Of a stretch of DNA of 64,000 nt, positions 1 through 64,000 are shown one piece after another. Under the pieces are notes generated by a model, which saw only the letters and a list, made by a program, of their open reading frames with translations, did not search any database and was not told where the DNA came from. Source of the DNA: Microbulbifer halophilus (GTDB lineage Bacteria; Pseudomonadota; Gammaproteobacteria; Pseudomonadales; Cellvibrionaceae); NCBI RefSeq assembly GCF_026183675.1, contig NZ_JAPIVK010000018.1:1-64000 (forward strand). Reading direction: 5' to 3'. The translations under genes were made by a program, and so were the position numbers. Each line of letters begins with the position of its first letter. Within the stretch, counting starts at the first letter, position 1.

Positions 1-119
1 CGAGTCCCGAGTCCCGAGTCCCGAGTCCCGAGTCCCGAGTCCCCAGTCCCCAGTCCCCAGTCCCCAGTCCCCAGTCCCTAGTCCCCAGTCCCCAGTCCCC
101 AGTCCCCAGTCCCCAGTCC
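1..119. repeat. 7-bp tandem repeat array upstream of gyrA
   Basis: Seventeen back-to-back 7-bp units fill the first 119 bases. The first six read CGAGTCC. The rest read CCAGTCC, with one CTAGTCC variant at 78-84. The array probably continues upstream beyond the window. It ends about 12 bp before a possible -10 box (TAGAAT, 132-137) of gyrA. A 7-bp unit is not a multiple of three, and no reading frame spans the array. Confidence 0.95.
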
Positions 120-198
120 CCAAATCTATGGTAGAATCGCCCGCTTATCCGGGCCGGGTACTAAAGGCCTGCGTTATAAAAAGGAACGCCGTACAGCT

Positions 199-2763
199 AT
201 GGGCGAAATAGCCAAAGAAATCTCTCCGATCAACATCGAGGAAGAGCTCAAGCAGTCCTATCTCGACTATGCGATGAGTGTGATTGTGGGCCGGGCGCTG
301 CCGGATGTGCGCGATGGCCTGAAGCCGGTACACCGGCGCGTGCTCTTCGCAATGTATGAACTGAAAAACGACTGGAACAAGCCGTACAAGAAATCGGCTC
401 GTGTCGTCGGTGATGTAATCGGTAAGTATCACCCGCACGGTGATTCGGCGGTGTACGACACCATCGTGCGCATGGCGCAGCCGTTTTCCATGCGCTATAC
501 GCTGGTGGACGGCCAGGGCAACTTCGGTTCCATCGACGGTGACAACCCGGCGGCCATGCGTTACACCGAGATCCGCATGGACAAGCTGGCCCACGAGCTG
601 CTGTCGGATATCGACAAGGAAACCGTCAACTACGTCGACAACTACGATGGTTCCGAGCAGATGCCGGAAGTGCTGCCGTCGCGGGTGCCCAACCTGCTGG
701 TCAACGGCTCCTCCGGTATCGCCGTGGGCATGGCCACCAATATCCCGCCGCACAATATGAGCGAGGTGGTGAAGGCCTGCCTGGCGCTGATCGAGAACCC
801 GGACCTGTCCATCGACGAGCTGATGGAGTATGTGCCGGGGCCGGATTTCCCCACCGGGGCCACCATCAACGGCCGCGCCGGTATCCTGATGGCCTACCGC
901 ACCGGCCGCGGCCGCATCTATGTGCGCGCCAAGGCGGACGTGGTGCGCGATGACAAGGCCAACAAAGAAACCATCATCGTCACCGAGATTCCCTATCAGC
1001 TGAACAAGGCGCGCCTGATCGAGCGCATCGCCGAGCTGGTCAAGGAAAAGAAGATCGAGGGCATCTCCGAGCTGCGCGACGAATCCGACAAGGAAGGCCT
1101 GCGCGTGGTGATCGAGCTCAAGCGCGGCGAGCTGGGCGAAGTGGTGCTGAACAACCTCTACTCGCAGACGCAGCTGGAGAGCGTCTTCGGTATCAATATG
1201 GTGGCGCTGGTGGACGGCCAGCCCAAGTTGCTGAACCTGAAGCAGCTGCTCGAGTATTTTGTCCGCCACCGCCAGGAAGTGGTCACCCGGCGCACGGTTT
1301 ACCTGCTGCGCAAGGCGCGCGAGCGCGGCCATATCCTGGAAGGGCTGGCGATTGCCATTTCCAATATCGACCCGGTGATCGAGCTGATCAAGTCCTCACC
1401 GTCGCCGGCGGAGGCCCGCGAGGCCCTGCTGGCCAAGGGCTGGCCGGTGGGCGAGGTGCAGCAGTTCCTGGATCGCGCCGGCGCCGACGCCTGTCGCCCG
1501 GACGACCTGCCGGAGGAGTACGGCCTGCGCGACGACGGCGCCTACTACCTGTCGCCGGCCCAGGCCCAGGCGATCCTGGAGCTGCGTCTGCACCGCCTGA
1601 CCGGCATGGAGCACGACAAGCTGCTGGCGGAGTACAGCGAGCGCCTGGAGCAGATCGCCGAGTACCTGCATATCCTCGGCAGCTTCGATCGCCTGATGGA
1701 GGTGATCCGCGAAGAGCTGGAGACACTCGACAAGGAGTTCGGTGACAAGCGCCGCTCCGATATCGTCGCCTCCCGCCAGGACCTGACAGTCGAGGACCTG
1801 ATTGCCCCGGAAGACAAGGTGGTGACCATCTCCCACGGTGGCTACGCCAAGAGCCAGCCGCTGGCGGACTACCAGGCCCAGCGCCGCGGCGGAATGGGCA
1901 AGTCGGCCACCCAGGTGAAGGACGAGGACTTCGTCGAGCACCTGCTGATCGCCAACTCCCACGACACCATCCTTTGCTTTTCCAACAAGGGCAAGGTGTA
2001 CTGGCTCAAGGTCTACGAAGTGCCCACCGCCGGGCGCGCCTCCCGCGGCCGGCCGATGGTCAACATGCTGCCGCTGGAGGAGGACGAGCGCATCAGCAGC
2101 ATGATGCCGGTGTCCGAGTACGACGAGAACTACTTCATTTTCTTCGCTACCGCCAATGGCACCGTGAAGAAGACCCCGCTGACGGCGTTTTCACGCCCCC
2201 GCAGCGTCGGCCTGCGCGCCATCGCGCTGGAGGATGGCGACCGCCTGGTGGCCACCGCCATAACAGACGGCGAGCGGGATGTGATGCTGTTTACCAGCGC
2301 CGGCAAGGCCGTGCGCTTCTCCGAGGGCAATGTGCGCTCCATGGGCCGCGTGTCCCGCGGTGTGCGCGGTATCCGCATGGCCGAGGGCAAGCAGGTCATC
2401 GCCATGGTGATCCCGCAGGAGGGCGGTGCCGTATTGACTGCCACCGAGCACGGGTACGGCAAGCGCACCGCCATCGAGGAGTTCCCCACCAAGGGCCGCG
2501 GCACCCAGGGCGTGATCGCCATGGCCGAGAGCGAGCGCAACGGCGAGCTGGTGGGGGCCTGCCAGGTATTGCCGGGCGAGGAGATCATGCTGATCTCCGA
2601 CCAGGGCACCCTGGTGCGCACCCGCGTCGACGAGGTCTCCCTGCTGAGCCGCAATACCCAGGGCGTGCGGGTGATCCGCCTGAAGGAGGGCGAGCACCTG
2701 GTTGGCCTGGCGCGCATCGAGGAGACGGAAGACGAAGAGCCGGAAGAGGGCGGGGAAGAGTGA
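199..2763 (+). CDS. gyrA: DNA gyrase subunit A
   Basis: Breakage-reunion subunit of DNA gyrase (A2B2), which introduces negative supercoils using ATP through GyrB. The 854-aa length is typical. The N-terminal domain has the catalytic tyrosine at residue 122 (motif AAMRYTEI). The quinolone-determining region has Ser83 and Asp87 in the E. coli numbering, i.e. the sensitive-type residues. A GyrA box (QRRGGMG) marks the start of the C-terminal beta-pinwheel, with an acidic tail at the end. The ATG at 199 follows an AAGGA-type ribosome site at about 181-186. A hairpin terminator follows the stop, so gyrA seems to be its own transcription unit ahead of serC. Confidence 0.98.
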
Positions 2764-2782
2764 TTCCCGTCACCGCTCACAG

Positions 2783-2815
2783 AAAAGGCTGCGATTTTCG
2801 CGGCCTTTTTTGTGT
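2783..2815 (+). terminator. Rho-independent terminator of gyrA
   Basis: Starting 20 bp after the gyrA stop, AAAAGGC-type and GCG arms pair with CGC and GCCTTTTTT-type arms around a short ATTTT loop. The stem runs straight into a T tract. Confidence 0.85.
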
Positions 2816-2819
2816 ACTG

Positions 2820-3178
2820 CGGGCCTAAAAACGCGCAAAGGGATGATGGTCCTTTTCCATTTCCGGGCTTTTTAGTCGATTTATCTACTCAGGTTTCGGG
2901 GTTCGAAATGCTTTTCGATGCCACAAGCCGGGACGGGGAGCGCCTTTCTGGGACTGTCTGCGAGAGGGACCTCGCGGACAAGCCTACAGGGATGTATACG
3001 GGGGGGCGCCTAGCCCGTGTCCCAGAAAGGCGCTCCCCGTCCCGGCTGCCGAAACTAAACCCCCGAAACTTGAGTTACCTAGAACCAGTTTTCGCAGGAT
3101 GGGCAGAGCGCAGCGGGCCCATCGACCGACACTGATGGGCACGCTGCGCTTTGCCCATCCTACAGGCGACTATTTTCG
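2820..3178. repeat. gyrA-serC intergenic region: nested inverted repeat and a pair of GATGGGC repeats
   Basis: No gene is supported in this 359-bp gap. It holds a perfect 28-bp inverted repeat (2927-2954 and 3019-3046). A weaker match extends outward to about 2888 and 3079 (ACTCAGGTTTCGGG against its near complement). Inside the loop a second 10-bp hairpin lies at about 2955-2980 (GCGAG/CTCGC core). Further on are two oppositely oriented copies of a dispersed repeat with core AGGATGGGCA...GCCCATC (3096-3123 and 3134-3163). A third copy lies at 26319-26354. The transcript would fold into very long stems. Confidence 0.85.
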
Positions 3179-4258
3179 ATGAGGAAGTACAATTTCTGCT
3201 CGGGCCCGGCGGCGCTGCCGGAAGCGGTTTTGCGCAGGGCCCAGGAAGAACTGCTGGACTGGGGCGGCCGGGGCTGCTCGGTCATGGAAGTGAGTCACCG
3301 CTCGGCAGATTTTGTGGCGGTGGCCGAGCGGGCCGAACAGGACCTGCGCGATCTCCTCTCCATTCCCGACAACTACAAGGTGCTTTTTCTGCAGGGCGGC
3401 GCCACCGGCCAGTTCAGTGCCGTGCCCTGGAACCTGTTGGGAGCCGGCTCCAGGAAGATCGACATTATCCACTCCGGCCAGTGGGCCAGGAAAGCGATTG
3501 CCGAGGCCGGCCGCTACGGCGAGGTCAACCTGGTCGCCTCCGCCGAGGACCGCAACTTCAGCTATGCGCCGGGGCCGGATGCCTGGCAACAGAGTGCCGA
3601 TGCGGCCTATTTTCACTATGTGCCCAACGAGACCATCGGCGGGGTGGAGTTCAACTATGTTCCGGAGGTGAGCTGCCCGCTGGTGGCGGACATGTCCTCG
3701 AGCATCCTGTCGCGACCGGTGGACGTGGAAAAGTTCGGCGTGATCTTCGCCGGTGCCCAGAAGAATATCGGCCCCTCCGGAATCGCCGTGGCCATAGTGC
3801 GTGAGGATCTGCTGGAGCGTGCCCTGCCGGATATTCCCCGCAGCCTGCACTGGAAGATCGCCGCCGACGCCGGCTCCATGGACAATACGCCCCCGACCTT
3901 CGCCTGGTATCTCTCCGGTCTGGTGTTCCAGTGGCTGAAAGAGCAGGGCGGTGTCGAGGCGATGGCAGAGCTGAGCCGGCGCAAATCGCAGCTGCTGTAC
4001 GACTTTATCGACCGCAGCGATTTTTACTCCAATCCGGTGGCCCGGGACAGCCGTTCGCGTATGAATATCCCGTTTGTGCTGGCGGACGCGCGCCTGGACA
4101 AGCAGTTCCTGCGCGAGAGCGAGGCAGCCGGGCTGCTGAACCTGCCGGGCCACCGCTCCGTGGGTGGTATGCGCGCATCGCTCTACAATGCCGTGCCCGT
4201 GGAGGCCGTAGAGGCGCTGGTGGACTTTATGGCCGACTTTGAAGCACGCAACGGCTGA
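3179..4258 (+). CDS. serC: Phosphoserine aminotransferase
   Basis: PLP enzyme of serine (and pyridoxal phosphate) synthesis that converts 3-phosphohydroxypyruvate and glutamate to phosphoserine and 2-oxoglutarate. The 359-aa protein begins with the family N-terminus (RKYNFCSGPAALP). It carries the PLP lysine in GAQKNIGPSG at residue 195 and the HRSVGGMR segment near the C-terminus. The gyrA-serC-pheA order is the usual one in pseudomonads and relatives. The ATG at 3179 lacks a strong ribosome site, but the conserved N-terminus supports it. Confidence 0.97.
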   Translation: MRKYNFCSGPAALPEAVLRRAQEELLDWGGRGCSVMEVSHRSADFVAVAERAEQDLRDLLSIPDNYKVLFLQGGATGQFSAVPWNLLGAGSRKIDIIHSGQWARKAIAEAGRYGEVNLVASAEDRNFSYAPGPDAWQQSADAAYFHYVPNETIGGVEFNYVPEVSCPLVADMSSSILSRPVDVEKFGVIFAGAQKNIGPSGIAVAIVREDLLERALPDIPRSLHWKIAADAGSMDNTPPTFAWYLSGLVFQWLKEQGGVEAMAELSRRKSQLLYDFIDRSDFYSNPVARDSRSRMNIPFVLADARLDKQFLRESEAAGLLNLPGHRSVGGMRASLYNAVPVEAVEALVDFMADFEARNG

Positions 4259-4286
4259 ACATCAACACGGGATCTGATCCTGTGAC

Positions 4287-4314
4287 TGTAGGAGCCTGCG
4301 AGCAGGTTCCTACA
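4287..4314. repeat. GTAGGAGCCTGC hairpin repeat
   Basis: TGTAGGAGCCTGC pairs with GCAGGTTCCTACA around a GA-rich turn between serC and pheA. The same family occurs as a larger inverted pair at 26239-26306. It resembles short intergenic palindromes common in pseudomonads. It lacks a T tract, so it is not a standard terminator. Confidence 0.8.
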
Positions 4315-4330
4315 ACGTATACCGGACCGA

Positions 4331-5446
4331 ATGGAAAAACGGATGAGTAAAGAAACCAAAGGCAGCGATCCACAACTGCTGTCGCTGCGCGACCGCATCG
4401 ACGAGATCGATGGGACCATTGCCCGCCTGATCAGCGAGCGCGCCGAGTGCGCCCTGAAGGTGGCGGAAGTGAAAAAAGCCACCGGCGAGGACGCCCTCTA
4501 CTACCGCCCGGAGCGCGAGGCGCAGGTATTGCGCCGCGCCATGGACCGCAACCGGGGCCCGCTGACCGACGAGGAAATGGCGCGGCTGTTCCGCGAGATC
4601 ATGTCCGCCTGCCTGGCCCTGGAAGAGCCGGTGAAAGTCGCCTACCTGGGCCCGGAGGGCACCTTCACCCAGCAGGCGGCGCTGAAGCATTTCGGCAACT
4701 CGGCGCAGAGCCGCCCGCTGGCCGCCATCGACGAGGTGTTTCGCGAAGTGGAGGCCGGTGCGGCCAACTACGGTGTGGTGCCGGTGGAGAATTCCACCGA
4801 GGGCGTGATCAATCACACCCTGGACAATTTCATACACTCCAACCTGCAGATCTGCGGCGAAGTGGAGCTGCGGATTCACCACCACCTGATGATCTCGGAT
4901 ATCACCCGCGCCGATTCCATCACGCGTATCTATTCCCACGCCCAGAGCCTGGCCCAGTGCCGCAAGTGGCTGGACTCCCACTACCCGAATGTGGAGCGGG
5001 TGGCGGTGGCCAGCAACGCCGAGGCGGCCAAGCGGGTCAAGGGCGAGTGGAATGCGGCGGCCATCGCCGGCGATATGGCCGCGGACCTCTACGGCCTGAA
5101 AATGCTGGCGGAGAAGATCGAGGATCGCCCGGACAACTCCACCCGCTTCCTGATTATCGGCGACCGGGCCGTGCCCGCCAGCGGCGACGACAAGACCTCG
5201 CTGATGGTGTCCATGCGCAACGAGCCGGGCGCCCTGCACGACCTGTTGGAGCCCTTCCGCCGCCACGGTGTGGACCTGACCCGCGTGGAAACGCGCCCGT
5301 CCCAGTCGGGCAACTGGACCTATGTGTTCTTTATCGACTTCCGGGGCCACCGGGACACGCCGGAAGTCGCCGAGGCACTGAACGAAGTGGGTGCCGGTGC
5401 TGCGGACATGAAAGTGCTGGGCTCCTACCCGCGCGGGGTGCTCTGA
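4331..5446 (+). CDS. pheA: Bifunctional chorismate mutase / prephenate dehydratase (P-protein)
   Basis: Converts chorismate to prephenate and then to phenylpyruvate for phenylalanine synthesis. Residues 1-95 form an AroQ-type chorismate mutase (LRDRIDEIDGTIARLISERA). Residues about 100-280 are the dehydratase, with the STRFLIIG motif. A C-terminal ACT domain for feedback by phenylalanine (GALHDLLEPF, ETRPSQ) ends the 371-aa protein. The start at 4331 is uncertain: an in-frame ATG at 4343 gives a protein beginning MSKETKG, nearer to the usual family start. The stop overlaps the next start by one base (TGATG), which indicates translational coupling. Confidence 0.97.
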   Translation: MEKRMSKETKGSDPQLLSLRDRIDEIDGTIARLISERAECALKVAEVKKATGEDALYYRPEREAQVLRRAMDRNRGPLTDEEMARLFREIMSACLALEEPVKVAYLGPEGTFTQQAALKHFGNSAQSRPLAAIDEVFREVEAGAANYGVVPVENSTEGVINHTLDNFIHSNLQICGEVELRIHHHLMISDITRADSITRIYSHAQSLAQCRKWLDSHYPNVERVAVASNAEAAKRVKGEWNAAAIAGDMAADLYGLKMLAEKIEDRPDNSTRFLIIGDRAVPASGDDKTSLMVSMRNEPGALHDLLEPFRRHGVDLTRVETRPSQSGNWTYVFFIDFRGHRDTPEVAEALNEVGAGAADMKVLGSYPRGVL

Positions 5447-7692
5447 TGGTCGAAACGACGGAGGCGCAACCTTCCATCGGCCGCCTGGTGGTGATCGGCA
5501 TTGGCCTGATCGGCGGCAGCCTGGCGCTGGCGCTCAGGGCCGCCGGCGCCTGCCGCGAAGTGATCGGCGTCGCGCGCCGACAGAAGACCTGTGAGCAGGC
5601 GGTGGCGCTGGGCATTGTCGATCGCGCTGTTACCGGGCTGGGCGAAGTGTTGCCGGAGCTGGAAAGTGGCGATGTGATCTTTGTCGCCGTGCCCACGCTG
5701 GCGGTGGAGCAGGTGTTTGCCGATCTTCGCGATAAGCTGCCCGCCGGCGTGACCGTTACCGATGGCGCCAGCGTCAAGGGCAGCGTGATCGCCGCGGCGG
5801 AAAAGGTCTGGGGCAGGGTGCCGGAGTTCCTGGTGCCGGGCCACCCGATTGCCGGCTCGGAAAAAAGCGGCGTGACCGCGGCGCGGGACGATCTCTATAT
5901 CGCCCACCGGATTATCGTAACCCCGGTGGAGGATACCGATGCAGGGCACCTGCAGCGTGTGGTACAGATGTGGCAGGCCACTGGCGCGGAAGTGCTGAAC
6001 ATGCCGGTGCGCGAGCACGACGAAGTGCTGGCCGCCACCAGCCACCTGCCCCATGTGATCGCCTTCGGACTGGTGGACACCCTGGCACACGATGCCGAGA
6101 ACGAAAATATATTCCGCTACGCCGCCGGCGGCTTCCGCGACTTCACCCGTATCGCTTCCAGCGACCCGGTGATGTGGCGGGATATCATGCTGGCGAACCG
6201 CGATGCCATCCTCAAGTCGATCGATCTCTACAGCGCCAACCTGGATTCGCTGCGCGCGGCCATTGCCACCGGTGACAGCGACCGGCTGATGGGGGTCTTT
6301 ACCCGGGCCAAGGCGGCGCGGGATCACTTTACAAAAATGTTGGCCAAGAAAGCGTATACAGAGCCTATGCAAGCACAGGAAGTTACTTTTATCGCGCAAC
6401 CGGGGGAAAGCGTCAGCGGCGAGCTGCGGGTGCCCGGCGACAAATCCATGTCCCACCGCTCCATCATGCTGGGCTCGCTGGCCGAGGGCGTGACCGAGAT
6501 CGAGGGCTTTCTCCAGGGAGAGGATGCCCTGGCGACGCTGCAGGCGTTCCGCGATATGGGAGTTGTGATCGAGGGGCCGGTGGACGGCCGCGTGACCGTG
6601 CACGGCGTCGGCCTGCACGGTCTGCAGGCGCCGCCGGGACCGCTGTACGTCGGCAATTCCGGCACCGCCATGCGCCTGTTTGCAGGCCTGCTCGCCGGCC
6701 AGGCGTTCGATGTGACCCTGACCGGGGACGAGTCCCTGTCCAAGCGACCCATGAACCGTGTCGCCGATCCGCTGCGGGAAATGGGTGCGGAAATCGAGAC
6801 CGGGCCGGAAGGGCGTCCGCCACTGATGATCAAGGGCGGTGCCAGGCTGCACGGCATCGATTACAAACTGCCGATGGCCAGTGCCCAAGTGAAATCCTGT
6901 GTGCTGCTGGCTGGCCTCTACGCTGACGGCGAGACCAGTAGCACCGAACCGGCGCCGACCCGCGACCACACCGAGCGTATGCTCACCGGCTTCGGCTACG
7001 AAGTGCAGCGCGATGGCGCCCGCGCGACCCTGTGCGGTGGTGGCAGGTTGGCCGGCGGCAGGATCGACGTGCCCGCGGATATCTCTTCCGCTACCTTCTT
7101 TATGGTGGCCGCGGCCATCGCCCCGGGCTCCGACCTGTTGCTGGAGCATGTGGGTGTCAACCCGACCCGGGACGGTGCAATCAATATCCTGCGCCTGATG
7201 GGCGCCGATATCGAGCTGCTGAATCGCCGCGAGGTCGGCGGCGAACCGGTGGCGGATATCCGCGTGCGCCACGCGCCACTGAAAGGTATCCGTATCCCCG
7301 AGGAGCAGGTGCCGCTGGCCATCGACGAGTTCCCGGCGCTGTTTGTCGCCGCCGCCTGTGCGGAGGGCGAGACGGTGCTGACCGGCGCCGAAGAGCTGCG
7401 GGTCAAGGAGAGCGACCGCATCCGGGCCATGGCCGATGGCCTGGAAGTGCTGGGCGTCGACGCGGAGCCCACCCCGGACGGTATCGTGATCCGCGGCGCC
7501 GGCGAGGGCCCGGCCTTTGGTGGCGGCACCGTCGACAGCCTCGGCGACCACCGCATCGCCATGGCCTTCGCCGTGGCATCCCTGCGCGCCCGGGATACAA
7601 TCCGTATACTGCACTGCGCCAATGTGGCCACGTCCTTCCCGAACTTCGCCGAGCTGGCGAACCGGGCGGGCCTGAAGCTGCAAGAGGTCTGA
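5446..7692 (+). CDS. tyrA-aroA: Fused prephenate dehydrogenase / 3-phosphoshikimate 1-carboxyvinyltransferase
   Basis: One 748-aa protein joins two steps of aromatic amino-acid synthesis. Residues 1-300 are TyrA (prephenate to 4-hydroxyphenylpyruvate), with the dinucleotide motif GIGLIGGS near the N-terminus and [10 protein letters not shown]. From about residue 308 the protein is EPSP synthase (AroA), with [20 protein letters not shown] and KESDRIRAM. An internal ATG at about 6367 opens the AroA part. This fusion is known in pseudomonads and related groups. The frame stays open upstream to 4447, but that stretch is the shadow of pheA. The true start is the ATG at 5446, overlapping the pheA stop. 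Confidence 0.96.
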
Positions 7693-7907
7693 GCGAAGTG
7701 CTCCCCTCTCCCGGAGGGAGAAGGGACGGTTCAGTGGCTGAAGCGGGCTCCGGGGGCGGGTTAATCCCCGTTGCCGCTACAAAGCTCCCCTCTCCCACCG
7801 GGAGAGGGGCCGGGGGAGAGGGCATCGAACGGCACCCCCCTCTCCCTGACCCTCTCCCCGGGGAGAGGGAACTGATACGTGCCGGGACAGAACCCAATAC
7901 TCCCAAT
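7693..7907. repeat. CTCTCCC/GGGAGAGG intergenic repeats, opposed pair
   Basis: Between aroA and cmk lie a forward copy (7784-7822) and a reverse copy (7835-7869) of a dispersed element whose core is CCCCTCTCCC-N-GGGAGAGGGG followed by CGGGGGAGAGGG. A shorter relative lies at 7700-7730. The same family is found at 19893-19929, 19987-20026 and 26074-26112. The opposed pair can fold into a large GC-rich hairpin in the aroA-cmk transcript. Confidence 0.85.
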
Positions 7908-8606
7908 ATGACTGATACACAACATCGAGCTCCCGTCATCGCCATCGACGGCCCCAGCGGCTCCGGCAAGGGCACCATCGCCAAACTGCTGGCGGAACAA
8001 CTGGGCTACTCCCTGCTGGACTCCGGCGCCCTCTACCGCCTGACGGCGCTGGCGGCGCTGGACCGAGATGCGGACCTGACCGACGAAGCGACCCTGACCG
8101 AGATCGCCGGCAACCTGGATATCCGCTTCGAGCTGCGCGACGGCGAAGTGGCGGCGCTGTTGGAAGGGCGGGATGTGACGCGGGATATCCGCATGGAACG
8201 GGTGAGCATGGCCGCCTCGAAAGTGGCCGCCATGCCCGGTGTGCGCGCGGCACTGCTGGAGTGCCAGCGGGACTTCCGGCGGGCCCCGGGCCTGGTCGCC
8301 GACGGGCGCGATATGGGCACCACGGTATTCCCCGACGCGCCGGTCAAAATCTTCCTGACCGCCAGCGCCGAAGAGCGCGCCCGGCGGCGTTTTGAGCAGT
8401 TGCGGGGCAAGGGGGTTTCTGTTAGCCTCCGCGACCTGCTGGAGGACATCCGCGCCCGGGACGCGCGGGATATGAACCGCGAAACCTCCCCCCTGGCTCC
8501 CGCCGAAGACGCAGTCGAGCTCGACAGCACCGGGGTGGATATCGACGGTGTCCTGCAGCGGGTACTGCGGCTGGTGCGCGACCGGATCGAGATTCGGGGC
8601 GCCTGA
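7908..8606 (+). CDS. cmk: Cytidylate kinase
   Basis: Phosphorylates CMP and dCMP with ATP. The ATG at 7908 gives 232 aa with the P-loop GPSGSGKGT at residues 15-23, [10 protein letters not shown] for nucleotide binding, DGRDMGT and the [10 protein letters not shown] lid arginines. An upstream open frame exists but is only repeat DNA and aroA shadow. cmk directly before rpsA is the standard proteobacterial order. Confidence 0.96.
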
Positions 8607-8645
8607 AGGCGGTACAGACACTACAATCAGTTTCTAACGACAGCG

Positions 8646-8677
8646 GCCGGGATCAGCCAGAATCGCCCGGCCGTTGT
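8646..8677 (+). terminator. Possible terminator hairpin between cmk and rpsA
   Basis: GCGGCCGGG and CCCGGCCGT arms flank a 14-nt loop and are followed by TTGTTGT. The stem is strong but the T tract is broken, so this may terminate cmk only partly or shape the rpsA leader. Confidence 0.5.
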
Positions 8678-8778
8678 TGTAATCCGACCCGCGTGCTGGC
8701 AGCGCGGAGGGACTGCGACTGGCGGTTGACTGAATTCATTAGTCATCATCGGTCGGGTCCGACTATATAGGTAATGTA

Positions 8779-10458
8779 ATGAGCGAGAGCTTTGCTGAAC
8801 TATTTGAAGAGAGCCTGAAAAGCGTAGAAATGGCCCCCGGATCCATCGTGACCGGTGTGGTAATCGACGTGGACAAAGACTGGGTGACCGTACACGCGGG
8901 CCTCAAGTCCGAAGGCGTTATCCCCGCTTCCCAGTTCGCCGACGAAAACGGCGAAGTGACCCTGCAGCCGGGCGACGAAGTACAGGTTGCACTGGAAGCT
9001 GTAGAAGACGGTTTCGGTGAAACCCGTCTGTCCCGCGAGAAGGCCAAGCGCGCAGAAGCCTGGAAGATCCTCGACGCGGCCCACGCTGCCGACGAAGTGG
9101 TCAAGGGGGTTATCAGCGGCAAGGTCAAAGGTGGCTTTACTGTCGACGTTGCCAATATCCGCGCATTCCTGCCGGGCTCCCTGGTAGACGTACGCCCGGT
9201 GCGCGACACCGCACACCTGGAAGGCAAAGAACTCGAATTCAAGGTCATCAAGCTGGACGCCAAGCGCAACAACGTGGTGGTTTCCCGCCGCGCGGTGATG
9301 GAAGCGGCGACTTCCGAAGAGCGCGAAGCACTGCTGGCCAGCCTGCAGGAAGGCATGACCATCAAGGGTATCGTCAAGAACCTGACCGACTACGGTGCCT
9401 TCGTGGACCTGGGCGGTATCGACGGCCTGCTGCACATCACCGACATGGCCTGGAAGCGCATCAAGCACCCGAGCGAGATCGTCAACGTCGGCGACGAGAT
9501 CGATGTCAAGGTGCTGAAGTTCGACCGCGAGCGCCAGCGCGTCTCCCTGGGCCTGAAGCAGCTGGGCGAAGATCCGTGGGTGTCCATCAAGTCCCGCTAC
9601 CCGGAAAACAGCCGCGTGAAGGCGACTGTCACCAACCTCACCGACTACGGCTGCTTCGCCGAGCTGGAAGAGGGCGTCGAGGGTCTGGTGCACGTTTCCG
9701 AAATGGACTGGACCAACAAGAACATCCACCCGTCCAAGGTTGTCCAGGTGGGCGACGAGATCGAGGTGATGATCCTGGACATCGACGAAGAGCGCCGCCG
9801 TATCTCCCTGGGCATCAAGCAGTGCCAGGAGAATCCGTGGGATGCCTTCGCGCGCAAATACGCCAAGGGCGACAGGATCTCCGGCAAGATCAAGTCCATC
9901 ACCGACTTCGGTATCTTCATTGGCCTGGACGGCAGCATCGACGGCCTGGTACACCTGTCCGATATCTCCTGGAACGAGTCCGGCGAAGAAGCCGTGCGCA
10001 AGTTCAAGAAGGGCGACGAGATCGAGACCGTTATCCTGGGCATCGACTCCGAGCGCGAGCGTATCTCCCTGGGTATCAAGCAGCTGGAGTCCGATCCGTT
10101 CAATGACTACGTGACTGCCAACGATCGCGGCACCATCGTCAAGGGCACCATCAAGGAAGTCGACGCCAAGCAGGCGGTCATCACCCTGGCGGATGAAGTC
10201 GAAGGCGTACTGCGCGCCTCCGAAATCAGCCGCGACAAGGTGGAAGACGCCCGCAACGTGCTGAAAGAAGGTGAGGAAATCGAAACCAAGATCACCAGCG
10301 TGGATCGCAAGAACCGCGTGATCAGCCTGTCCATCAAGGCCAAGGACCAGGACGACGAGAAGCAGGCGGTCAAGGAGCACGGCAAGAAGCAGGCCGAACA
10401 GGTTCAGCCGGCGACTATCGGCGACCTGATCAAGGCACAGATGAACAACAAGGAGTGA
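8779..10458 (+). CDS. rpsA: 30S ribosomal protein S1
   Basis: Binds mRNA on the 30S subunit and helps melt structured leaders. The 559-aa protein has six S1 (OB-fold) repeats. They are visible as recurring blocks such as [42 protein letters not shown] and [20 protein letters not shown]. Each is followed by a D-E-R-R-I-S-L-G-type ending. The start is the ATG at 8779 after an AT-rich leader (8750-8778). S1 autoregulates translation in other proteobacteria; nothing specific can be proved here. A strong terminator follows. Confidence 0.98.
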
Positions 10459-10508
10459 TAACTTCTGGTTGTTGATCGTCCTGAACTGATTGTTCAGGGC
10501 AATACGAG

Positions 10509-10541
10509 AGCCGGACTGGGGTTGCCCAGTCCGGCTTTCTA
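10509..10541 (+). terminator. Rho-independent terminator of rpsA
   Basis: AGCCGGACTGGG and CCCAGTCCGGCT pair perfectly around GTTG and are followed by TTCTATT. Confidence 0.88.
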
Positions 10542-10586
10542 TTAGATGATTGCAAATCAATAACTTACAGAAGAATGCGGGGACGC

Positions 10587-10895
10587 ATGACCAAGTCCGA
10601 ACTGATCGAAAGGATTGCGTTGAGGTTGGACCAGCTGCCAGTCAAAGATGTGGAGCTGGCGGTGAAGGTAATGTTGGATTCCATGTCGGATGTGCTGTCC
10701 CGGGGGGAGCGCATCGAAATCCGCGGATTCGGCAGTTTTTCCCTCCACTACCGCGCACCGCGCACCGGGCGAAACCCCAAGACCGGGGATGCAGTAGAGC
10801 TGGCGGGCAAATACGTGCCCCATTTCAAGCCGGGCAAGGAGCTGCGCGACAGAGTCAACCGCCGCATGCACAAAGACACAGCGACCGAAGTATGA
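10587..10895 (+). CDS. ihfB: Integration host factor subunit beta
   Basis: DNA-bending subunit that pairs with IhfA, which is encoded at 28918. The 102-aa protein has the HU/IHF fold: helical N-terminus ([10 protein letters not shown]), [10 protein letters not shown], and the beta-arm motif [11 protein letters not shown] with the intercalating proline. The ATG at 10587 matches the family start; an in-frame ATG at 10575 would add four residues. The position after rpsA is the classic one. Confidence 0.96.
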
Positions 10896-11001
10896 TTATT
10901 CGGTCGGCGTCCCGACGGTCGGCGCTCCGACAGTCGGCGCCCCGCTTTGTGGCTCCGTTCGAGTTGCCGATTTAATTTCCTTCCGGAACGCGGAGGTTCC
11001 C

Positions 11002-11310
11002 TTGTCATTCTTGCGCTGGTTATTGCGTCTCTTCTACGGGCTGCTGGCATTGCTCTGTATTGCTGTCGGCGTTTATTTTGCCGTCGACAACCCCGATACC
11101 ATCGCGCCCAACTTCGCCGGCCATGCAATGCCTCCCGGCAGTGTCGGTTTCTGGCTGATCGGGGCCCTGTTGGTGGGGTTACTGATCGGCTTTATCGTCA
11201 GCCTGCTGCCGTTCTACGCGGAGCGCCGGCGAGCGCGCGGGCTGGAGCGACAATTGCAGCGGCTTGAACGGGAACTGTACACAGTGCGTCGACAGGTGTC
11301 CGCGGACTAG
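11002..11310 (+). CDS. lapA: LapA-family inner-membrane protein (lipopolysaccharide assembly protein A domain)
   Basis: Small 102-aa membrane protein. It has two hydrophobic segments (about residues 4-25 and 45-67) and a basic coiled C-terminus (ERRRARGLERQLQRLERELY). The start is TTG at 11002, chosen because GGAGG sits at 10992-10996. In E. coli the LapA/LapB pair controls LPS synthesis by acting on LpxC turnover. Here lapB follows after 2 bp, so the two are co-translated. The family assignment rests on length, topology and this pairing. Confidence 0.88.
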   Translation: MSFLRWLLRLFYGLLALLCIAVGVYFAVDNPDTIAPNFAGHAMPPGSVGFWLIGALLVGLLIGFIVSLLPFYAERRRARGLERQLQRLERELYTVRRQVSAD

Positions 11311-11312
11311 CA

Positions 11313-12506
11313 ATGGCCGATCTAACCTTTTTCTTTTTTCTGCTCGCGGCCATCGCCATCGGCTGGTTGCTGGGGCGCAGGAGCGTCCGGAAAAAAGCAA
11401 ATCGTAACGACCACCAGCAGCAGACGCTGGCGCAGTCCTATGCCCAGGGGCTCAACTACCTGTTGAACGAGCGTCACGACGACGCCATCGACAAATTCAT
11501 CGATGCGCTGGAGGTCAGCAGCGCCACCTTCGATACGCACCTGGCGCTCGGCAACCAGCTGCGCAAGCGCGGTGAACACGACCAGGCAATCCGCGTGCAC
11601 CAGAATCTGCTCGCGCGCCCCAGTCTGGCCCGCGCCAGCCAACAGCGGGCCCAGTTGGAGCTGGCGCGGGACTATATTGCCGCGGGCTGGCTGGACCGGG
11701 CCGAGCGGCTACTGCAGGAACTGGTGGAGACATCGTCCGACTTGCGCAACACCAGTCTCGAGCACCTGGTGGAGGTCTACCGCGACGAGCGCGAGTGGGC
11801 CAAGGCGATTCACGCCGTCAACCTGCTGCACGGCCGCCGCTTCAAGCGCCTCTCCGTGGAGTGGGCGCCGGTGCAGGCGCACTTCTGCTGCGAGCTGGCG
11901 GAAGAGGCGATCAACTCCAAAGACTACCTGAGTGCGCGCAAACATATCGATGCCGCGCTGGGCTACGACCGCAACTCGGTGCGCGCCAACCTGCTCTGGG
12001 GGCGGCTCGAGCACCTGCTCAACCGGCCACGGGAAGCCATCAAGGTACTGCAGCGTATTCCCAAGCAGAGCCCGGACTATATCCCCGAGACCCTGGAGCT
12101 GCTGATCACCTGCCACGAAGCGATCGGCGACGAAAAGGGGCTGGACCGGTATCTGGAGTTACTGCTGCGGGAACACCCGTCCAACAGCGTGCTGATCGCG
12201 CTTACAGAACGCATCCACCAGCAGCAGAGCGAGGCGGCCGCGGCCGCCTTCATGGGCAAGCAGCTGGCGTTGCGCCCGTCGCTGCGCGGCCTGGGGCACT
12301 TCATCGACCTGCACATCGATAGCACCCAGGGGCGCGCGCGGGAAAACCTGTCGCTGCTGAAGACCCTGATCGACCAGTTGATCGCCAGCCGCCCCCACTA
12401 CCGCTGCGGCAACTGCGGTTTCTCCGGCAACCAGCTCCACTGGCTCTGCCCCAGCTGCAAGCACTGGGACTCCGTTCGCTCGGTCAAGGGCGTGGAGGGA
12501 GAGTGA
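11313..12506 (+). CDS. lapB: LPS assembly protein B, membrane-anchored TPR protein with rubredoxin-like zinc finger
   Basis: LapB (YciM) is an inner-membrane adaptor that with FtsH regulates LpxC and coordinates LPS assembly. The 397-aa protein has one N-terminal transmembrane segment (residues 3-18). A series of tetratricopeptide repeats follows (ALEVSSATFDTHLALGNQLRKRGEHDQAI and later units). The C-terminal zinc-binding pair CGNCGF and CPSC is at about residues 366-386. These three parts in this order define the family. Confidence 0.95.
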   Translation: MADLTFFFFLLAAIAIGWLLGRRSVRKKANRNDHQQQTLAQSYAQGLNYLLNERHDDAIDKFIDALEVSSATFDTHLALGNQLRKRGEHDQAIRVHQNLLARPSLARASQQRAQLELARDYIAAGWLDRAERLLQELVETSSDLRNTSLEHLVEVYRDEREWAKAIHAVNLLHGRRFKRLSVEWAPVQAHFCCELAEEAINSKDYLSARKHIDAALGYDRNSVRANLLWGRLEHLLNRPREAIKVLQRIPKQSPDYIPETLELLITCHEAIGDEKGLDRYLELLLREHPSNSVLIALTERIHQQQSEAAAAAFMGKQLALRPSLRGLGHFIDLHIDSTQGRARENLSLLKTLIDQLIASRPHYRCGNCGFSGNQLHWLCPSCKHWDSVRSVKGVEGE

Positions 12507-12546
12507 GAAGCGCGGCTGGCCAGTGATCAATAAATAATCGACCAAA

Positions 12547-12620
12547 ATGCGGGGGGAGCGCTGCGGCGGGCAACCGCTTCGTGCGCTCCCTCCATGGCCG
12601 CCATCCGTGGCGGCCCCGCA
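12547..12620. other. Inverted repeats between lapB and pyrF
   Basis: GGGGGAGCGC and GTGCGCTCCCTCC arms, then GGCCGCC/GGCGGCC, form two hairpins in the 133-bp gap ahead of pyrF. No T tract follows, so termination is doubtful. Confidence 0.5.
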
Positions 12621-12639
12621 CCAGTAGAGAGGTATCCTT

Positions 12640-13362
12640 TTGCAAACCGAGATTTCTTCCCCGATTATCGTCGCCCTGGACTACGACAACACCGACGCCG
12701 CGCTGGCGATGGCCGACCAGTTGGATCCCGCTCTGTGCCGGGTCAAGGTGGGCAAGGAACTGTTTACCGCCGCGGGACCGGAGCTGGTCCGGGCGCTGGT
12801 GGCGCGGGGATTCGAGGTGTTTCTCGATCTCAAATTCCACGATATCCCCAATACCGTGGCCAGGGCCGTCGCGGCGGCCGCCGGGCTGGGTGTGTGGATG
12901 GTCAACGTACACGCCAGTGGCGGCGCGCGGATGATGGAGGCGGCGGCGCGGGCCCTGCAGCCCTACGGCGACGACAGGCCGCTGCTGATCGGCGTGACGG
13001 TACTCACCAGTACCGCGCCGGAAGAACTGGCGGCCACCGGCGTGAGTCGCTCCCTGGAAGAGCAGGTCGCTTTCCTGGCCGGCCAGGTAAAGGACTGCGG
13101 CCTGGACGGGGTGGTCTGCTCCGCGCGCGAGGCACCGATACTGCGTCGCCAGTGTGGTGCGGGTTTTTCCCTGGTAACCCCGGGTATCCGGCCCGCAGGG
13201 GCCGCGACCGATGACCAGCGCCGCATAGTGACGCCGGCCCAGGCGCTGGAGTGGGGAGCCGACTACCTGGTGATCGGGCGCCCGATCACCGCCGCCGGGG
13301 AGCCGATGAAGGCCCTGAATGATATTCTCGCTGAAATCCGGACCGGACGTAATAACACGTAA
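12640..13362 (+). CDS. pyrF: Orotidine 5'-phosphate decarboxylase
   Basis: Last step of UMP synthesis. The 240-aa protein has the type 1 signature: ALDYDN, the catalytic [10 protein letters not shown] motif, and the phosphate-binding end TPGIRP...YLVIGRPIT. The start is TTG at 12640, preceded by AGAGAGG (12626-12632). No better in-frame ATG precedes the conserved N-terminus. Confidence 0.96.
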
Positions 13363-13460
13363 TCAGATCGCGGCCAAAGTGGCCGGGTTGGTTGGTAAGG
13401 TAGTATGGGATGTAAAAGTGACCCCGAAGCGAAAATTACAATAATCGAACTGACTGAATT

Positions 13461-14402
13461 TTGAGCAAAACAAAGAAGATGGCGCGTTGGGTTGTAATAG
13501 GCGGCACTGGATTTATTGGCGAGGCCCTGTGCCGTCGCCTGCAACGGGATGGCCACCGGGTGCTGTCGGTATCGCGTTCGCCCTGTGGTCCGGAAAACTG
13601 TGACCACTTCCCCCTGACGCTGTGTGCCAATAGTGATTTTTCCCGCCTTTTCCGGCCCGGCGACCGGGTTGTCTACGCCGCGGGTCTCGCCGACCGCATC
13701 GACTGCGAGCGCCAGCCGGAACTGGCGCACTGGCTCAACAGCGACTGCCCGCTGGCACTGCTGCGAAACGCCGATGCCGCCGGTGCCGAATCTTTCGTCT
13801 ACTTGTCCAGCGTCAAGGCGCTGTGTCCGCCGCGCGGGGTCGTTGCCGACGAGGTGACCGGCGCCCCGGCCGAGGATTGTTACGGTCGCAGCAAATGGCT
13901 GGGAGAGCGGCAGCTGCTGGCGGAGGAATCGCGCTGCCGGGTCAATGTCATTCGCCCGGCATCGGTCTACGGTCGCAGTGACAGCGCTGTTCCCCCCGCC
14001 GGCCGTGTACAGCGCTGGCGTCGACTGTTGTGCGCAGTGGGGCGAGCGGTTCCGCTGATGCCCGCCAGTGGTCGCCGCAGCTTTGTAGCGCTGGACGATC
14101 TGCTGCGGGCGATTCTGCTGGTGTCCGAAGCACCCTGCGAGCACCAGGTGTTCATCGCGGCGGAACCCCATTACTACGACCTGGCCAGTATCGTGTCGGC
14201 GCTGAGCGGCGCGAGGACGCGCCCCAGCAGTCTGTTGACCAGTCTGTTGTTGGCGCCTCTGAGACCGCTGCACCGGTTTGGGCCGGCGCGCGCACTGCTT
14301 GAGTTGGAGCAGAGCGAGCTCTATAGTGCCGCCCGCCTGCGCAATGCCCTGGCCTGGCGTCCGCAGGAGCGATTGGGTCAGTTTTTGCGGGAGGCGCCGT
14401 GA
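13461..14402 (+). CDS. NAD-dependent epimerase/dehydratase of a surface polysaccharide locus (WbpV-like)
   Basis: A 313-aa extended short-chain dehydrogenase/reductase. The Rossmann motif GGTGFIG lies at the N-terminus. The active-site set is YLSSVK followed by Y-x3-K in CYGRSKWLGE, then VIRPASVYG. Such enzymes epimerise or reduce UDP-HexNAc sugars. Its place directly before a WbpL-like transferase and a WbpM-like dehydratase matches wbpV in Pseudomonas, but the exact substrate cannot be read from sequence. The start is TTG at 13461 or ATG at 13479; neither has a good ribosome site. The stop overlaps the next gene. Confidence 0.85.
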   Translation: MSKTKKMARWVVIGGTGFIGEALCRRLQRDGHRVLSVSRSPCGPENCDHFPLTLCANSDFSRLFRPGDRVVYAAGLADRIDCERQPELAHWLNSDCPLALLRNADAAGAESFVYLSSVKALCPPRGVVADEVTGAPAEDCYGRSKWLGERQLLAEESRCRVNVIRPASVYGRSDSAVPPAGRVQRWRRLLCAVGRAVPLMPASGRRSFVALDDLLRAILLVSEAPCEHQVFIAAEPHYYDLASIVSALSGARTRPSSLLTSLLLAPLRPLHRFGPARALLELEQSELYSAARLRNALAWRPQERLGQFLREAP

Positions 14403-15289
14403 CAGGTCTGGTGGGAGAGTGGTCGCTTCCGATACTGCTGGCCGCGGCGGTGAGCTACGGGACCATGGCGATGTTGCTGTCGCGCATGGGAGCTTTTGCG
14501 CTGGATCTGCCCAATCATCGTTCCATGCACGATACACCGGTGCCGCGTACCGGTGGCTGGGCCCTGGTGGCCGGCTGTACCGTGGCCCTGATCTTCAGTC
14601 CGGTAGCCCCGCCGGCCTCGCTGTTGCTGGGGTTTGCCCTGCTGCTGGGTGTCTCCGCCATCGACGATCTGCGCCATGTACCGGCCCGGATCCGTTTCCC
14701 GGTGCATATGCTGGCGGTGGCGCTGGTGCTGGGGGCGCTGCCACAACCCCTGGCCTGGTGGTGGTATCCGCTACTGCTGCTCGGCGGTGTGTGGATGATC
14801 AATCTGTACAACTTCATGGACGGTATGGATGGCCTGGCCGGCAGCATGAGTGCGGTCGGCTTTGCCACGCTGGGGCTGATCGGGGCCTGGCGGGGCGATG
14901 AAAACCTGGCCGGTCTCTGTGCCCTGCTGGTGGTGGGGGCGCTGGTGTTCCTGCGCTACAACTGGCCGTCGGCGAATCTCTTTCTCGGCGATGCCGGGTC
15001 CACCTCACTGGGGCTGGCCGCTGTGGCCATCGGTCTCCACGGCTGGCAGCGGGGGGCCTTCGGGCTGCTGGTGCCGATTGTCGTCTTCGCACCTTTCTGG
15101 CTGGATGCGTCGCTGACCCTGTCGCGCCGTATGCTGGGTGGCAAGCGCTGGTGGGAGGCGCATCGCGAGCACTTTTATCAGCGCAGCGCCATGCGCATCG
15201 GCGTAAAAAAAACACTCTATTGGGAACTTTCGGCCATACTGGCAACGTCGTTATTGGCATGGGTAATGGTAATATCCGGATTGGCCTGA
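14399..15289 (+). CDS. Polyprenyl-phosphate sugar-1-phosphate transferase (WbpL/WecA-like)
   Basis: Starts lipid-linked glycan synthesis by moving a HexNAc-1-phosphate from UDP-sugar to undecaprenyl phosphate in the inner membrane. The 296-aa protein has about nine or ten hydrophobic segments and the MraY/WecA family motifs: DLPNHRSMH, the acidic pair in VSAIDDLRH, NLYNFMDGMDGLAG, FLGDAGSTSLG, and a histidine-rich loop (EAHREHFYQR). The start is GTG at 14399, overlapping the previous stop (GTGA). Confidence 0.92.
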   Translation: MTGLVGEWSLPILLAAAVSYGTMAMLLSRMGAFALDLPNHRSMHDTPVPRTGGWALVAGCTVALIFSPVAPPASLLLGFALLLGVSAIDDLRHVPARIRFPVHMLAVALVLGALPQPLAWWWYPLLLLGGVWMINLYNFMDGMDGLAGSMSAVGFATLGLIGAWRGDENLAGLCALLVVGALVFLRYNWPSANLFLGDAGSTSLGLAAVAIGLHGWQRGAFGLLVPIVVFAPFWLDASLTLSRRMLGGKRWWEAHREHFYQRSAMRIGVKKTLYWELSAILATSLLAWVMVISGLA

Positions 15290-15345
15290 ACGGCTGTGAT
15301 GCTCACGGTTGAAATGATGGGCATCCTGAGGGATTTGGGGGATAT

Positions 15346-17301
15346 GTGAATCGCATCTCGCGGACAATACAGAAAAACTACAAACCGGCATTGATGTTGC
15401 TGTACGACCTCTTGATGCTGGCCGCCGCTTTTATGGTGGCCATGACGATCCGGATCAGTGAGCTGTCGCCGGCGCTGGAGCCGGCGATGCTGATCTGCCT
15501 GGGGCTCACCCTGGGATCCAGCAGTTTTATCTTCATGAGACTGGGGCTCTACAGGACGGTCATCCGCTATATGGGCCAGCAGGCCCTGGTGGCCGTATTG
15601 CAGGGGGTGACGGCCTCGGCGGTGGTGCTTGCGGTTGCCTCCTACCTGACTTACGCCGGCGTGCCGCGTTCGGTGCCGGTGATCTACTGGTGTTTTGCCC
15701 TGATCGCCGTGGGCGGCTCGCGCTGGCTGGTGCGCGTTTACTACCAGATGGCGATGGAAATCCACAAATCCCGCGTCGCCATCTATGGCGCCGGCACTGC
15801 CGGCCTGCAGATGTACAAGGCGCTGGTGCACGGCGAACTCTACAAACCGGTGGCTTTTTTCGACGACAACGCCTCCAAGCAGAACACCCTGATCGATGGC
15901 GTGCTGGTCTATAACCCGGCCAATATTCTCGATGTGGTGGCCGAGCGGGATATCTCCGAAATCCTGCTGGCGATGCCCGGCGTGCCGAAGCGCCGGCGCC
16001 GAGAAATTACCCGCGGTTTGCGGGACAGCGGCCTGGTAGTCAAGGTTATTCCCGGCGTGGAAGAACTGGTCGACGGGGCGGGGCGCGTCTCCGACGTGGC
16101 GCAGATCTATGAAAATATTCTCGGCCGCGCCCCGGTGGAGCCCGACAAAACCCTGATCGCCGAATCCATCAGCGGCAAGGTGGTGCTGGTAACCGGCGCC
16201 GGCGGCTCCATCGGTTCGGAACTCTGTCGCCAGATCGCCCAATGGGGCCCTGCGCACCTGGTGATGGTGGAGACTTCCGAATACGCCCTCTACCAGATCG
16301 AGCGCGAACTCTGCCAGCAGAGACAGGACGATGGCCTGGAGCTGCAGGTAACCCCGCTGCTGGGGGACGTGCGCGACCGCGCGCGCATGGCGGAGATCAT
16401 CGAGAGTTTCGCCGTGCACACCATCTACCACGCGGCGGCCTACAAGCATGTACCGCTGGTGGAGCAGAATGTGGTACTCGGCGCCGACAACAATATCCTC
16501 GGTACCCTGTCTGTACTGGAGGCGGCCGAGGCCTTTGGTGTGGAGCAGTTCGTGTTGATTTCCACCGACAAGGCGGTGCGGCCGACCAATGTCATGGGGG
16601 CCACCAAGCGCTTCGCGGAGCTGGTCTGCCAGGATTTCGGGCGCCGCTTTGCGCGCACCCGGATCTGTATGGTGCGGTTCGGCAATGTGCTCGGTTCGTC
16701 CGGGTCGGTGATCCCGCTGTTTTCCGACCAGATCAACGCCGGCGGCCCGGTTACCGTGACGCACCCCAAGGTTACCCGTTACTTCATGACCATTCCGGAA
16801 GCCGCGCAGTTGGTCCTGCAGGCCGGCAGCATGGGGCGCAACGGCGAGGTGTTCGTGCTGGATATGGGCGAGCCGGTACGCATCTACGACCTGGCCCGCC
16901 GCCTGATCCAGATCATGGGGCACACGGTGCGGGACGAGGGCAATCCGGACGGGGATATCGAGATCCAGATTACCGGCCTGCGCCCCGGCGAGAAACTCTA
17001 TGAAGAGCTGTTGCTCGGCGATAGCGTCGCCGGCACCGACCACCCGATGATCATGCGGGCGGAAGAGGAGAGGCTTGCCAGCGAGCAGTTGCAACTGCTT
17101 GTCGGCAGTCTGCGCGATGCCTGCGGCAGCCTCGATTGCGAGCGGGTACACGAAATCCTGCTGGAGGCGGTCAAGGATTACGCCCCCAGGCAGAGCCTGG
17201 TGGATGTGGTCTGGTCCCACCGCCGCGACCAGCGCCCGGCGCGCCCCACCGGCCAGGTGGAGCGGTTGCGCCTGCCCACTGACTCGGGGGCGGAGCGTTA
17301 G
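15346..17301 (+). CDS. Membrane-bound nucleoside-diphosphate sugar 4,6-dehydratase (WbpM-like)
   Basis: Converts UDP-GlcNAc to the 4-keto-6-deoxy sugar used for QuiNAc/FucNAc-type O-antigen sugars in WbpM relatives. The 651-aa length is typical. Four transmembrane helices lie in about residues 15-120. A first Rossmann-like segment follows (YGAGTAGLQ). The catalytic dehydratase then starts at about 280 with VTGAGGSIGSE and has STDKAVRPTNVMGATKR and LRPGEKLYEELL. The start is GTG at 15346 after a GGGGGAT stretch. The gene ends the polysaccharide locus just before tRNA-Asn and uvrB. Confidence 0.94.
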   Translation: MNRISRTIQKNYKPALMLLYDLLMLAAAFMVAMTIRISELSPALEPAMLICLGLTLGSSSFIFMRLGLYRTVIRYMGQQALVAVLQGVTASAVVLAVASYLTYAGVPRSVPVIYWCFALIAVGGSRWLVRVYYQMAMEIHKSRVAIYGAGTAGLQMYKALVHGELYKPVAFFDDNASKQNTLIDGVLVYNPANILDVVAERDISEILLAMPGVPKRRRREITRGLRDSGLVVKVIPGVEELVDGAGRVSDVAQIYENILGRAPVEPDKTLIAESISGKVVLVTGAGGSIGSELCRQIAQWGPAHLVMVETSEYALYQIERELCQQRQDDGLELQVTPLLGDVRDRARMAEIIESFAVHTIYHAAAYKHVPLVEQNVVLGADNNILGTLSVLEAAEAFGVEQFVLISTDKAVRPTNVMGATKRFAELVCQDFGRRFARTRICMVRFGNVLGSSGSVIPLFSDQINAGGPVTVTHPKVTRYFMTIPEAAQLVLQAGSMGRNGEVFVLDMGEPVRIYDLARRLIQIMGHTVRDEGNPDGDIEIQITGLRPGEKLYEELLLGDSVAGTDHPMIMRAEEERLASEQLQLLVGSLRDACGSLDCERVHEILLEAVKDYAPRQSLVDVVWSHRRDQRPARPTGQVERLRLPTDSGAER

Positions 17302-17461
17302 GAGGTTTGTAGCTCGGGGCCCGAGGGACACGGGGGCGACCCTGCTGCCGGGTGCGCCTGGCAGCAGGGCCTTTGCATCGGCATCACGACTTGAGCCGAA
17401 CAGTATTATCGCTCGCACGACAGCTTCTGAATCTCACTGAAAATGTATGACCCAGAACGAA

Positions 17462-17494
17462 AAAGCCCCCAAGCTTGCGCTTGGGGGCTTTTCG
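17462..17494 (-). terminator. Terminator of tRNA-Asn (also usable on the plus strand)
   Basis: AGCCCCCAAGC pairs with GCTTGGGGGCT. A and T runs on both sides make it bidirectional, so it can end both tRNA-Asn (minus) and the polysaccharide operon (plus). Confidence 0.9.
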
Positions 17495-17498
17495 TATT

Positions 17499-17574
17499 TG
17501 GCTCCGCCTGCTGGGCTCGAACCAGCGACCCATTGATTAACAGTCAATTGCTCTACCAACTGAGCTAAGGCGGA
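17499..17574 (-). tRNA. tRNA-Asn(GTT)
   Basis: 76 nt on the minus strand. The acceptor arm is TCCGCCT/AGGCGGA, the D-loop is AGCTCAGTTGGTAGAGC, the anticodon loop is CTGTTAA (GTT), and the T-loop is GGTTCGAGCC. CCA is encoded. Confidence 0.97.
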
Positions 17575-17626
17575 ATATCTGTGTTCCGGCCGACCCGGTG
17601 TGTGCCGTGTCGTTCAGATGGCGCGT

Positions 17627-17655
17627 ATAGTATAGAGCGCCCCCCGGCGGGTCAA
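17627..17655 (-). promoter_or_regulatory. Sigma70 promoter of tRNA-Asn
   Basis: On the minus strand, TTGACC (17650-17655) and TACTAT (17627-17632) are 17 bp apart. A GC-rich discriminator (ACGCGCC) follows, as expected for a stable-RNA promoter. Confidence 0.8.
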
Positions 17656-17842
17656 CCCCTTTTTTGCACTTTAACTGATTGATTTGTCAGGCATTTATTT
17701 TTCTGGTTGGTTTGTGCAAAAAGTCGGCAGGAAATGTGACTGGCGCGGCATTCTTTAGGAGCCAGTCGATGTTTGTGGCTTTGGCGGCGAGGTCCTACAA
17801 TCGCTGATTGCTTTTTAACGACAGCGGTGGCGGTAAGGTTCT

Positions 17843-19852
17843 ATGGAGTCGCGTCCTTTTCAGGTGGTGAGCAAATACGAGCCGGCGGGCGATCAGCCCA
17901 AGGCGATAGAGGCGCTGGTCGAGGGGGTGGGGGACGGCCTCAGCCACCAGACGCTGCTGGGGGTCACCGGCTCGGGCAAGACCTTCACCATGGCCAATAT
18001 CGTCGAGCAGGTACAGCGCCCGGCGATCGTGATGGCCCACAACAAGACCCTGGCGGCGCAGTTGTACGGGGAGTTCAAGGAGTTCTTCCCCAGGAACGCG
18101 GTCGAGTATTTCGTCTCCTACTACGACTACTACCAGCCGGAAGCCTACGTGCCGTCCTCCGACACCTTTATCGAGAAGGATGCCTCGGTCAACGAGCATA
18201 TCGAGCAGATGCGGCTGTCGGCCACCAAGGCGTTGATCGAGCGCCGCGATGTGATCGTGGTGGCAACCGTCTCCGCCATCTACGGCCTGGGCGACCCGGA
18301 CAAGTACCTGAAGATGGTGCTGCACCTGGATCGCGGCGACCTGGTGGATCAGCGCACCATACTGCGCCGCCTGGCCGAACTGCAGTACACCCGCAACGAC
18401 ACCGATTTCCGCCGCGCCACCTACCGGGTGCGCGGCGATATCATCGATATCTACCCGGCGGACTCGGATATGGAGGCGGTGCGCCTGTCCCTGTTCGACG
18501 AGGAAATCGAGGAGATCACCCTGTTCGATCCGCTCACCGGTGAGCAGATCCAGAAGGTGCCGCGGGTCACCATCTTCCCCAAGTCCCACTATGTGACGCC
18601 GCGGGACACCATCGTCAGCGCCATCGACCAGATCAAGGAGGAACTGCGCGAGCGCCTGGAGCAGATGCGCGAGAACGGCAAGCTGCTGGAAGCCCAGCGA
18701 CTGGAGCAGCGCACCCGCTACGACCTGGAAATGCTGCAGGAGCTGGGTTACTGCAACGGCGTGGAGAACTATTCCCGCTACCTGTCCGGCCGCGGCGTCG
18801 GCCAGCCGCCGCCCACGCTGTTCGACTATCTGCCCGACGATGCCATGCTGTTCATCGACGAGAGCCATGTGACCGTGCCGCAGGTCGGCGGCATGTACCG
18901 CGGCGACCGCTCCCGCAAGGAGACGCTGGTGGAGTATGGTTTCCGCCTGCCGTCGGCACTGGACAACCGCCCGCTCAAATTCGAGGAGTGGGAGCAGTTG
19001 GCGCCGCAGACCATTTTCGTCTCTGCAACACCGGGCCCCTACGAGAAAGAGCACGCCGGCCAGGTGGTGGAGCAGGTGGTGCGTCCCACCGGGCTGGTGG
19101 ATCCGGAGGTGGAAGTGCGCCCGGCGTCGACCCAGGTGGACGATGCCCTGTCGGAAATCCATCGCTGCGTGAAGGAGGATCAGCGCGTACTGATCACCGT
19201 GCTGACCAAGCGTATGGCGGAAGACCTGACCGAATACCTGAGCGAGAGCGGCGTGCGTGTACGCTACCTGCACTCGGATATCGACACGGTGGAGCGGGTG
19301 GAAATCATCCGCGACCTGCGCATCGGCGAGTTCGATGTGCTGGTGGGGATCAACCTGCTGCGGGAGGGGCTGGATATGCCGGAGGTCTCCCTGGTGGCCA
19401 TCTTCGACGCCGACAAGGAGGGCTTCCTGCGCTCCGATCGCTCCCTGATCCAGACCATCGGCCGCGCCGCGCGCAATCTGCAGGGCAGGGCGATTCTCTA
19501 CGCGGACAAGATCACCGACTCCATGCGCCGCGCCCTGGACGAAACCCAGCGCCGGCGCGAAAAACAGCTGGAGTTCAATACCGAGCACAAGATCACGCCG
19601 AAGGGGATTCGCAAGAGCGTCGCCGATATCATGGAGGGCGCCATCGCCCCCGGTGTGCCCGGCAAGGGTCGGCGCAAGGTGGCCGAGGGCAAGGGCGCCT
19701 ACAGGGTCGACGAGAAACCCCTGTCGGACAAACAGCGCTGGGCGCGCGTCGAGGAGCTGGAAGAGCAGATGTACAAGCACGCCAAGAACCTTGAGTTTGA
19801 GGCCGCCGCGAAAATCCGCGACGAGCTCGTCAGGCTCAAGGAGGGGCAGTAG
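17843..19852 (+). CDS. uvrB: UvrABC excinuclease subunit B
   Basis: Damage-verifying helicase-like subunit of nucleotide excision repair. The 669-aa protein has Walker A GVTGSGKT at residues 40-47, the beta-hairpin region ([12 protein letters not shown]), DESHVT as motif II, and the C-terminal helicase half ([24 protein letters not shown]). A UVR domain closes the protein ([26 protein letters not shown]). No clear LexA box (CTGT-N8-ACAG) was found in the 260 bp upstream. Confidence 0.98.
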
Positions 19853-20063
19853 TTTCTGTCTTTGTTTTCGGCGTGGGGGGCTCGGCCCGGCGCCCCTCTC
19901 CCTAACCCTCTCCCGGTGGGAGAGGGGACTGGTATCGGGCCTGAGAAGGCTCGGAGGCTGGTTTGCTCCCCGGTGTTTCCGGCTTGGCTCCCCTCTCCCA
20001 TCGGGAGAGGGGTCGGGGGAGAGGGGCGGATTTCCCCCGCAAGCAATTCTGTCGTCCGCACCG
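19853..20063. repeat. CTCTCCC/GGGAGAGG repeats between uvrB and the DMT transporter
   Basis: A reverse copy (19893-19929) and a forward copy (19987-20026) of the same element seen at 7784 and 26074 face away from each other across 57 bp. uvrB and the next gene are convergent here. No classical terminator was seen, so the palindromes may do that job. Confidence 0.85.
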
Positions 20064-21050
20064 TCAACCCCCGCTGGACGCGGCACTCCGACCTTGGGGC
20101 ACTTTACCGAGCTGCCCGTCGCCAACTTTCTTCAACAACATCAGGCTGCCGATAATCACCGCCATTCCCACCAGGTGATAAACCGTAAACGGCTCCCCCA
20201 ATACCCATGCCGCCGCGATGAGCGTAATCACCGGCCCGCTGGTGCCCACCGCCCCGGTCGCCGCCGCCCCGATGCGCTCGATCGCCGCGCTCATCATCAG
20301 CGACGGCACTACGGTGCAGGCAAAGGCGACAATCAGCGCGTAGCCGTATACCGGCAGCGGTTGCTCCAGCCGCGATATATTTCCCTGCAGCGTAAAGTGC
20401 ACGGCAATCGCCACGCTGGCCGCCATCATCGCCAGCGCCGTGAACTGGCGGCTCCCCAGGCGCCGGATTGCACCCTCGCTGAAAGTCACGTAAACGGCAA
20501 AGCTCAGCGCGGCGCCGGCGGTCAGCAGAGCGCCCCAGGTGATGGCCTGGAAGGGCACCCAGCCCGGTGCCGCCGTATCGGTGCCAAAGGCACTGTCCTG
20601 CCAGTAGATCAGCAGAATGCCGCAGTAGGCGCCGAGAATGCACAGCAACTGTTTCGGTGCCACCGGTTTGCGCAGGAACCACCAGCCCAGCAGCAACACC
20701 ATGGTCGGGTAGAGGTAGAGGATCAGTCGCTCGAAGTTGGCGCTGATATAACGCAGCCCCTGCAGGTCGAGAAAACTCGCCAGGTAGTAACTGCAGAATC
20801 CCAGCGCCGCGGTTGTCGCCAGCAGGCGCGGCGAGACCGGCCGCCAGTCACCGCCGCGTTTCAGCAGCGCCAGGATGGCCAGGTAGAAGGGCAGTGCCAG
20901 CAGCATGCGCAGCAGGATGAAGGTTTCCACGTCCACGCCGTGGCGATAGGCGAGCTTGATGAAAATGGCCTTGATGGAGAAGAGTCCCGCGGCGGCGAAG
21001 GCGAGGAAATAGCCATTGCCGGGCAGGGTGGCGAAATGCTTGGTCTTCAC
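20064..21050 (-). CDS. EamA/DMT-superfamily transporter
   Basis: A 328-aa inner-membrane protein with about ten hydrophobic helices arranged as two EamA repeats. Typical motifs are LYLYPTMVLLLGWWFLRKPV at the end of the first repeat and GPVITLIAAAWVLGEPFT near the end of the second. DMT exporters move amino acids, metabolites or drugs; the substrate cannot be told. It is convergent with uvrB. Confidence 0.9.
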   Translation of the reverse strand: MKTKHFATLPGNGYFLAFAAAGLFSIKAIFIKLAYRHGVDVETFILLRMLLALPFYLAILALLKRGGDWRPVSPRLLATTAALGFCSYYLASFLDLQGLRYISANFERLILYLYPTMVLLLGWWFLRKPVAPKQLLCILGAYCGILLIYWQDSAFGTDTAAPGWVPFQAITWGALLTAGAALSFAVYVTFSEGAIRRLGSRQFTALAMMAASVAIAVHFTLQGNISRLEQPLPVYGYALIVAFACTVVPSLMMSAAIERIGAAATGAVGTSGPVITLIAAAWVLGEPFTVYHLVGMAVIIGSLMLLKKVGDGQLGKVPQGRSAASSGG

Positions 21051-21443
21051 GGTAGTCCCTTGTCGGTGCCGGGCCGAAAAGGGTGAGTGGACAACAGCCT
21101 TTCCAGCGCGGCCGTTGTCGTTGCAGGTGAAGTGAATCTCAGGCAGGCGACAGCGGGCCGGTGCAGCGAATCAGCCACACTAGCGATACGGAAATCTTTA
21201 CTGCAGATACCGCGATCATGCCTGCCGGGTCCGTTTTACCTGATGAGATTCGCCACCATTAGGCCATATCGCCTTCGCCCCTGTCCACGGCCCCCGGATT
21301 CACGCTGTGCCCGCTGCAAGCTGCGGATACAGCGATGAGCAAATTTACCGCCGCTTGTGGTTACTAAGTTGTTGAAAACACTGAAAACCGGTGCTAAAGT
21401 TCGCGCTCTTCGCAGCTGGGGGATTCCCGCTGCAACCCAATAC
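21051..21443. other. Intergenic region upstream of tRNA-Val
   Basis: About 390 bp between the divergent DMT transporter and tRNA-Val with no convincing gene. An 83-codon open frame at 21087-21338 looks random. Only the tRNA promoter (21372-21400) is clear. Confidence 0.6.
21372..21400 (+). promoter_or_regulatory. Promoter of tRNA-Val
   Basis: TTGAAA (21372-21377) and TAAAGT (21395-21400) are 17 bp apart, followed by a GC-rich discriminator (TCGCGC). tRNA-Val begins 44 bp further on. Confidence 0.7.
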
Positions 21444-21520
21444 AGACCCGTAGCTCAGTTGGTCAGAGCGCTGCCTTGACATGGCAGAGGTCAGCGGTTC
21501 AAGTCCGCTCGGGTCTACCA
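21444..21520 (+). tRNA. tRNA-Val(GAC)
   Basis: 77 nt with acceptor AGACCCG/CGGGTCT, anticodon stem CTGCC/GGCAG and loop TTGACAT (anticodon GAC), T-loop GGTTCAAGTCC, and encoded CCA. It lies just before thrS. Confidence 0.96.
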
Positions 21521-21617
21521 TCTTCAAGGTGCGCTCCGCACCCGGGCAGATGCCCGGATTCATCGAGTTGATTCATGCGGTCTTTGGTAGGGATCGCCAC
21601 TGAAAGAAGGAAGTACA

Positions 21618-23546
21618 ATGCCCGTTGTCACTCTCCCCGACGGTTCCCGTCGCGAATTTCCCGAACCCGTTTCTGTCTACGAGGTCGCCGCCGATATCGG
21701 CACCGGGCTGGCCAAGGCCGCGCTCGCCGGTGTGGTGGACGGCAAAGAGGTCGACACCAGCCATGTAATCGACCGCGACGCGGAGCTGGCGATCGTGACC
21801 GACCGCCAGCCGGAAGGCCTGGAAATCATCCGTCACTCTACCGCGCACCTGCTGGCCCAGGCGGTCAAGCAGCTGTACCCGTCCGCGCAGGTCACCATCG
21901 GCCCGGTGGTCGAGGACGGCTTCTATTACGACTTCGCCTACGAGCGCCAGTTTACGCCGGAAGACCTGGAGAAGATCGAGCAGCGCATGAACGAGCTGGC
22001 CAGGGAAGATATCCCGGTCAGCCGCCGCCTGATGCCGCGCGACGAAGCGGTGAAATACTTTCGCGACATGGGCGAGGAGTACAAGGCGCAGATCATCGCC
22101 GATATCCCCTCGGACGAGGATATCTCCCTGTACCGCCAGGGCGATTTCGAAGACCTCTGCCGCGGCCCGCACGTGCCGTCCACCGGCAAGCTGAAGGCAT
22201 TCAAGCTGACCAAGGTGGCCGGCGCCTACTGGCGCGGCGACGCCAACAACGAGATGCTGACTCGTGTCTACGGTACCGCCTGGGGCAACAAGAAGGAGCT
22301 CAAGGCCTACCTGCACCGCATCGAAGAGGCGGAAAAGCGCGATCATCGCAAGCTGGCGAAGAAATTCGATCTCTTCCATATTCAGGAAGAGGCGCCCGGC
22401 ATGGTGTTCTGGCATCCCAACGGCTGGACCATCTACAGCACCATCGAGCAGTACATGCGCCAGCGCCAGCGCGAGTACGGCTACCGGGAGATCAAGACGC
22501 CGCAACTGGTGGACTTCAGCCTGTGGGAGCGCTCCGGCCACGCGGACAAGTTCAGCGACGACATGTTCTCGCTCACCAGCGAGGAGCGCCAGTTCGCCAT
22601 CAAGCCGATGAACTGCCCCTGCCATGTGCAGGTGTTCAACCAGGGTCTGCGCAGCTACCGCGACCTGCCGCTGCGCCTGGCGGAATTCGGCTCCTGCCAC
22701 CGCAGCGAGCCGTCCGGTTCCCTGCACGGCCTGATGCGCGTGCGCGGCTTCGTGCAGGACGACGGCCATATCTTCTGTGGCGAGGGCCAGATCCAGTCGG
22801 AAGTGTCCGACTTCATGGAGCTGCTGCACTCGGTCTATAAGGATTTCGGCTTCGAAGAGGTCATCTACCGCCTCTCCACCCGCCCGGAAAAGCGCGTGGG
22901 ATCCGACGAGAGCTGGGACAGGGCCGAGAAGGCCCTGGCCGACGCCCTGGATACCGCCGGCCTGCCCTGGCAGGAGCTGCCGGGCGAGGGCGCCTTCTAC
23001 GGGCCCAAGATCGAGTTCTCCCTGAAGGACTGCCTGGGCCGCGTCTGGCAGTGCGGCACCATCCAGGTGGACTTCTCCATGCCGGGCCGCCTGGACGCCC
23101 AGTATGTGGCGGAAGATGGCTCGCGCCAGACCCCGGTGATGCTGCACCGGGCGGCACTGGGCTCCTTCGAGCGTTTTATCGGTATACTGATCGAGCACTA
23201 CGAGGGCGCCTTCCCCACCTGGCTGGCGCCCCAGCAGGTGGCGATCATGAATATCACGGACCGCCAGAGCGAATACTGCCGAAATCTGGAGGCCCGGCTG
23301 GGCGAGTTGCAGTATCGCGCTGAAGCCGACTTGAGAAACGAGAAGATCGGCTTTAAAATCCGCGAGCACACGCTACAGCGTGTTCCTTATCTGCTGGTAA
23401 TTGGCGATAAGGAAGTAGAGAACCAGACGGTCGCCGTGCGGACACGCAGCGGTGAGGATCTGGGAACCATGACTTTCGAGTCGTTCCTGGACATCCTCAA
23501 GCGGGACGTGGATCGCCGCGGCCGTTTGTCTATTGAGAATTCCTAG
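21618..23546 (+). CDS. thrS: Threonine-tRNA ligase
   Basis: Class II synthetase that charges tRNA-Thr. The 642-aa length equals that of the E. coli enzyme. An N-terminal TGS domain (residues 1-61) is followed by the editing domain with [10 protein letters not shown]. The catalytic core has [10 protein letters not shown] (zinc cysteine), the motif 2 arginine ([13 protein letters not shown]) and motif 3 ([14 protein letters not shown]). A C-terminal anticodon-binding domain ends it. The ATG at 21618 follows AAGGAAG. It heads the usual thrS-infC-rpmI-rplT run. Confidence 0.98.
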
Positions 23547-23575
23547 CACGACTTGGCAACCGGGAGACCATAGCT

Positions 23576-24115
23576 ATTAAACGAGCCAACAAGGGACGGT
23601 CCAAAAAGGCCCGCATCAATGATCAGATCGAGGCGTCCGAAGTCCGCCTAATCGGCGCCGACGGTGAGCAGGTAGGGATCGTATCCCTGGATGAAGCACT
23701 GGAAGCCGCGCAGCAGGCCAATCTGGATCTCGTTGAAATTGCGCCGGACTCCGATCCGATAGTCTGTAAGATCATGGACTACGGCAAGCACATTTTTGAA
23801 GCCAAAAAGGCCAAAAATGCCGCCAAGAAGAAACAGAAGCAGCAGCAGATCAAGGAAATGAAGTTCCGCCCCGGTACCGATATCGGGGACTACCAGATCA
23901 AGCTGCGCAACCTGACCCGCTTCCTGGAGGCCGGGGACAAGGCCAAGATTTCCCTGCGCTTCCGCGGCCGGGAAATGGCGCACCAGGAACTGGGTATGGA
24001 AATGATGCAACGCATCGAGAAAGACCTGGAAGAGCTGGCCATTGTGGAGCAGCGGCCGAAGATGGAAGGTCGCCAGATGATCATGGTGATGGCTCCCAGC
24101 AAGAAGAAAAAGTGA
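23576..24115 (+). CDS. infC: Translation initiation factor IF-3, ATT start
   Basis: IF-3 stops 30S and 50S subunits joining early and checks the start codon. Reading from ATT at 23576 gives 179 aa beginning [18 protein letters not shown], with [16 protein letters not shown] and a C-terminal domain ending in KKKK. GGGAG at 23562-23566 is correctly spaced. No ATG or GTG precedes the conserved N-terminus; the first in-frame ATG is at 23774, far inside. The rare ATT start is the known device by which IF-3 limits its own synthesis. Confidence 0.95.
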
Positions 24116-24255
24116 GATTCGGGTAGCGATACCGGGATTTCCTTTAGAGAGAAGCGGTTGGGCGACGGCTGCCTCCCCGCTCTCATAACGCCGCCGTTTG
24201 CCGGTGGTTATTCAAAATGCCTGTCCGCAGGCCCATTTTTACTCTGGAGTACAAA

Positions 24256-24450
24256 ATGCCGAAAGCAAAAGCACACAGTGGCGCCGCCAAGCGCTTCAAG
24301 AAGACGGCTGCAGGCTACAAGCACAAGCACGCCAACAAGAGCCACATCCTCACCAAGATGACCACCAAGCGCAAGCGTCAGCTGCGCGGCACCCAGACCA
24401 TGAACAAGTCTGACGCCACCCTGGTCGATCGCATGCTGCGCGCCAAGTAA
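24256..24450 (+). CDS. rpmI: 50S ribosomal protein L35
   Basis: 64-aa basic protein with the L35 pattern: [19 protein letters not shown], then [22 protein letters not shown]. It is encoded between infC and rplT as usual; a 140-bp leader separates it from infC. In E. coli, L20 represses rpmI-rplT through this leader. The same is possible here but not shown. Confidence 0.97.
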
Positions 24451-24487
24451 TTGGCCCATTCGCAACAAGAGTTAAGAGGATAGAGTT

Positions 24488-24847
24488 ATGGCCCGTGTAA
24501 AACGTGGTGTAGAGGCGCGTCGTCGTCACAAGAAAATTATGAAGCAGGCCAAGGGTTACTACGGTGCGCGTTCGCGTGTATTCCGTGTAGCCAAGCAGGC
24601 GGTGATCAAGGCCGGCCAGTACGCTTACCGCGACCGCCGTGTCAGAAAGCGCAACTTCCGCCAGCTGTGGATTACCCGCATCAACGCGCAGTCCCGCACT
24701 GAAGGCCTGTCCTACAGCCGCCTGATCGCCGGCCTGAAAAAGGCCGACATCTCCCTGGACCGCCGTGTCCTGGCGGACCTGGCGGTCTACGACAAAGCCG
24801 CTTTTGCTGCCGTGGTTGAGAAAGCCAAGGCAGCCCTGACAGCGTAA
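24488..24847 (+). CDS. rplT: 50S ribosomal protein L20
   Basis: 119-aa 23S-binding protein needed for early 50S assembly. The N-terminal tail ([29 protein letters not shown]) and the [11 protein letters not shown] core are diagnostic. AGAGGAT is the ribosome site. A strong terminator follows. Confidence 0.98.
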
Positions 24848-24906
24848 GTTGTCGCTTCAGTTGCCGCGGCACCTGTGATGATGGTAGGTGCCCCGGACTG
24901 GACACG

Positions 24907-24947
24907 AAAATAGGGAAGGGCTGTAGTGGCCCTTCCCTATTTTTTTA
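24907..24947 (+). terminator. Rho-independent terminator after rplT
   Basis: AAAATAGGGAAGGG pairs with CCCTTCCCTATTTT around a 9-nt loop, followed by a run of T. It ends the thrS-rplT unit before pheS. Confidence 0.92.
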
Positions 24948-25010
24948 TGCAGCCGGTCACCGCCGTGCCCGCTGCAGAGAGATAAAATCGCCTGCGCGTC
25001 CTGTTCCTGA

Positions 25011-26069
<1,059 letters not shown>

Positions 26070-26382
26070 CAAAGCTCCCCTCTCCCTCCGGGAGAGGGGC
26101 CGGGGGAGAGGGCTCTTCGGGCTCCCGCGGAGTTATTTTTCGGCCCCCCCCCGGGACTGCGGAGCTCCAGCTCCGCCCTGGGAACGCCGAGCTCCAGCTC
26201 GGCCAGCGGGCCGCAAGCCCGCCCGCCGCAAGGCGGTGGTAGGGGCCTGCTTGCAGGCGAACAACAACGGAGCCCCGCTCCAATTCGCCTGCAAGCAGGC
26301 TCCTACAACGGCATATCCGTAGGATGGGCAAAGGAGCGAAGCGACGTGCCCATCGGAGCAAGAACACGAAAAGAGATCGACT
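26070..26382. repeat. Composite repeat island between pheS and pheT
   Basis: Four palindromic families lie in series. A CTCTCCC/GGGAGAGG copy is at 26074-26112. A GGAGCTCCAGCTCC palindrome occurs as a doublet at about 26158-26205. A long GTAGGAGCCTGCTTGCAGG inverted pair has arms 26239-26261 and 26284-26306 (22 of 23 bases matched). A GATGGGCA...TGCCCATC element is at 26319-26354. No gene is present. Confidence 0.9.
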
Positions 26383-28776
26383 ATGAAATTCAGCAACGCC
26401 TGGCTGCGGGAATGGGTAAATCCGCAACTGACTGCACAGGAACTCGCCGACCAGATCACCATGGCCGGCCTGGAAGTAGACGGCGTGGAACCGGTCGCGG
26501 GTGAATTCACCGGTGTGGTGGTGGGCGAAATCCTCACCTGCGAACAACATCCGGACGCCGACAAGCTCCGCGTCTGCACCGTCGCCGGCCACCCGGACGG
26601 CGAAATGCAGGTGGTCTGCGGCGCCCCCAACGCCCGCACCGGCATCAAAATTCCGTTTGCCCTGGTGGGCGCCAAACTCCCCGGCGACTTCAAGATCAAG
26701 AAAGCCAAGCTGCGCGGCGTCGAGAGCTTCGGCATGCTCTGCGCCCAGACCGAACTGGAACTGGGCGAAGACAGCGCCGGTATCTGGGAGCTGCCCGAAG
26801 ACGCCCCCACCGGTGTGGACCTGCGCGAATACCTGCAACTGGACGACGTCGCCATCGAAGTGGACCTGACTCCCAACCGCTCCGACTGCCTCGGCATCGC
26901 CGGCATCGCCCGCGAAGTCGGCGTACTCAACCGCTGCCCGGTGGAAGGCCCCGAAGTCGCCCCGGTGGCCACGCAGATCGACGACAGCCTGCCGGTCTCC
27001 CTGGCCGCCGGCGACGCCTGCCCGCGCTACGTGGGGCGCGTGATCCGCAATATCGACGCCAGTGCCACCACGCCCCTGTGGATGCAGGAGCGCCTGCGCC
27101 GCGCCGGCCTGCGCGCCATCGACCCGGTGGTGGACGTCACCAACTACGTCCTGCTGGAACTGGGCCAGCCGATGCACGCCTTCGACCTGAACAAGCTCAG
27201 TGGCGGCATCAAGGTGCGCATGGCAGAGCAGGGCGAGGCACTGACCCTGCTGGACGGCCAGGAAGTGAAACTGCAGGAAGGCACACTGCTGATCGCCGAC
27301 GACGACAAGCCCCTGGCCATGGCCGGCATCATGGGCGGCCTGGATTCCTCGGTTACCGAAGGCACCCGCGATATCTTCCTCGAGAGCGCCTACTTCAACC
27401 CGCTGGCCATCGCCGGCAAGGCCCGCTCCTACGGCCTGCACACGGATTCCTCGCACCGCTTTGAGCGCGGCGTGGACTACCACCTGCAGGAGAAGGCCAC
27501 CGAGCGCGCCACGCAACTGCTGCTGGAGATCGTCGGCGGCGAGCCGGGCCCGGTCCACCTGCGGGAACTCGCCGAGGCCATGCCCGCCGAGCGCCGCATC
27601 ACCCTGCGCCGCGAACGCGTCAGCAGCGGCCTGGGCGTGACCATCGCCGACGACGAAATCGTCGATATCATCACCCGCCTGGGCCTGGAAAAGATCGACA
27701 GCGGCGCCGAAGGCTGGACCTTCCTGGTCCCCAGCTTCCGCTTCGATATCGCCATCGAGGCCGACCTGTTGGAAGAACTGGCGCGCGTCTACGGCTACAA
27801 CCGCATCCCCAGCGAGAGCTTCAGCGCCGCGCTGGACATCCTGCCGCAGCGGGAGAGCCGGGTCGCCCGCGACGCCCTGGAACAGACCCTGCTGGCCCGC
27901 GGCTACAGCGAGGCGATCACCTACAGCTTCATCGACAGCGACGCCTTGGCCCTGTTCGACCCGCAAGCCGAGCCCGTGGCCCTGCAGAACCCCATCAGCG
28001 CCGACCTGGCGGTGATGCGCACCTCCCTGCTGCCGGGTCTGTGCAAGGCGCTGCAGTACAACCTCAATCGCCAGCAGCCCCGCGTGCGCCTGTTCGAGAC
28101 CGGCCTGCGATTCGTTCCGACGGACGGCGACGGGCTGGAACAGGAACCCATGCTCGCCGGCCTCGTCTACGGCCCGCGCTTCGCCGAGAACTGGACCGGC
28201 GGCCGGGACCAGGTGGACTTCTACGACGTGAAGGCCGACGTAGAGGCGCTCCTGTCCCACTATGGCGCCGGTGAGGGCGTCGACGGCGAATTCCGCTTCG
28301 CCGCCGGTGAACATCCGGCGCTGCACCCGGGGCAGTGCGCCAGGATACTGCGCGGCGATACCGAGGTGGGTGTAGTGGGCGCCCTGCACCCGCAACTGCA
28401 GAAAAAGCTGGACCTGCCCAAACCTGCCTTCGTCTTCGAACTGAGCCTGGAGGCCCTGGGCGAGGCCCGCCTGCCGGCCTTCCAGCCGCTGTCGAAGTTC
28501 CCCGAAGTGCGCCGCGACCTGGCCCTGCTGATCGACGCGGATGTGCCCGCCGCGAGCCTGGTTGAAAGCGCCGTCGATGCCGCCGGCGAAACCTTGACGG
28601 ACCTCAGGATTTTTGACGTCTATCAAGGCAAAGGTATTGATTTCAATAGAAAAAGTGTCGCTTTGGGGTTGACCTTTCAGCATCCCTCGCGCACCCTTAC
28701 CGACGAAGAAATCAATGCCGCGGTAGATGCGGTGGTCGGAACCCTAGAACAAAAATACAACGCCAGCCTGCGTTGA
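26383..28776 (+). CDS. pheT: Phenylalanine-tRNA ligase beta subunit
   Basis: 797-aa structural, editing and tRNA-binding subunit. Domains in order: an EMAP-like tRNA-binding region at about residues 40-150 (VVVGEILTCEQHPDADKLRVC), the B3/B4 editing domain, B5, a catalytic-like core (RVYGYNRIPS...), and the C-terminal ferredoxin-fold anticodon-binding domain (KFPEVRRDLALLID). The ATG at 26383 is preceded by AAAGAGAT. Confidence 0.98.
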   Translation: MKFSNAWLREWVNPQLTAQELADQITMAGLEVDGVEPVAGEFTGVVVGEILTCEQHPDADKLRVCTVAGHPDGEMQVVCGAPNARTGIKIPFALVGAKLPGDFKIKKAKLRGVESFGMLCAQTELELGEDSAGIWELPEDAPTGVDLREYLQLDDVAIEVDLTPNRSDCLGIAGIAREVGVLNRCPVEGPEVAPVATQIDDSLPVSLAAGDACPRYVGRVIRNIDASATTPLWMQERLRRAGLRAIDPVVDVTNYVLLELGQPMHAFDLNKLSGGIKVRMAEQGEALTLLDGQEVKLQEGTLLIADDDKPLAMAGIMGGLDSSVTEGTRDIFLESAYFNPLAIAGKARSYGLHTDSSHRFERGVDYHLQEKATERATQLLLEIVGGEPGPVHLRELAEAMPAERRITLRRERVSSGLGVTIADDEIVDIITRLGLEKIDSGAEGWTFLVPSFRFDIAIEADLLEELARVYGYNRIPSESFSAALDILPQRESRVARDALEQTLLARGYSEAITYSFIDSDALALFDPQAEPVALQNPISADLAVMRTSLLPGLCKALQYNLNRQQPRVRLFETGLRFVPTDGDGLEQEPMLAGLVYGPRFAENWTGGRDQVDFYDVKADVEALLSHYGAGEGVDGEFRFAAGEHPALHPGQCARILRGDTEVGVVGALHPQLQKKLDLPKPAFVFELSLEALGEARLPAFQPLSKFPEVRRDLALLIDADVPAASLVESAVDAAGETLTDLRIFDVYQGKGIDFNRKSVALGLTFQHPSRTLTDEEINAAVDAVVGTLEQKYNASLR

Positions 28777-28917
28777 TCGGTAGCCAAGCCTTGGCTTCAG
28801 CTCCGGGATGCAGGTTGTATGGCATCCCGAGAGCGTCTGCTACCGGGTTGAAAGCCGCCGCGGTTTGGGCCGCTTCCGATCCGGAGTCGACGCCTCTGAA
28901 TCAATTGGTAGGAACCA

Positions 28918-29223
28918 ATGACAGAGGCACTGACCAAGGCCGGGCTCGCCGAAAAACTGTACGAAGAGCTGGGCTTTAACAAACGCGAAGCCAAGGAGAT
29001 CGTCGAATACTTTTTCGAGGAGATCCGCAACGCGCTTGAAAATAACGAGCAGGTAAAGCTGTCCGGTTTCGGTAATTTCGACCTGCGGGACAAGAGCCCG
29101 CGCCCCGGCCGCAACCCCAAGACCGGCGAGGAAATCCCCATTTCCGCCCGCCGTGTGGTCACTTTCAAACCGGGACAGAAACTCAAGGCACGAGTAGAAG
29201 AAGATGCTGGAAGCCAGTCATAA
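28918..29223 (+). CDS. ihfA: Integration host factor subunit alpha
   Basis: 101-aa partner of IhfB (10587). HU/IHF family features are [34 protein letters not shown] and the beta-arm [14 protein letters not shown]. pheT-ihfA is the standard gammaproteobacterial order. The 3' end overlaps the next gene by 20 bp. Confidence 0.97.
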
Positions 29224-29560
29224 TAGCGAATTGCCCACCATTCCCGGCAAACGCTATTTCACCATCGGAGAGGTGAGCGAGCTCTGCGCGGTAAAGCCGC
29301 ACGTGCTGCGCTATTGGGAACAGGAGTTCCCGCAACTGAGCCCCGTCAAACGCCGCGGCAACCGCCGCTACTACCAACACCAGGACGTCATCCTGATCCG
29401 CCAGATCCGCGCGCTGCTCTACAGCGAGGGCTACACTATCGGCGGCGCCCGCCTGCAGATGGAAACAGGCAGCCGCAAGGCCGAGAGCGTGCAGCTGCAA
29501 CAGGTGCTGCCGCAGGTGATTGCCGAGCTGGAAGGGGTGCTGACCCTGCTGGAAACCTGA
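29204..29560 (+). CDS. MerR-family transcriptional regulator
   Basis: 118-aa protein with an N-terminal winged helix-turn-helix ([25 protein letters not shown]) and the RRYYQHQDV wing. A short helical C-terminus has no metal-binding cysteines. Such a small MerR protein follows ihfA in many gammaproteobacteria, but its target is unknown. It overlaps ihfA by 20 bp, which suggests co-translation. Confidence 0.9.
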
Positions 29561-29607
29561 AGGGGCAGGGAGCCTGGAACAGGATTCCAAAAAGGCGCAA
29601 TCCAGGC

Positions 29608-29635
29608 TTGCAATCCCGCCTCACTTCGGTATGAT
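29608..29635 (+). promoter_or_regulatory. Promoter of tRNA-Pro
   Basis: TTGCAA (29608-29613) and TATGAT (29630-29635) are 16 bp apart, with a GC-rich discriminator. tRNA-Pro starts about 65 bp downstream of the expected start site. Confidence 0.65.
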
Positions 29636-29707
29636 TTGCGCCTCATCGCAATGCGATGCCCTTACAAATCAAGCACTTAGAGACGTTCTAAAGCTTGATC
29701 TTACCGT

Positions 29708-29784
29708 CGGAGCGTAGCGCAGTCTGGTAGCGCACCACACTGGGGGTGTGGTGGTCGTGGGTTCAAATCCCGCCGCTCCGACCA
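29708..29784 (+). tRNA. tRNA-Pro(GGG)
   Basis: 77 nt with acceptor CGGAGCG/CGCTCCG, anticodon stem CCACA/TGTGG and loop CTGGGGG (anticodon GGG), T-loop GGTTCAAATCC, and encoded CCA. An AT-richer region starts right after it. Confidence 0.96.
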
Positions 29785-29796
29785 TTATTTTCGAAG

Positions 29797-29822
29797 AAGC
29801 CCGCCATGTGCGGGCTTTTTTG
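29797..29822 (+). terminator. Terminator of tRNA-Pro
   Basis: AAGCCCGC and GCGGGCTT arms surround CATGT and are followed by a T tract. Confidence 0.9.
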
Positions 29823-30213
29823 TGTCCGAAATTCGAGCCGCATTAAGTTCTTACGGACTACAATGTTGCTGACCGAGCTGCTCGTGTTTTCAATACGTCG
29901 TTCTGGGCATATAGAACAGGTGAATCTTGCGAGTGGGACTGGCGCCGGACGTCGTTAATAGCAGTGACGCATGTACTGGTGAAATACATTGCAGTCGAAA
30001 GGGGCTATAACTGCTGCGGCGTTTGATACTTCTTGTTCTGCTCTGCTGGGCTCAGAAGCTCGTTTTCTATTCTATGCTGCAGGAAAAAACAAACGGCGGA
30101 CTTCCTTGTCGACAGTTTTCAAAGCCAGTAGTGACAAGACAATCCGCCGCCCTTGTTGCTTAAGTGGTGTAAGACTCAGGTTAACAGGTTGTCACATATT
30201 TTTTGTGTCAATA
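29823..30213. other. AT-richer non-coding stretch after tRNA-Pro
   Basis: About 390 bp clearly richer in A and T than the core genes around it. The short open frames here lack ribosome sites and family features. An imperfect inverted repeat (GGCGGA...TCCGCC, about 30093-30147) lies near the end of the next, minus-strand gene. Confidence 0.5.
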
Positions 30214-30780
30214 TCAGTTTGACGGTGGCTGTACAAACTGCATAGTTACCGGACCACTGATAGAGTCTAGCCCTCCAAACAGGCAGTCGAGATAGGTGAG
30301 TGTTGGAATATCATTGTAAGTGATAGTGAGAATGCTTCCTGTAAACCGACCAGATTGAACTTCACCTTGTAGAACAAAAACTCGAGGTATCGACGGTAGG
30401 CCAAGTTCAACATTGAACAACTCAACCTGTATGGATTCCCAGTTTATACTGCTAACTACTTGATCATCCCAGATAAATGACGCTGTCCCACTCGCATCCG
30501 TGTTTACCAGGCATGACAGGTTTCCACTCCCCTGGATGTCGTCAATAACTGCAGAATGAGTTGATTGATCCGATAAAAAAATGCAGCCATCGACGTATCC
30601 GGAGCCATTCAAGCTCGTCGCTTGGCTGGTTAGGGTAAGGGGAGGGTTAAAATCAAGGCCGATATTGCCCAGTACACAGGAAGCATCGACAGTCTGAGCA
30701 TTGGCTGGGGAGGCTAGGGAAAGTGATAGAACTAAAGAGAGTAATCCCAGGAATAGGGAGAGTGGACTGTTAGCTTTCAT
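30214..30780 (-). CDS. Secreted protein of unknown function
   Basis: 188 aa with a clear Sec signal peptide (residues 1-28, cleavage after ANA). The mature part is rich in Ser, Thr and hydrophobic beta-strand patterns, with four cysteines. It is moderately acidic and has no transmembrane anchor. I do not recognise the family. The composition is AT-richer than its neighbours and it stands alone between tRNA-Pro and the cyclase pair, which suggests acquired DNA. Confidence 0.7.
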   Translation of the reverse strand: MKANSPLSLFLGLLSLVLSLSLASPANAQTVDASCVLGNIGLDFNPPLTLTSQATSLNGSGYVDGCIFLSDQSTHSAVIDDIQGSGNLSCLVNTDASGTASFIWDDQVVSSINWESIQVELFNVELGLPSIPRVFVLQGEVQSGRFTGSILTITYNDIPTLTYLDCLFGGLDSISGPVTMQFVQPPSN

Positions 30781-31200
30781 GATGGAAACCCCAGTATTGG
30801 TTGTTAAATCGCGTAAATTGCGGAGGCCGGATTTGGCTCTGGAAGATACATCGAGAAGTAGATAAAAGTATGATTGCTGAGTGTGAAATGATTTATTGGT
30901 TCAGCAAAGGGAGTGTAGTCGAGAACAGGTTTTGGTCGAGAGAAATTGGCGAAATAAGGTGCTTATCAGTTAGCATTTTCAAGATGAAAATGAAGCAATA
31001 TCATCTGCAGGAATGGATATTCTGAAAAGGAGTTGCAAGCCGTGGAATACGATCACGGCAGGCGGATTACGCCACATTATCATGAATTGTTACTTTTAGA
31101 GCGGGTATAGCGTCCTTTGAGATGGATTAGTTCAACCAAATTAGGCATCCAGCAAGCCGTTGGCTACTTTTGAGTGGGCGCAGGAGAGATAGATTGGAAG
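30781..31200. other. AT-rich intergenic region without a supported gene
   Basis: 420 bp. A 74-codon open frame (30801-31025) has no ribosome site or recognisable content and was not accepted. The region presumably holds the promoter of the secreted protein gene on the minus strand. Confidence 0.5.
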
Positions 31201-32286
31201 CTAAAGCTCGGAGCCGGGCGATGCCGACAGGGCTTTCAGGTTTTCCAGTACTTTTTCAGCCCGAGCGATATTAGTCTCCAATTCCACATTATCGGGATCC
31301 AGGGCCTGCACTTCGCGCCAGACTCCCACGGCTTGCTGAATTTTCCCCTTGCTGTACAGCTCATTGCCTCGCTTAATCGCGATTTTGACCCGCGTGCTCA
31401 GCTGTGCCTGGAACCGCGATTGCAGGGGCTGCAGGTGCGGATCTTGCGGCGACTCCTGCCGTAGCCGGCTCAGGTGCTGCCGCGCACTCTGCAGGTCACC
31501 GGCCTTCAGTGCCTGTTGTAATTCCGCGATGTAGCGCTTGCTGTCCTTTTTCTTCGGGGCGCGCCTGACCGTCTGGCGTTTCGAATGGCGGAGCCGGTGG
31601 TTGGCCAGGGCCAGGTCGTGGTCGATGGCTTTGCGCTGTTCCTCGTCCTGCTGTGGATCGTGGTTGTACAGTTTGCGTGTCACTTTCAAGGCGCGCTGTG
31701 CCAGCGCATAGTTTTCTCGCTGCAAGGCCTGTTGCGCATGATGCTGCAGCGCCTTTACTGAATTACTGCATTTGCGCTGAAAGTTCTTCTGCTCCAGCCA
31801 GCTCAGCACGTCTGGGCCTTTGAGTTGTCGCAGGCGCTGGTAGGCCTCGGCGTTGTGCAGTAGCTGCTCGCCGCGGTGGATTGCCAGTTCCATTCGCACC
31901 CGTTCTTCGCGCAACTGGCGTCGCTGCAAAAATTGTTGCTGTGCCTTGTTCAGTGTCCGGCTGTCTGGCAGTACGCCTGTGGCCGCCTGGAAAACCTGTG
32001 CGGCATCATACCAGTCGCCCTGTTTCTCCAGGCGGCTCGCGGTGCGGATTGCGTTTTGTTCAAACTGCTGCAGACTGCTATCCAGCTGTTTGATTTGTTG
32101 TTGCTGGGCCGGTGTCGCAGTATCGAGTTTCCGCAGTCGGCCGAGTTCGGCGGACTGCTGGCGCGCCTGTTGCAGTGTGTCGGCTGGAAAAACCTCCGGT
32201 GCCTGTTGCTGCGTGGGGAGCAGGCTGCACGCCGGCAGTAACGGTAGCAGCAGGAACCACAAAAGCGCTAAGCAACGATTAGGCAT
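31201..32286 (-). CDS. Lipoprotein with TPR-like repeats, partner of the cyclase
   Basis: 361 aa. The ATG at 32286 gives a lipoprotein signal with lipobox LLPAC at residues 15-19. The rest is almost entirely helical and rich in Gln, Arg and Lys (e.g. QQQQIKQLDSSLQQFEQNAIR). TPR-like units occur near the C-terminus (LYSKGKIQQAVGVWREVQALDPDNVE). The ATG lies inside the 3' end of the cyclase gene (8-bp overlap), so the two are translationally coupled. It may act as an envelope partner or sensor for the cyclase; this is inference. Confidence 0.82.
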   Translation of the reverse strand: MPNRCLALLWFLLLPLLPACSLLPTQQQAPEVFPADTLQQARQQSAELGRLRKLDTATPAQQQQIKQLDSSLQQFEQNAIRTASRLEKQGDWYDAAQVFQAATGVLPDSRTLNKAQQQFLQRRQLREERVRMELAIHRGEQLLHNAEAYQRLRQLKGPDVLSWLEQKNFQRKCSNSVKALQHHAQQALQRENYALAQRALKVTRKLYNHDPQQDEEQRKAIDHDLALANHRLRHSKRQTVRRAPKKKDSKRYIAELQQALKAGDLQSARQHLSRLRQESPQDPHLQPLQSRFQAQLSTRVKIAIKRGNELYSKGKIQQAVGVWREVQALDPDNVELETNIARAEKVLENLKALSASPGSEL

Positions 32287-33802
32287 GCTCGACTGCCTGC
32301 CGGGTCTGTTGACGAGCGCGGCTGTTGAGCAGCTTCTGCAGGTTGGCCTGTAGCAGCTCCTGGCCCTGGTGGTGGATGTCCTGCACTGAATAGATTCCCA
32401 CCGGCGTTGATTTGCCGCGGATCGGCATTGTCCGTTCGGCCTGTGCGATGATGCGGGTCTCCAGTGTGGTGAACAATTGTTCGCGAATGATGGTTTGATC
32501 CGCCCGGGCCTCGCTGCACAGTCGGGATGCCAGGTTGACGGCATCGCCGACCACGGTGTATTCCATCCGCTCGTCGGAGCCCAGGTTGCCGGCCAGCATC
32601 GCGCCGCTGTTGATGCCGATGCGGAAATGTACTTCCGGCCGGCCGTCGGCGCGGCGGCGCTCGTTTAGCTGCGCCGCCAGTTGTTGAATCAGTACCGCGC
32701 AGCTGACTGCGTTGAACGCGTGGTCGGAATCGTCCTCGAGTGCACCGAATACCAGCATCGCGCAGTCGCCGATAAACTTGTCGACCACGCCACCATACAG
32801 TGCGCAGGCGCGTGAAATATAGGAGAAATATTCGTTCAGCAGTTCGGAGACCTGGCTCGGCTGCAGCTTTTCCGACATGGCGGTAAAGCCGGTGATATCG
32901 GCGAACACCACCGTTGCCTCGATGGGGCGGTCGACCAGCCGGATCTCCTCCAGGTTGGCCAGTACCTCGTCGGCCACGTTTTTCGACACGTAGCGGGAAA
33001 AGACCCGCTCGACCTGCGATTTCCTCAGCAGCCCGGCCGCCATATTGTTGAACCCCTCGAACAGGTAGCCGAGTTCGTCGTTGCGCCGCTGGTCGATCCG
33101 GGTGGCCAGGTCGCCGCGGCCGATGGCTTCGGTCGCCTCCATCAGGTGGTGGATCGGGAGCGACAGGCGCCGGCTCAGCCAATAGGCCAGCAGGGAAGCC
33201 AGTACGGTCATGCCCAGGGTGGCGTAGACAATGGCGTTGCGGGCGCTGATTGCGGCCTGGTCCATCTGCGACGCCGACAGGGTCACCACCGCCGAGCCGA
33301 CCCGGACGCCCTGGTAAGCCGCCGGGGCGGTAAAACTGATCAGTCGCTCGGGGGATCCGTCTGCCGTGTGTTGGAACCAGGGCCGGGATAGAACCCCGGT
33401 GGAATCGAATGGAGTATCGGTCAGCTCGGGCTGGACACCGGTCGCCGATAGCAGCTCGCCGTCGAGCGTGTATATCGCTGAGCCGAGGATTTTCTCGTCC
33501 TGGCCCAGGTTGGCGGTCAGCATACGCAGGTTCAGGTTGTCCTCCGACAGAATCGGCTCACTGGCCAGTTTGGCCAGCTGTACTGCCATGGTGCTGCCGA
33601 AATCATCCAGCTGTGTGCGAATCAGGCGACTCTGGTTGTCGCTGATAAACAGACCCAGACTCGCCATCCCCAGCACCAGCAGCAGTGTCATGACCACCGC
33701 CAGTTTGAACGCAATCGGGATGTGGCGGGGCAACAATCGGATAAGGCGCACCGGTAGACCATTGGCAGCGTACCGCAAAGCGCGTTTGGCCTCAGTGATC
33801 AC
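32279..33802 (-). CDS. Membrane-bound class III adenylate/guanylate cyclase with HAMP domain
   Basis: 507 aa. The first transmembrane helix is at about residues 30-53. A periplasmic sensor region follows to about 185, then a second helix (190-210). The HAMP domain (RRLSLPIHHLMEATEAIGRGDL) leads into a class III catalytic domain. There VVFADITGFTAMSEK (about residue 297) has the metal aspartate. DKFIGDCAMLVFG has the second metal Asp and base-recognition Lys. EYTVVGDAVNLASRL has the Asn/Arg transition-state residues. The pattern fits an active adenylate cyclase, but substrate choice is not certain. It is encoded with a lipoprotein. Confidence 0.92.
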   Translation of the reverse strand: MITEAKRALRYAANGLPVRLIRLLPRHIPIAFKLAVVMTLLLVLGMASLGLFISDNQSRLIRTQLDDFGSTMAVQLAKLASEPILSEDNLNLRMLTANLGQDEKILGSAIYTLDGELLSATGVQPELTDTPFDSTGVLSRPWFQHTADGSPERLISFTAPAAYQGVRVGSAVVTLSASQMDQAAISARNAIVYATLGMTVLASLLAYWLSRRLSLPIHHLMEATEAIGRGDLATRIDQRRNDELGYLFEGFNNMAAGLLRKSQVERVFSRYVSKNVADEVLANLEEIRLVDRPIEATVVFADITGFTAMSEKLQPSQVSELLNEYFSYISRACALYGGVVDKFIGDCAMLVFGALEDDSDHAFNAVSCAVLIQQLAAQLNERRRADGRPEVHFRIGINSGAMLAGNLGSDERMEYTVVGDAVNLASRLCSEARADQTIIREQLFTTLETRIIAQAERTMPIRGKSTPVGIYSVQDIHHQGQELLQANLQKLLNSRARQQTRQAVEHA

Positions 33803-34108
33803 CGGGGGCTCTCCTTCTGATAGTCACCTGTAGTCGGGGATGAGAGATGCGAACTATACCAGTTCTTGGACGTTTGTATGACTTGTGCCGGCGCATGGTT
33901 TGATCAAAAAATGATCGCTTGAGATATGCCGGAGGCCCATATTGGCTGATATCGAGCGTGAAGCCCTGAGTTGTGGCCTGGTTTGGCAAGCTGGTGTTTT
34001 CAGGCGCAGGAAAGCAGTACAGTGACCGTTGTCGGCGCGTTTTATAAGATGAAGGTAAGCAGTGAGCGGGAAAGGAAGTGCCCGCAATCGCAAGTACCCT
34101 GCGACCTA
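33803..34108. other. Intergenic region between cyclase and hydrolase genes
   Basis: 306 bp between two minus-strand genes, AT-richer, with no supported gene. It must contain the cyclase promoter; a TATAGT-like -10 box lies on the minus strand near 33856, without a clear -35. Confidence 0.4.
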
Positions 34109-35077
34109 TTAATGCTCGATCAACGCGAGAAACTCCGCAATCTCGCGGTTCACCCAATCCGGTTCCTCCTGCCCGATCCAGTGTCCCGCCTCCTTTACTT
34201 CATGGATACGTAAGTCGCTGCACTGACGGTGCATATCCAGGCCGATACTCTCCGCATAGCGGTGGGTCCAGTCCCTGCTGCCCGTCAGGTACATTGCCGG
34301 TACGGTGATGGTGTTGTCTTTCTGTGAGGCAGTGCGCTGCCAGGTGCGCTCGAAGTTGCGGTACCAGTTCAGCGGTGGTTCGAAGCCGTGGCGTTGGTAG
34401 CGGCTGACGATGTAGTCGAGAAAATCCCGCGGCATATATTCCGGGGGCTGTTCGGGCAGGGTGATGCGCTCCAGCAGATTCGCGTCGCCGGTCTCTTGTC
34501 CCAGCAGGTCGAAGTGACCGGTGAGTATGCCCTCCAGCGATCTGGTTTTGTCGCGGTTCAGGGCCTCGTGGGCGGCGGCTCTCTGGAAATCGATGATGTA
34601 GAAATAGCTATCGCCCATCTGCCGTTTCAGTGCGCTCAGGGTGTCCGTCTGTCCGCGCCCGAACCAGGGCACGCTCAGGCCGCCGACGCCCTTGATGCGC
34701 TCCGGGTGCAGCCAGGCGGTGTGCCAGGCGACGATGCAGCCCCAGTCGTGGCCGATAATGACGCCCTGTTGCTGGTTGTAGGCATCGAGCAGGCCGATTA
34801 CGTCTGCGGCCAGCTCTACGGTGTCGTAGGCCATGACGTCTTCGGGAGCGTCGCTGTCGCCATAGCCGCGCATCTCCGGGGCCACGACCCTGTAACCCCT
34901 GTCCAACAGGAATCTGATCTGCGGTCCCCAACTGGCCCAGCACTCGGGAAAGCCGTGCAGCAGGAACACCGGCGGGCCTTCGCCGGCTTCGGCCACATTC
35001 AGGTGGATGCCGTTGGTGGGCAGGGTGCGGAACCGGATGTCGTACTGGTCCAGACCGTAGGGCAACGGATGGCGCAC
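34109..35077 (-). CDS. Alpha/beta hydrolase, epoxide-hydrolase-like
   Basis: 322 aa from GTG at 35077, chosen because AAGGGGA lies just upstream; the open frame further upstream has no family content. It has the oxyanion motif HGFPECWASW, the nucleophile motif GHDWG (Asp), and the catalytic histidine in AGHWIGQEEP, as in soluble epoxide hydrolases and haloalkane dehalogenases. RYQRHGFEPPLNWYRN is typical of the epoxide-hydrolase lid. It is probably cytoplasmic; the substrate is unknown. Confidence 0.85.
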   Translation of the reverse strand: MRHPLPYGLDQYDIRFRTLPTNGIHLNVAEAGEGPPVFLLHGFPECWASWGPQIRFLLDRGYRVVAPEMRGYGDSDAPEDVMAYDTVELAADVIGLLDAYNQQQGVIIGHDWGCIVAWHTAWLHPERIKGVGGLSVPWFGRGQTDTLSALKRQMGDSYFYIIDFQRAAAHEALNRDKTRSLEGILTGHFDLLGQETGDANLLERITLPEQPPEYMPRDFLDYIVSRYQRHGFEPPLNWYRNFERTWQRTASQKDNTITVPAMYLTGSRDWTHRYAESIGLDMHRQCSDLRIHEVKEAGHWIGQEEPDWVNREIAEFLALIEH

Positions 35078-35220
35078 TGCTTTCCCCTTTCTTTGTTGTT
35101 GTCGTTCTCTGGTTCGGGCCAGAGTAACCGTTTTAGAGTATAGGGAAAAGCTGGTTGATGCGCCGGCATAGGGGCTGCGGTGTCGAATAGCGGGAAGGCT
35201 TTGGTGCCAGCGGCAAGGGC

Positions 35221-35265
35221 AGGATGGACTCAAAAAACGCCTGGGCGGGGTTTGACCCTGCGGGC
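35221..35265. repeat. GGATGGACTCAAAA element, copy A
   Basis: Shares GGATGGACTCAAAA-N-ACGC, TGGGCG and TTTGACCCTGCGGG with copy B at 36809-36853. The hairpin arms here are degraded in the middle. It lies downstream of the terminator of the ABM gene on the minus strand. Confidence 0.7.
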
Positions 35266-35318
35266 TCGCTTTCGCGATTTCTTCTGACGAGTTTCTCGCT
35301 CGATCAAGCAAACCCTAT

Positions 35319-35350
35319 AAAAGGGGCCGACCCTTGCGGGTCGGACCCTT
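35319..35350 (-). terminator. Terminator of the ABM-domain gene
   Basis: Minus strand: AGGGTCCGACCC and GGGTCGGCCCC pair around GCAA and are followed by TTTTATA. Confidence 0.8.
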
Positions 35351-35383
35351 ATTCGTTTTTGCCAGTAGATGTCGGCCCGGGCG

Positions 35384-35671
35384 CTAAAGCTGTTCGTGGT
35401 ATATGCCTTCCGGTTCTGTCTCAAGTTGTTCCAACAACGCATCCCATACACCCTGGCTTTTCAACTCGGACAGGTGCTGTTGGTGTGCGTCCTCGCTTGC
35501 CCATTGTTCGACGACCACAAAATGGGTTTTCTCCTGGAGGCTCTGAAAGATATCGACTCTCTCACAGCCTTCCACGCTGGGCAGGTCTTGTTTTACCTGT
35601 TCCATCGTCTTTTCGAAATCGCTGACTAGTTCGGGTTTGGTATTAAAATTTACGATGACTGTGGTGCTCAT
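35384..35671 (-). CDS. ABM-domain (antibiotic biosynthesis monooxygenase-like) small protein
   Basis: 95 aa with a ferredoxin-like alpha/beta fold. The pattern is TVIVNFNTKPELVSDFEKTM, then SVEGCERVDIFQS, then FVVVEQWASEDAHQQHLSE, with the family histidine. Members include quinol monooxygenases (YgiN) and stress-related proteins. The specific reaction is unknown. It has a good GAGGAGG ribosome site. It sits downstream of an AraC regulator gene on the same strand. Confidence 0.85.
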   Translation of the reverse strand: MSTTVIVNFNTKPELVSDFEKTMEQVKQDLPSVEGCERVDIFQSLQEKTHFVVVEQWASEDAHQQHLSELKSQGVWDALLEQLETEPEGIYHEQL

Positions 35672-35755
35672 ATCGCCTCCTCAGGGGTTTCAAAGATGGC
35701 GATACATTAGCGCGCTGAGGGGGCGGCAACTATCAAAATCAGGGCAAAAATATCG

Positions 35756-36772
35756 CTATTCGGTCAACTGTGCCTGACGGGGAGTATGGTTGAAGTATCG
35801 ACGGTAGGCCTGGATGAAATGGGATACATTGCGGTAGCCCACCTGGAGAGCAACGTCGGTAACGGAATAGTCGTGTTCGCGAAGTAGGCGGTTTGCTTCG
35901 GTGAGGCGTTTTTCGATCAACCACTGATTGACCGGGGTTCCAAAGATTGCCTTGAATTGGCGCTGGAAGCTGGACTCGCTGCGGCCACAGAGCTCTGCAA
36001 AGTCCTTTGTGCGCAAGTCCAGAGTGTAATTGCGCTGCATGAACCCCATAATGTCTCTTTTGCCACCTGTTGTCAGGGCGGTATGAAGCGGTGTCAGAAA
36101 CTCGGCAGTGGATTCTTCCAGCAGTAGAAGGTGAAGTAGCTCCTGTAGTTTGGCGTCCAGCAGGGCGGCAGAGTGCACGCCGTTTGCATAGACGGCGTTT
36201 ATCGCTTCCATGTAAGTTCGTATCGTTTGGTTGGCGCTATGGGTGCAGGGCTGATTTGACCGCACGCCGGGCTTGGGTAGCGATTGCAGATTGCGTTCTA
36301 TGATGCCGGCGTCAAAAAAGAAAAGTAGTGCGCTGAACTCGCCGTTATCTGTTTCCGGGGCTGACACATAATCTGATACCGCATACAGGTCCTTGGGCAG
36401 GCAGACCAGTTCGCCTGCATCGGCTTCGGCGTAGCTGCCATCATCGTTGCGACATGTTATGGCCCCGTTCTTTACATACAGTATGGCGGGTAGGGTTAAA
36501 AATATGGCTTTATCAATAAGGTTCTGGTCAAGCCGCTTGTAAAGCACGGCGGCATTCTCTCGCCGCAACAGAGTCTTTATATCGGCGCGGCGGAAGAGGG
36601 CGTTTGGTAATATATCCAACACTTTGTCCTTGGAATATTCGGAGCAGAGTAAGTAGGGGCAGGGTAATATATCTCGTAGAATTTGGCCAAAAAATATACA
36701 TATGAAGACCTGCATCCCATTCAGGAAGTGTATATTGCCTCCGCGTGGTAATAGTGAAGATGTCGATTCCAA
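35756..36772 (-). CDS. AraC-family transcriptional regulator
   Basis: 338 aa. The C-terminal 100 residues form the double helix-turn-helix (LDLRTKDFAELCGRSESSFQRQFKAIFG, then YSVTDVALQVGYRNVSHFIQAYRRYF). The N-terminal part is cupin-like, with no recognised ligand. The start is uncertain: the first 19 residues are atypical and a second ATG (MQVFICIF) is in frame. It may control the ABM gene 84 bp downstream. Confidence 0.85.
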   Translation of the reverse strand: MESTSSLLPRGGNIHFLNGMQVFICIFFGQILRDILPCPYLLCSEYSKDKVLDILPNALFRRADIKTLLRRENAAVLYKRLDQNLIDKAIFLTLPAILYVKNGAITCRNDDGSYAEADAGELVCLPKDLYAVSDYVSAPETDNGEFSALLFFFDAGIIERNLQSLPKPGVRSNQPCTHSANQTIRTYMEAINAVYANGVHSAALLDAKLQELLHLLLLEESTAEFLTPLHTALTTGGKRDIMGFMQRNYTLDLRTKDFAELCGRSESSFQRQFKAIFGTPVNQWLIEKRLTEANRLLREHDYSVTDVALQVGYRNVSHFIQAYRRYFNHTPRQAQLTE

Positions 36773-36808
36773 ACTGGGTGTTCGGAACGAGTGAATGGAC
36801 TGCCTTCG

Positions 36809-36853
36809 AGGATGGACTCAAAACACGCTTGGGCGTGTTTTGACCCTGCGGGG
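36809..36853. repeat. GGATGGACTCAAAA element, copy B, with perfect hairpin
   Basis: Contains CAAAACACGC and GCGTGTTTTG as a perfect 10-bp stem with a 4-nt loop (36819-36842), bordered by GGACT and GACCC. It is related to copy A at 35221-35265. It lies beyond the tRNA-Arg terminator. Confidence 0.75.
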
Positions 36854-36933
36854 TCATCTGCGTTCGGTCTCAACTCGCTGGCGCGAGTTGATCGAACCTG
36901 GGGAGTTTCGTCCACCGCCCGAACGGACCATAC

Positions 36934-36967
36934 AAAAAAGGCCCCATCCGTTTGGATGGGGCCTTTT
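36934..36967 (-). terminator. Terminator of tRNA-Arg
   Basis: AAAAAGGCCCCATCC pairs with GGATGGGGCCTTTTT around GTTT. It is symmetrical, so it may work on both strands. Confidence 0.92.
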
Positions 36968-36971
36968 TGTA

Positions 36972-37048
36972 TGGCGCGCTCGGGAGGATTCGAACCTCCG
37001 ACCGCCTGGTTCGTAGCCAGGTACTCTATCCAGCTGAGCTACGAGCGC
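36972..37048 (-). tRNA. tRNA-Arg(ACG)
   Basis: 77 nt on the minus strand with acceptor GCGCTCG/CGAGCGC, anticodon stem CCTGG/CCAGG and loop CTACGAA (anticodon ACG, normally edited to ICG by TadA), T-loop GGTTCGAATCC, and encoded CCA. Confidence 0.96.
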
Positions 37049-37061
37049 GTCGAGGGTGCGC

Positions 37062-37090
37062 ACAGTAGTGGCCTGCCTCATCGGAGTCAA
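37062..37090 (-). promoter_or_regulatory. Sigma70 promoter of tRNA-Arg
   Basis: On the minus strand, TTGACT (37085-37090) and TACTGT (37062-37067) are 17 bp apart, with the GC-rich discriminator GCGCACC. Confidence 0.8.
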
Positions 37091-37372
37091 CTCCTTTCTG
37101 GGAAAATGCTTTTGGGAATCAATGACTTACCGAGTTCCTCGGTGGCGGAAAGCGCTTTTTGGTCCATTTATTGATCACTTTGGTTGCTGCTTGAACGCCT
37201 GTTGCCTGGGCCTGTGAGCCGTACCGAACCGTGCCGCCGGCGATATCCGCCGGAGAATCCCATTCGAACCATCCCCCGGCAAAGGTCCACCCTACCTAAC
37301 ATTCAGCAAGCCCGAATCGGCGGGCACGGAATATTCTTCACTCGCGAATGCTGGGTAGGCTTGTAGGTTAAT
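37091..37372. other. Intergenic region between tRNA-Arg and mdeR
   Basis: No gene supported. An imperfect inverted repeat (CCTACCTAACATTC at about 37290-37303 against GAATGCTGGGTAGG at about 37345-37358, 12 of 14 matched) lies ahead of the regulator palindrome. Confidence 0.5.
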
Positions 37373-37387
37373 ACTATTCGGAATAGT
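37373..37387. promoter_or_regulatory. Perfect palindrome upstream of mdeR, likely Lrp-type operator
   Basis: ACTATTC-G-GAATAGT, a perfect 15-bp palindrome centred 46 bp before the mdeR start. Lrp/AsnC regulators bind such short AT-rich palindromes and usually regulate themselves and the adjacent operon. The assignment is inference. Confidence 0.6.
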
Positions 37388-37425
37388 GTGAGGGTTTCCT
37401 AATTTAAATCCGGAAAGGTCGCAGA

Positions 37426-37908
37426 ATGTTAAACTCTATTTCGTCGCTGGATCGCACGGATATCGCCATCCTGCGGGTCCTGCAGGTCGAGGGGCGTATC
37501 AGCAATGTGGAGCTGTCCGATCGCGTGCACCTGTCGCCGCCGGCCACGCTGGCCCGGGTCAGGCGGCTGGAGGAGGAGGGTTATATCAGCGGCTACGCCG
37601 CGATGCTCGATCGGGAAAAGCTGGGTCACGACAACCTGGCGCTGATCGAGATTGCGCTGGAGCTGCACCAGCACGAGCGCATTGCCGAGGTGCTGGATAA
37701 CCTGGTGGCCATGCCGGAGGTGCTCGAGTGCTATCACGTTACCGGTGAGTACGACTATATGGTGAAGGTCTCCACCGTGAACAACCGCGCACTCGACCGT
37801 TTTATCGCCGAGCGGCTGATCCCCCTGCGGGGCATTGCCCGGATACATACCAGCATCGTGTTGAAGGCACTCAAGCAGACGACACAACTGGAATTGCCGG
37901 AACCCTAG
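37426..37908 (+). CDS. mdeR: Lrp/AsnC-family regulator of methionine catabolism (MdeR-like)
   Basis: 160 aa. The N-terminal helix-turn-helix (LDRTDIAILRVLQVEGRISNVELSDRVHLS) is followed by the RAM/ACT ligand domain (VLECYHVTGEYDYMVKVSTVN). In Pseudomonas putida the Lrp-like MdeR activates mdeAB. Here the gene lies in the same position directly before the methionine gamma-lyase gene. The symbol rests on this context. Confidence 0.88.
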   Translation: MLNSISSLDRTDIAILRVLQVEGRISNVELSDRVHLSPPATLARVRRLEEEGYISGYAAMLDREKLGHDNLALIEIALELHQHERIAEVLDNLVAMPEVLECYHVTGEYDYMVKVSTVNNRALDRFIAERLIPLRGIARIHTSIVLKALKQTTQLELPEP

Positions 37909-37933
37909 GCGGCTTGCCCATGTGTGAGCCGCC
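37908..37933 (+). other. Hairpin between mdeR and mdeA
   Basis: GGCGGCT and AGCCGCC form a perfect 7-bp stem immediately after the mdeR stop. An AT-rich stretch without a T run follows. It could dampen transcription or protect the mdeA mRNA. Confidence 0.5.
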
Positions 37934-37960
37934 GAATTAATAATGATAAATGAGGCACAT

Positions 37961-39145
37961 ATGTGGGAATCCAAGAATATCGAAACCAATACCATTCATG
38001 GCGGCAAAAAATCCCAGGGAGAGTTCGGGACACTGTCGACGCCGATCTACCAGACCTCGACCTTTGTCTTCGACAATGTGCAGCAGGGCGCGCAGCGCTT
38101 TGCCGGTGAGGATGGGGGGCATATGTATTCCCGGCTGGGCAATCCCACCGTCGAGGAGCTGGAGGCGCGCATGGCGTTGCTCGAGGGAACCGAAGCCGCG
38201 GCCGCTTTCGGTTCCGGCATGGGGGCGGTGTCGTCGGCGGTGCTGGCACTGCTCAAGGCCGGCGATCACCTGGTGACCTCCCACCGCCTCTACGGCTGCA
38301 CCTTTGCACTGTTCAACCACCAGCTGCCGGCGCTGGGTATCGAGGTCAGCTTCGTGGACCTGGCCGACGAGCAGGCGCTGCGCGCGGCGATCAGGCCGAA
38401 TACGAAAGTGATCTACGGCGAGACGCCGATCAACCCCTGCATGACGGTGATCGACCTGGATACCGTCGCCGCGATCGCGCGGCAGCACGACCTGACCACG
38501 GTGATCGATAACACCTTTATGTCACCGATCCTGCAGCGCCCGGCCAGCCACGGCATCGACCTGGTGCTGCACTCCGCCACCAAATACCTGAATGGCCACG
38601 GCGATGTGGTGGCCGGTATCCTGTGCGGGCCGGGGGAGTTGATCGATCGCATCAAGATGACCACGCGCAAGGACATGGGCGCGGTGATGAGCCCTCACGA
38701 TGCCTGGCTGGTAATCCGCGGCCTGAAGACCCTGCACCTGAGGATGCAGCGCCACGGTGAGAACGGACAGCTGGTGGCCGAATACCTGCAGGACCACGAC
38801 GCCGTCGAGAAGGTCTACTATCCCGGGCTGCCGAACCACCCCGGTCATGCGCTGCTCGGCAGGCAGATGCGCGGTGCCGGCGGCGTGATGGCGTTTGAGC
38901 TCAAGGGCAGCTTCGAACAGGCGGTGGCGTTTATCAACAAGCTGCAGATGTGCAAGCGCGCGGTCAGTCTCGGCGACGCCGAGACCCTGATCCAGCACCC
39001 GGCTTCCATGACGCACTCCACCTACGAGCCGGAGGAGCTGGCGGAAGCGGGTATCTCCCGCACCCTGATCCGGCTCGCGGTCGGCCTGGAAAATGCCCAA
39101 GACATAGTGGCGGATCTCGGGCAGGCCCTGTCCGTTGCCCGCTGA
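37961..39145 (+). CDS. mdeA: L-methionine gamma-lyase
   Basis: PLP enzyme that splits methionine to methanethiol, ammonia and 2-oxobutyrate. It belongs to the Cys/Met metabolism family, with PLP lysine in SATKYLNGHGDVVAG, phosphate loop GSGMGA, YSRLGNPTV, and RLAVGLE near the end. The active-site cysteine in YGCTFAL is the hallmark that separates methionine gamma-lyases from cystathionine lyases. ATG 37961 has GAGG 5 bp upstream and gives 394 aa; an in-frame ATG at 37943 lacks a ribosome site. It is flanked by mdeR and an E1 dehydrogenase gene that can use 2-oxobutyrate. Confidence 0.93.
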   Translation: MWESKNIETNTIHGGKKSQGEFGTLSTPIYQTSTFVFDNVQQGAQRFAGEDGGHMYSRLGNPTVEELEARMALLEGTEAAAAFGSGMGAVSSAVLALLKAGDHLVTSHRLYGCTFALFNHQLPALGIEVSFVDLADEQALRAAIRPNTKVIYGETPINPCMTVIDLDTVAAIARQHDLTTVIDNTFMSPILQRPASHGIDLVLHSATKYLNGHGDVVAGILCGPGELIDRIKMTTRKDMGAVMSPHDAWLVIRGLKTLHLRMQRHGENGQLVAEYLQDHDAVEKVYYPGLPNHPGHALLGRQMRGAGGVMAFELKGSFEQAVAFINKLQMCKRAVSLGDAETLIQHPASMTHSTYEPEELAEAGISRTLIRLAVGLENAQDIVADLGQALSVAR

Positions 39146-39181
39146 TCGCGGAATTCCACTCATAAAAATTGGCCGCGGCGC

Positions 39182-39228
39182 GATGCCGATAGGGCGGCGC
39201 TCAACAGGCGTTGGCGCTGCCCGGCATC
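39182..39228 (+). other. Hairpin between mdeA and mdeB
   Basis: GATGCCGATAGGGCGGCGC pairs imperfectly with GGCGCTGCCCGGCATC in the 132-bp gap. It may tune the ratio of the lyase to the dehydrogenase. No T tract. Confidence 0.5.
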
Positions 39229-39277
39229 GGGTGTCGCCGGGCTGTTTCCACGAGTACCGAGCAGGGAATAGTGCACC

Positions 39278-41995
<2,718 letters not shown>

Positions 41996-42298
41996 GTATC
42001 GATGCGGCACGCCGCCATCCATGGTGGGATCCTGCCCATCAGCGCCGCAGAAGTCGGGCACGTCGCTGCGTTCCTTCGCCCACCCTCCGGGGCCGTCATC
42101 CCGGTACCGGATCGAGTCCGGCATGACAAAACGATCCGGGACCCAGCGAAGGTGCCCCGGCGGCCTGGATTCCGGATCAAGTCCGGAATGACGATCATAT
42201 GGAGTGAATACAGGACTCGTCCGCTGTTGAAGGAATCCGGACAACGGTTAATATAATTGTGAGACTCTCAATAACCTGGCGTTCTTGAACGGGGAACG
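41996..42298. repeat. Intergenic region with CCGGATCAAGTCCGG palindromes
   Basis: Two related palindromes, GTCATCCCGGTACCGG...CCGGCATGAC (42095-42127) and ATTCCGGATCAAGTCCGGAATGAC (42169-42192), lie between the convergent mdeB and M14 peptidase genes. A further hairpin (GGCGTTC/GAACGTC, about 42276-42300) overlaps the end of the peptidase gene. Nothing here codes. Confidence 0.7.
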
Positions 42299-44131
42299 TC
42301 AGTACTCCATCAGGACCGGGTACTTCAAATAGGCTTGGTCGAAATACGGGCTTCGCTGGTAGAAGAAGTCCATCCGAGCCCGCGGATCTTCCGCAAACGC
42401 TTTGTCCTGCAGCCGCTCTTCGAACGCCTTCTTCAGTCCCGGGTCCTCCTCCATCATCTTCTCTGCCAGCGGCACCAGCGCGTAGGGTTCGTAGTATTCG
42501 GTGCGCTGGAAAACCTGGTTGAAAAAGCCCCATTGGAAGAGGGAGTCCGGCCCGCGCGGGTCGAGCAGCGCCACGGCCAGTTTGCCCAGCGGCTGGTCGG
42601 TGCTGACTTTGACATAACCGCCGAGTGGAACTTCGATCTGCTCTTCGCTGAATTCCCCCTCGACCCGGAAATGGCCCTCGAAAGGGTTGTCGGCGAACTC
42701 GTGCCGGTCGACCCTGAATTGGGTCAACTCGGCTGAGTCACCTTCTGCTTCCGCCATTTCGATACCGTGCACTTTCAGCCGCTCCAATACCCGCGCCTCG
42801 TGTTTTGGCAGGTAGAAGGCTTCCGGAACCCGTACTTCGACGCCTTTGACGTTGTCGACATAGACGGGCAGGGACGGATAGTCCCTGGCCTGGCCCAGCC
42901 AGACTACCTGCTCGTCGCCGGTGATGGGGTTCTGTTTCTTTTGGTAGGCGATGCCCTTGAACGGCTCGTCTGCGTAGACGGACAGGTCCGGCTTGTCGTT
43001 ACTGTGCCATTCCAGCACCTGGGTTTCGGGGCGGCGTTGTTGATCGCTGGTGATGGCTTTATCGAGGGCCTTGCCATCCTCCGCCAGCGCTTCCAGGGCG
43101 GCCTCGATCAGCACATAGGTCCCCAGCACCCGCTGGCGATAGGGTTTCAGGGAGTGGTTTTCCACCAGTACCGTGGGCAGGTGGCGCAGGTCTCCCAGGC
43201 CGTTGGAGAAGCGCGGCGGAGCCGTCCAGTGGTTGATGCCGTCGGCAAACTCCTTTGAATTCACACCGAAAATCAGCGGGCCGGGAATATGGCCCGCATC
43301 TGCCAGTGCTGTGTCCAGGTCTTCCTGCAGCCGGGTTTCCAGCCAGTTTGTGATGGCCGGTGAATCGGTGGCGAAGGAGCCGTTGTAGCCGTAGGTGATG
43401 TCGTACTGGTAGTCCTCGCCGTCGGTAACGTGGATATCCAGGTAGAGGCTCGGCCGGTAGTCGTTGATCACATCCATCACCGCCCGCAGTTCGGGGGTGT
43501 CGAGCTTGGTGTAGTCGCGATTCAGGTTGAGGTTGTTGGCGTTGCTGCGCCAGCCGGCGTTTTCCGGGCCGCGCTGGTTCATGCGGGTATAGAGACTGGC
43601 GCGTTCGTGGCCGTCGACATTGAGGATGGGGATGAACAACAGGTTGGCGTGCCCGATCAACTGTCGCAATGCTTTGTCGCCATTGACGTAATCCCGCAGC
43701 AGCATCAGGCCGGCGTCCTTGCCGTCGATCTCGCCGGAGTGAATACCGGCCTGTACCAGTAGGCTGGGCTTGCCGTTTTTGCCGGGATCACTGCCGCCCT
43801 CGCTCAGGGTCACCAGTTGGACCTGCCGCCCGCCGGCAGAGGTGCCGATGTCGCTGGCTTTGATAGCCGCACTGGCGTCGACCAGGCGGCTGATAAACGC
43901 CCGGGTCTGTTGGTAATCCGGTGTGGTGCGAAAGCCGTTAGCCTCTGCCGGCGTTACCCATTCGCCCTCGCGCACGATGCGTTTTTCGGAGTCGCCCTTC
44001 CAGGGAATCAGCTCTGGCAGTGGCGCCTCCGACGGTGTATCGCTGTGGGCACCATGGGAGATCAGGACGGCGGTAGCCAGCAGGCAGTGGACAATCAGGG
44101 TTGAGCGTATGTGATTAGAGATCTTGAGCAT
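42299..44131 (-). CDS. Secreted M14-family zinc carboxypeptidase, large form
   Basis: 610 aa from ATG at 44131. An upstream in-frame ATG (44230) would place 33 charged residues before the signal peptide, so it was rejected. Signal peptide at about residues 10-30. The M14 domain has the zinc set H-x2-E in GIHSGEIDGKD, the third ligand His in LYLDIHVTDGEDY, and the catalytic Glu in VLVENHSLKPY, with RSNANNLNLNRDYTK for substrate. A C-terminal beta-rich extension of about 200 aa follows. It probably acts in the periplasm or outside the cell on peptides. A lipoprotein gene lies just upstream. Confidence 0.88.
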   Translation of the reverse strand: MLKISNHIRSTLIVHCLLATAVLISHGAHSDTPSEAPLPELIPWKGDSEKRIVREGEWVTPAEANGFRTTPDYQQTRAFISRLVDASAAIKASDIGTSAGGRQVQLVTLSEGGSDPGKNGKPSLLVQAGIHSGEIDGKDAGLMLLRDYVNGDKALRQLIGHANLLFIPILNVDGHERASLYTRMNQRGPENAGWRSNANNLNLNRDYTKLDTPELRAVMDVINDYRPSLYLDIHVTDGEDYQYDITYGYNGSFATDSPAITNWLETRLQEDLDTALADAGHIPGPLIFGVNSKEFADGINHWTAPPRFSNGLGDLRHLPTVLVENHSLKPYRQRVLGTYVLIEAALEALAEDGKALDKAITSDQQRRPETQVLEWHSNDKPDLSVYADEPFKGIAYQKKQNPITGDEQVVWLGQARDYPSLPVYVDNVKGVEVRVPEAFYLPKHEARVLERLKVHGIEMAEAEGDSAELTQFRVDRHEFADNPFEGHFRVEGEFSEEQIEVPLGGYVKVSTDQPLGKLAVALLDPRGPDSLFQWGFFNQVFQRTEYYEPYALVPLAEKMMEEDPGLKKAFEERLQDKAFAEDPRARMDFFYQRSPYFDQAYLKYPVLMEY

Positions 44132-44201
44132 GGAACTGTGCTTATTGTTGTAAAACGGATGGGAGCATTTTGCGGCGTAATCTGTTTCAGCGCGGTAGCT
44201 T

Positions 44202-44714
44202 TCATCCGGCGCCCGGTTTTTCTCCGCCATTTTTGGTGTCGCCTCTCTCCGACCCGGGAGGCCGGCCGAATACTACTTTGTCGATATCGGGAAACTGTTT
44301 CAGGTTCAATGTGATCAGCGGACGCACCGCAGCAATGGTGGCCGAGATGCCGGCCCAGGCATTTTCATCCATGGCGAGCACGACATAGGCGGTGTTGTCG
44401 ACTCGGCGAAAGTAAACCAGCTTTGCTGCCTGCGGTCGATTTTCCAGAATGGTCCGGGCGACCCTTTGTGTCAGGGCTGCGGCCACAGGCTGTTTCCCGG
44501 CCCTCTGGAAGGGACGTTTTACCATTCTGACCGAAGGGAAGGGGTCCTTTCCGCCCACCTGGGCGTATTCCGCCATCACTTGCCGGTATTCGGCGATGTC
44601 TTCGGGCAGGATGATTTGTACCTGTGTGCTGGCGTCGCTTTTGCCACAGGCTGATACCACCAATAAAAGTAATAATGTTACAAGCGTGGCTGTGCGGAGG
44701 GAGTCAGTCGTCAT
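44202..44714 (-). CDS. Lipoprotein of unknown function
   Basis: 170 aa with lipobox VVSAC at residues 19-23. The mature part has a compact alpha/beta pattern (AAKLVYFRRVDNTAYVVLAMDENAW, then PLITLNLKQFPDIDKVVF), faintly like GerMN-type domains; this likeness is weak. The C-terminus is disordered. It lies 70 bp before the M14 peptidase on the same strand, so they probably form an operon. Confidence 0.72.
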   Translation of the reverse strand: MTTDSLRTATLVTLLLLLVVSACGKSDASTQVQIILPEDIAEYRQVMAEYAQVGGKDPFPSVRMVKRPFQRAGKQPVAAALTQRVARTILENRPQAAKLVYFRRVDNTAYVVLAMDENAWAGISATIAAVRPLITLNLKQFPDIDKVVFGRPPGSERGDTKNGGEKPGAG

Positions 44715-44779
44715 AAATCATATCCAGTAAAGGCTTCGCGCAACTATAAACGGGTTTTCCTACTGGTCTTATCTACCAG

Positions 44780-45511
44780 TCAGTGGTCCGGTAAATGCCA
44801 GTCGAAATCCCGGATCAGCGACATAAAGGGGCCCTGCGGCACTGCCACGAGGTCCAGGCGCTCACCGGTTTCCGGGTGGTCCAGTTGTAGCTGCAGTGCG
44901 TGAAGCAGCAGCCTGCCACAGCCGTACCACTCTGCAAAGAAACGGTTGTGCACCGACTTGCCGTACTTGGGGCAGCCGATCAGCGGGTGGTGGATATGCT
45001 TGAAGTGTCGGCGGATCTGGTGCCGGCGGCCGGTTTTCAGCTCTATTTCCACCAGTGAGTAGCGGCTGGTGGGGTAGCGGTCCACCGGGTAGGGCAGTTC
45101 GATGGTGTCCAGTCGGCGAAAGAGGGTGACGGCGGGCTGGTGGGGCAATTCCGCTTTGGGGCGTTTGCGCTGGTGCTTGAAATCGGCGACCGGTGGCAGG
45201 GGGTGGTCGATCAAACCTTCTTCGGGACAATAGCCCCGGCAGACAGCGATATATTTCTTTACCGTTTCATCGCCCTCCATCCGGGCCTGTACCCGCGCGG
45301 CGATTTCCCCGCTCTTGCCGAAGACGATGACACCGGAGGTGGGCTTGTCCAGCCGGTGGATGGGGTAGAGACGGCAGCCGACCCGATCGCGCAGGTACTG
45401 TAGCAGTACCCGCTTCTCGTGGCGGTCGATGTCGGAGCGGTGCACCAGCCAGCCCTCGGGTTTGTAGGCGGCGACGAGATACTCGTCTTCGAAGAGAATG
45501 TCCGGGTGCAT
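44780..45511 (-). CDS. truC: tRNA pseudouridine(65) synthase
   Basis: RluA-family enzyme. 243 aa from ATG 45511, which is preceded by AGGTCACC. The catalytic Asp is in YPIHRLDKPTSGVIV. The TruC-type features are a short N-terminus without an S4 domain, GRRHQIRRHFKHIHHPLIG, and RLLLHALQL. It modifies U65 in some tRNAs. It is divergent from rtcB. Confidence 0.92.
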   Translation of the reverse strand: MHPDILFEDEYLVAAYKPEGWLVHRSDIDRHEKRVLLQYLRDRVGCRLYPIHRLDKPTSGVIVFGKSGEIAARVQARMEGDETVKKYIAVCRGYCPEEGLIDHPLPPVADFKHQRKRPKAELPHQPAVTLFRRLDTIELPYPVDRYPTSRYSLVEIELKTGRRHQIRRHFKHIHHPLIGCPKYGKSVHNRFFAEWYGCGRLLLHALQLQLDHPETGERLDLVAVPQGPFMSLIRDFDWHLPDH

Positions 45512-45650
45512 ACTGGTGACCTGTCGGCAGAAAACTGGTGCGGGCATTATTATAGGTTTAGATCGCTGAAAGAGTCAGAGTCTATCTTGTGCGGTAGGGA
45601 AAGGACGGGAATGCACTGTAAGAGCCTGCTTACACCCTACACCCTTTGTA

Positions 45651-45678
45651 TTGACATTCTATTTTGGCTGGTTAAAAT
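45651..45678 (+). promoter_or_regulatory. Consensus sigma70 promoter of rtcB
   Basis: TTGACA (45651-45656) and TAAAAT (45673-45678) are 16 bp apart. This is the best match to consensus in the window. Transcription would start near 45685, leaving a leader of about 250 nt before rtcB. Confidence 0.8.
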
Positions 45679-45749
45679 CGCCCCACTTTCCGAACAACCT
45701 CCCATTCCCCGCGCTCCGCGCCACGGTGGAATACAGACAAAAGGAGTAC

Positions 45750-45773
45750 ATGAAATGCGGTATCAAAATCTGA
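45750..45773 (+). CDS. Possible leader peptide of rtcB (7 codons)
   Basis: ATG with AAGGAG four bases upstream encodes MKCGIKI and a TGA stop. A second, out-of-frame short frame starts at 45755 (MRYQNLTMRFT). The ribosome site is unusually good for so short a frame, and it lies just ahead of alternative hairpins and a terminator. No expression evidence exists. Confidence 0.45.
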   Translation: MKCGIKI

Positions 45774-45877
45774 CAATGCGTTTTACCTGATACACCTTTC
45801 ATGTGCTTGCGCTTGAGAGGTAGCAGTGCCTTTCAAGCCAGAATTTCCAAAAGCCCTGGCTGATGCCGGGGTTTTTT
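45760..45877 (+). promoter_or_regulatory. Putative transcription attenuator in the rtcB leader
   Basis: Hairpin 1: GTATCA (45760-45765) with TGATAC (45788-45793). Hairpin 2: CTTGAGAGG (45812-45820) with CCTTTCAAG (45829-45837), one G-U pair. Alternative stem: AGCCAG (45836-45841) with CTGGCT (45856-45861). The alternative stem uses bases from both hairpin 2 and the 5' arm of the terminator (45849-45877). Exclusive folds of this kind are the mark of attenuators and riboswitches. The ligand or signal is unknown. Confidence 0.55.
45849..45877 (+). terminator. Intrinsic terminator inside the rtcB leader
   Basis: AAAAGCCCTGGC pairs with GCCGGGGTTTTT around TGAT, followed by T residues. It lies 59 bp before the rtcB start and after the promoter, so it must be read through for rtcB to be expressed. 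Confidence 0.82.
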
Positions 45878-45935
45878 ATTTTCGGTTCCTGAAAGGCAGA
45901 TTCTATAAATACGTGGAGAAATCCAGGGGTTCGTT

Positions 45936-47144
45936 ATGCCTGTAAAAATGGTACTGAATGGCAATGCACCACCCGGCACCGTGCCGGTAAAGATCTACAC
46001 CGGCGAGGTGGAGCACGCGGTATTGCAACAACTGAAAAACATCGCCCGGTTGCCCATCGTGCACTCGCACGTGGCGGCCATGCCGGATGTGCATCTCGGC
46101 AAGGGTGCCACAGTGGGGTCGGTTCTTCCCACGGTGAGCGCGATTATTCCGGCGGCCGTGGGGGTGGATATCGGCTGCGGTATGAATGCGGTGCGCACTT
46201 CGCTGCATGCGCACCAGTTGCCGGACAACCTGAAATCGCTGCGCAGTGCGATCGAGGCAAAGGTGCCTGTGGGCTTTGGTCGCCACAAGCTGATTAGCGC
46301 CCGGGAGTCCGCCTGCAAACAGCTGTCGGCGGGTGCGGATCGCCTGTTTGAAAAACACCCGGCGTTATTGAAAAAACTGCGCCAGCCGCAGCAGACCTGG
46401 GTTACCCAGCTCGGCACCCTGGGCGGCGGCAATCACTTTATCGAGATTTGTCTCGACGAGGACAATGCGGTCTGGGTGATGCTGCACTCCGGCAGTCGCG
46501 GTATCGGCAACGCCATTGGCCAACACTTCATCCAGTTGGCGAAAAAGGATATGGCCGGTCATAGGCACAATCTGCCGGACAGGGAGCTGTCCTATTTCAG
46601 TGAGGGGAACGGCCATTTCGATGACTATATCGAGGCCGTCAACTGGGCCCAGGAGTACGCGCGGGTCAACCGGCAGGAGATGATGAAGCTGGTGCTCGGC
46701 TGCCTGCGCGAGCAGCTGCCGGCGTTCACGCTGACGTCCGAGGCGATCAACTGCCACCACAATTACGTGGTGCGGGAGGAGCACTTCGGTCGCGATGTTT
46801 TCGTCACCCGCAAGGGAGCCATCAGCGCCCGGCGGGACCAGCTCGGCATTATTCCGGGCTCCATGGGTGCCAGGTCGTACATAGTGCGGGGGCTCGGCAA
46901 CGCGGAATCCTTCTGTTCCTGCGCCCACGGCGCGGGCCGCAGGATGAGCCGCAGTGCCGCCCGCAAGCGCTTCAGGCGCAGCGACCTGGAAGAGCAGACC
47001 CGGGGTATCCAGTGCCGCAAGGACAGGGGCGTGATCGACGAGATCCCGGCCGCCTATAAGGATATCGACAGGGTCATGGAAAACCAGGCCGACCTGGTGG
47101 AAACGGTACACACACTGCGCCAGGTGGTCTGTATCAAAGGCTGA
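45936..47144 (+). CDS. rtcB: RNA-splicing ligase RtcB
   Basis: GTP- and Mn-dependent ligase that joins 2',3'-cyclic phosphate (3'-phosphate) to 5'-OH RNA ends. The 402-aa protein has the metal set: GVDIGCGMNA (Asp, Cys), LGGGNHFIE (His), HSGSRGIGN (His) and NCHHNYV (His). The guanylylated His331 is in SCAHGAGRRMSR. There is no rtcA or rtcR nearby. A 56-aa basic protein gene follows after 93 bp. Upstream is the attenuator-like leader. Confidence 0.95.
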   Translation: MPVKMVLNGNAPPGTVPVKIYTGEVEHAVLQQLKNIARLPIVHSHVAAMPDVHLGKGATVGSVLPTVSAIIPAAVGVDIGCGMNAVRTSLHAHQLPDNLKSLRSAIEAKVPVGFGRHKLISARESACKQLSAGADRLFEKHPALLKKLRQPQQTWVTQLGTLGGGNHFIEICLDEDNAVWVMLHSGSRGIGNAIGQHFIQLAKKDMAGHRHNLPDRELSYFSEGNGHFDDYIEAVNWAQEYARVNRQEMMKLVLGCLREQLPAFTLTSEAINCHHNYVVREEHFGRDVFVTRKGAISARRDQLGIIPGSMGARSYIVRGLGNAESFCSCAHGAGRRMSRSAARKRFRRSDLEEQTRGIQCRKDRGVIDEIPAAYKDIDRVMENQADLVETVHTLRQVVCIKG

Positions 47145-47237
47145 GTGGGAGTCGGTTGCACCGATTCGGCGAAGCTGTGGGCCATCGGGCCGATACCGGT
47201 GGCCATTATTTTACTGGCCAACCAGAGGAAACGAGGG

Positions 47238-47408
47238 ATGAAAAAATCAAAACCCCGCAACCACGTTGCGATGAATCCGCTGCTGCGCAAGGGCGGCGCC
47301 CATGTGCGAGCCAGGTCCGGCAAGCGGTTTGCCGACAAGCAGCAAATGTTGAAGGCGGCGCGGGAGTGGAAAAGCTCCCGCGACTCCCTGTCTCTCTGTT
47401 TCCAGTAG
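47238..47408 (+). CDS. Small basic protein of unknown function downstream of rtcB
   Basis: 56 aa, strongly basic (MKKSKPRNHVAMNPLLRKGG...), mostly Lys/Arg/His-rich helix, no signal peptide or cysteine motif. It has a good GAGG ribosome site. It looks like an RNA- or ribosome-binding peptide, but that is inference from composition. It is probably co-transcribed with rtcB. Confidence 0.7.
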   Translation: MKKSKPRNHVAMNPLLRKGGAHVRARSGKRFADKQQMLKAAREWKSSRDSLSLCFQ

Positions 47409-47416
47409 GCCCCGCC

Positions 47417-47797
47417 CTAAGGCCAGCCCGGCAGCGGTTCCACATACACCCAGCGCTTTTTGTACAGCTTGAACAGCGATATCTCGTGCATTGAATGTTC
47501 GATATCGTTCTGCAGATACCACGCCCTGAATTCCACCACCGATTTCTTCAGCCCCTGTTTGCTCCTGATGACTTCCAGGCGGGTCCACTGTGCCTCCAAA
47601 TCAGACGGGGCCAGTTCCGGGCAGATGTCCGGGTGCCAGGTCTTGCGCAGGTAGGGGGCATCGCCACGGGCGAAAGCGCAGAAACGGCTGCGCATCAGCG
47701 CCTCGGCCGTATTGGGGTAGGCCCGGCCGGACAGGTAGAGGTCGCAGCATTCATCCAGCGGTTTGCCCGAACCGCAGGGGCAGGCGGATTGTGACAT
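47417..47797 (-). CDS. ychJ: YchJ-family SEC-C motif protein
   Basis: 126 aa from ATG 47797 (GGAGACGAG upstream). The N-terminal zinc motif CPCGSGKPLDECC is the SEC-C signature. The rest is a compact NTF2-like domain (ALMRSRFCAFARGDAPYLRKTWHP). Its function is not known. It is convergent with the rtcB unit, and its start is divergent from the TetR gene. Confidence 0.9.
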   Translation of the reverse strand: MSQSACPCGSGKPLDECCDLYLSGRAYPNTAEALMRSRFCAFARGDAPYLRKTWHPDICPELAPSDLEAQWTRLEVIRSKQGLKKSVVEFRAWYLQNDIEHSMHEISLFKLYKKRWVYVEPLPGWP

Positions 47798-47897
47798 CTC
47801 GTCTCCGTTCAGTTGCTTGCCGGCGCATTTCACGGCTGGGGAGTGTAACCGCATTCGGTGGGGCAATGCGCATCGGTGTGAACAGCTGTCGCCGGCA

Positions 47898-47943
47898 TTG
47901 ACCTTTGATGGCATGCTGCTAACATACCGTCCAGTTGGTCGGT
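47898..47943 (+). promoter_or_regulatory. Promoter and palindromic operator of the TetR-RND operon
   Basis: TTGACC (47898-47903) and TAACAT (47920-47925) are 16 bp apart. Overlapping the -10 and start site is ACCGTCCA-GT-TGGTCGGT (47926-47943), an inverted repeat with 7 of 8 matched positions, as expected for a TetR repressor site. The regulator starts 27 bp later. Confidence 0.7.
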
Positions 47944-47970
47944 TTTGACCATTCAGAACCGGAGAGTCAC

Positions 47971-48510
47971 ATGTCCAAAGTCGACAAAGACAGCATCATT
48001 CGCGCCGCGGAGGACGTGGTGCGGGAGCGCGGCGCCCGCAAGCTCACCCTGGATGCGGTGGCCGAGAAGTGCGGCCTGAGCAAGGGCGGGCTGCTGCACC
48101 ATTTCCGCACCAAGCAGTCCCTGTTGAAAGCCATGCTCGAAGCCGCAACGGCGCGGGAGTCGGAGTTGACGGCGGAGTTCGTGGCGGCCGGCTGCGGCGC
48201 GGCGGGTGGCACGCTTTACGCCCGTATCGAGTCCCTGTTCACCCTGATGGAGGATGACGAAAGCCTGCCGCGCTCACTGATTGCCGCCGTGGCGGAAGAC
48301 CCGGCGCTACTGGAGCCGATCAAGACCAGGGAGGCCCTGATTCGCCGCGAGGTATGCGAATCCTCCAGCGATCCGGAGCTGGCCCAACTGCTGCTCTACG
48401 CCGCGCGGGGCCTGTTCCTGGGGCGCGTACTCAATGTCATGGAGCCGGACGACCCGGTGTACGAGCGCCTGCATGCGCGCCTGCTGGAACTCTGCGCCGA
48501 TATCGACTGA
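47971..48510 (+). CDS. TetR/AcrR-family repressor of the RND efflux genes
   Basis: 179 aa. The N-terminal helix-turn-helix (KLTLDAVAEKCGLSKGGLLHHFRTKQSLLKAML) is typical. The C-terminus is the ligand and dimer domain, with weak conservation. GGAGAG is the ribosome site. It is the first gene of a three-gene unit with an adaptor and an RND pump, so autorepression and efflux control are likely. Confidence 0.92.
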   Translation: MSKVDKDSIIRAAEDVVRERGARKLTLDAVAEKCGLSKGGLLHHFRTKQSLLKAMLEAATARESELTAEFVAAGCGAAGGTLYARIESLFTLMEDDESLPRSLIAAVAEDPALLEPIKTREALIRREVCESSSDPELAQLLLYAARGLFLGRVLNVMEPDDPVYERLHARLLELCADID

Positions 48511-48556
48511 TCCGCTGTATCCCCTCAATCCCAATCAAGTTTTCCGGAACCTGAAT

Positions 48557-49633
48557 ATGAAACTGTTCGGCACTGTCCGTTTACCGATGATCCCGCTGTT
48601 GGCGGCTGTCGCACTGATTGCCGGCTGCTCCGAGCCCGGCGCGGATCAACAACAGCAGCAGGAACGCCAGTGGCCGGTCAAGGTTGCCCGGGTTTCCAGT
48701 GCCGACGGCATCAGCCAGCGCCGGTTCGCCGGCCGGGTAACGGCGGTGCAGACCGTGGATCTGTCTTTCCAGGTGGGGGGGAAACTGGACCAGCTCAAGT
48801 TTCGCGAGGGCGAGGTGATTCCCGAGGGCCGGCTGGTCGCCGCCCTGGACGATCGCGATTTCCGCCGCCGGGTCAAGGAGGCGCGGGTCAACCTGCAGTT
48901 GCTGGAGAAGACGCTCGAGCGGCAGCGCTCGCTCGCCGAGCGCAATGTGATTTCCCGGCAGCAGCTGGACGAGACCCAGACCAACTACGACCTGGCGCAG
49001 GTCACGCTGGAAAATGCCGAACAGGATCTCGCCTATACCCGCCTGAGTGTGCCCTTCGATGCGCTGGTCACGCGACAGCTGGTGGAGAACTACACCAATG
49101 TGCAGGCCGGGCAGGGTGTGGTACGGCTGCAGAATGTCTCGGAGGTACGGATCCAGATTTCGGTACCCGAAAAGCTGCTGGCCAAGGTCCACCGGGAGTG
49201 GGTGAAATCCATCACTGCCAGCTTCGAATTCCTGCCGGGCCGCGAGTTTCCGCTGGAATACCGCGAGCACCAGGCGGAAGCGGACAGTGTTACCCAGACC
49301 TATATCGTCGAACTGGGCATGCCGTGCCCGGAAGGGGTGCAGATACTGCCGGGCATGACGGCGCGGGTGAATCTGGAGCTCGACGACAGCCGCCGCGACA
49401 CCTGGATTCCACTCGCCGCGGTGCAGACTAGCGCCGACGGCTCGCCGTTTGTCTGGCAGATCAACGAAGACCATTCCGTCTCCAGGTTGCCGGTCACCCT
49501 CGGCCGTACCGATGGTGAACAGGTGCTGGTGTCGGCAGGCGTGGAGCCAGCCATGAACCTGGTTGCCGCCGGCGGCCAGCACCTCTACGAGGGGGCCAGG
49601 GTGCGCAACTACACGCAGCAATCCACACCGTAA
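48557..49633 (+). CDS. RND efflux periplasmic adaptor (membrane fusion protein)
   Basis: 358 aa from ATG 48557. A lipoprotein signal (lipobox LIAGC at residues 19-23) anchors it in the inner membrane. The lipoyl half-motifs (VDLSFQVGGKLDQLKFREGEVI and later LAYTRLSVPFDALVT) flank a coiled-coil hairpin at about residues 100-155. Beta-barrel and membrane-proximal parts follow. It links the pump to an outer-membrane channel encoded elsewhere. Confidence 0.93.
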   Translation: MKLFGTVRLPMIPLLAAVALIAGCSEPGADQQQQQERQWPVKVARVSSADGISQRRFAGRVTAVQTVDLSFQVGGKLDQLKFREGEVIPEGRLVAALDDRDFRRRVKEARVNLQLLEKTLERQRSLAERNVISRQQLDETQTNYDLAQVTLENAEQDLAYTRLSVPFDALVTRQLVENYTNVQAGQGVVRLQNVSEVRIQISVPEKLLAKVHREWVKSITASFEFLPGREFPLEYREHQAEADSVTQTYIVELGMPCPEGVQILPGMTARVNLELDDSRRDTWIPLAAVQTSADGSPFVWQINEDHSVSRLPVTLGRTDGEQVLVSAGVEPAMNLVAAGGQHLYEGARVRNYTQQSTP

Positions 49634-49664
49634 ATTCCGACCCGGTAACAAGTGGAGCAATGTC

Positions 49665-52600
49665 TTGAAGATTTCTGATGTATTCATCCAGCGGCCAGTG
49701 TACAGCTGGCTACTGATGTTGATCTGCCTGGTCGGCGGCCTGTGGGGCGTGGCGGATATCGGCCGCCTCGAGGACCCGGCGTTCACGATCAAGGAAGCGC
49801 GGGTTTTTACCGCCTTTCCGGGCGCCGGTGCGCGACAGGTCGAAGAGGAGGTGACCGAAAAACTGGAGGTGGCTATCCAGCAGATGGGGCAGCTCAAGCG
49901 CCTGACCTCCACATCCCGTCCCGGCATGTCGGAAATCCGCGTGGAGATCAAGGACCAGTACGCCGCTGAAGAGCTGGCCCAGGTCTGGGACGAGCTGCGC
50001 CGCAAGGTGCGGGATGCCCAGGGGCAACTGCCGAGTGGCGCCGCGGTGCCGGTGGTCAACGACGATTTCGGCGAGGTGTTCGGGATTTACTACGCCGTGA
50101 CCGGCGAGGGTTTTTCCCTGTCGGAAATGCGCGAGATCACCAAGGTGATCCGCCGCGAACTGCTCACAGTGGAGGGCGTCGCAAAGGTTTCCCGCTCCGG
50201 CGTGATCGACGAAGTGGCCTACCTGGATATCGACGAATCGCGCCTGGCCCAGATGGACTATTCCCTGGACGACCTGGCCCAGGTGCTGCAGTCCGAAAGT
50301 ACCACCCAGCCAGTGGGTGAAGTTGACGGGCGCGACCTGCGCACGCGCATCGTAGTGGACGATCCGGCCAGCAGCGAAGAGGCGGTGGGCAATATCCTGA
50401 TGGGTGTGCCGGGTTCCACGTCGATGCTGGCGGTGCGGGATATTGCCGATGTCTCCCTGGGCTACGATGAGAATCCGGATTTTATCGCCCGGTTCAATGG
50501 CGAGCCAGCCATCCTGATCGGTGTGGCGGGAGCGCAGAACACCAACATCGTGGATGTGGGCAAGGCCGTTGAAGTCAAGCTCGAGCAACTGGAGCAGGGC
50601 CTGCCGCTGGGTATCGAAGTGCACCCGGTGTACGAGCAGCACCGGGTCGTGGAGCACAGTGTCAACGGCTTTCTGTTCAACCTGATTTCCTCGGTGGTGA
50701 TCGTCAGCCTGGTTCTCTGCCTGTTCATGGGCTGGCGCTCCGGTGTGGTGGTCGGCACGGTGCTCGCGCTGACCGTGCTGGGCACGGTGTTGATCATGAA
50801 CCTGATGGGGCTGAGTCTGCAGCGGATTTCCCTCGGTGCGCTGATCATTGCCATGGGTATGCTGGTGGACAATGCGATCGTGGTGGCCGAGGGCATGTTG
50901 ATGGGCGTGCAGAACCGGGAATCGCCCCGACACGCTGCCGGCCGGGTGGTGCGCCAGACTTTCTGGCCGCTGCTGGGCGCCACGGTTATCGGCATTATGG
51001 CCTTCTCCGGCATCGGCCTGTCCCGGGATGCCACCGGCGAATTCCTGTTTTCCCTGTTCGCGGTGATCGGCATTTCCCTGCTGCTGAGCTGGGTGCTGGC
51101 GATTACCGTGACGCCCTACCTCGGCTATCATCTGTTCAAACCGAATGCGGAGGGCGATTCGGGCGATCCCTACGGCGGGCGTTTTTATCGCATCTACTCC
51201 CGCGCACTGGCCGGTGCCCTGAAACACCGCGGCCGCACGGTGGTGGTGCTGCTGGCGGTTACACTGGTGAGCTATTTCGCCTTCGGGTTTGTAAAGCAGG
51301 GCTTCTTCCCGAACTCCAATGCGCCGCTGTTTTACGTGAATTACTTTTTGCCCCAGGGCAGTGATATCGACCGTACTGAGGCTGCACTGCAGGAGGCGAC
51401 CGAATTCCTGCAGGGGCAGGATGCGGTGGTTTCGGTAACCTCGGTGGCCGGCCGCGGTGCCGACCGCTTCATGCTCACCTATGCGCCGGAACCGCCGGCC
51501 CCTTCCTACGGCCAGCTGATAGTACGCACGGAATCCCGCGAGCAGATCCCGGCACTGATCGAGAGGGCAAAGTCGTCGTTGCGCAATGCGCACCCGGAAG
51601 CGCTGATCACATTCAAGCGCCTGGTATTCGGGCCCGGGGGCGGTGCCGATGTGGAAGTGCGGGTCTCCGGCCCGGACTTTAACACCCTGCGGGCCAGGGC
51701 CGCTGAAATGGAACAGCTCTTCCGCGAGAAAGGATTGCAGGAGGTCCGCCACGACTGGCGCGGGCGCCAGCCGACCGTTCGTGTGCGGCTCGATGACGAG
51801 CGGGCGCGGGTCGCCGGTGTGACGGCCGCAGATGTCAGCCGCACCATCCAGTTTGCCACCGCCGGTTATCGCGTCGGCGATTTCGAGAGCGGCGACCGAA
51901 TCATTCCGATCATCGCGCGCCTGCCCGAGGGGGATCGCAACCGCGTGGGATCGCTGGAGGACCGCCTGATATGGAGTCCCAACGAGCGGGGCTATATTCC
52001 CGCGGGGCAACTGGTGGACAAATTCGAGACAACCGCGGAAGAGGGACTGGTACAGCGGCGCAACCGCGTCCCCACGATTACCATCAGCGGCGACGCGCCG
52101 GAAGGTGTTACCGCCATGGCGGCTTTCGAGCGTATTCGCGCTGAAGCGGAGGCGTTGTCGCTGCCTCCCGGCTATCGGCTGGAATTCGGCGGTGAATACG
52201 AGCGCTCGTCGGATGCACAAAAATCTCTCGGCAAGGGGCTGCCGGTCGGCTTCCTGATCATGGTGCTGGTTTCGGTGCTGCTGTTTGGCACTGTGCGCGA
52301 GCCGGTGATCATCTGGCTGGTGGTGCCCATGTCCCTGGTGGGCGTGGTGGTGGGCCTGCTGGTTTCCGGCCTGCCGTTCGGCTTTATGTCGCTGCTGGGG
52401 GTGCTCAGCCTGTCGGGCATGTTGATCAAGAACGCGGTGGTGCTGGTGGATGAAATCGAGATACAGACACGCGCGGGCCTGCCGCGCCTGAGCGCCATCC
52501 AGCGCGCCAGTGTCAGCCGCCTGCGGCCGGTGTTCCTGGCCGCGATAACCACGATTCTCGGCATGTCGCCCCTGTTGTCCGACGCCTTCTTCGCGGATAT

Positions 52601-52766
52601 GGCGGTGACCATCATGGGTGGCCTCGGCTTTGCCACGGTACTGACTTTGATCGCGGTGCCGGTGTTCTACGCGATTTTCCATCGAGTGGGGCAGGGTGAA
52701 GTGGAGGACAGTCGCGCGGACGGCAAGCGGGAAGGGACCCGCCGGGAGCAGCCGGAGCCGGCCTGA
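49665..52766 (+). CDS. RND-family efflux pump permease
   Basis: 1033-aa proton-driven pump with 12 transmembrane helices and two large periplasmic loops. It has the family N-terminus (ISDVFIQRPVYSWLLMLICLVGG), GMLVDNAIVVAEG with the proton-relay acidic residues in helix 4, and a late GMLIKNAVVLVDE motif. The start is TTG 49665 with a GGAG site 8 bp before; the frame open upstream is inside the adaptor gene. No outer-membrane factor gene follows. The substrate is unknown. Confidence 0.94.
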   Translation: MKISDVFIQRPVYSWLLMLICLVGGLWGVADIGRLEDPAFTIKEARVFTAFPGAGARQVEEEVTEKLEVAIQQMGQLKRLTSTSRPGMSEIRVEIKDQYAAEELAQVWDELRRKVRDAQGQLPSGAAVPVVNDDFGEVFGIYYAVTGEGFSLSEMREITKVIRRELLTVEGVAKVSRSGVIDEVAYLDIDESRLAQMDYSLDDLAQVLQSESTTQPVGEVDGRDLRTRIVVDDPASSEEAVGNILMGVPGSTSMLAVRDIADVSLGYDENPDFIARFNGEPAILIGVAGAQNTNIVDVGKAVEVKLEQLEQGLPLGIEVHPVYEQHRVVEHSVNGFLFNLISSVVIVSLVLCLFMGWRSGVVVGTVLALTVLGTVLIMNLMGLSLQRISLGALIIAMGMLVDNAIVVAEGMLMGVQNRESPRHAAGRVVRQTFWPLLGATVIGIMAFSGIGLSRDATGEFLFSLFAVIGISLLLSWVLAITVTPYLGYHLFKPNAEGDSGDPYGGRFYRIYSRALAGALKHRGRTVVVLLAVTLVSYFAFGFVKQGFFPNSNAPLFYVNYFLPQGSDIDRTEAALQEATEFLQGQDAVVSVTSVAGRGADRFMLTYAPEPPAPSYGQLIVRTESREQIPALIERAKSSLRNAHPEALITFKRLVFGPGGGADVEVRVSGPDFNTLRARAAEMEQLFREKGLQEVRHDWRGRQPTVRVRLDDERARVAGVTAADVSRTIQFATAGYRVGDFESGDRIIPIIARLPEGDRNRVGSLEDRLIWSPNERGYIPAGQLVDKFETTAEEGLVQRRNRVPTITISGDAPEGVTAMAAFERIRAEAEALSLPPGYRLEFGGEYERSSDAQKSLGKGLPVGFLIMVLVSVLLFGTVREPVIIWLVVPMSLVGVVVGLLVSGLPFGFMSLLGVLSLSGMLIKNAVVLVDEIEIQTRAGLPRLSAIQRASVSRLRPVFLAAITTILGMSPLLSDAFFADMAVTIMGGLGFATVLTLIAVPVFYAIFHRVGQGEVEDSRADGKREGTRREQPEPA

Positions 52767-52952
52767 GTGCTGGGCGGCATCCGGTAGGTGCGGCTGTGGG
52801 GTGGTGGTGTGCCCCGTGCCGGCATGGCGCTTATGGCGGTGGGAGCCAGTTGTTGTATTGAGGAATTTGTCATTGCATTATTTTTGCCAATGATTGAATA
52901 TTTTATTCCTCCACCTGCTCCGGCTGATACAACAACCATAACCTGATCAATC

Positions 52953-54356
52953 ATGCACCAACGAAGAATCGCACTCAGTTCCTTTTTCCTACTCCTGCTG
53001 AGCGGCAACGCGCTCGCCATGGCCGATCCCCAGACTTATGCTGACTACCGGCAGCCGGGGCTGGACAAACCCTCCATCAGGCAGGCGGACATGCTGCCGC
53101 TGATCGACCGGTGGCAGTCCTCCCCGTTGCTCGATGTACGTGAAATCGCCCGCTCCTACGAGGGGCGGCCGATCTATCGCATCGGGATAGGCCGCGGCGA
53201 TACCCGGGTCATGCTCTGGTCGCAGATGCACGGCGATGAACCCACGGCCACGGCGGCACTGTTCGATCTCTTGAATTACATCACTGCGCCGGAGCAGGCG
53301 GACTGGCGTGCCGGCTGGATGGACAAACTGTCGCTGGTGATCGTGCCGATGCTGAACCCGGACGGTGCCGAACGGGATATTCGCCACAACGCCCAGAGCT
53401 TCGACGTCAACCGCGATGCCAAGGCACTGCAGTCGCCGGAGGGGCGCGCGCTGATGGCGCAGGCGCGATCGTTCAAACCGCATTTCGGTTTTAACCTGCA
53501 CGACCAGAATCGCCATTACGGTGTCGGCGACAGCGGAAGAATGGCAACCATCTCCGTGCTGGCGCCGCCGTTCAATGAAGCGCGAGAGGTCAATGACAGC
53601 CGGCGATATGCCATGCAGTTGATTGGTGCCCTGGCCGGGGTAGTGGAGCCCGTGATCGGCGGTCACCTCGCCAGGTACGACGACACCTACGCCTACCGGG
53701 CCTTTGGCGATACCTTTTCCGAAATGGGTATCAGCACCATCCTGATCGAATCCGGCGCCCACCCGGACGACCCCAACCGCCAGGTGGCGCGCCGCATGAA
53801 CTTTGAAATGCTGGTGGCCGCCATCGACAATATCGCCAGCGGCAGTTATCGCGAAATACCGGAAGCGGCCTATCGGGAGATTCCACTCAACCGCGACGAT
53901 GCGATCGTGGATGTCAAGATTCGCGGAATGAAGACACTCGATGGCGATGCCGGCTATATGACCGACCTGGCGATCAACCGGCGCGGCGATACGGCTTCGG
54001 TGATCGATGTGGGAGATCTGTCCAATCTGCACGGTGCTTTCAGCTTCGATGCCAGTGATTGGCAGTATGTCGCACCGGAAGGCTTTCAGTTGGAAGAGGG
54101 CGAAAAACTGGTGCTCGACGATGCGCGCTATCTCGAACTGCTGCGCCAGGGGTATGGCTATTTTGTCGGCGACAGTGACGATATCCGTATCGACACGGAT
54201 TGGCCGGTGGTGATCAATCCCGCGCAGCCGCAATCGGAAATTCCGCAGCGCCGGCGCGGCGCCACCTTCCTGTTGCGGGACGGGGAGGGCATAGGCGCGG
54301 CGGTGCTCAATGGCCACCTCGTCGAACTGAGATCGCTGTTGGCTCCGAAGGGCTGA
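52953..54356 (+). CDS. Secreted M14-family zinc carboxypeptidase, short form
   Basis: 467 aa with a Sec signal peptide (residues 1-22, ALA). Zinc ligands are His and Glu in QMHGDEPTATAAL and His in FGFNLHDQNRHYG; the catalytic Glu is in TILIESGAHPDD. NPDGAERD and SFDVNRDAKALQ are also family motifs. A C-terminal beta domain of about 120 aa follows. It is not closely similar to the other M14 protein at 42299, so this is not a recent duplication. Confidence 0.9.
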   Translation: MHQRRIALSSFFLLLLSGNALAMADPQTYADYRQPGLDKPSIRQADMLPLIDRWQSSPLLDVREIARSYEGRPIYRIGIGRGDTRVMLWSQMHGDEPTATAALFDLLNYITAPEQADWRAGWMDKLSLVIVPMLNPDGAERDIRHNAQSFDVNRDAKALQSPEGRALMAQARSFKPHFGFNLHDQNRHYGVGDSGRMATISVLAPPFNEAREVNDSRRYAMQLIGALAGVVEPVIGGHLARYDDTYAYRAFGDTFSEMGISTILIESGAHPDDPNRQVARRMNFEMLVAAIDNIASGSYREIPEAAYREIPLNRDDAIVDVKIRGMKTLDGDAGYMTDLAINRRGDTASVIDVGDLSNLHGAFSFDASDWQYVAPEGFQLEEGEKLVLDDARYLELLRQGYGYFVGDSDDIRIDTDWPVVINPAQPQSEIPQRRRGATFLLRDGEGIGAAVLNGHLVELRSLLAPKG

Positions 54357-54491
54357 ACTCTTTTGTTACAGAACTTTGCGCAGGGCCCACTGGTGCCCCT
54401 GCACAAGGCCGGGCAACAGAGTGAATTGGTCGATATTCCATTAAATTAATATTATGTACGATTGTGCCAATCATTGGTTGGTAGTAGTCGT

Positions 54492-55043
54492 ATGTGTATT
54501 CGATCAATCCCCGCTCTGTTTGTTGGCTTTTTCCTTGCTTTTTCCCAGCTTCCGGCACTGGCCGCCGATTACGATCGCTCGGAATGGCTTCCGCGCTGGT
54601 CGGATTTCGATGGCGACTGCCAGGACACCCGCCACGAACTGCTGATTCGCTATTCCCTGGCGCCGGTGACCTACACCCGCGCCGATAACTGCCGGGTGGC
54701 GACGGGCCTGTGGCTCGATCCCTACACCGGAAAATTCTACAGCGATGCCTCGGACCTGGATGTGGAGCATATCGTGCCGCTGAAGTGGGCCCACGAACGC
54801 GGCGGCGCCCACTGGAGCCGCGAACGCAAGCGGCAGTTTGCCGAGGATTCGGAGAACCTGTGGCTGGTGGACGACGGCCGCAACCAGAGCAAGGGACACC
54901 GCGGCCCCGATGAGTGGATGCCGCCCTACGCACCGGCCTCCCGCGTCTATGTGCGGCGTTTTATGTCGATCGTGCAGAAGTACGGTCTGCAGCCGTCGCT
55001 GGTGGAGGCCGGTCGTTTCCGGGCGCTGGCGGCCGGTTCCTGA
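54492..55043 (+). CDS. Secreted HNH-type nuclease
   Basis: 183 aa from ATG 54492. Signal peptide at residues 1-24 (ALA). The mature protein has FDGDCQDTRHELLI, the HNH core DLDVEHIVPLKWAHERGG (catalytic His), and ENLWLVDDGRNQSKGHRGPDEW (Asn and a second His). This matches the secreted HNH endonuclease family also found as the C-terminal part of GmrSD-like proteins. It likely degrades extracellular DNA for nutrients or biofilm turnover. Confidence 0.85.
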   Translation: MCIRSIPALFVGFFLAFSQLPALAADYDRSEWLPRWSDFDGDCQDTRHELLIRYSLAPVTYTRADNCRVATGLWLDPYTGKFYSDASDLDVEHIVPLKWAHERGGAHWSRERKRQFAEDSENLWLVDDGRNQSKGHRGPDEWMPPYAPASRVYVRRFMSIVQKYGLQPSLVEAGRFRALAAGS

Positions 55044-55103
55044 CTGTTGCGGCCTACTGAATCCGTATAGACTGCGAGCGCAGTTTTCAATGGGTGCGCC
55101 AGC

Positions 55104-57575
55104 ATGAAGCCAAGCACGTTGATCGAGTATTTTCGGCGCTGTTACCGGGCGGACAGTTACGATCTGTCGATCTCCAATATCGAGAAAATCCGCGGCGACC
55201 GCCGCCTGTTTATCGCGGACGAGGATGCGCTGGCCAGCGGCAGCCTGCCGCGAATCCCCCTGGTCGATGCCTCCGCCGCCGAGCTGCTGGAGCAGGCCGA
55301 CAGCTACCGCCGGGAAAAACGCCTGGTATACGGCTGTTTTATCGTCACCGGCCGGGTGGCCGGCAGCGGTTTTGGCGGGCGGCGCAAACTCTGTGCGCCG
55401 TTGATCTATGCTCCCGCCACACTCTACCGCGACGAGGATATTTTCCTCGAGGTGGATGCCTCCGATGTGCGCGCGAACCTGCCGCTGCTGCGCCTGCTGT
55501 TGAAACCGGATGTGGATTCCTCGGTGGTGGACAGTTTCCCGACACCGCAGTGGCCGCTGGGCTCCAGCCAGATCACCGCCATGGGGCAATGGCTGCGGCA
55601 ATATACGCAGTTGCAGGAGATCGAGGAACTGGGTCGCTGGCCGCGGCTGCAGGGTGCGGACGCCGTTGCAGAGCGGGCCCGGACACAGGGGTTGCGGCTC
55701 ACCTCGGCGTGCAGCCTGGTCCTGGCGGACCGTTCGAAGAGCGTTCGCGGTGTGCTGCACGAGCTCACCCGGTTGGCGGAGGACGAAAATTACTCCGCTC
55801 CCCTCGGCCTGTTGCTGGGGCAGGGCACCGGTGGCACCGCGGCCGGCGCGAGTGCGCCGGAAATGCTGCCGGAGTCGCTGAGCGAGGCGCAGGTGCGGGC
55901 GCTGCACAACGCCGCCCGGCAGCCGCTCAGCCTGGTATCCGGCCCGCCCGGTACCGGCAAGAGTTTCACCATTGCCGCCATGGCCATCGATCGCATGTTG
56001 CACGGCGAGTCGGTACTGGTGGTGTCCAGGACCCCACAGGCAATCGATGTTGTCAGCGGCAAGCTCAAAACCGATTATGGCCTCGATGCCGGCTACGTAC
56101 ACGCCGGTGAGCGCGGCTTCCTGCACAGCCTGAAGGCACACCTGGATAGCCTGCTGAAAGAGGGCGTGGAGCCGCCGCGGGAAGCGGCGGACGATCTGCG
56201 CGCGGAACTCAAGCAGACCCGTCGCCAACTCCGCCGCGCGGAGCGGCGCTTTGCCCGCGCACTGCGCGCCGCGCGCCGATTGGGATCGGACCGGCTGCCC
56301 GCCTGGCTGGCGGACATTGTCGGTGCGCTCTACCGGCCGCTGCTGGATAACGACAGCCTGTGGGGGTTCCAGAATTCCATCGGCAACTCGCGCCGGCGCT
56401 TCGAGCGGCGGGCCGCAACTTATCTCAACGCCTGTCGGCTCGAGCGCCTGGCCGCGCTGCTGGATCGGGAAAGGGGCAACCTGTCGCTGTTCAACCAGGC
56501 CCTGCGGGCGCGGACCTCCCGGCGGCAGGCGGAGCGGTTTGGCAAGACGAACTTCGATGTAATCCTGCAGGCCTACCCGATCTGGCTGGTGGGGCTGGAC
56601 GAGGTCAGCCGGGTATTTCCGTTCGACCGCCAGATGTTCGACCTGGTGATCTTCGACGAATCCACCCAGTGCGATATCGCCAGCGCGCTGCCGGCGCTAC
56701 AGCGGGCGAAGCGCGCGGTGGTGGTGGGCGACGGCAAACAATTGCGGCATGTGTCCTTTCTCTCCGCGAAAAGACAGGAACGGCTGTGGCGCAACTGCGA
56801 GCTGCAAGGGGAGCTGCCGCCCCGCTACAGCTACCGCGACCAGTCGCTGCTGGACCTGGTGTCCGACGCCATCGGCAGCCAGCGCGCCGTGACACTGCTG
56901 GATGAACACTACCGCAGCCGGCCCGAGCTGATCGCCTTCAGCAACCGGCATTTCTACGGCGCCCGCCTGAAAGTGATGCAGGCGAGGCCCGGCGCTTCGG
57001 ATACCGCGGCGCTGGAGTTCCGTCGCGTCGACGGGCGCAGAAGCGCTAGTGGCCGCAACGCGGTGGAGCGGGATGCGGTGCTGGAGGCCTTGCAGCGCCA
57101 TATCGACCGCTACCGCGCTTCGCCGGTGAAGCCTTCGGTGGGGGTGCTGTCGCCCTATCGCGACCAGGCCGAATATCTCGACGGGGCGATACGCAAGGCG
57201 TTTTCGTCGCAGGAGCTGGCCGATTTCTGCGTGCGTGTGGCCACGCCCTACGGTTTCCAGGGCGAGGAGCGCGACCTGATGCTGCTGTCCCTGTCGATCG
57301 ACCGGGACACGATTCGCGCCGCGGCCTACCTGAACCGGCCGGATATGTTCAATGTGGCGGTGACCCGGGCCAAGGAGCGCCAGTTGGTCATTCACTCCAT
57401 CGATGGCGGTGACCTGCCGCCGGACAACCTGCTGGGTCGCTATCTGTCGTTCGAGCACGGTGGCGGCGATTCCGGCGACCAGCGGGATTTCCTGTGCCGT
57501 TTTGCCGCCGAGGTCAGCGAGGCCCTCGCCGAGGATGGCGTAAACACCTGGATCGGTTTTACCGTCGCCGGCTAG
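55104..57575 (+). pseudogene. SF1 (Upf1-like) helicase, cut short by an in-frame amber codon
   Basis: 823 aa. After an N-terminal domain of about 270 residues come helicase motifs: Walker A SGPPGTGKSFT at about 280, a helical insert (330-500), motif II FDESTQ, VVGDGKQLRH, LDEHYRSRPELI, VATPYGFQGEERD and the arginine finger region NVAVTRAKER. The frame meets TAG at 57573-57575, then continues open for 86 codons with family-like sequence (see 57576). The helicase core is intact, so the short form may still be active. It may be a recent pseudogene or a real two-part gene. The HNH gene lies 60 bp upstream. Confidence 0.75.
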
Positions 57576-57833
57576 GAGATCGACGTGGTGTGCGAGCGGG
57601 GTGGCAGGTTGGTCGGTATCGACCTGATCGGTTACCCGGGGGAGTTTGCGGAACACTTCGGTGTGCAGACCTACCAGGCGCTGCACCGGGCCGGTATCCA
57701 TGTGGTGCCGCTGCCGTACCGCAACTGGCAGCGGGACAGCGCCGCTTGCCGGGCGCGGTTGTTGGGCCTGTTGCCGGAGAGGGGAGAGCGGAAAGAGGAA
57801 AGTCGTGCCACAGCTGCTATGCTTGAGTCGTAA
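57576..57833 (+). pseudogene. C-terminal domain of the helicase, beyond the amber codon
   Basis: In frame with the helicase, the first residues after TAG are EIDVVCERGGRLVGIDLIGYPG. They read directly on from the last residues before it (FTVAG). The part has the look of a small nuclease-like or substrate-binding alpha/beta domain (strand-D-V-V, strand-G-I-D-L-I-G), but I cannot name its family. A GTG at 57582 or 57585 could start it separately, but there is no ribosome site. A CAG-to-TAG change would explain the split. Confidence 0.65.
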
Positions 57834-57861
57834 CGAGTGTAGAAGACCCTTGGGTGCGTTT

Positions 57862-58167
57862 ATGAGGCAGTGGTTGCTTGTCGCCGGACTGATGTTGCCC
57901 GTTTCGCCGCTGGTGCTGGCCGTCGACGATACCACCGGCTCGCAGACGGAGCAGGGGCAGAGCCCCACGTTGAGCTTCTGCCAGCAGCGCTTTTACGAAG
58001 AGGACGATGGCCGCCTGAAATGCAACTGGGCGGTCAATTTCAACTTTGCCTGTTTTGTGTCCTATCCCTCCAACAAAGTGATCCAGGCCGGTGCCAAAAT
58101 CTCCGAACCGGAAGTGGTGGGCGAGTGTGATGACGGCGAGCCGATCATCAAGCTGTTCCATTACTAA
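57862..58167 (+). CDS. Small secreted protein of unknown function
   Basis: 101 aa. Signal peptide MRQWLLVAGLMLPVSPLVLA. The mature part is acidic, with four cysteines (SFCQQRF, LKCNWAV, FACFVSYP, GECDDGEP). It is presumably periplasmic and disulphide-bonded. A decayed paralogue fragment matching its last 30 residues lies at 60241-60330. Confidence 0.75.
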   Translation: MRQWLLVAGLMLPVSPLVLAVDDTTGSQTEQGQSPTLSFCQQRFYEEDDGRLKCNWAVNFNFACFVSYPSNKVIQAGAKISEPEVVGECDDGEPIIKLFHY

Positions 58168-58214
58168 GAGCATCGCGCTAAGAGCATCGCGGTTTCCCGC
58201 CTCGATCGGCCCAT

Positions 58215-58378
58215 TAGTGGTCCATGCGGTAAATTCTGTAACACTATCTCTTCGCCTCAGGCCCCAGTGCTGCGTTGAAAAAGCTTGAATTAGCGCTGCC
58301 AGTCCTGCGCTTTTTCGTCTTGCCCTGGAACCTGTGGCTGTGAGCTAGAGTCACCGAATTTACCGCATGAACCACTAG
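58215..58378. mobile_element. Probable MITE (164 bp) with 32-bp terminal inverted repeats
   Basis: The left end TAGTGGTCCATGCGG... (58215-58246) and the right end (58347-58378) are inverted repeats matching at 28 of 32 bases. The complementarity weakens but continues inward (for example CAGG/CCAG and GAAAAAGC blocks), so the whole element folds back on itself. It begins and ends with TA, as Tc1/mariner-IS630 type insertions do. It encodes no transposase. It lies between two convergent genes. Confidence 0.75.
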
Positions 58379-58397
58379 GGAAAGTAACAGCTGGCGT

Positions 58398-59282
58398 CTA
58401 CAGCGGCATTTTCCACGCAACGACCTGGTCATCCATCATCATTGGTGCATAGATCACCCGATTGCCCGAGCCGCCGATATCTGCCAGGCCGGCCTGCAAT
58501 TGCAACACCTTGCGCCGTTCGTTGTTTTCCAGACGATAGAGTTCACCGGAGATCCAGTCGCTGGCATAGAGCCGATTGCCGTCGGCGACAATGCCATCGA
58601 GGTTGCCCAGTTGATAACCGGTGGCCAGGGGTGTCAGGGTCTCGGATTGGATACTCAGGCGATACAGGGTCCCGGGCGTCTGGGTGGAAAAATCGTTGTT
58701 CATACCTTCCCCCCAGTTGGCAACCAACAACTCTCCCTCGTGCCATAAGACCCCGTTGGGATGCGGCAGTTGCGGATGACTGAACCAATGCTGGAAGCTG
58801 GCTTGGTGCAGGCGATAAAGAGCACCTCCCAGTAAATCGGACACGTAGACCGCGCCGTTTTCAGCCACCGTGACATCATTCAGCATTTTCGCCTTCGGTG
58901 CCCGGTAATGCTTGATGACTTTTCCTTGCTGCAGATCGATCACATGCAAGGTCTGCATGTCTGCCACATAGAGACGTCCCTCGGCTATCGCCATTCCCTT
59001 GGGTGCATCGAACCCTTTGAGCCACTTCCGGTTGACAACCTGGCCATCAACCGTCACTCGGCTGATGTACCCCTTACCATTCATTTCTTTCGGCTGTCCG
59101 TTGATATTGCTGATGTACAGATAGCGGCCATGCGGATCGGCGGCCACCGATTCCGGCTGGTCCAGGTTGTTGACCTGCCAGAGCGGGACTGGCCCTGCGG
59201 TCTCGGCTGGCGTAAAAGCGGACCATGCCACGCTGATGGACAAGGCGGCCATGATCCCAAACCTGCTAACGACTTTTCTCAC
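58398..59282 (-). CDS. Secreted beta-propeller protein (SMP-30/NHL-like)
   Basis: 294 aa from GTG 59282 with AGGGAGAAC upstream. Signal peptide at residues 1-28. The rest is a run of beta-propeller blades, each with a DG-x-L/I-Y-V-S/A-D pattern (PHGRYLYISNIN, AEGRLYVADM, ENGAVYVSDLLGG, ADGNRLYASDW). It resembles SMP-30/gluconolactonase-type and NHL-repeat proteins. Enzymatic activity is unclear. It is divergent from an XRE regulator that probably controls it. Confidence 0.82.
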   Translation of the reverse strand: MRKVVSRFGIMAALSISVAWSAFTPAETAGPVPLWQVNNLDQPESVAADPHGRYLYISNINGQPKEMNGKGYISRVTVDGQVVNRKWLKGFDAPKGMAIAEGRLYVADMQTLHVIDLQQGKVIKHYRAPKAKMLNDVTVAENGAVYVSDLLGGALYRLHQASFQHWFSHPQLPHPNGVLWHEGELLVANWGEGMNNDFSTQTPGTLYRLSIQSETLTPLATGYQLGNLDGIVADGNRLYASDWISGELYRLENNERRKVLQLQAGLADIGGSGNRVIYAPMMMDDQVVAWKMPL

Positions 59283-59350
59283 TGTACTGTTCTCCCTGGT
59301 AAAAATCGGTTTGATTCCATGAATATCGATTCACGCCGGGAAGCATATCG

Positions 59351-59382
59351 AATTGGGTTCCTGGTGCAATTTGAACCCAATT
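59351..59382. promoter_or_regulatory. Perfect inverted repeat in the divergent promoter region
   Basis: AATTGGGTTC (59351-59360) and GAACCCAATT (59373-59382), a perfect 10-bp inverted repeat with a 12-bp spacer. It lies between the propeller gene (minus) and the XRE regulator (plus). Probably the regulator's operator; TAATTTAATA just after it may be a -10 region. Confidence 0.65.
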
Positions 59383-59426
59383 GAGTATCATAATTTAATA
59401 CCTAGCTGTTAAAGCCGGATCATCTC

Positions 59427-60233
59427 ATGAGTGAACAACGACAGCGCAGTAGCCTGTTCGGCGCCCTGAAACAGGTTCTGAAAGCCCAGGGTATTCGCTA
59501 TCGCGACCTGGCCGACCTGATGCAGACTTCAGAGCCGACGATAAAACGGCTGTTCCAGGACCAGGACTGTAAACTGAGCCGCCTGATCGATATCTGCGAT
59601 GTGCTCGGTATCAGTTTCAGCGACTTAATGGAGTTGGCCTCCAAGACACCCATCGAGCCCACTACGCTTTCACTGGCAACGGAACAGGCGCTCGCCGCCG
59701 ACCCGGGGTTGATGGCGTTCTTTATGCTGCTGGTCAGCGAAATCAATCTGGAGGCGATTGCCCGCCAGAACCAGCTGTCGCGCAGTGACCTGTATCTTTA
59801 CTTGCGGGAGCTGGAAAAACTGGGCTTGATCCGGCTGGGTAGAAACGACTCCATCCACTTTGCCGTAAAGCGTCCGATCCGCTGGCGGCTGGACGGCCCT
59901 CTGCACCACACCCTGGTCCGTGTGAATCAGCGTTTCGTCAAAGAGGCTCTGTCCAGTCACGGTACTGGCCACTTCCCGTTCTATTCCGCCAGTCGACTGT
60001 TCAGCGAGTACAGTATCAGGCAGTTGAATGAGGAGGTGGGCCGCCTTTATCAGCGGTTTCAGCAGCAGGCGGCCCTGGACCAGATGTTCTATCCCGTAGA
60101 TCAGTTGACCCCGTTCAAGATGGTCAGCACCATCGCCCCTTTCGATATCCCCCGGTATTTTTCCGTGCCGAAATTCAACGAACGCCAAGCTCCAGCAGGG
60201 GCAATTCTGGCAACGACGCAACCGGAAAGCTGA
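59427..60233 (+). CDS. XRE-family transcriptional regulator
   Basis: 268 aa. The N-terminal Cro/C1 helix-turn-helix (IRYRDLADLMQTSEPTIKRLFQDQDCKLSRLIDICDVLGIS) is followed by a second winged-helix-like region (IARQNQLSRSDLYLYLRELEKLGLIRL) and an unknown C-terminal domain. The divergent neighbour and the palindrome between them suggest local control. It ends only 7 bp before the paralogue fragment. Confidence 0.88.
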   Translation: MSEQRQRSSLFGALKQVLKAQGIRYRDLADLMQTSEPTIKRLFQDQDCKLSRLIDICDVLGISFSDLMELASKTPIEPTTLSLATEQALAADPGLMAFFMLLVSEINLEAIARQNQLSRSDLYLYLRELEKLGLIRLGRNDSIHFAVKRPIRWRLDGPLHHTLVRVNQRFVKEALSSHGTGHFPFYSASRLFSEYSIRQLNEEVGRLYQRFQQQAALDQMFYPVDQLTPFKMVSTIAPFDIPRYFSVPKFNERQAPAGAILATTQPES

Positions 60234-60240
60234 ATCTCCC

Positions 60241-60330
60241 CCTCCAGTCAAGGTGATCCAGGCTGGGGCCAAGATCTCGGAGCCCGGCGTGATCGGCGAG
60301 TGCGGTAACGGCGATCAAGCGGCTTCAGTA
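60241..60330 (+). pseudogene. Decayed 3' fragment of a paralogue of the 57862 gene
   Basis: Codes for KVIQAGAKISEP-x-V-x-GEC, nearly the same as residues 70-88 of the small secreted protein at 57862. It has no start, signal peptide or 5' half, and a one-base difference near the 5' edge shifts the frame. Many differences are at third codon positions, so it is an old paralogue rather than a fresh copy. Confidence 0.8.
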
Positions 60331-60361
60331 CTCAGGCGCATTGTGGTTAATTTGAGCATAT

Positions 60362-60378
60362 TGATCACTTTGTGATCA
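60362..60378. promoter_or_regulatory. TGATCAC-TTT-GTGATCA palindrome
   Basis: Perfect 7-bp arms with a 3-bp centre, 22 bp beyond the end of the DUF6471 gene. It could be a weak terminator or a regulator site; it has partial likeness to FNR-type sites (TTGAT-N-ATCA). Confidence 0.4.
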
Positions 60379-60400
60379 GGGGCGGGGTGAGGGGAGTCCG

Positions 60401-60700
60401 CTACTTTTCTGTCGCCTGCTTTTGCAGTTCGCGCGCCTGTTTGAGAATATCGGGCATGGCGCTATCCTCCACCCCGAGTACGTCGATGATGGCCGCCAGC
60501 AGGTCGGCGGAAAACATGCACTTGCTCACTTTGCTGCGCAGGTTTTCCGCCGTTACCGAGACGCCGCGCTCGGCCAGCGAATTGGCGAGGTCGCTGTAGC
60601 GTACGCCCTTGAGGGCCATCGAGGCGCGCACATAACGGGCGATGGCCTGCTTGTACGGGGTCAGTGCGCGCTGGTTTTCCAGACTTTGTTTGTGGTCCAT
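60401..60700 (-). CDS. DUF6471-like small helix-turn-helix protein
   Basis: 99 aa. The start ATG 60700 has AAGAGG 6 bp upstream; an in-frame ATG at 60706 is too close to it. The helical pattern RASMALKGVRYSDLANSLAERGVSVTAENLRSKVSKCMFSADLLAAIIDVLGV is XRE-like and matches my recollection of DUF6471. It may be a small DNA-binding regulator. It is divergent from the PspA operon. Confidence 0.75.
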   Translation of the reverse strand: MDHKQSLENQRALTPYKQAIARYVRASMALKGVRYSDLANSLAERGVSVTAENLRSKVSKCMFSADLLAAIIDVLGVEDSAMPDILKQARELQKQATEK

Positions 60701-60833
60701 GTTCATCCTCTTGCAGATGTGACCCATAATAGCCTTGTGTGGTTTATTTGCAACAAAGGTGTGGCATGAGCTATTGACGGCCAAAAAATTACTGTTATAT
60801 TTGTGACTGATATTCCACATAAAGGGAGTTGAA

Positions 60834-61238
60834 ATGACCTGGAACAACGAAAACCTGCGCCAGCTGGCGCAGCAGCACCCGGATTGGGTGGTCGAGGCGG
60901 AGGGGGATTGCCTCAGCGTCTCCAACGACGAGGGTGTGGACGCCTTCGTCTATGTGGGGGAAGAGCAGATCGTCGTGGAGACCATCCTGTTCCCCGTCGA
61001 TCGTGTGGATGACGAGGCGGCGCTGAACAAACTGATTCTGCAGACCCACCAACTGGTGCCCCTGACCACCATTGCGATCAAGAACATCGGTGCGGAAAGC
61101 TACTACGTCGCTTTCGGCGCCTTGTCGGTGTCCAGCAAGGACGAGGTTGTGATCGAGGAAATCGAAACCCTGTTCGCCAATGTCGGCGATTTCCTGGACC
61201 TGTACGCGGAACACTTTGAGATGGAGGGTGTGGCATGA
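60834..61238 (+). CDS. yjfI: DUF2170 family protein (YjfI-like)
   Basis: 134-aa acidic, cytoplasmic protein (DWVVEAEGDCLSVSNDEGVDAFVYVGEEQIV). In E. coli the homologous gene yjfI precedes the PspA-like yjfJ. AAAGGGAGTTG is the ribosome site. The stop overlaps the next ATG by 4 bp (ATGA). It is the first gene of an operon of at least five genes. Confidence 0.87.
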   Translation: MTWNNENLRQLAQQHPDWVVEAEGDCLSVSNDEGVDAFVYVGEEQIVVETILFPVDRVDDEAALNKLILQTHQLVPLTTIAIKNIGAESYYVAFGALSVSSKDEVVIEEIETLFANVGDFLDLYAEHFEMEGVA

Positions 61239-61930
61239 GCCTGAGAAAAATCTGGACCGCCCTGCGCGGCGCGGTGAACGAGGGAACCGAGGCCGTTGTC
61301 GACAGCCAGTCCCTGCGCATCCTCGACCAGGAGCTGCGTGAAGCCAAGTCCGAGCTGAAGGCCTGCGATGAAAACCTGACCAAGATCATGGCCAAGCGCA
61401 AGCTGTCTGAGAACAAGGTCAACTCCCTGCAGGCGGATATCGACAACTACAGCAACCACGCCATTGCCGCCAACGAAAAGGGTGACGAGACCCTGGCCAT
61501 CGAGTGCGCCGAACGCGTGGCCGAGCTGGAGTCCCAGCTGGAAATGGAACAGGGGCTGCTGGACGGCTTCCTGAACTCCGAGCGCTCGCTGAAAAGCAAT
61601 ATTGCCAAGGCCAAGGCCAATGTGCGCCGCATGGAGCAGCAGATCGACCAGGTCAAGGCGACCGAGTCGGTACAGAAAGCCCAGGTGGCGGTTTCCACCC
61701 GACATACGGGAGCCAACAGCAAGGTGAAGACCGCGCTGGACAGCCTCGATCGTATCAAGAACAAGCAGCAACAGCGCTCGGCGGAGCTGGAGGCGGCGGA
61801 GGAACTGGCCGCGGACGAGAGCGGCTCCAGCCTGGAAGGCAAGCTGAAGGCAGCCGGTATTACGCCGGGCGGACAGGCCAGCGGCAGCGACAAACTGGCA
61901 CAGTTGTTGGCCAAGCGCGAAAAGGCCTGA
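61235..61930 (+). CDS. yjfJ: PspA/IM30 family protein (YjfJ-like)
   Basis: 231 aa, almost all coiled-coil helix (e.g. RILDQELREAKSELKACDENLTKIMAKRKL), with an amphipathic N-terminal helix (SLRKIWTALRGAVNEGTEAVVDS). The PspA family forms ESCRT-III-like membrane-binding rods that protect or repair the inner membrane. No pspF, pspB or pspC is near, so this is the YjfJ branch. Confidence 0.93.
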   Translation: MSLRKIWTALRGAVNEGTEAVVDSQSLRILDQELREAKSELKACDENLTKIMAKRKLSENKVNSLQADIDNYSNHAIAANEKGDETLAIECAERVAELESQLEMEQGLLDGFLNSERSLKSNIAKAKANVRRMEQQIDQVKATESVQKAQVAVSTRHTGANSKVKTALDSLDRIKNKQQQRSAELEAAEELAADESGSSLEGKLKAAGITPGGQASGSDKLAQLLAKREKA

Positions 61931-61933
61931 TCC

Positions 61934-63007
61934 ATGCTGCTGTATAAAGTGCGACGCCTGATGGCGTCGCTTTTTATTAGAGCCAATGTAATTACCGTAC
62001 TGCTTCTGGTGGCCGGCTATGGGGTGAGCAGTTATCTGCTGATGGCCGCCGCCGGTGAAGCGGATATCGTTGCGTCGGAAAACTTTATTTACTGGCTGGT
62101 GGTGACGGGCTCCACTGTCGGTTACGGAGATTTCTCACCGGTGACGCCGGCGGGCAAATGGGCGGTGACCTTGTGGGTGATTCCCCTCGGCCTGAGCCTG
62201 TTCGCCATGGTTCTTACCCGGATGGGTTTTGCGATTTCGGAATTTGTCCAGCGGGGCAAAAAGGGTTTGCGCACAATGAATCACGAAAACCATACAGTAA
62301 TCATCGGCTGGAACGGTGCCCGCACCCTGCGGCTGATCGAGTTGCTGTTGTCCAAGACCAACGGTGACGCGTCGGAGCTGGTGCTCTGCGTGGAGGCGGA
62401 TATTGAAAACCCGATGCCGGGTCGTATCGACTTTGTGCGCGTCGAGTCCTTCTCCCATGCCGAGACGATGGACCGCGCGAGCCTGGACAAGGCCGCGCGG
62501 ATCATTATCGACAATCCGCTCGACGACGTGACCCTGACTATCGCGCTCTTCTGTGACAAGGTCAGCCCGGACAGCCACAAGACCGCCTATTTCCAGGATG
62601 AAACCGTGGGCGAACTGCTGCGTTCCCACTGTCCGAAGATCGAGTGTATTCCGTCGGTGGCGGTGGAGCTGCTGGCGAAATCCTCGCTGGACCCGGGCTC
62701 TGCCCGGCTGCACCGGCAACTGCTGGACAGCACCTACGGCATGACCCAGTACAGTGTGCAGTACGGGGGCGAGACGCCGTTGCCGGTGGGTGCGTTGTTC
62801 GACCACTTCAAGCACGGCCTGTCCGCGACCCTGGTTGGTGTGCGCCGCGATGGCGAACAGAAGATTGATATCAATCCCGGCCTGGACGAGAATGTCGTCC
62901 GCGGCGACACCCTCTACTATATCGCCGCCGCGCGGCTCGACGACGAGCGCTGCTTCGATATCAAAATCACCGACAGGGAAGATCTCGACGAATGCTTGCC
63001 AAACTGA
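61934..63007 (+). CDS. Potassium channel with RCK-like cytoplasmic domain
   Basis: 357 aa. Two transmembrane helices (about residues 17-38 and 74-98) surround the pore loop with selectivity filter TVGYGD at 61-66. A Rossmann-like RCK/TrkA-N domain (HTVIIGWNGARTLRLIELLL) and a C-terminal domain follow. This is the layout of a 2TM ligand-gated K+ channel. It starts 3 bp after the PspA gene, so it belongs to the same operon. In E. coli no channel lies between yjfJ and yjfK. Confidence 0.92.
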   Translation: MLLYKVRRLMASLFIRANVITVLLLVAGYGVSSYLLMAAAGEADIVASENFIYWLVVTGSTVGYGDFSPVTPAGKWAVTLWVIPLGLSLFAMVLTRMGFAISEFVQRGKKGLRTMNHENHTVIIGWNGARTLRLIELLLSKTNGDASELVLCVEADIENPMPGRIDFVRVESFSHAETMDRASLDKAARIIIDNPLDDVTLTIALFCDKVSPDSHKTAYFQDETVGELLRSHCPKIECIPSVAVELLAKSSLDPGSARLHRQLLDSTYGMTQYSVQYGGETPLPVGALFDHFKHGLSATLVGVRRDGEQKIDINPGLDENVVRGDTLYYIAAARLDDERCFDIKITDREDLDECLPN

Positions 63008-63642
63008 TCGGGAAATTCGGCAAAGGGGAGCCCCGCAAAGAGACGCCCTCCATCATGGGGTTGCGCCTGGGCGCCAGCTTCGAGGTGGATCCGCTTTCGA
63101 TTCGCCTGGTGCTGGACGAGCTCACCATCGGATCCTTTTCCCCCACGCAGATTATCAAGGCCGCCGGAGTAGTCGACCTGGACGGCACCTGGGTGTATCG
63201 CTTTTACACCGATGACGATGCTTGGTTGCAGGTGGTGGCCGAGGGTGGCAACCGCGACGAACACGTGGTGGACGTGAAGTTGTTTCACTTCTACGACACC
63301 CTTGAGGTCGCCTCGGAGCAGGCCTGGAACAACATGCTGGAGCGGGAGATCGGCGGCCCCTCCTACGAACTGGACGGCCGCAGCTACCGCCGTGTCTGGA
63401 CTGCGGCGGGGACGTATCACAACCCGGTGCACATGGCCGAGAAAACCTACGATGAGGATGGCGATCACTCCGGTACCGACCAGTTCACCATGCTGTTCGA
63501 GCGCGAGCTTTCGGACCAGCGCACCGAGTCCCTGTTCCTTTCTGCCGAGGAGAAACTGGAAGAGGGCGGCTACCTGAGCCGCTGCCTGGTGCTCAGCACC
63601 GGAATCACCCTGACACCCTCACAACTGACCATTCACGGATAA
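62992..63642 (+). CDS. yjfK: DUF2491 family protein (YjfK-like)
   Basis: 216 aa, soluble, mixed alpha/beta (GLRLGASFEVDPLSIRLVLDEL, WVYRFYTDDDAWLQVVAEGG, DQFTMLFERELSD). It corresponds to YjfK of the E. coli yjf operon. It overlaps the channel gene by 16 bp, which shows tight coupling. The role is unknown. Confidence 0.87.
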   Translation: MLAKLIGKFGKGEPRKETPSIMGLRLGASFEVDPLSIRLVLDELTIGSFSPTQIIKAAGVVDLDGTWVYRFYTDDDAWLQVVAEGGNRDEHVVDVKLFHFYDTLEVASEQAWNNMLEREIGGPSYELDGRSYRRVWTAAGTYHNPVHMAEKTYDEDGDHSGTDQFTMLFERELSDQRTESLFLSAEEKLEEGGYLSRCLVLSTGITLTPSQLTIHG

Positions 63643-63670
63643 CCCGGATTTTCACAACAAGGAGAAACAC

Positions 63671-64000
63671 ATGGACCAGCCCTACGATTTACTGACTGGT
63701 ATCGTGCATTTTGCGGCCTATTTCGGCCTGTCACTGGTATTGTTAATCGCCTTCAAATTTCTCTACGCACTGGTGACACCGCACGACGAGTGGAAACTGA
63801 TCCGTGAAGAAAAGAATACCGCCGCGGCCATCGGCTTTGGTGGCGCCGTGCTGGGTTTTGCCATCGCCCTCGGCGGTGCCGCCAGTAACTCCGTGTCGCT
63901 GCTCGACTTCGCCACCTGGGCGTTGATCGCGCTGGTGGCGCAGCTGCTGGCCTTTGCCATTATCCGTTTCGGCTTTATGCCGCGCATCGTTGCCCGCATC
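63671..64000 (+). CDS. yjfL: DUF350 membrane protein (YjfL-like), cut by the window end
   Basis: The first 110 residues are visible. Hydrophobic helices are at about 10-33, 53-73 and 80-100, with FKFLYALVTPHDEW and EEKNTAAAIGFGGAVLGFAIALGGAASNS, the DUF350 repeat. GGAGAAAC lies upstream. It follows DUF2491 by 28 bp, as in the yjf operon, which in E. coli continues to yjfM and a glutathionylspermidine-synthase-like gene. Confidence 0.88.
   Translation, partial: MDQPYDLLTGIVHFAAYFGLSLVLLIAFKFLYALVTPHDEWKLIREEKNTAAAIGFGGAVLGFAIALGGAASNSVSLLDFATWALIALVAQLLAFAIIRFGFMPRIVARI

Follow-up and report, generated by a model that had tools for sequence, protein, structure and literature searches.

The rtcB locus and its leader region

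The window, by which the whole 64-kb stretch of DNA analyzed here is meant, carries a gene for an RtcB RNA ligase, which is followed by a gene encoding a small basic protein and preceded by a leader region with a promoter, short reading frames, and an intrinsic terminator. Six strands of the leader, designated A to F, have alternative pairing partners or contribute to the terminator, and a further strand, G, lies beyond it. The features of the locus are as follows.

45651..45678, + strand: sigma70-type promoter of the leader transcript, TTGACA-16-TAAAAT, with 11 of 12 matches to the consensus
45742..45746, + strand: AGGAG, the ribosome-binding site that serves the leader frame, 8 nt upstream of the second ATG
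45748..45755, + strand: strand A, which overlaps the start codon and pairs with B across the leader frame
45750..45773, + strand: 7-codon frame MKCGIKI, present and not conserved
45755..45790, + strand: conserved leader frame of 11 codons plus stop, MRYQNLTMRFT, starting at the second ATG
45795..45804, + strand: strand B, which pairs with A or C and begins 4 nt past the leader stop codon
45811..45821, + strand: strand C, which pairs with B or D
45828..45841, + strand: strand D, which pairs with C and whose end, AGCCAG (45836-45841), pairs with E
45849..45861, + strand: strand E, the 5' arm of the terminator, in which CTGGCT (45856-45861) pairs with D
45865..45877, + strand: strand F and the T-run of the intrinsic terminator
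45849-45877, + strand: the intrinsic terminator as a whole, upstream of rtcB
45888..45897, + strand: strand G, 3' of the terminator, another sequence complementary to D
45914..45929, + strand: small hairpin TGGA..TCCA adjoining the rtcB ribosome-binding site
45936..47144, + strand: rtcB, RNA ligase of 402 aa (Pfam RtcB, 443 bits)
47238..47408, + strand: small basic protein of 56 aa with the motif NPLLRKGGxH, linked to rtcB and the leader

The near-consensus promoter that the preliminary description had placed upstream of rtcB is conserved: 35 of 38 leaders match the consensus at 10 or more of 12 positions, 36 of 38 have the 16-nt spacer, and 34 of 760 shuffled sequences reach the same level of 10 matches. 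Between terminator and rtcB, no promoter-like site was found on the + strand. The intrinsic terminator, likewise claimed there, precedes the structural gene; its stem, E:F, is kept in all 17 genus leaders compared, and the region upstream of rtcB folds better than its own shuffles (z = -4.05), of which 1 of 200 did as well. An attenuator would be expected to have this layout, with a strong promoter leading into a terminator. Searching Rfam with the leader gave no match at threshold, the best subthreshold similarities being to Leu_leader (27.4 bits; gathering threshold, 50) and His_leader (21.7 bits; gathering threshold, 49), and four tRNAs were the sole threshold matches in the whole window.

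Alternative helices, the leader frame, and ribosome position

The strands form two sets of helices, A:B, C:D, and E:F (the terminator) on the one hand and B:C and D:E (the antiterminator) on the other. Species specificity was assessed by setting duplex energies within individual leaders against those of strands combined across leaders, using hand-chosen anchors in 14 leaders; this set derives from 15 divergent leaders minus L097 and L098, which are near copies of L095, and minus L023, in which the frame is unclear, and it represents the genus by two leaders, L001 and L011. The helices A:B, B:C, C:D, D:E, and E:F were stronger within a leader, with 0, 0, 0, 2, and 0 of 20,000 permutations doing as well, and with ten cluster representatives the same five helices gave 0, 0, 0, 9, and 0. 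The control pairs A:C, B:D, A:D, and C:E (2785, 3318, 18818, and 16919 of 20,000) and B:E, A:E, and C:F (12600, 7710, and 14236 of 20,000) were not species-specific. Mutually exclusive antiterminator and terminator helices were found in the 14 leaders, whose pairing pattern, judged from the sequences, is that of a six-strand attenuator; D:E is nearly absent from L062, and the overlap between C:D and D:E amounts to no more than about two pairs. The AGCCAG:CTGGCT stem, described beforehand as mutually exclusive with the terminator, overlaps the 5' arm of the terminator and is upheld by the species specificity of D:E.

The 17 genus leaders all form B:C, with 7 pairs, and C:D, with 11 pairs, and one position in B, C, and D changes together, being C-G-C in 10 leaders and T-A-T in 7. 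RNAalifold, applied to 12 leaders (L085, L095, L097, L098, and L023 were left out), predicted C:D together with E:F, with 22 pairs, 16 of which show a compensatory change; 97.0% of the cells in this fold pair, and none of 500 shuffles reached any of the five measures. The alternative stems are thus conserved in the rtcB upstream regions of relatives, where the preliminary description had suggested that covariation be sought. A pairing of E with the rtcB ribosome-binding site (CCAGGG), noticed by eye, was dropped, the site being CCAAGG in 4 of 17 genus leaders.

The leader contains a translatable frame with a ribosome-binding site. The 7-codon frame (MKCGIKI) claimed at the outset exists, but the conserved frame is the one that starts at the second ATG (45755), 5 nt downstream of the first (45750). 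In all 26 strong genus leaders this frame is exactly 11 codons long, with a peptide that varies. Its start lies 7 to 8 nt after GGAG in the 17 genus leaders measured and 8 nt in the window. MKCGIKI was rejected as the conserved frame: counted from the first ATG, the frame ranges from 2 to 68 codons across the 26 leaders, and its first codon is ATA in 2 and GTG in 3 of them. Outside the genus, the 12 frames examined have 9 to 12 codons and encode unrelated peptides. A larger set of 74 frames, supplied in part by a detector that admits 6 to 20 codons, gave 60 distinct peptides, 37 of them with 11 residues and all within 9 to 13; the 19-codon detector frames of L168 and L170 had been dropped from it as wrong picks, and it does not include L189, whose frame, read by eye, has 28 codons. 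L024 and L096, with unclear by-eye frames of 14 and 17 codons, were not used. Cys and His are rare in the leader peptides.

The influence of ribosome position on these helices was modeled in the 14 leaders by folding nascent RNA that ended just past C, with the ribosome footprint kept unpaired. B:C exceeded 0.5 in all 14 leaders with the ribosome at codons 1 to 4, in 13 at codon 5, in 10 at codon 6, and in 7 at codon 7, and it did so in a single leader with the ribosome at the stop codon. It also did so in 8 of the 14 without a ribosome, so a leader that is not translated might read through as well in some species. Equilibrium folding of RNA made up to E, with the footprint at set positions, gave a mean B:C of 0.56 and 0.51 for codons 1 and 3, 0.05 for codon 7, 0.03 for the stop codon, and 0.08 without a ribosome; D:E was not cleanly switched at equilibrium, with means of 0.69 without a ribosome, 0.78 at codon 1, and 0.40 at the stop codon. 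In the window's own leader, B:C at equilibrium was at most 0.09 at any ribosome position, and its switch would therefore need to operate kinetically. The models thus predict a clear effect of ribosome position on B:C, and the last step to antitermination would probably be a kinetic one.

Distribution of the leader and the genes beside it

When 58 relatives were searched with the RtcB protein, 22 orthologues from the same genus were obtained (79 to 100% identity; L001 to L022). A leader is present upstream of 17 of these 22, and none was found within 300 nt upstream of L007, L010, L014, L020, and L022. The covariance model built from the 17 leaders (R1) gave one strong match each in 26 of 48 genus genomes, with scores of 117.5 to 151.5 bits and the next best at 30.1 bits; 46 of the 48 genomes pass E ≤ 1, only the 26 being strong. 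The strong leaders lie upstream of rtcB in 24 of the 26 cases, one of these rtcB genes being in two pieces, and in the remaining two (L047 and L055) the leader precedes the small basic gene that is the usual companion of rtcB, with no rtcB at the locus. When R1 was run on 390 genomes of the order, matches at E ≤ 0.1 appeared in 191, most of which are terminator noise. Inspection outside the genus, which covered the matches L061 to L065, found L061 (57.4 bits) and L062 (48.1 bits) to be real and L063, L064, and L065 (39.3 to 34.1 bits) not to be.

Among 24 loci outside the genus that carry a window-type RtcB in the same 390 genomes, reading of the upstream region by eye revealed a leader in 13, including L085, where it stands before prfH, and L088, where it is on another contig of the same genome; three loci were unclear (L023, L024, and L096), and eight had no visible leader (L086 and L100 to L106). 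In a scan of named genomes, which covered 80 rtcB loci, the best 80 of 566 relatives, an automated detector found a match upstream of 35, compared with 5 of 395 shuffles and, among background windows taken at these loci, 22 of 2563. These 35 comprise 11 from Microbulbifer and 24 others, which include Hahella, Marinobacter, Alloalcanivorax, Ketobacter, Kangiella, Thiothrix, and a Chromatiales genome and, among the Betaproteobacteria, Dechloromonas, Burkholderiales, and Noviherbaspirillum. The detector gave no match at 45 of these best 80 loci, and at least 7 of the 45 do have a leader: L121 and L128 by R1 in the same contigs and L134, L148, L153, L173, and L195 by eye among 14 misses viewed. 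It also gave no match before five paralogous rtcB genes or before ten RtcB genes of the prfH type.

The small basic protein encoded after rtcB has 1836 homologues in a profile search; among the 120 listed, none has a Pfam domain, and all are "hypothetical" or nameless. The protein itself has no Pfam or NCBIfam match, a PDB search found no credible relative (best E, 0.43), and its AlphaFold model, a single helix with a pLDDT of 75 and a pTM of 0.38, is uninformative. Its gene is linked to window-type rtcB across several families and occurs at 46 of the 80 named loci (best 80 of 566 relatives), 24 of the 35 that are detector positive and 22 of the 45 that are negative. Its presence both with and without a detector match points to a tie with window-type rtcB more than with the leader. 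A second protein without a name, about 314 aa long (protein X; for example, L086:2907-3848), is encoded at 30 of the same best 80 loci, and its AlphaFold model is confident (pLDDT, 89; pTM, 0.90). At L085, the order is leader, prfH (TIGR03072, 196.8 bits; cut-off, 166.65), and rtcB, and at L096 and L146 an RbfA-family gene lies directly upstream of rtcB (42.0 and 38.1 bits; cut-off, 34.7). Such neighbors, with functions in ribosome rescue and assembly, are consistent with a translation-stress signal.

The preliminary description had found neither rtcR nor rtcA, which is true of the 64-kb window but not of the genome, in which another contig (C34) carries both around a second rtcB:

C34:37616-38158, - strand: rtcR (PF06956, 285 bits)
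C34:38426-39619, + strand: second rtcB
C34:39763-40707, + strand: rtcA (PF01137, 261 bits)

A sigma54-like site, TGGCAC-N5-TCGC, lies upstream in three of the five genus rtcB paralogues examined, and the two ligases of the genome seem to be under different control. The proposal that the window rtcB is governed by its leader RNA and not by RtcR is supported by the comparison of leaders and by the location of an rtcR-rtcB-rtcA locus elsewhere.

Proposed mechanism, rival readings, and related systems

The promoter, the terminator, the five alternative helices, and the short frame with a length that does not vary within the genus, all evident from sequence and comparison, argue that the leader before rtcB is a ribosome-mediated transcription attenuator, to which we assign a probability of about 0.8. 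In the mechanism that we propose, the sigma70-type promoter would produce a leader RNA in which a short frame, of 11 codons here, has its ribosome-binding site and start at strand A. A ribosome that completes the frame would sit on B at the stop codon, allowing C:D and then the E:F terminator to form, and rtcB would be off. A ribosome stalled within approximately the first five codons would cover A and leave B free to pair with C; B:C would free D, and D:E would then pre-empt the terminator, so that rtcB and the small basic gene would be transcribed. The position of the ribosome would thus set the outcome, and the signal would presumably be stalling of, or damage to, the translation machinery. 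Among the signals suggested previously, stalled ribosomes fit the anatomy, given the short, well-placed frame of fixed length, the unconserved peptide, and the location of start and stop at A and B. No support in the form of a conserved unpaired core was found for the other two suggestions, a nucleotide ligand and direct sensing of RNA fragments.

The same core bears on the reading of the leader as a riboswitch or direct RNA-fragment sensor, in which a bound nucleotide or cleaved RNA would decide termination. The alternative structures are strong, the substrates of the ligase are RNA ends, and RtcR of other bacteria senses tRNA fragments (PMC7790460). However, in a 21-leader alignment (L098 and L023 left out), the invariant or nearly invariant columns are those of the ribosome-binding site, the stems, and the T-run, and a conserved unpaired core of the riboswitch-like, ligand-binding kind was not found; Rfam gave no riboswitch match, and a riboswitch has no need of a leader frame, which here keeps the same length throughout the genus. 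We regard this reading as very improbable. To the same slight degree, we consider it conceivable that the terminated leader serves mainly as a small RNA that acts elsewhere while rtcB receives constant readthrough: small RNAs, too, have strong promoters, compact hairpins, and terminators, and there is weak subthreshold Rfam similarity to OmrA-B and MicC, but the strong genus leaders all precede rtcB (24 of 26) or its usual companion gene (the other two), and the antiterminator pairing D:E is itself maintained. Mainly translational control, in which rtcB translation after readthrough would be decided by strand G and by the hairpin beside the rtcB ribosome-binding site, appears quite unlikely. 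D:G beats nearly all shuffles (at most 8 of 300) in 10 of 14 leaders, and the hairpin has an invariant TGG and ATCCA in a 17-leader alignment; a convincing D:G is missing, however, in L099 (17 of 300), L062 (34), L085 (59), and L092 (293), and the terminator and D:E are conserved too.

A further reading retains attenuation but supposes that the decoding of given codons is sensed, above all Gln in codons 2 to 5, so that the loss or cleavage of certain tRNAs, and not general stalling, would switch rtcB on. Gln and Asn are more frequent than expected in the 60 distinct leader peptides (51 versus 26 and 71 versus 41, respectively), and Gln falls within codons 2 to 5 in 23 of 46 peptide groups, a count reached by 14 of 5000 order shuffles. 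In the PA5471.1 leader, Gln3 and Phe4 are reported to matter for the response to Cca loss (PMC13041342). Against this, Gln gave the best result among nine residues, it is missing from codons 2 to 5 in the other 23 groups, no codon is common to all leaders, and a regulatory run of one amino acid's codons, as in trp and his leaders, was not found; we regard codon-specific sensing as unlikely, though less so than the preceding three possibilities.

PA5471.1/armZ of Pseudomonas aeruginosa is the closest precedent for a ribosome-mediated attenuator before rtcB. According to published work, armZ (PA5471) is an RtcB-like ligase gene adjoined by prfH (PA5470), and the 13-residue PA5471.1 leader governs armZ by transcription attenuation that responds to ribosome stalling (PMC12057347, PMC13041342, PMC3516279); a 2025 review holds that the armZ mechanism needs more work for confirmation. 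The two systems share a short leader frame, an intrinsic terminator, an alternative RNA structure, an RtcB-like ligase as the target, and a link to prfH (here in the relative L085), and activation by stalled ribosomes would be common to both. They differ in that armZ belongs to the prfH-linked RtcB family, whereas the window target is another RtcB with a full RtcB-family match, and in that the PA5471.1 leader has 13 codons and, in the published scheme, four segments, compared with 11 codons and six supported strands in the window leader. A 13-codon frame was recognized by eye in L107 and L108, two of the ten prfH-type RtcB genes without a detector match. The prfH-type genes L109 to L112, L115, and L116 have short upstream frames of different sequence with good ribosome-binding sites, without the terminator pattern of the detector.

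Attenuators of the his, leu, and trp type have a leader frame, alternative helices, and a terminator in common with the window leader, and the his leader follows the same six-strand logic; unlike them, the window leader has no run of codons for one amino acid, and its target is RNA repair and not biosynthesis. With the RtcR/sigma54 rtcBA operon, the locus shares the enzyme family and the purpose of RNA repair (PMC7790460), but the window rtcB has no adjoining rtcR or rtcA, and its promoter is of the sigma70 type. In the literature searched, which mostly excluded subscription journals and preprint servers, no attenuator before a window-type rtcB was found. The combination of leader-peptide attenuation, six strands, a frame length constant in the genus, a variable peptide, and an RNA-repair target appears to be new.

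What is known of RtcB induction in bacteria concerns mostly RtcR and damaged tRNA ends. If the proposed mechanism is true, a leader that follows ribosome progress would tie the production of an RNA ligase directly to failing translation, rtcB genes without rtcR would be explained, and the armZ case, so far a single Pseudomonas efflux system, would grow into a broad class. The small basic KGGxH family would become a candidate participant in the rescue or repair of ribosomes, a role suggested by the leader being kept before its gene in the two genomes without rtcB at that locus. More tentatively, and at odds that we place somewhat below even, the leader could be a widespread, as yet unnamed attenuator of Gamma- and Betaproteobacteria that monitors ribosome integrity and drives a ribosome-repair operon of RtcB and the KGGxH-family protein. 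The latter would then be a new small protein acting on the ribosome, to which some lineages would add PrfH, an RbfA-like factor, or the 314-aa protein; the cell would possess two alarms for RNA damage, one for broken tRNA ends (RtcR) and one for stalled ribosomes (the leader); and early Gln codons may tune the leader to the loss of particular tRNAs.

On the other side of the leader, at 44780-45547, the window encodes a divergent, TruC-like pseudouridine synthase (266 bits against an NCBIfam cut-off of 328), and at several loci of the genus a reading frame similar to this gene is also present upstream of the leader.
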